16,731 bases of DNA from Candidatus Saccharicenans sp. Lineage in GTDB: Bacteria; Acidobacteriota; Aminicenantia; Aminicenantales; Saccharicenantaceae. Below the pieces are notes generated by a model, which was given only the letters and a program-made list of their open reading frames with translations, was not told where the DNA came from and did no database searches. The DNA is taken from NCBI GenBank assembly GCA_024653405.1, contig JANLGB010000003.1:11968-28698 (forward strand), in the 5' to 3' direction. Position 1 is the first letter of the stretch; every line of letters starts with the position of its first letter. Made by a program: the position numbers and the translations under genes. Of this stretch, positions 1 to 16,731 are shown in pieces.

Positions 1-27
1 CCAACATGGCTGAAGCGGCCATGTTGG
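1..27. repeat. Perfect 10-bp inverted repeat at the window edge
   Basis: CCAACATGGC at 1-10 is the exact reverse complement of GCCATGTTGG at 18-27, with a 7-base loop. The left arm begins at base 1 and contains the first possible pstA start codon (ATG at 6). A repeat this perfect at the very edge may be a foldback from amplification or assembly, or a real hairpin that cuts into the gene. Its existence is certain; its meaning is not. Confidence 0.85.
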
Positions 28-815
28 TCCTGGCGAGCCTGGTTTTAATTATGGCCATAATCTTATGGAAAAGCCTCCCCGCTCTTAAACTTTCGATGAT
101 AATCCGGATTCCCGGCAGCGGTTATTACCTCGGCCGGGAAGGGGGGATTCTCAATGCCATCCTGGGCTCACTGCAGCTGGTGCTGGGAGCCACTCTGCTG
201 GCTCTGATTATCGCTCTGCCGGGAGTTATTTTCCTCCACAGCTACTTGCGGAAAAAATCCCTGCTGGCCGAGTCCATCAGGTTTACTCTCGACGTCCTCT
301 GGGGTATTCCATCGATCGTCTATGGGGCCTTTGGCTTCTTGTTGATGATAACCTTTCATCTGCGGGCTTCCCTCCTGGCCGGGATTTTGACCGTGGCCCT
401 GGTGGAGCTGCCCATCCTGAGTCGGGCCCTGGACGAAACCATGAAGCTGGTCCCGTCTGAGCTTAAAGAAGCCACCTATTCTCTTGGAGCCAGCCGCTGG
501 CAGACCGCTACCAGGGTTGTGCTGCGGCAAACTTTTCCCGGCCTGGTTACGGCGGTTCTGATGGCCGTCGGCCGCGGTCTGGGAGATGCCGCGGCCGTCC
601 TGTTCACGGCCGGCTACACCGATAAAATCACCACTTCGCTGCTACAGCCGGTGGCCACCCTGCCCCTGGCCATTTTCTTCCAGCTGAATTCTCCTTTCCC
701 GGCCGTCCAGCAGAGAGCCTACGCTTCGGCCGCCATCCTGACCCTCCTGATCTTGATTATCAGCCTGGTCTCCCGTAGCCTGAGCCGCAGGCTCAGCCGG
801 CATAAAATCCTTTGA
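6..815 (+). CDS. pstA: Phosphate ABC transporter permease PstA (5' end probably missing)
   Basis: This is one of the two membrane permease subunits of the PstSCAB high-affinity phosphate importer in the inner membrane. The 269 residues contain about six hydrophobic segments. Near residues 139-165 lies the coupling-loop region typical of binding-protein-dependent permeases (ELKEATYSLGASRWQT, the EAA-type motif), which contacts the ATPase. A GRGLGDAAAVLFTAG stretch near residue 192 is typical of PstA, as is the spacing of GGILNAILGSL near residue 46. The first membrane segment begins almost at residue 1, whereas family members usually carry a short cytoplasmic lead, and the frame is open to the window edge. 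The true start may therefore lie upstream, and the ATG at 6 sits in an inverted repeat that may be artefactual. pstB follows after 13 bases; pstS and pstC are expected upstream. Confidence 0.9.
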   Translation: MAEAAMLVLASLVLIMAIILWKSLPALKLSMIIRIPGSGYYLGREGGILNAILGSLQLVLGATLLALIIALPGVIFLHSYLRKKSLLAESIRFTLDVLWGIPSIVYGAFGFLLMITFHLRASLLAGILTVALVELPILSRALDETMKLVPSELKEATYSLGASRWQTATRVVLRQTFPGLVTAVLMAVGRGLGDAAAVLFTAGYTDKITTSLLQPVATLPLAIFFQLNSPFPAVQQRAYASAAILTLLILIISLVSRSLSRRLSRHKIL

Positions 816-828
816 ACGGAGTACAGCC

Positions 829-1590
829 ATGGAAACCCGGAGCCGACTGGTGGTTAAGAACCTGAACGTCTATTACGGCAAAAACCAGGCCCTCAAAAAT
901 ATCAACCTCCACATTCCTGAGAACAGCATTACGGTCATCATCGGCCCCTCGGGCTGCGGCAAGACCACCCTGCTCAAAAGCCTGAACCGCCTGCTGGACG
1001 AGCAGGATGGAGTCCGGGTGGAGGGCCAGGTGCTGGTTGACGGGCAGGATATTTACCGCCCGGAAGTGGATGTCACCCTTATCAGGAAAAGGATGGGATT
1101 GCTTTCCCAGAAACCGCAGGTCCTGCCCCTGTCCATCTACGACAACGTGGCCTTCGGACCGAGGTTGCTGGGAATCAAAGCACGACCGGTGCTGGACGGG
1201 CTGGTAGAAAAGTATCTAAGACTGGCCGGGCTCTGGGACGAGGTTCGGCAACGACTCCAGGAACCGGCCAGTCGGCTGTCGATAGGACAGCAACAGCGCC
1301 TGTGCCTGGCCCGGGGCCTGGCGGTGGAGCCCGAAGTCATTCTGGGTGACGAGCCGACCTCGGCTTTAGACCCCCAATCCAGCCGCAACGTTGAAGTCCA
1401 GCTCCTCTCCCTGAAACAGAATTACACCATTGTCCTGGTAACTCACATCCTGAGGCAGGCCAGGAGGCTGGCTGATTATGTGGCTTTCCTCTATTTCGGT
1501 GAGCTTGTAGAATTCGGTCCGGCTTCTGAAGTCCTGACTTCTCCTCGCGACCCCAGAACCCGGGCCTACATTACCGGCGAAATCAGTTGA
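829..1590 (+). CDS. pstB: Phosphate ABC transporter ATPase PstB
   Basis: This cytoplasmic ATPase powers phosphate import through PstA and PstC. Walker A is GPSGCGKTTLLK near residue 39, and the Q-loop region LLSQKPQVLPLSIYDNVAFGPRLLGI near residue 91 is diagnostic of PstB. The signature is LSIGQQQRLCLAR near residue 150, Walker B is VILGDEP near 170, the D-loop is SALDP, and the switch His lies in LVTHILRQA. At 253 residues the length is normal. Two positions are unusual: the second residue after Ser in the ABC signature region is Ile-Gly rather than the common Gly-Gly, and a Gly precedes the Walker B Asp where PstB usually has Met. All catalytic residues remain. The start at 829 has a GGAG eight bases upstream. 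No phoU follows. Confidence 0.95.
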   Translation: METRSRLVVKNLNVYYGKNQALKNINLHIPENSITVIIGPSGCGKTTLLKSLNRLLDEQDGVRVEGQVLVDGQDIYRPEVDVTLIRKRMGLLSQKPQVLPLSIYDNVAFGPRLLGIKARPVLDGLVEKYLRLAGLWDEVRQRLQEPASRLSIGQQQRLCLARGLAVEPEVILGDEPTSALDPQSSRNVEVQLLSLKQNYTIVLVTHILRQARRLADYVAFLYFGELVEFGPASEVLTSPRDPRTRAYITGEIS

Positions 1591-1596
1591 GATAAC

Positions 1597-1901
1597 TCAG
1601 TTAGCCTTATTCAAGTCTTCAATCAACTGGCAGAAATAGACTTCAATAGCCTTGAGCCCGAACTGGAAAACGTAGCCTCTGACAAGCCTGGAAGCAAACA
1701 GGGGCGGCAGATAATTCTGGGGCATCCTGGTCGGAAAACAGTTGCCCCCCACTCGGTGCGCCAGAGATTCAGGACCGCCGCTGGCAATCAACTTTTGAGC
1801 AAGCCTGGGCCGTTAAAGGGTATTAGATCCACCGTCCTTTGGGCCGAGGCATTTTTATCGATGATAACGCCCTTTTCTTCCAGAGGCCAACTAACTTCCA
1901 A
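1597..1901 (-). pseudogene. Possible decayed or frameshifted gene, family not recognised
   Basis: Two minus-strand frames adjoin in the gap between pstB and ispF. The first runs from about 1901 to a TGA at 1788-1790 and includes EEKGVIIDKNASAQRTVDL. The second is open from 1812 to a stop at 1597 and includes YLPPLFASRLVRGYVFQFG and GLKAIEVYFCQLIEDLNKAN. They overlap at 1788-1812. One extra A in the AAAA run at about 1793-1796 would join them into a continuous peptide of roughly 100 residues reading LLKKLIASGGPES. Both halves have natural-looking composition. No ATG or ribosome site was found; a TTG at 1899-1901 overlaps the ispF stop. It could be a real short gene with a sequencing indel, a pseudogene, or chance open frames. 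I do not recognise the family. Apart from this, I see nothing in the gap. Confidence 0.3.
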
Positions 1902-2367
1902 GCAGGGCTACCGTCCAGCAGGCCACCGCCTGTCCAGCGCCGATGTCTCCCAGGCCTTCAGCCGTCTTGGCCTTGAGACCGATGTGGTCCGCCTCAATTC
2001 CCAGCAGGGGCGCCAGGTTAGCCTTCATGGCCGCCATATAAGGGGCCAGTCGCGGTTTTTCTAGGATCAGGACACTGTCGGTATTCACCACGGTCAGGCC
2101 GGCGGCCCGAACCTCGGCCATCACCCGGCGGAGGAGCTCCAAGCTGGAAATTCCCTCATAAGCCGGGTCGGTATCCGGAAACCTCTGGCCGATGTCGCCC
2201 GCACCGGCCGCACCCAGCAGGGCGTCAATCAGGGAATGAACCAGCACATCGCCGTCCGAATGGGCCAGGCAACCGCGGTCAGAGGGAATGGCGACTCCCC
2301 CGATAATCAGCCTCCGACCCGGAACCAGCCGGTGGAGGTCATAGCCCAGCCCGGCCTTGAGTTTCAT
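1891..2367 (-). CDS. ispF: 2-C-methyl-D-erythritol 2,4-cyclodiphosphate synthase IspF
   Basis: IspF converts CDP-methylerythritol 2-phosphate to the cyclic diphosphate, releasing CMP, in the non-mevalonate isoprenoid pathway. The 158-residue product has GYDLHRL at residues 8-14 (metal-binding Asp10 and His12), the HSDGD run at 36-40 and the third metal-ligand His44. Near the C-terminus it has the AEGLGDIGAGQAVACW segment that corresponds to the usual T-E-x-x-G-x-x-G-x-G loop. I chose the ATG at 2367 because it gives the normal family length and starts directly before the conserved motif; a TTG at 2409 would add 14 residues and run into the upstream gene. It starts 13 bases after the PIN/TRAM gene stop. 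The partner ispD, usually adjacent, is not in this window, whereas ispE is about 10 kb away. Confidence 0.95.
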   Translation of the reverse strand: MKLKAGLGYDLHRLVPGRRLIIGGVAIPSDRGCLAHSDGDVLVHSLIDALLGAAGAGDIGQRFPDTDPAYEGISSLELLRRVMAEVRAAGLTVVNTDSVLILEKPRLAPYMAAMKANLAPLLGIEADHIGLKAKTAEGLGDIGAGQAVACWTVALLGS

Positions 2368-2380
2368 GCCGCCATCCCGC

Positions 2381-3370
2381 CTAACGGAGTTCGCCGTTAT
2401 ACCGGCCAAAAATCATCTTGCCCACCGTAGTCTGCAGGACCGAAGTCACCGTGATATCAACTGTCTGACCGATCATCCGGCGGGCATTGTCTACCACCAC
2501 CATGGTCCCATCATCCAGGTAGGCCACGCCCTGGTCCTTTTCCTTGCCTTCTTTCAGGATGAAGACCCTCATGGTTTCTCCGGGCAGGACCACCGGTTTC
2601 AGCGCATTGGCCAGTTCGTTGATGTTAAGAACCTCTATCCCCTGGAGCTTGGCCACCTTGTTGAGGTTAAAATCATTGGTGATGATCTTGGCCTTAAGAG
2701 CCTTGGCACATTCGATCAGCTTAGAATCAACGTCTTTAATCTCAGGAAAATCCAGGTCGGAAATCACCACCTTGATCTTGGCAGTCTTCTGCAGTCGGTC
2801 CAGAACTTCCAGACCCCGGCGACCGCGCTGCCTTTTCAGCGGGTCGGGCGAGTCGGCAACCAGCTGCAACTCTTTCAGTACAAACTGGGGAACCACCAGG
2901 TCTCCGTCGACGAAACCGGTGCCACAAACTTCAGCAATCCGGCCGTCGATGATGACCGAGGTGTCCAGCAGCTTATAAGTCCGTTCTGCTCCCTGGCTGC
3001 GAAAGAAGTTGGCAAAAAAACTCGGTTCCAGCCATTCCGGTTTCTTGATGCCGAGGAGAAATCCTATGTAGGGAAAGGCAATCAGGAAAAAGATGCGGAT
3101 GAAAGAAGCCATGTCCGAGGTGCGCACGACCGTGTGGTAAATAGAGCCCAGCAGCCAGCCGGCCAGGACACCCAGCAGGGTCCCGATTGAGGCTGTCCAG
3201 ATTATTCTGAACTGCGCCCGTCGCACCCTGGTTTCCAGAAGTATGATCAGCGCGCCCAGCAGCAGGCCGACCAGGGCCCCACCGGTCCGGTTTAGGGTAA
3301 AGGGTGGATAGAAATATCCTGCCACCAGAACCAGAATGATGATTATTAACCTGAATAATATTAAGCCCAT
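2381..3370 (-). CDS. YacL-like membrane protein with PIN and TRAM domains
   Basis: This is a membrane-anchored putative ribonuclease. Residues 1-110 hold four hydrophobic segments (about 4-24, 30-46, 57-78 and 90-108). The PIN nuclease domain spans about 130-255, with acidic active-site candidates Asp136 ([12 protein letters not shown]), Glu167, Asp215 and Asp233 (TND). A TRAM RNA-binding domain follows at about 262-325. The 329-residue length and domain order match Bacillus YacL, which sits between radA and ispD there; here the order is radA, yacL-like, ispF. The substrate is not known from the sequence. The start at 3370 has an AGAAGGA ribosome site. About 50 bases separate it from radA. 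Confidence 0.9.
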
Positions 3371-3420
3371 ATTAATCCTTCTTTCAGGTTCGGCCTTATT
3401 TTACAAAATTGGCAGGAAAA

Positions 3421-4776
3421 TTAAAACACCTGGGCCAGGGCCTGGCGGACCGAGGTCACTCCCAGGCAGCGGATGCCCTTGAGGTTTTCTCCCTGAAGCT
3501 GGGGCAGATTGCCGGCCGGCATCAGCACCGTTTCCAAGCCCAAGGACCGGGCTTCCTTGACTCTGGCCATCGGCTGGCTGACCGAGCGGATTTCCCCGCT
3601 CAGCCCGACCTCCCCGAAGACGGCCAGTTCTCGCGGCAGCGGCAGATTTTTGATGGAGGAAATGACCGATAGCACCACACCCAGGTCGGCCGCCGGCTCA
3701 GCCACTTCCAGGCCACCGGCCACGTTCAGATAGATGTCCTCTCCGGCAAAGCTGTAACCAACTTTCTTTTCCACCAGGGCCAGCAGCATCGACACCCGGT
3801 AATGGTCCAGGCCAATAGACATCCGGCGCGGATTGCCAGAAAACAGGGTGGACGAGACCAGAGCCTGGATTTCCACCAGAAGCGGTCGCGAACCCTTGAT
3901 GGTGGCTACCACCACGCTGCCCGGCTCATTCTGGGGCCTTTCCCGCAGAAAGAAAGCCGAGGGATTATCTATGGGCTGCAAGCCGGACTGGCTCATTTCA
4001 AAAATGGCCAGTTCCGAAACTGGGCCGAAGCGGTTTTTCAGCACCCGCAGTACCCGGTGATTATGGTCCCTCTCTCCCTCGAACAAAAGTACCACATCCA
4101 CCATGTGTTCCAGGGACTTTGGTCCGGCCAGGCTGCCTTCCTTGGTGATATGCCCGATCAGGAAAACCGGAATCTGGTTGCGCTTGGCCAGGCGGAAGAC
4201 CCAGTTGGTTACTTCACGCACCTGGCTGATGGTGCCCGGGCTGGAAGTCAACTGGGGAGAAAAGATGGTCTGGACGGAATCGATGACCAGAGCCCTGGGC
4301 TTCATGCGGTCGGCGGCGTTCAGGATTCTTTCCAGGCTGGTTTCGGCCAGGAGGAAGACTTTCTCCCGGCTCAGACCGAGCCGGTCTCCCCGAAGCTTGA
4401 TCTGTTCCAGGGATTCCTCGCCAGATACATACAACACCGGGCTGCCTTCGGCTGCCAGGTCGCGCGACACCTGGAGCAGAAGGGTGGATTTGCCGATGCC
4501 CGGCTCACCGCCAATCAGGACCACCGAACCCAGCACCAGCCCGCCGCCCAGGACGTTATTGAACTGGTCGATGCCAACCGGGATTCTCTGGCTGGTGGTT
4601 TCCTTTATATCTTCGTAAAGAACCGGTTCGCCGCCGCTCTCCGGGAGCTCCGGGGCCAATTCTTCTTCCAGCTCCTCGACCATGGTGTTCCATTCGCCGC
4701 ACTGGCTGCAGCGGCCTAGCCACTTGGGCGAATGAAAACCGCAGTTCTGGCAGACAAAAACCGTTCCCTTTTTCAT
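3421..4776 (-). CDS. radA: DNA repair protein RadA (Sms)
   Basis: RadA is a RecA-like ATPase that drives branch migration during recombinational repair. The 451 residues show the complete family layout: a zinc finger with Cys9, Cys12, Cys23 and Cys26; a RecA-type ATPase core with Walker A GEPGIGKST at 90-98; the RadA-specific KNRFG motif at 247-251; and a C-terminal Lon-protease-like domain, which in this family lacks protease activity. The length is normal. Its ATG overlaps the mlaD stop as ATGA (4773-4776), so the two are probably translationally coupled, with GGAG five bases before the start. Being downstream of a lipid transport operon looks like operon packing rather than shared function. 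Confidence 0.97.
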   Translation of the reverse strand: MKKGTVFVCQNCGFHSPKWLGRCSQCGEWNTMVEELEEELAPELPESGGEPVLYEDIKETTSQRIPVGIDQFNNVLGGGLVLGSVVLIGGEPGIGKSTLLLQVSRDLAAEGSPVLYVSGEESLEQIKLRGDRLGLSREKVFLLAETSLERILNAADRMKPRALVIDSVQTIFSPQLTSSPGTISQVREVTNWVFRLAKRNQIPVFLIGHITKEGSLAGPKSLEHMVDVVLLFEGERDHNHRVLRVLKNRFGPVSELAIFEMSQSGLQPIDNPSAFFLRERPQNEPGSVVVATIKGSRPLLVEIQALVSSTLFSGNPRRMSIGLDHYRVSMLLALVEKKVGYSFAGEDIYLNVAGGLEVAEPAADLGVVLSVISSIKNLPLPRELAVFGEVGLSGEIRSVSQPMARVKEARSLGLETVLMPAGNLPQLQGENLKGIRCLGVTSVRQALAQVF

Positions 4777-6086
4777 CTGAGCTCCAGCCCCAGGCCGAAG
4801 AAGATTTCCCGGCGCTCGGCCAGGGAAAAATCATCCAGCCCCAACAGCAAATATAAGTTTTTAACCGGATAAATCCGTCCATAAACTCTGAATTGCGGCC
4901 GGGGGGTCCGGTTGAAATCAAAAGCTTCAGCGCTCAGCGCCAGCCGGCTGTTGAACAGGTACCAATCCAGTCCAGCCCCGAACCGGCTTTCAATCAAGCC
5001 ACCCCGGGCCACCAGCCACCGCCAGCGCCAACCGGCCTCCAGGGAATAGACAAACTTATCTTCCCAGGGATTATGGATAAGACCGGCCGAGAGCAGGGCC
5101 CGGCCCTTCCACCAGAGGCGGCCGTAGATTGACCCCTTGAACAGTTCACTGCTGCCGTAATAAGCCCCCTGGACCCCGCCCCCGAAATCAAAAGCCGAGA
5201 CAGAGGTGGTAATCCTTTTAATCTGGCCCACGGTTTCCCGGGCCTCGTCATAAAGGTCCGGTTCCTGGACCAGCTTGCCGGCAGTGCCTTCGCCTTTCTC
5301 TATTCTGCCCAGCACCGTCTGCAACGTTTCCAGCGATTCCTGCAGCCCGGTGAGGGCTTCATCCAGCTTCTTGAGACTGTCCTGAATACCGGGCCGGTTT
5401 TCCTGGACCAGGCCCTTGATCTCGTTCAGGGTCTCCTGCAGCCTTTTGGAGACTGTTTCCACTTCCTGGTTGATGGTGCTGAAAGTCTGGCCGGAATCTT
5501 CTAAGGCCTGGTGCAGAGAAGAACGGTTCTCTTTGAGTAAGCTGTCGAACTCCCCGGTCAGCGAGGCCAGGTTTTCCAGCGTTTTTCTCAAGTTGGGGCC
5601 CAGGTCTTTCTGCAACACGCTGTTGACCGAAGCCGCCACCTTCTTAATATCTTCCCCCAGGGACATGAGCTGGGTTCCTAACTGGTCAAAACTGATCGGC
5701 GGGAGGGAGTCCATGACTTCTTCGGGCCCGTAGAAGGAAGCTTCCCGGCCGGGGACGATTTCCACATATTTTTCCCCCAGGATGCCGAGCGAAGCCAGGG
5801 TGGCTTTGGAGCCATGGGGAATCCGGTAATCGGGATAAATGCTCATGGTGACCCTGGCCCGGCGCCCGTCCAGGGCGATGCCCTTGACCAGGCCGATTTT
5901 GATCCCGGCCATCTTGACCGCGGCATTCTTTTCAAGCCCCAGAGCTGAATCGAAAACGGCGTAAACCCGGTAGCCCTGTTTCTTGAACAGCTCCTGCACA
6001 TCGCCCACGGACAATATCAGCACGGCCAGCAGCAGAAAAAAGCCCGAGAGAAAAAGGCCTACTTTCATTTCCCGTTTCATCGTCAT
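4773..6086 (-). CDS. mlaD: MlaD-like MCE protein with long helical region and beta-barrel-like C-terminus
   Basis: This is the substrate-binding MCE subunit of an Mla-type phospholipid transporter. The 437 residues start with a membrane anchor (about 9-27), followed by one MCE domain (about 36-113, including the GLEKNAAVKMAGIKIG and LGILGEKYVEI segments). Next comes a long, mostly helical heptad-rich stretch (about 130-295). The tail (about 305-437) is made of alternating short stretches rich in Tyr, Trp, Phe, Gly and Leu separated by turns, such as KGSIYGRLWW, FVYSLEAGWRW and EIFFGLGLELR; I count around ten possible strands. E. coli MlaD is only about 180 residues and has none of this. The layout resembles the long MlaD with a C-terminal barrel described in the diderm Firmicute Veillonella. 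I chose the ATG at 6086 because GAGGAGAG lies just upstream; longer starts would overlap mlaF. Confidence 0.88.
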   Translation of the reverse strand: MTMKREMKVGLFLSGFFLLLAVLILSVGDVQELFKKQGYRVYAVFDSALGLEKNAAVKMAGIKIGLVKGIALDGRRARVTMSIYPDYRIPHGSKATLASLGILGEKYVEIVPGREASFYGPEEVMDSLPPISFDQLGTQLMSLGEDIKKVAASVNSVLQKDLGPNLRKTLENLASLTGEFDSLLKENRSSLHQALEDSGQTFSTINQEVETVSKRLQETLNEIKGLVQENRPGIQDSLKKLDEALTGLQESLETLQTVLGRIEKGEGTAGKLVQEPDLYDEARETVGQIKRITTSVSAFDFGGGVQGAYYGSSELFKGSIYGRLWWKGRALLSAGLIHNPWEDKFVYSLEAGWRWRWLVARGGLIESRFGAGLDWYLFNSRLALSAEAFDFNRTPRPQFRVYGRIYPVKNLYLLLGLDDFSLAERREIFFGLGLELR

Positions 6087-6096
6087 TATTCTCTCC

Positions 6097-6849
6097 TCAC
6101 CACTCAGTAATCGGTCCTTCGGCCCGGCCATTGATGAATTGCTGGACCACCGGGTTGGCTGAATTTCTGATATCCTCCGGCGTGCCCACTTCTATAATTC
6201 GGCCGTCATAGAGCATGGCTACCCGGTCGGCCACCTTGTAGGTGGTATTCATGTCATGAGTGATTATGACTGAAGTCACCCTCAGCTTCTCTTTGAGCTG
6301 CAATATCAGGCAATTGATGGCATCAGCCCGGATGGGGTCGAGGCCAGTGGTCGGTTCATCATAAAGAACTATTTCCGGGCTGTAGGCGATGGCCCGGGCC
6401 AGCCCCACTCTTTTCTTCATCCCGCCCGAAAGTTCATAGGGCAGCAGGTTTTCCACTCCCCGCAACCCGACCTGTTCCAGGCTCTCCCGCACCAGCCGCT
6501 GTATTTCGGCCTCTCCCAGAGTAGTATGTCGCCTCAGGCCGAAAGCTACATTTTCGGCCACGGTCAGGGAATCAAACAGGGCCGCGCCCTGAAACAGCAG
6601 GCCGAATTTCCGGCTGAGTTTCATTATTTCCTCGTCGGGCAGGGCCGAGATTTCCCGACCGTCGATGAAGACTTGGCCGCGGTCGGGTTTCATGATGCCG
6701 ATGATGTGTTTCAGAAGAACGCTCTTCCCCGAGCCGCTCTGCCCGATGATGACCATGGTCTCGCCGGCTTGAATTTCCAGGTTCAGGCCTTTAAGGACTT
6801 GTTTGCCCTCGAACGATTTGTGCAGGTCAACAATCTTTATCTTGCTCAT
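6097..6849 (-). CDS. mlaF: MlaF-like phospholipid transport ATPase
   Basis: This cytoplasmic ATPase of the MlaEFD complex energises lipid movement between the inner membrane and the MCE protein. Over 250 residues it shows Walker A GQSGSGKS at 36-43, the Q-loop in LLFQGAALFDSLTVAENV (a sequence typical of MlaF), signature LSGGMKKRVGLARA, Walker B IVLYDEPTTGLDP and the switch His in IITHDMNT. It begins 6 bases after the mlaE stop and ends 10 bases before the mlaD start, so mlaE, mlaF and mlaD form one unit. No STAS-domain MlaB is encoded nearby. Confidence 0.95.
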   Translation of the reverse strand: MSKIKIVDLHKSFEGKQVLKGLNLEIQAGETMVIIGQSGSGKSVLLKHIIGIMKPDRGQVFIDGREISALPDEEIMKLSRKFGLLFQGAALFDSLTVAENVAFGLRRHTTLGEAEIQRLVRESLEQVGLRGVENLLPYELSGGMKKRVGLARAIAYSPEIVLYDEPTTGLDPIRADAINCLILQLKEKLRVTSVIITHDMNTTYKVADRVAMLYDGRIIEVGTPEDIRNSANPVVQQFINGRAEGPITEW

Positions 6850-6855
6850 TGGCTA

Positions 6856-7638
6856 TCACAGGGTGGCCGGCAGAACCTTGCTCAGGAAGAAATTGAGAAT
6901 CAGGATGGTGATGCTGGCCACCACCACCGACTTGGTGGTGGCCCGGCCGACGCCTTCCGCTCCCCCTTCGGCTGTCATGCCCTGCCAGCAACCGACAATG
7001 GCTATCACCAGCCCGAACACCAGGGCCTTGATCAAGCCGACAGAAATATCCCACATCTCGAAATATTTCAATGTATTCTGGAGGTACAGTGTCTTGTTGA
7101 CTTTCATCAACAGGACGTTATAGGCATAGCCGCCGAAGATGCCGATGACATCTCCGTACAGGGTCAGGCAGGGCACCATGATCATGCTGGCCAGGATCCG
7201 GGGAGCCACCAGGTACTTAACCGGGTTAGCCCCGAGGCTGAACAAAGCATCGATCTGCTCGGTTATCTTCATGGTCCCGATTTCCGCGGCCATGGCTGAA
7301 CCCACCCGCCCGGCCACCATCAACCCAACCAGGATGGGAATCAGCTCCCGGCACAGGCCGACCGCGATGATCGGCCCTCCCTGTGATTCTGAGCCCGGCC
7401 CGATATAGCGGTGGAAAGCCAGGTAGGCCTGCAGGCCAAACACCAAGCCACCGAAAGCTGCGGTCAGGGAGACCACCGGCAGGGAATTAACTCCGACCTC
7501 TTCCAGTTGCTGCCAGAAATTTCTTTTCTCGAAGGGCTTTTGAAAGATGGCCCTGAAGCCTCTGACGGCCAGGTCATAGACCTGGCCCAGCTCGCAGAAA
7601 AAATTTCCGAAAAAAGGTATCCAGATTCGCTTTTCCAT
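6856..7638 (-). CDS. mlaE: MlaE-like phospholipid transport permease
   Basis: This is the inner-membrane permease of the Mla system and probably acts as a dimer with MlaF and MlaD. The 260 residues carry about five hydrophobic segments and the family hallmark ELIPILVGLMVAGRVGSA, then EIGTMKITEQIDALFSLGANP, which contacts the ATPase. The N-terminus (ELGQVYDLAVRGFRAIF) forms the amphipathic helix typical of MlaE. It starts only 9 bases after dnaB ends, with a weak ribosome site (GAGGAAG is about 14 bases away), so translation may depend on coupling with dnaB. No MlaA or MlaC gene is present in the window. Confidence 0.94.
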   Translation of the reverse strand: MEKRIWIPFFGNFFCELGQVYDLAVRGFRAIFQKPFEKRNFWQQLEEVGVNSLPVVSLTAAFGGLVFGLQAYLAFHRYIGPGSESQGGPIIAVGLCRELIPILVGLMVAGRVGSAMAAEIGTMKITEQIDALFSLGANPVKYLVAPRILASMIMVPCLTLYGDVIGIFGGYAYNVLLMKVNKTLYLQNTLKYFEMWDISVGLIKALVFGLVIAIVGCWQGMTAEGGAEGVGRATTKSVVVASITILILNFFLSKVLPATL

Positions 7639-7647
7639 CGGCCGGGC

Positions 7648-9012
7648 TCAGACTTCCTCTTCGCGTCTATAGCTGAAATCCATGTTGACAAACTTGGCGT
7701 ATTCCCGCAGGAAGACTAGGGGAACGCTGCCCAGTGGCCCGTTGCGTTGCTTGGCCACGTTGACCTCGGCGATGCCCTTGATGGCTTCATCCTCCGGATG
7801 ATAGTAATCCGGGCGGTAGATGAAGATGACCACATCGGCATCCTGTTCGATGGCTCCGGACTCCCTCAGGTCGGACAGCATCGGCTTGGGTTCCTTGCGC
7901 ATTTTTTCCGGGGCCCGGCTGAGCTGCGACACCCCGACCACCGGGATGCGCAGTTCCTTGGCCATCTCCTTGAGCGACCGCGATATAAAGGACATTTCCT
8001 GGTTGCGGTTTTCAAAGCGGCCTCCGGTCCGCATCAACTGGATATAATCCACAAAAACGATGTCCAGGTGCCCTTCCAGCCTTAATTGCCGGCACTTGGC
8101 TTTCATCTCCATCACCGACAGGGCAGCCGATTCATCGATGTAGATGCGGGCCTGAGACAGGGTTTCGGCCGCCAGCTGCAGCCGCTCGAAATCCCGCTCG
8201 CTGATGAAGCCGGAACGAGCCTTTCTTAAATCCACCTGGGCCTCGGCACACAGCAGTCGCAGAGCCACCTGTTCCTTGGCCATTTCTATCGAGAAGAAGC
8301 CGGCATAGTAATCGGTTCTCAGACCCACGTGCTGGCAGATGTTCAGGGCCAGGGCAGTTTTGCCCATCGAAGGACGGGCGGCCAGCACGATGAATTCGGA
8401 CGGATGGAAACCGCCGGTCAGGTTGTCCAGCTCGATGAAGCCGGTGGGCACTCCCGTCACCGCTTCCCGGCGCTCGGCCAGCTGCCTGATGGTCTCCAGC
8501 ATGTCCCCGGTCAGGGCGCCGACCGGGATGAACCCGGGCTTAATCTTGGCCTCGGCAATTTCCACGATGGCCTGCTGGGCTTCGCTAATCAGGGTGTCAG
8601 CATCTGCCTGCTGCTCATAGGAAGTATTGATGATTTTGGCCGAAGACAGAATCAGCTTTCGCAGCAGGGATTTTTCTTTGATAATCTGGGCGTAGTACTC
8701 GATATTCAGAGTCCGGGGGACGCCGTCCATCAAGGAGGCCAGGTAGGCGGCGCCGCCGATTTCTTCCAGCACCCCGGCTTTCTGCAGCTCGTCGCTCAGG
8801 GTCAGGAGGTCGATCGGCTGGCTCCGGTCCATCAGCCTGATCATGCCTTCCAGAATCTGGCGATGGGCGTCACGGTAGAAATCTTCGGGTGAAATCTGGC
8901 TCAGAACCAGGTTCAGGTAGGCGTTGTTGACCAGGATCCCGCCCAGAACAGTTTTTTCTGCTTCCAGGCTGTGGGGTGGCGTTTTCTTGAGAACGGTCAG
9001 ATCCAATTCCAT
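7648..9012 (-). CDS. dnaB: Replicative DNA helicase DnaB
   Basis: DnaB is the hexameric helicase that unwinds DNA at the replication fork and recruits primase. The 454-residue length is normal. The N-terminal domain opens with PPHSLEAEKTVLGGILVNN. The RecA-like C-terminal domain has Walker A ARPSMGKTA at 212-220, Walker B IVFVDYIQLM, and the VSQLSRAPE and DLRESGAIEQDADVV segments typical of DnaB. No intein or insertion is visible. It lies directly after rplI, as in many bacteria, and is followed within 9 bases by mlaE. The ATG at 9012 is preceded by a purine-rich GAGAAGAGAGAGAG run; a hairpin lies further upstream at 9029-9043. Confidence 0.97.
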   Translation of the reverse strand: MELDLTVLKKTPPHSLEAEKTVLGGILVNNAYLNLVLSQISPEDFYRDAHRQILEGMIRLMDRSQPIDLLTLSDELQKAGVLEEIGGAAYLASLMDGVPRTLNIEYYAQIIKEKSLLRKLILSSAKIINTSYEQQADADTLISEAQQAIVEIAEAKIKPGFIPVGALTGDMLETIRQLAERREAVTGVPTGFIELDNLTGGFHPSEFIVLAARPSMGKTALALNICQHVGLRTDYYAGFFSIEMAKEQVALRLLCAEAQVDLRKARSGFISERDFERLQLAAETLSQARIYIDESAALSVMEMKAKCRQLRLEGHLDIVFVDYIQLMRTGGRFENRNQEMSFISRSLKEMAKELRIPVVGVSQLSRAPEKMRKEPKPMLSDLRESGAIEQDADVVIFIYRPDYYHPEDEAIKGIAEVNVAKQRNGPLGSVPLVFLREYAKFVNMDFSYRREEEV

Positions 9013-9028
9013 GCTCTCTCTCTTCTCA

Positions 9029-9054
9029 GGAGGCCCGGCCTCCCTATTTTTTTT
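9029..9054 (+). terminator. Terminator-like hairpin and T-run, pointing against the operon
   Basis: On the plus strand GGAGGC (9029-9034) and GCCTCC (9038-9043) form a 6-bp stem with a CCG loop, followed by CTA and eight Ts (9047-9054). This has the form of an intrinsic terminator for plus-strand transcription, yet both flanking genes (dnaB and rplI) lie on the minus strand. In the minus-strand mRNA it is a GC hairpin preceded by an A-run, in the rplI-dnaB spacer, 17 bases before the dnaB start. It may block antisense transcription or set the relative expression of rplI and dnaB. Confidence 0.45.
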
Positions 9055-9088
9055 ATTAAAAGAGACGCTTCTTGCAGCCCGGCCGTTC

Positions 9089-9571
9089 TCAGTTCTGGGG
9101 CTCTGCCTGGCCTTCTGGCACCGGGGCTTCTTCCTTGACGACCACCACCTTTACTTCGGCTCGGTCTTCGTGGTAAACCTTGATCGGAACGGAAAAGGTT
9201 CCCAGTCTTTTTATCGGTTCATCCAGAATAATTTTTTTCCGGTCTATGTCAAACCCCAGGCGGGCCAGTTCTGCCTGAATGTCCGCAGCCGAGACTGAAC
9301 CAAAAATGATGTCTTTCTCGCTGGACTTGCGGACGAAAGTGAGGCTGACCTGGTTAAGCTGCTTGATTAATTCCTGGAAAGTCAGCCGTTCCTTTTCCAG
9401 TTTCTTCTTCAGGGCTTTCTGCTGCATTTCCACCGACTTCAGATTACCCGGAGTGACTTCCAGGGCCAGTTTCCTGGGAATTAGATAATTCCGGGCAAAA
9501 CCCGGTGTCACCTCCAGGATATCTCCCTTTCGCCCGACTTTTTCCACATTCTCCAAGAGTATGATTTTCAT
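9089..9571 (-). CDS. rplI: 50S ribosomal protein L9
   Basis: L9 binds 23S rRNA through its N-terminal domain, which is clear here as MKIILLENVEKVGRKGDILEV and GFARNYLIPRKLA. A long connecting helix (about 42-75, rich in Lys and Glu) leads to the C-terminal domain with KDIIFGSVSAADI. The 160 residues are roughly ten more than usual. The excess is a low-complexity tail, EEAPVPEGQAEPQN, similar in style to the tails of S6 and L25 in this window. The ribosome site GGAGGCGG lies just before the start, and the gene begins 17 bases after rpsR ends. Confidence 0.96.
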   Translation of the reverse strand: MKIILLENVEKVGRKGDILEVTPGFARNYLIPRKLALEVTPGNLKSVEMQQKALKKKLEKERLTFQELIKQLNQVSLTFVRKSSEKDIIFGSVSAADIQAELARLGFDIDRKKIILDEPIKRLGTFSVPIKVYHEDRAEVKVVVVKEEAPVPEGQAEPQN

Positions 9572-9588
9572 CAGCCGCCTCCTCCACC

Positions 9589-9855
9589 TTAGTCTTCCAC
9601 AAAGGGCAAAAGGGCCATAATCCGGGCCCGCTTGATGGCTCTGGCCAGCTTCCGCTGGTGGTAAGCACAGGTGCCGGTGATGCGGCGGGGAGCGATCTTG
9701 CCCCGGTCGGGAATGTACTTCCGCAGTATCTCCACCGCTTTATAATCTATGTCCCGGAGATTTCTCTCGCAGAAACGGCAGACCTTTTTCTTAGGCGGGA
9801 AGAATTTTCTGGACGGGGCTCTTTCGGTCTTTTCTCTTTCTTCTCTGTTGGCCAT
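9589..9855 (-). CDS. rpsR: 30S ribosomal protein S18
   Basis: S18 binds the 30S platform with S6. The 88-residue product has the family core [23 protein letters not shown] (shown in part) and [20 protein letters not shown]. It keeps Cys26, Cys29 and the later Cys-x-x-His, so it is the zinc-binding (C+) form. The first 20 residues are basic and disordered, as is common. Its ribosome site AGGAGG is encoded inside the last codons of rpsF, and the start lies one base after the rpsF stop, so translation of the two partners is tightly coupled. The single-strand binding protein gene often found between them is absent. Confidence 0.97.
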
Positions 9856-9856
9856 C

Positions 9857-10252
9857 TTACTTTACCTCCTCCCGTGAAGGCTCTTCGACCCGGGGTTCGG
9901 CTCCGGCTGGGGCGCTTTCGGCCGCTTCCACGGTCTTGATTTTCTTCTTGCCCTTCAGCACATCCCTGGGATCCCGCTTGATAGTCATGAACCGCAGGAT
10001 GGCATCGGTTTGCTTGAACCTTCTTTCCAGCTCGGCCGCGACGGCCGGAGAGCCCTGGTAGATAAAGAACACGTACAGGCCCTCGTTGAATCTCTTGATG
10101 GGATAGGCCAGTTTCCTCTTTCCCCAGAAGTCTTTCTTGACCATCTGGCCATTTTTGGCCGGGATGACCTCAGCCAGCTGGTTGATCAGGGCCGTGGCTT
10201 CTTCTTCTGGCAGGTTGGGGGCAACAATAAAACCCGTTTCGTATTGGTTCAT
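9857..10252 (-). CDS. rpsF: 30S ribosomal protein S6
   Basis: S6 forms a heterodimer with S18 on the 30S platform. The 131 residues begin [19 protein letters not shown] and contain [21 protein letters not shown] and LRFMTIKRD, the standard S6 ferredoxin-like fold. After about residue 105 there is a charged Ala/Glu tail ([19 protein letters not shown]), longer than in some S6 proteins. A strong AGGAGG precedes the start. Upstream lie a good promoter and a structured leader (see separate entries), which suggests this is the first gene of rpsF-rpsR-rplI-dnaB. Confidence 0.97.
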
Positions 10253-10264
10253 AATTTCCTCCTT

Positions 10265-10313
10265 ATGGATTTAAAGCCCCGGGGCTTCAGCTCCGGAGCA
10301 AGGAGAAGAATCC
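10265..10313 (-). promoter_or_regulatory. Structured rpsF leader, candidate S6:S18 autoregulatory RNA
   Basis: In the rpsF mRNA leader two adjacent hairpins can form: GCT-CCGG-AGC (10290-10299) and AAGCC-CCGG-GGCTT (10274-10287). Both have a CCGG loop. An outer pairing of GGATT (10309-10313) with AATCC (10265-10269) encloses them, just upstream of the AGGAGG ribosome site. Leaders bound by the S6-S18 pair are known in many bacteria and involve conserved CCG elements. The match to that class is my inference from position and CCG content; covariation would decide. Confidence 0.4.
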
Positions 10314-10315
10314 TT

Positions 10316-10343
10316 ATTTTACCTGATTCCTCCGAAAAATCAA
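10316..10343 (-). promoter_or_regulatory. Promoter for the rpsF-rpsR-rplI-dnaB unit
   Basis: On the minus strand, TTGATT (complement of 10338-10343) and TAAAAT (complement of 10316-10321) are separated by 16 bases, a good housekeeping sigma match. It overlaps the last codons of pth. The predicted start near 10309-10311 falls at the base of the structured leader. Confidence 0.6.
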
Positions 10344-10930
10344 TCCGACCCGACCTCGGCTTCCTTTTTTCGCCGGTTAAACATATTCATGGCCCGGGCC
10401 AGTTCTCCGTCAATTATCATTTCCACCGCCCGGCAGGCAACGGCTAGCGCCGGTTGCAATCTTTCCCACTCTTCAGGCGGGAATTCTTCCAGGACATAAT
10501 CGGCCGCCTCAGCCGCGGCCGGCTTGGGGCCGATGCCCACCCGGACGCGGGGAAAATCCTGAGTCCCGATGGCGGCCACGATTGATTTCATACCTTTGTG
10601 GCTGCCGGGACTGCCGCTCGGCCGCACCCGGACCTGACCCAGGTCCAGGTCCAGGTCGTCATAGACGACGATCAGATTCTGCGGTTTCACCCGGTACTTA
10701 GCCATCAAGGCCTGCACCGCTTGACCGCTCAGGTTCATGTAGGTCTGGGGCAGGGCCAGGATGAGCTGGGAACGGCCTCTTCTGGTCTCGGCCACCCGGG
10801 AACGGCTAGCCCTGGTTCTCAGTGGCAAGTTCCACTGTCGGGCCAGGGACTGGACTACCAGGAAACCGGCATTATGCCTAGTCTGCCTGTATTCTGCCCC
10901 CGGATTGCCCAGACCGACCACCAGCCACAC
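10340..10930 (-). CDS. pth: Peptidyl-tRNA hydrolase
   Basis: Pth releases peptides from tRNAs that drop off the ribosome. Its 196 residues show GLGNPG at 6-11, the catalytic His19 in TRHNAGF, YMNLSG at 64-69 (Asn66) and VVYDDLDL near 88-95 with the catalytic Asp. The usual G-G-H-N-G motif reads GSHKGMKSI here (residues 109-117), so the conserved substrate-contact Asn is Lys112. The start is GTG at 10930, three bases after the rplY stop; starting here places the conserved VVGLGNPG at the N-terminus as normal. The rplY-pth pair is a common arrangement. Confidence 0.96.
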   Translation of the reverse strand: MWLVVGLGNPGAEYRQTRHNAGFLVVQSLARQWNLPLRTRASRSRVAETRRGRSQLILALPQTYMNLSGQAVQALMAKYRVKPQNLIVVYDDLDLDLGQVRVRPSGSPGSHKGMKSIVAAIGTQDFPRVRVGIGPKPAAAEAADYVLEEFPPEEWERLQPALAVACRAVEMIIDGELARAMNMFNRRKKEAEVGSD

Positions 10931-10933
10931 TCA

Positions 10934-11599
10934 TCACCCCTTGGTCTCTTCTTCTTCCTCTTTCTTGCGTTCTTTCTTGATAACTTCCGGCTCTTTCATC
11001 TCAGCCGTTTCTACCACTTCCTCAGTGGTAGCCGGGGCGGCTTCTTCAGCCACGCTGCTTATGACCACAATCGCCGTCTGGGGTTCGTGCAGAATCTTGA
11101 TGCCGGTCGGGAGCTCCAGGTTCATCACCTTGAAAGACTGGTGCAGGTGGAGAGGACTGATATCTATCTTGATCGACTCGGGAATTTCCCGCGGCAGGCA
11201 TTCGATGTCGAGTTCACGCAGCAGGAAGTCAACCAGGCCGCCTTCCACCTTGACCCCGACCGGTTCCCCCACCAGTTCCACCGGTACCGATACCCGGACC
11301 GGCTTGTCCATGGAAATACTGATCAGGTCAACGTGGGTTAACTCATCGGTCACCGGATTAATCTGGACTTCCTTGATCATTACATCTTTTTCTTCCGAGT
11401 CATAGGCCACCCGGAAAATGGTGTTTTCCCCGGTTTCCGATTTCAGGATTTCGATGATATCCTTTTTCTTCAGGCTCAGCGGAACGCTTACCATCGACTG
11501 GCCGTAGAGAATGGCCGGGACCAGCCCCTGGCGTCGCAACCTCCCTGAGGCATTCTTGCCCAGATCGGTTCTTTTTTCGGCTTTAATTACCAGTGTCAT
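10934..11599 (-). CDS. rplY: 50S ribosomal protein L25 (Ctc/TL5 long form)
   Basis: This 5S rRNA-binding protein has the two-domain long form. The L25 domain (about 1-92) begins with LVIKAEKRTDLGKNASGRLR and includes VPAILYG. The C-terminal TL5/Ctc domain (about 93-180) includes HVDLISISMDKPVRVSVPVE and ECLPREIPESIKIDIS. The last 40 residues are a charged Glu/Lys-rich tail. At 221 residues it is in the normal range for this form. AGGAGG lies seven bases before the start. It lies 11 bases after prs and 3 bases before pth. Confidence 0.96.
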   Translation of the reverse strand: MTLVIKAEKRTDLGKNASGRLRRQGLVPAILYGQSMVSVPLSLKKKDIIEILKSETGENTIFRVAYDSEEKDVMIKEVQINPVTDELTHVDLISISMDKPVRVSVPVELVGEPVGVKVEGGLVDFLLRELDIECLPREIPESIKIDISPLHLHQSFKVMNLELPTGIKILHEPQTAIVVISSVAEEAAPATTEEVVETAEMKEPEVIKKERKKEEEEETKG

Positions 11600-11610
11600 T
11601 TGTTTCCTCC

Positions 11611-12540
11611 TCAGGTAAAAAGAGAGCTTACAGAACTACCCTCGTTTATTCTTCTAATGGCTTCGCCAAACAGCTCAGCCACGGACAGCACCTGGAATCG
11701 ATCGCTCCGGCTGGCCTTGTCCTTCAGGGGAATGGTATCGGTGACAAAGACTTTTTCCAGTCCCGATTTTTCGATTCGTTCCACCGCTTCCCCGGACAGC
11801 ACCGGATGGGTACAGGCGGCAAAAATTCTCCTGGCTCCTTCCCGCCGCAGGGCCTCCACGCCCAGGGTCAGGGTGCCAGCAGTGTCCACCATGTCATCGA
11901 ATATGACCACGTCCTGGTCCCGAACCTCACCGATGACATGGAGCACCTGGGCCACGTTAGGCGCCGGGCGCCTCTTGTCGATGATGGCCAGCCTGGCATC
12001 CAACCGCTTGGCAAAGACCCTGGCCCGGCCGACGCCCCCGGCATCGGGTGAAACGATGGTCAGGTTGGCCAGGTTAAGCGTCCTGATGTGGCTGGCAATG
12101 ACCGGTGCGGCCATCAGGTTGTCAACCGGGATGGAGAAAAAGCCCTGAATCTGGGGAGAATGCAGGTCCATGGTCAGCACCCGGTTGGCTCCTGCGGTCT
12201 CCAGCAGGTCAGCCATCAGCCTGGCTGAAATCGGCACCCGGGGTCGGTCCTTCCAGTCCTGTCGGGCATAGGCAAAATAGGGAATTACGGCCGTGATCCG
12301 GCCGGCCGAGGCCCGCTTGAAGGCATCCAACATCAGGAACAGTTCCATCAGATGAAAATTGGCGTCAGAGCAGCCGGACTGAATGACAAAAACATCTTCG
12401 CCCCGGACGTTTTCATCGATGTAAAAATGAATCTCACCGTCAGCAAATCTGTCCAGGACACAACGGCCAAGTTCAATTTTCAGATAGCTGGCAATCCTTT
12501 GGGCCAGCTGCGGGTTGGATGAACCTGAAAATACTTTCAT
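11611..12540 (-). CDS. prs: Ribose-phosphate pyrophosphokinase (PRPP synthetase)
   Basis: Prs makes phosphoribosyl pyrophosphate from ribose 5-phosphate and ATP, feeding nucleotide, His, Trp and NAD synthesis. At 309 residues it is a typical class I enzyme. It has the NVRGEDVFVIQS segment, AVIPYFAYARQD at 84-95, the metal/ATP motif DLHSPQIQGFF at 125-135, SPDAGGVGRAR near 164-174, KRRPAPN near 189-195 and the PRPP-binding loop VVIFDDMVDTAGTL at 211-224. Trp96 follows YARQD where many homologues have Arg. It lies directly downstream of tRNA-Gln, with an AGAGGA ribosome site. Confidence 0.97.
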   Translation of the reverse strand: MKVFSGSSNPQLAQRIASYLKIELGRCVLDRFADGEIHFYIDENVRGEDVFVIQSGCSDANFHLMELFLMLDAFKRASAGRITAVIPYFAYARQDWKDRPRVPISARLMADLLETAGANRVLTMDLHSPQIQGFFSIPVDNLMAAPVIASHIRTLNLANLTIVSPDAGGVGRARVFAKRLDARLAIIDKRRPAPNVAQVLHVIGEVRDQDVVIFDDMVDTAGTLTLGVEALRREGARRIFAACTHPVLSGEAVERIEKSGLEKVFVTDTIPLKDKASRSDRFQVLSVAELFGEAIRRINEGSSVSSLFT

Positions 12541-12570
12541 TTTCTATTCCTCTCCCGGTCTTGATCAGAG

Positions 12571-12643
12571 CTGGGGCGGGAGGACTCGAACCTCCAGATG
12601 ACGGATCCAAAGTCCGTTGCCTTACCAGTTTGGCTACGCCCCA
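12571..12643 (-). tRNA. tRNA-Gln (anticodon TTG)
   Basis: The 73-base cloverleaf is complete: acceptor stem TGGGGCG/CGCCCCA, a 3-bp D stem GCC/GGC, anticodon stem ACGGA/TCCGT around loop CTTTGGA (anticodon TTG, reading CAA), variable CATCT, and T stem GGAGG/CCTCC with loop TTCGAGT. The discriminator is G, as expected for glutamine tRNA, and CCA is not encoded. It lies inside an mRNA between ispE and prs and would be released by RNase P and 3' processing. Its first ten bases overlap the ispE 3' end. Confidence 0.96.
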
Positions 12644-13548
12644 GTGCCGAGCTCTTGCCAGTACTTCTCCCGTCCGACAGTCTCTACCAGCCAAACCTGA
12701 TAGTTGCGGGCGAACCTGCCGGCAGCCTGCTGGGCCAGGGACGGTTCCTGAAACCAGCCAAAGACAGCTGACCCCGATCCGCTTAACAGGGATAACTCCG
12801 CCCCCGCGGCGGCCATTTCCCTCTTCATCTCAGCCAGCTGAGGATATATCTTAAAAGCTACCGGTTCTAAATCGTTTCTTAAATGCTTGAATGTAAGAAA
12901 GTTCTTAGACTCTAAAAACTCCATAATTTTACTTTCTTTACCAGTTGAAGTCAAGAAGCCCGACAGACGGTCAAACTCCCCGTAAACCATGGCCGTGGAA
13001 ACAGGAAAATCGGGCACCACCAGGAGCACCCAGGCCGGCGCCAATTCCGGCAGCAGCTGTAATAGCTCGCCCTTCCCCTGGCCCAGACAGAGCCCCCCGT
13101 GCAGGAAAAAGGGGACATCAGCCCCCAGGAATGTGGCCAGCTGGTGCAGTTTCTCTGGGCTGAGATGGAGCTCCCACAGACGGTTGAGGGCCAGCAAGGT
13201 GACGGCGGCGTTGCTGCTGCCGCCGGCCAGTCCCCGCCCGGGCGGGATGGTCTTGTTCACGCTGATGCTAACCCCGGGCCTTCGGCCGCAAGCCTGGCGC
13301 AGAAGAAGGGCGGCGCGGTAGATCAGGTTGGCTTCATCCCAGGGGACATCAGGGCGGTTCCCGGCCAGGGAAATTTCCCCGTCCGGGCGAATTTCAAAAG
13401 TCAAGCGGTCCTTGAGGTTAACCGTCTGGAAAAGGGTGGTTAATTGATGATAACCGTCCTCCCGGCGCCGACCCACTTCCAGCCCGAGATTGATTTTGGC
13501 CAGTGAGCTGGCGGTTATTTTTTCCATCGGCCTGAAATTTCTTCCCAT
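12634..13548 (-). CDS. ispE: 4-diphosphocytidyl-2-C-methyl-D-erythritol kinase IspE
   Basis: IspE phosphorylates CDP-methylerythritol with ATP, the step before IspF in the non-mevalonate pathway. It is a GHMP kinase. In the 304-residue form, the catalytic Lys18 lies in LAKINLGLEV, the ATP-binding glycine-rich loop is PPGRGLAGGSSNAAV at about 102-116, and the catalytic Asp144 lies in GADVPFF. A C-terminal LLSGSGSAVFGWF is the third GHMP motif. Two starts are possible. ATG 13548 has a strong AGGAAG six bases upstream; ATG 13527 gives the more usual N-terminus (MEKITASSLAKINL) but has a weak site. The stop TAG (12634-12636) lies inside tRNA-Gln, so the last codons share bases with the tRNA acceptor stem. 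It overlaps the end of the lolB-like gene. Confidence 0.94.
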   Translation of the reverse strand: MGRNFRPMEKITASSLAKINLGLEVGRRREDGYHQLTTLFQTVNLKDRLTFEIRPDGEISLAGNRPDVPWDEANLIYRAALLLRQACGRRPGVSISVNKTIPPGRGLAGGSSNAAVTLLALNRLWELHLSPEKLHQLATFLGADVPFFLHGGLCLGQGKGELLQLLPELAPAWVLLVVPDFPVSTAMVYGEFDRLSGFLTSTGKESKIMEFLESKNFLTFKHLRNDLEPVAFKIYPQLAEMKREMAAAGAELSLLSGSGSAVFGWFQEPSLAQQAAGRFARNYQVWLVETVGREKYWQELGTGA

Positions 13549-14228
13549 TCGAGCTTCCTGGTTCCGGCCGGAAGAGAGGGCCGAAAAATCGTTTCCGGCC
13601 GAGGCCGGTTAAAATTGACTTTAAGCAGCCTCATTCTAACGCTGTAGTCAGGCGATGAAAAATGAACTGTTTTCGGCACCCGGCCCGGAGCAAAAGTTTC
13701 TTTGATTTCAAAGCTCAGGCCATCCCGCTTCCCGGAGACCACCTTACCTGACTCATCGACCCGGAACTGCCAGCCGTCATCGGCTGCCAGTTCGGACCAA
13801 CGTCCGGCAATAATCCTCGTCAGTTCCCGGCCTGGCAATTCCCGGCCAAAAACCTCAGAGGTTAGCACCCGGCTCTCGTCCTCCCAGAAAACTCTATCTT
13901 CCGGCAGGTGCAGGGTGGCTCGTTCGCCGTTGAGCCAGACGATGGTTTGCAACCGGCCCAGGGGGTCAAATAGCTCCAGCCTGACCTGATCCTCCAGCCG
14001 ACAATAGAAACGCAGGCGAAAGCGGGCTGCCCCCTCAGGTCCCTGCAGGGAAAAGGAGGCCTGGCCGTCAAGATAATCAAGCCTTTCGGGCGGGACCAGC
14101 CGCATCGGAGAAGGCCGGCAACCAACCAGCGCTAAAAGACAAAGCCAGCCCAGCCATAAAAAAAGAATTGCCGGATTGGACTTCAGCCTGCCCCCTCTCT
14201 TGCTCCCGCCGGCCTGCGGCACCACCAC
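13515..14228 (-). CDS. LolB-like outer-membrane lipoprotein
   Basis: This is a predicted lipoprotein of 237 residues. A basic N-region and hydrophobic core lead to the lipobox LVGC at 34-37. The next residue is Arg, not Asp, so outer-membrane sorting is expected. The mature part is rich in beta strands (ASFSLQGPEGAARFRLRF, RLELFDPLGRLQTIVWLNGE) and fits the LolB/LolA fold that inserts lipoproteins into the outer membrane; sequence identity to LolB looks low. The position directly before ispE and prs matches the lolB-ispE-prs order of proteobacteria, which is the best support for the name. Three GTG codons in a row can start it; the third (14222) is best spaced from AAGGAG. A general DUF-type lipoprotein is the alternative. 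Confidence 0.75.
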   Translation of the reverse strand: MVVPQAGGSKRGGRLKSNPAILFLWLGWLCLLALVGCRPSPMRLVPPERLDYLDGQASFSLQGPEGAARFRLRFYCRLEDQVRLELFDPLGRLQTIVWLNGERATLHLPEDRVFWEDESRVLTSEVFGRELPGRELTRIIAGRWSELAADDGWQFRVDESGKVVSGKRDGLSFEIKETFAPGRVPKTVHFSSPDYSVRMRLLKVNFNRPRPETIFRPSLPAGTRKLEWEEISGRWKK

Positions 14229-14249
14229 TCCTTCCGCCAGGTCAACCGG

Positions 14250-14507
14250 TCAGTCCAGCTTGCATCCGTCATCCTCGGTTTTTGGTTTCTTGGCTGAATC
14301 GGGCGGACTGGTCTGGCCCGGTGTTTTTCCCTGCCCTCCCAGGTCAAATTTATATTCTTTGGATACTGCGCGCATTTTTTTCTTCCTGGTGACAGGATAG
14401 AAGGGTGAACGGATTCTCCGGCCGAAACACGACAGGTTGGGGTTAATGATCATCAGGATAATGAACAGGCCGAAAATGATGAGAATACCATAAATTGTCC
14501 AGCTCAT
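14250..14507 (-). CDS. Small one-pass membrane protein, unknown
   Basis: The 85-residue product has one strongly hydrophobic segment at about 4-23 (WTIYGILIIFGLFIILMII). A short basic stretch with RKKK near residue 41 follows, then a hydrophilic, probably disordered tail ending DDGCKLD. I do not recognise it. It is probably real: GGAAGG lies five bases before the ATG and a near-perfect promoter lies immediately upstream, making it the first gene of the lolB-ispE-tRNA-prs unit. The tail would face the cytoplasm if the basic stretch follows the positive-inside rule. Confidence 0.7.
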   Translation of the reverse strand: MSWTIYGILIIFGLFIILMIINPNLSCFGRRIRSPFYPVTRKKKMRAVSKEYKFDLGGQGKTPGQTSPPDSAKKPKTEDDGCKLD

Positions 14508-14524
14508 GTCTGCCTTCCGACTTT

Positions 14525-14553
14525 ATTATAAGTTCCCGGCAGCCTTTTGGCAA
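14525..14553 (-). promoter_or_regulatory. Strong promoter for the small membrane protein-lolB-ispE-tRNA-prs unit
   Basis: On the minus strand, TTGCCA (complement of 14548-14553) and TATAAT (complement of 14525-14530) are exactly 17 bases apart. The predicted transcript start near 14518 leaves a leader of about ten bases before the ATG at 14507, with the ribosome site inside it. The -35 box lies in a hairpin (14536-14557). Confidence 0.75.
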
Positions 14554-14557
14554 CCGG
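14536..14557 (-). other. Stable hairpin after the MEMO gene, overlapping the next promoter
   Basis: The minus-strand sequence pairs CCGGTTGCC with GGCTGCCGG around an AAAA loop, with one T-T mismatch and one G-T pair. It lies 15 bases after the MEMO fusion stop. No T-run follows, so it is not a classical intrinsic terminator; it may protect the mRNA 3' end or help release. It contains the -35 box of the next unit. Confidence 0.5.
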
Positions 14558-14571
14558 TCTTGGACTCAGCT

Positions 14572-16017
14572 TCAGTCGTGAAAAACGATGGCTTCGAATT
14601 TTGACAGCGATTTTAAGTCCTTCCAGGCTCCGTCCGGCAAACCGGCTTTGCGGCATAGTTCCCGCAGGAAGGTCTGGCGGTCCCAGCCGAATTCGCTGGC
14701 CACCTGGGGCAGGAGGAGGCCGCTGCGACCTCCCTGCTTGATGACCAGGCCATGTCGGCCAACCTTGATTTCAGAAACATCCTTAACCGGCTGCAGCGGA
14801 CCCAGGACTGAAATCTCAATTTCCAGGTCTTTCAATTCTGCTTTTCGCAGCGGGGGAAACCTGGGGTCCTCGGTGGCGGCCAGGACGGCAGCCTTAGCCA
14901 CCGTCTGCCAGAGAGGAAACAGGGGTTCAGCAAATCCGATGCAACCCCGAAGCTGGTTATGTTCTTTCAGGGTGACGAAAGCTCCAGCCGGTGTTTCCAG
15001 GCGAGGCTGGACCGGCTGGTAGCTGATCATTTCCCGTGACTCCAGAAAAACTTCGATGGCCTGCCTGGCCAGGCTCAGCAATTCTTTCTTTTCTGCCGGG
15101 CTCAGGTCGGCCCAGCCCGCCGCCTTCTCCAGGCAGACCGCGGCTGAGAGATAGCCCACCACCCGGTCAGCCGGCCCGCCGACCGCGGCCGAGTCAGAAT
15201 AGGACAGAACTTCCACCCGGGGCCTTCCCAGTTTCCTGGCATATTGCAGCAGGGTCAGAACCGGCCCGCTGCCGCACATAATATTTTCTTGTCTTTCCAT
15301 CTTCCGGGTCAGGGTTTTAAGGTCGAGCTGCCGCAGGAGGTCGATCGTCTTCTGGTCAAGTTCATTGGCCTCAGCCCGGGAAAGGAAGTGAGACAGGTCG
15401 GTAGAAGCCACCACCAGAACTTTTTTTCCGGACAGGGCTCGGGCCAGAGCCCCGGCCAGCGCCTGGACCGTGCTCTCGGTCTGGTAGCCCATGACCACCG
15501 GCACAATTCTGGCCCCGGGGAAGACCTTCTGGATAAAGGGCACCTGGACTTCTATCGAATGCTCGCGGGCATGAGCCTCCGGTATGTAACCGAACCCGGA
15601 CAGGCGCGACAGCTCCCTGGCCAGGGTAGCGTCCACTTCCGCCACCCCCAGGGGAGTTTCAAACCCTCCCCGAAGGTAGATAGAGCAACCCTCAAAACCG
15701 TATTGATGGGAGGGGCCGATTATGACCACGGAGTCTACCGGCCGGTCCTTCACCAGGCTGTAGCCGCAGGCCGCCACCCGTCCAGAATAGACATATCCGG
15801 CATGGGGGGAAATCAGGCCCACCACCTCTCCCCCAACTGACCGGCCTCCAGCTTCAGACAGGTAGACATCCAGCAGCCGACTGAGCTTAGCCGGGTCGGC
15901 CTCATAAAACTGCCCGGCCCAGACCGGTTTCCTCAGCCCCTGAGCCCAGAGACCGGCCACCAGGAAGAGCAGCTGCCAGCCAAGAAAGACCCGAACTAAC
16001 CAGGACTTTCTTATCAT
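14572..16017 (-). CDS. Exported MEMO-AMMECR1 fusion protein (AmmeMemoRadiSam proteins B and A)
   Basis: Two families are fused in 481 residues. A probable signal peptide comes first (basic MIRK, then hydrophobic residues 7-23, with a likely cut near LWA-Q at 25/26). The MEMO domain (about 28-298) contains PHAGYVYSG with His72, GPSHQYGFEGC with His104, EHSIEVQVPF at 152-161 and MCGSG with Cys248. These match the two His and one Cys metal ligands of human MEMO1. The AMMECR1 domain (about 308-480) carries LRGCIG at 356-361. The usual third member, a radical SAM enzyme, is not in the window. The exact reaction is unknown for the family. I chose ATG 16017 because GGTGGAGG lies five bases upstream; a GTG at 16029 falls within that site. 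Confidence 0.9.
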   Translation of the reverse strand: MIRKSWLVRVFLGWQLLFLVAGLWAQGLRKPVWAGQFYEADPAKLSRLLDVYLSEAGGRSVGGEVVGLISPHAGYVYSGRVAACGYSLVKDRPVDSVVIIGPSHQYGFEGCSIYLRGGFETPLGVAEVDATLARELSRLSGFGYIPEAHAREHSIEVQVPFIQKVFPGARIVPVVMGYQTESTVQALAGALARALSGKKVLVVASTDLSHFLSRAEANELDQKTIDLLRQLDLKTLTRKMERQENIMCGSGPVLTLLQYARKLGRPRVEVLSYSDSAAVGGPADRVVGYLSAAVCLEKAAGWADLSPAEKKELLSLARQAIEVFLESREMISYQPVQPRLETPAGAFVTLKEHNQLRGCIGFAEPLFPLWQTVAKAAVLAATEDPRFPPLRKAELKDLEIEISVLGPLQPVKDVSEIKVGRHGLVIKQGGRSGLLLPQVASEFGWDRQTFLRELCRKAGLPDGAWKDLKSLSKFEAIVFHD

Positions 16018-16033
16018 CTCTGCCTCCACCTGA

Positions 16034-16062
16034 ATTGTAAGCCTTTAGTGAGCTTTCGGCAA
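16034..16062 (-). promoter_or_regulatory. Promoter for the MEMO-AMMECR1 gene
   Basis: On the minus strand, TTGCCG (complement of 16057-16062) and TACAAT (complement of 16034-16039) are 17 bases apart. The predicted start near 16027 would leave a very short leader that clips the ribosome site at 16023-16030, so the real start may be a few bases earlier, or another promoter may be used. Confidence 0.5.
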
Positions 16063-16155
16063 ATGGCAAGCTTTTGAGCAAAAAATTAAAAAAACTTGGT
16101 CTGAATGGTTGACTTTCGAGCGGAATTAGTAAAAAATTTATTTGATTGGGTTAAC

Positions 16156-16290
16156 ATGAAAAAACTCTGGAAGTTCTTGCTGCTTTTAATCGGAATCTTC
16201 TCCACTTTCCTGCTGGGCTTCCACTTCGGCAAAGAAAAAGAGAAAGCTCGTATCCCCAAGTTCCAGGACGATTCAGATAAAACTTTCTGA
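16156..16290 (+). CDS. Very small one-pass membrane protein, unknown
   Basis: The 44-residue peptide begins MKKLWKFLLLLIGIFSTFLL, a single membrane segment, followed by a charged KEKEKARIPKFQDDSDKTF tail. I do not recognise it. An ATG at 16105 in the same frame would give 61 residues with an ordinary soluble lead; I prefer 16156 because basic MKK before the hydrophobic core is a natural start. Neither start has a clear ribosome site, so the gene is uncertain. It is divergent from the MEMO gene and lies 149 bases before fmdB. Confidence 0.45.
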   Translation: MKKLWKFLLLLIGIFSTFLLGFHFGKEKEKARIPKFQDDSDKTF

Positions 16291-16364
16291 ATCCAGGGTA
16301 AGATAAATAAAGGGGGGCCAGGAAGCCTGAGCGCACACCACAGGACTGTCTTCCGGAAGCTTTA

Positions 16365-16393
16365 TTGCCATCGGGGTTGTTTTTTGCTATAAA
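16365..16393 (+). promoter_or_regulatory. Promoter for the FmdB-type gene
   Basis: TTGCCA (16365-16370) and TATAAA (16388-16393) are 17 bases apart, in an AT-rich stretch. The predicted start is near 16400, giving a leader of about 40 bases that contains GGGAG before the ATG at 16440. Confidence 0.65.
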
Positions 16394-16439
16394 ATATAAA
16401 TTAATTTGATCAAAGCCTTGATAAGTCGGGAGTTCGAAG

Positions 16440-16730
16440 ATGCCGCTGTATGAATACCGTTGTCAGCAATGTCATCGTCGTTTCGAAATTCTGCAAAAAA
16501 TAAACGAAAACAGTCTGGAGACCTGTCCCCAATGCGGGGGAACTCTGTGCCGGTTGATTTCTTCTCCGGCCATTCAGTTTAAGGGTTCAGGCTGGTACAT
16601 TACCGATTATGCCCATAAGAATGCTCCTGCCAGCGGCAACGGGCAGAACGGCCAGCACCGGTCAAAGAAAGAAAAAGAGCCGGAAGGAAAACCGGCCGAG
16701 GAGAAGGGCAAGGCAGTCTCCGGAAAATAA
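16440..16730 (+). CDS. FmdB-family zinc-ribbon regulatory protein
   Basis: This small protein has a CxxC-CxxC zinc ribbon: CQQC at 8-11 and CPQC at 33-36, with the family start MPLYEYRCQQCHRRFE and the later GSGWYITDY segment. Members were first noted near formamide and amide genes and are annotated as putative transcriptional regulators, but the role is not established. Residues 60-96 form a Lys/Glu-rich tail of low complexity, longer than in many members. The full gene ends with TAA one base before the window edge. A GGGAG ribosome site and its own promoter lie upstream, so it is a separate unit. Confidence 0.88.
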   Translation: MPLYEYRCQQCHRRFEILQKINENSLETCPQCGGTLCRLISSPAIQFKGSGWYITDYAHKNAPASGNGQNGQHRSKKEKEPEGKPAEEKGKAVSGK

Positions 16731-16731
16731 C

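Follow-up and report, generated by a model that had tools for sequence, protein, structure and literature searches.

The window analysed here, a stretch of 16,731 nucleotides from a Candidatus Saccharicenans genome, carries an mla operon on its minus strand in which mlaE and mlaF share the operon with a long mlaD (Table 1). The mlaD frame (6086 to 4773) is open and starts with ATG, and the gene order reads dnaB–mlaE–mlaF–mlaD–radA, with dnaB (PF03796, E 4.7e-98) upstream of the mla genes and radA (TIGR00416, E 3.3e-167) directly after mlaD, whose end it overlaps by 4 bases. This order is conserved in all five fully flanked relatives (L003–L007), and mlaE–mlaF–mlaD–radA is retained in a sixth (L002), the sequence of which starts within mlaE. 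In six loci from records named Candidatus Saccharicenans, Aminicenantes or Acidobacteria/Acidobacteriota, MlaD is 66–95% identical to that of the window. In one more locus (L008), mlaD is the sole window gene matched; this contig bears a Campylobacterales label, its long MlaD relative shows 27% identity, and the bin is possibly mislabelled. The source genome itself is metagenome-assembled (2.31 Mb in 356 contigs, 80% complete), and a profile search found a single MCE domain in it.

Table 1. Features of the mla locus, in positions of the window; residue numbers refer to MlaD.
Feature	Position	Strand	Evidence
mlaE, permease	6856..7638	-	PF02405 E 2.5e-77; TIGR00056 above cut-off
mlaF, ABC ATPase	6097..6849	-	PF00005 E 9.3e-34; PRK11831 MlaF model E 4.8e-60, under cut-off
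Shine-Dalgarno-like GAGGAG, 6 bases 5' of the mlaD ATG	6093..6098	-	read from sequence
mlaD, 437-aa MCE protein with a barrel tail	4773..6086	-	ORF; Pfam MlaD E 3.2e-22; AF2 model
N-terminal inner-membrane helix, residues 5-27	6006..6074	-	AF2 helix; hydrophobic sequence
MCE domain, residues 39-127	5706..5972	-	MCE strands in AF2 model
Helical needle, residues 133-296, segmented	5199..5690	-	low-confidence AF2 helices; five amphipathic segments
Glycine motif GEGTAGKL, residues 265-272, joining needle and barrel	5271..5294	-	alignment
Ten-stranded C-terminal beta-barrel, residues 299-436	4779..5192	-	AF2, barrel superposition, residue-pattern tests

MlaD is predicted to consist of a transmembrane helix, one MCE domain, a helical stretch and a ten-stranded barrel with membrane-type features. 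Pfam MlaD (PF02470) matches a single stretch, residues 37–113, and an AF2 monomer model, built from an alignment of the window protein with 85 homologues, reached a mean pLDDT of 71.4 and a pTM of 0.40, at which the relative placement of the domains is not predicted. Confidence is high in the tail, where ten-residue blocks over residues 301–437 score 84–95, and low in the helical span (33–54). Besides the transmembrane helix at 5–27, the model contains helices at 133–157, 164–186, 188–194, 202–227, 232–263 and 278–296, followed by strands at 299–310, 315–326, 330–339, 344–355, 358–365, 368–377, 382–389, 398–408, 411–418 and 427–436. The original prediction, made from the letters alone, of one MCE domain, a long and mostly helical span and a barrel-like tail ending in GLGLELR is thus borne out by Pfam and AF2 alike, and its estimate of about ten strands becomes exactly ten in the model. 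Its picture of a single continuous helix of 165 residues is not supported, since AF2 gives several helices instead. In the glycine motif, G267 is invariant, and G265, G270 and L272 are present in at least 90% of the 86 alignment rows.

The homologue search gave 169 matches among 7998 scored candidates, the best 120 of which were listed; 85 of these entered the alignment, 58 at 40–95% and 27 at 24–31% identity, and the architecture is conserved among them. Among the matches listed, some close homologues are named Aminicenantes or Saccharicenans, while the near full-length ones at 24–31% identity over their length include some named Deltaproteobacteria, Proteobacteria, Desulfarculaceae or Holophaga. 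These latter also carry the barrel, as judged from sequence, and share GGLIES..G.G.DY, EAFDF and DDF with the window protein. They differ from it in the strand 3–strand 4 loop, which has 4 residues in the window protein and a median length of 32 among the 27 distant rows, and the distant rows shown extend some 15–20 residues past the last strand. Listed matches of 322–365 aa cover just ~59–67% of the query, and the one inspected in its entirety (P0104) ends without a barrel. The precomputed Pfam family PF27164 is found on full-length listed matches and is absent from these shorter ones, from which we infer that it corresponds to the barrel or a part of it. One match of 546 aa (P0074) appears as an MlaF–MlaD fusion with a scrambled barrel end and looks frameshifted rather than truly fused. 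An MCE protein of 312 aa is also present in the PDB (13hr).

Across the phylum, we sampled 198 genomes from 122 genera, all at least 85% complete except for the source genome. An MCE domain was detected in 187 of them and a barrel-profile match in 56, distributed over 35 genera, although the match spans just about half of the profile in G066 and G107. Since every barrel match lies in an open frame of at least 436 aa, there is no short stand-alone barrel gene in this sample. Of 20 loci compared with a crude text pattern requiring MCE domain and barrel within a single frame, 16 fitted and four did not.

Five segments of the helical span are amphipathic, with 4, 151, 23, 5 and 100 of 5000 shuffles being equally strong, which is the pattern expected of a bundle with a greasy inside. 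Together, these segments comprise 133 residues, equivalent to ~20 nm as a straight helix, and the whole span of 133–296 would reach ~25 nm if entirely helical; due to the helix breaks and the low confidence, both lengths serve as a rough upper guide only. For Veillonella parvula, a tunnel of ~23.5 nm has been compared with a periplasm of 24.2 nm (PMC10665443).

For the tail, residue patterns argue for insertion into a membrane. The alternation of hydrophobic and other residues over the ten strands amounts to 0.468 in comparison to 0.244 +/- 0.062 in shuffles, a value reached by 1 of 5000, and the barrel displays aromatic girdles as well as a final-strand motif. A higher conservation of the polar barrel interior over the exterior was tested and was not significant. 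The tail could also be a soluble, calycin-like barrel of the nitrobindin or lipocalin type, residing in the periplasm, binding lipid and passing it to the outer membrane without insertion. We regard this as unlikely, since the best transmembrane barrels match the tail with better Z-scores and rmsd values, since girdles and final-strand motif are present, and since the barrel of V. parvula MlaD is recovered in the outer-membrane fraction (PMC10665443). A soluble or all-helical C-terminus, the outcome which the original prediction had named as speaking against itself, was not found in the structure prediction.

A second alternative concerns the route of the lipid: the tails of several chains, three or more, would open and fuse into one larger, TolC-like barrel that passes lipid through the outer membrane. 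Grasekamp et al. raised a joint barrel for V. parvula on the grounds that lipid would not fit through the barrel as predicted (PMC10665443). Here, all ten strands are already predicted in one chain at high confidence and the tail superposes on single-chain ten-stranded barrels, rendering fusion very improbable. The earlier suggestion that three tails might form one barrel is not supported for the same reason. The central proposal of the original prediction, that one protein runs from the inner membrane through the periplasm into an outer-membrane barrel, is supported by the predicted structure, the residue patterns and the close fit to the published V. parvula architecture.

We therefore propose, with a probability of roughly three in four, that mlaD encodes the MCE subunit of a three-gene, V. 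parvula-type MlaEFD lipid transporter, in which the barrels act as anchors and lipid passes through the needle. Most likely, by analogy, six MlaD chains would assemble with MlaE and MlaF at the inner membrane, held by their N-terminal helices and the MCE ring, and their amphipathic helical segments would bundle into a hollow needle spanning the periplasm. Each chain would insert its own ten-stranded barrel into the outer membrane with N- and C-termini on the periplasmic side, so that the barrels pin the needle tip to the inner face of the outer membrane. Phospholipid would travel inside the needle, driven by MlaF, with the barrels being anchors and not the lipid route. We infer the hexamer, which is borrowed from the MCE-protein literature, as well as membrane insertion, lipid cargo and transport direction.

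By its architecture, the window MlaD adds one more member to the group of barrel-tailed MlaD proteins described in 2023. The V. parvula system likewise comprises MlaEFD only, with a transmembrane helix, one MCE domain, ~150–165 helical residues and a ten-stranded barrel, and was reported to have TamB in the genome and neither MlaA nor MlaC found (PMC10665443). The two differ in taxonomy (Negativicutes versus Aminicenantes of the Acidobacteriota), in the continuation of the operon (tolC–tamB versus radA), in the Lol route (V. parvula is reported to be without Lol, and a LolB-like gene lies nearby in the window) and in lipopolysaccharide, which V. parvula possesses (PMC10665443), whereas LpxC was not found in the genus of the window. 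E. coli MlaD, with 183 aa, lacks needle and barrel and relies on the partners MlaC and MlaA, unlike the protein studied here (PMC10665443). Closer in the needle are Brucella Mpc and E. coli PqiABC, in each of which the MCE protein bears a helical needle supposed to cross the periplasm; these are thought to dock via an octameric lipoprotein of the PqiC family (PMC12436622, PMC10897342). No such lipoprotein was detected in the genus of the window. PMC10665443 mentions phyla close to Proteobacteria; the string 'acidobacter' occurs zero times in its main text; the phylum may be covered in the supplements. No paper was found that joins MCE protein and MlaD with Acidobacteri- and barrel. The present analysis adds the breadth of the barrel in the phylum, a lipoprotein as alternative dock within one family, and the lack of an LpxC match.

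As for the absence of mlaA and mlaC, which the original prediction had taken as a sign of the bridge, neither MlaA nor MlaC was matched in the source genome (80% complete), with profiles that detected both in E. coli and Caulobacter, nor in the three other members of the Saccharicenans genus in the phylum sample. A six-component Mla system of the E. coli type, with MlaA and MlaC present, was thus not found. As an argument for the bridge, however, this absence is weak because it extends over the phylum irrespective of MlaD type: MlaA was unmatched in all 198 sampled genomes and MlaC in 196, and the only two genomes with MlaC-family matches (G034 and G049, both of genus g17) carry the barrel. 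About 7 kb from mlaD, a LolB-like gene is located at 13515–14228 (minus strand; PF03550, E 4.4e-07, above cut-off), which suggests that part of the Lol route is present in the source genome, yet MlaA was not matched.

Within the family of the window (f1), we sampled 34 genomes (G000–G033), of which 19 belong to the genus of the window (g1), one each to g2 (G001) and g3 (G002), and 13 to g4. The MlaD profile matched through the barrel in 18 of the 19 g1 genomes, the match in the remaining one (G028) covering positions 2–349 only, and the g2 genome holds MlaD as two contig-end fragments, the second with most of the barrel. In the 14 g3 and g4 genomes, the match stops at position 262 or earlier. 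The PqiC-family domain ABC_trans_aux (PF03886) was matched in 12 of these 14 and in none of the 20 g1 and g2 genomes (0/19 in g1 at E <= 0.001). We examined 12 g3/g4 loci from 11 of the 14 genomes, and in each a lipoprotein-like gene comes next after the MCE gene, the start codon of the former overlapping the stop codon of the latter. All 12 lipoprotein genes encode a hydrophobic N-terminus with a Cys at residue 17–21, nine with a strict lipobox, and one (L025) runs into Ns. For the two genomes missed by the profile (G013, and G005 at just E 0.0061), the family was called by eye from the proteins of neighbours, and in G004, G006 and G010 the PF03886 match lies 250–335 bases from the MCE match. 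In total, the pair of MCE protein and lipoprotein is present in all 14 g3 and g4 genomes. These operons, ordered mlaE–mlaF–MCE–lipoprotein, resemble Brucella Mpc, whose needle is believed to end in a cap formed by a PqiC-like lipoprotein (PMC12436622). Their MlaE is 30–35% and their MlaF 32–40% identical to those of the window over the 12 loci, and these low identities indicate that the two operons are of different types. The sequences suggest that the switch between barrel and lipoprotein was likely one exchange in the history of the family, not many independent events.

Over the phylum sample, PF03886 was matched in 10 of 198 genomes. Strict exclusion of barrel and PqiC-type lipoprotein at the genome level had to be rejected, since four of these ten (G107, G073, G095 and G195) have a barrel match too. 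In at least six (G008, G166, G132, G087, G095 and G106) the lipoprotein adjoins an MCE domain, and none of these six MCE genes is the barrel gene. Exclusion therefore applies to loci with both positions visible and does not extend to whole genomes.

LpxC catalyses the committed step of lipid A synthesis. It was found in the single g2 (G001, E 1.1e-86) and g3 (G002, E 6.5e-90) genomes and in none of the 19 g1 genomes (13 at least 90% complete) or the 13 g4 genomes (8 at least 90% complete), leaving 32 of 34 family genomes without a match. TamB was found in all 34, indicating that these genomes are searchable. The absence from every sampled g1 and g4 member makes conventional lipid A unlikely in these genera, as judged from LpxC as single marker. 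A search with the LpxC of G001 gave 1734 matches; among the best 120, the five carrying organism names are Aminicenantes, Aminicenantales or Acidobacteriota and none is Saccharicenans, which is weak evidence, the remaining listed matches being unnamed. No literature was found pairing Saccharicenans with lipopolysaccharide or Aminicenantes with LpxC, and the relevant passages of PMC6395817 state nothing on lipopolysaccharide in Aminicenantes.

All 19 sampled genomes of g1, a genus apparently free of lipopolysaccharide, retain the bridge, which, on the evidence of this absence, points to another task of MlaEFD or another outer-leaflet lipid. We give even odds to the broader proposal that a barrel-docked MlaEFD was kept in a diderm genus after loss of lipid A synthesis for a job other than removing phospholipid from a lipopolysaccharide leaflet, with barrel and PqiC-type lipoprotein serving as interchangeable docks of MCE needles in one family. 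Candidates for this job would be bulk exchange, export or the upkeep of some other lipid in the outer leaflet. The role of the barrel was left open for V. parvula, and most bacteria losing lipopolysaccharide are reported to have lost Mla as well (PMC10665443). A family with two docks, in which LpxC is found in two genera and unfound in two, consequently offers a natural experiment on the role of the barrel and on the joint loss of Mla and lipopolysaccharide, and the function of a barrel-tailed MlaD in an LpxC-less genus is worth testing.

As to its neighbours, lpxC has a dnaG gene close by in G001 and, in G002, a gene for an rpoD-like sigma-70 factor. TamB-family matches number two in 17 of the 19 g1 genomes, mostly in frames of ~1140 and ~2120 aa, and one per genome in the 13 g4 genomes. 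Elsewhere in the window, the frame 14572–16029 (minus strand) encodes one protein in which an AMMECR1 domain comes after a Memo domain and whose N-terminus resembles a signal peptide by eye.
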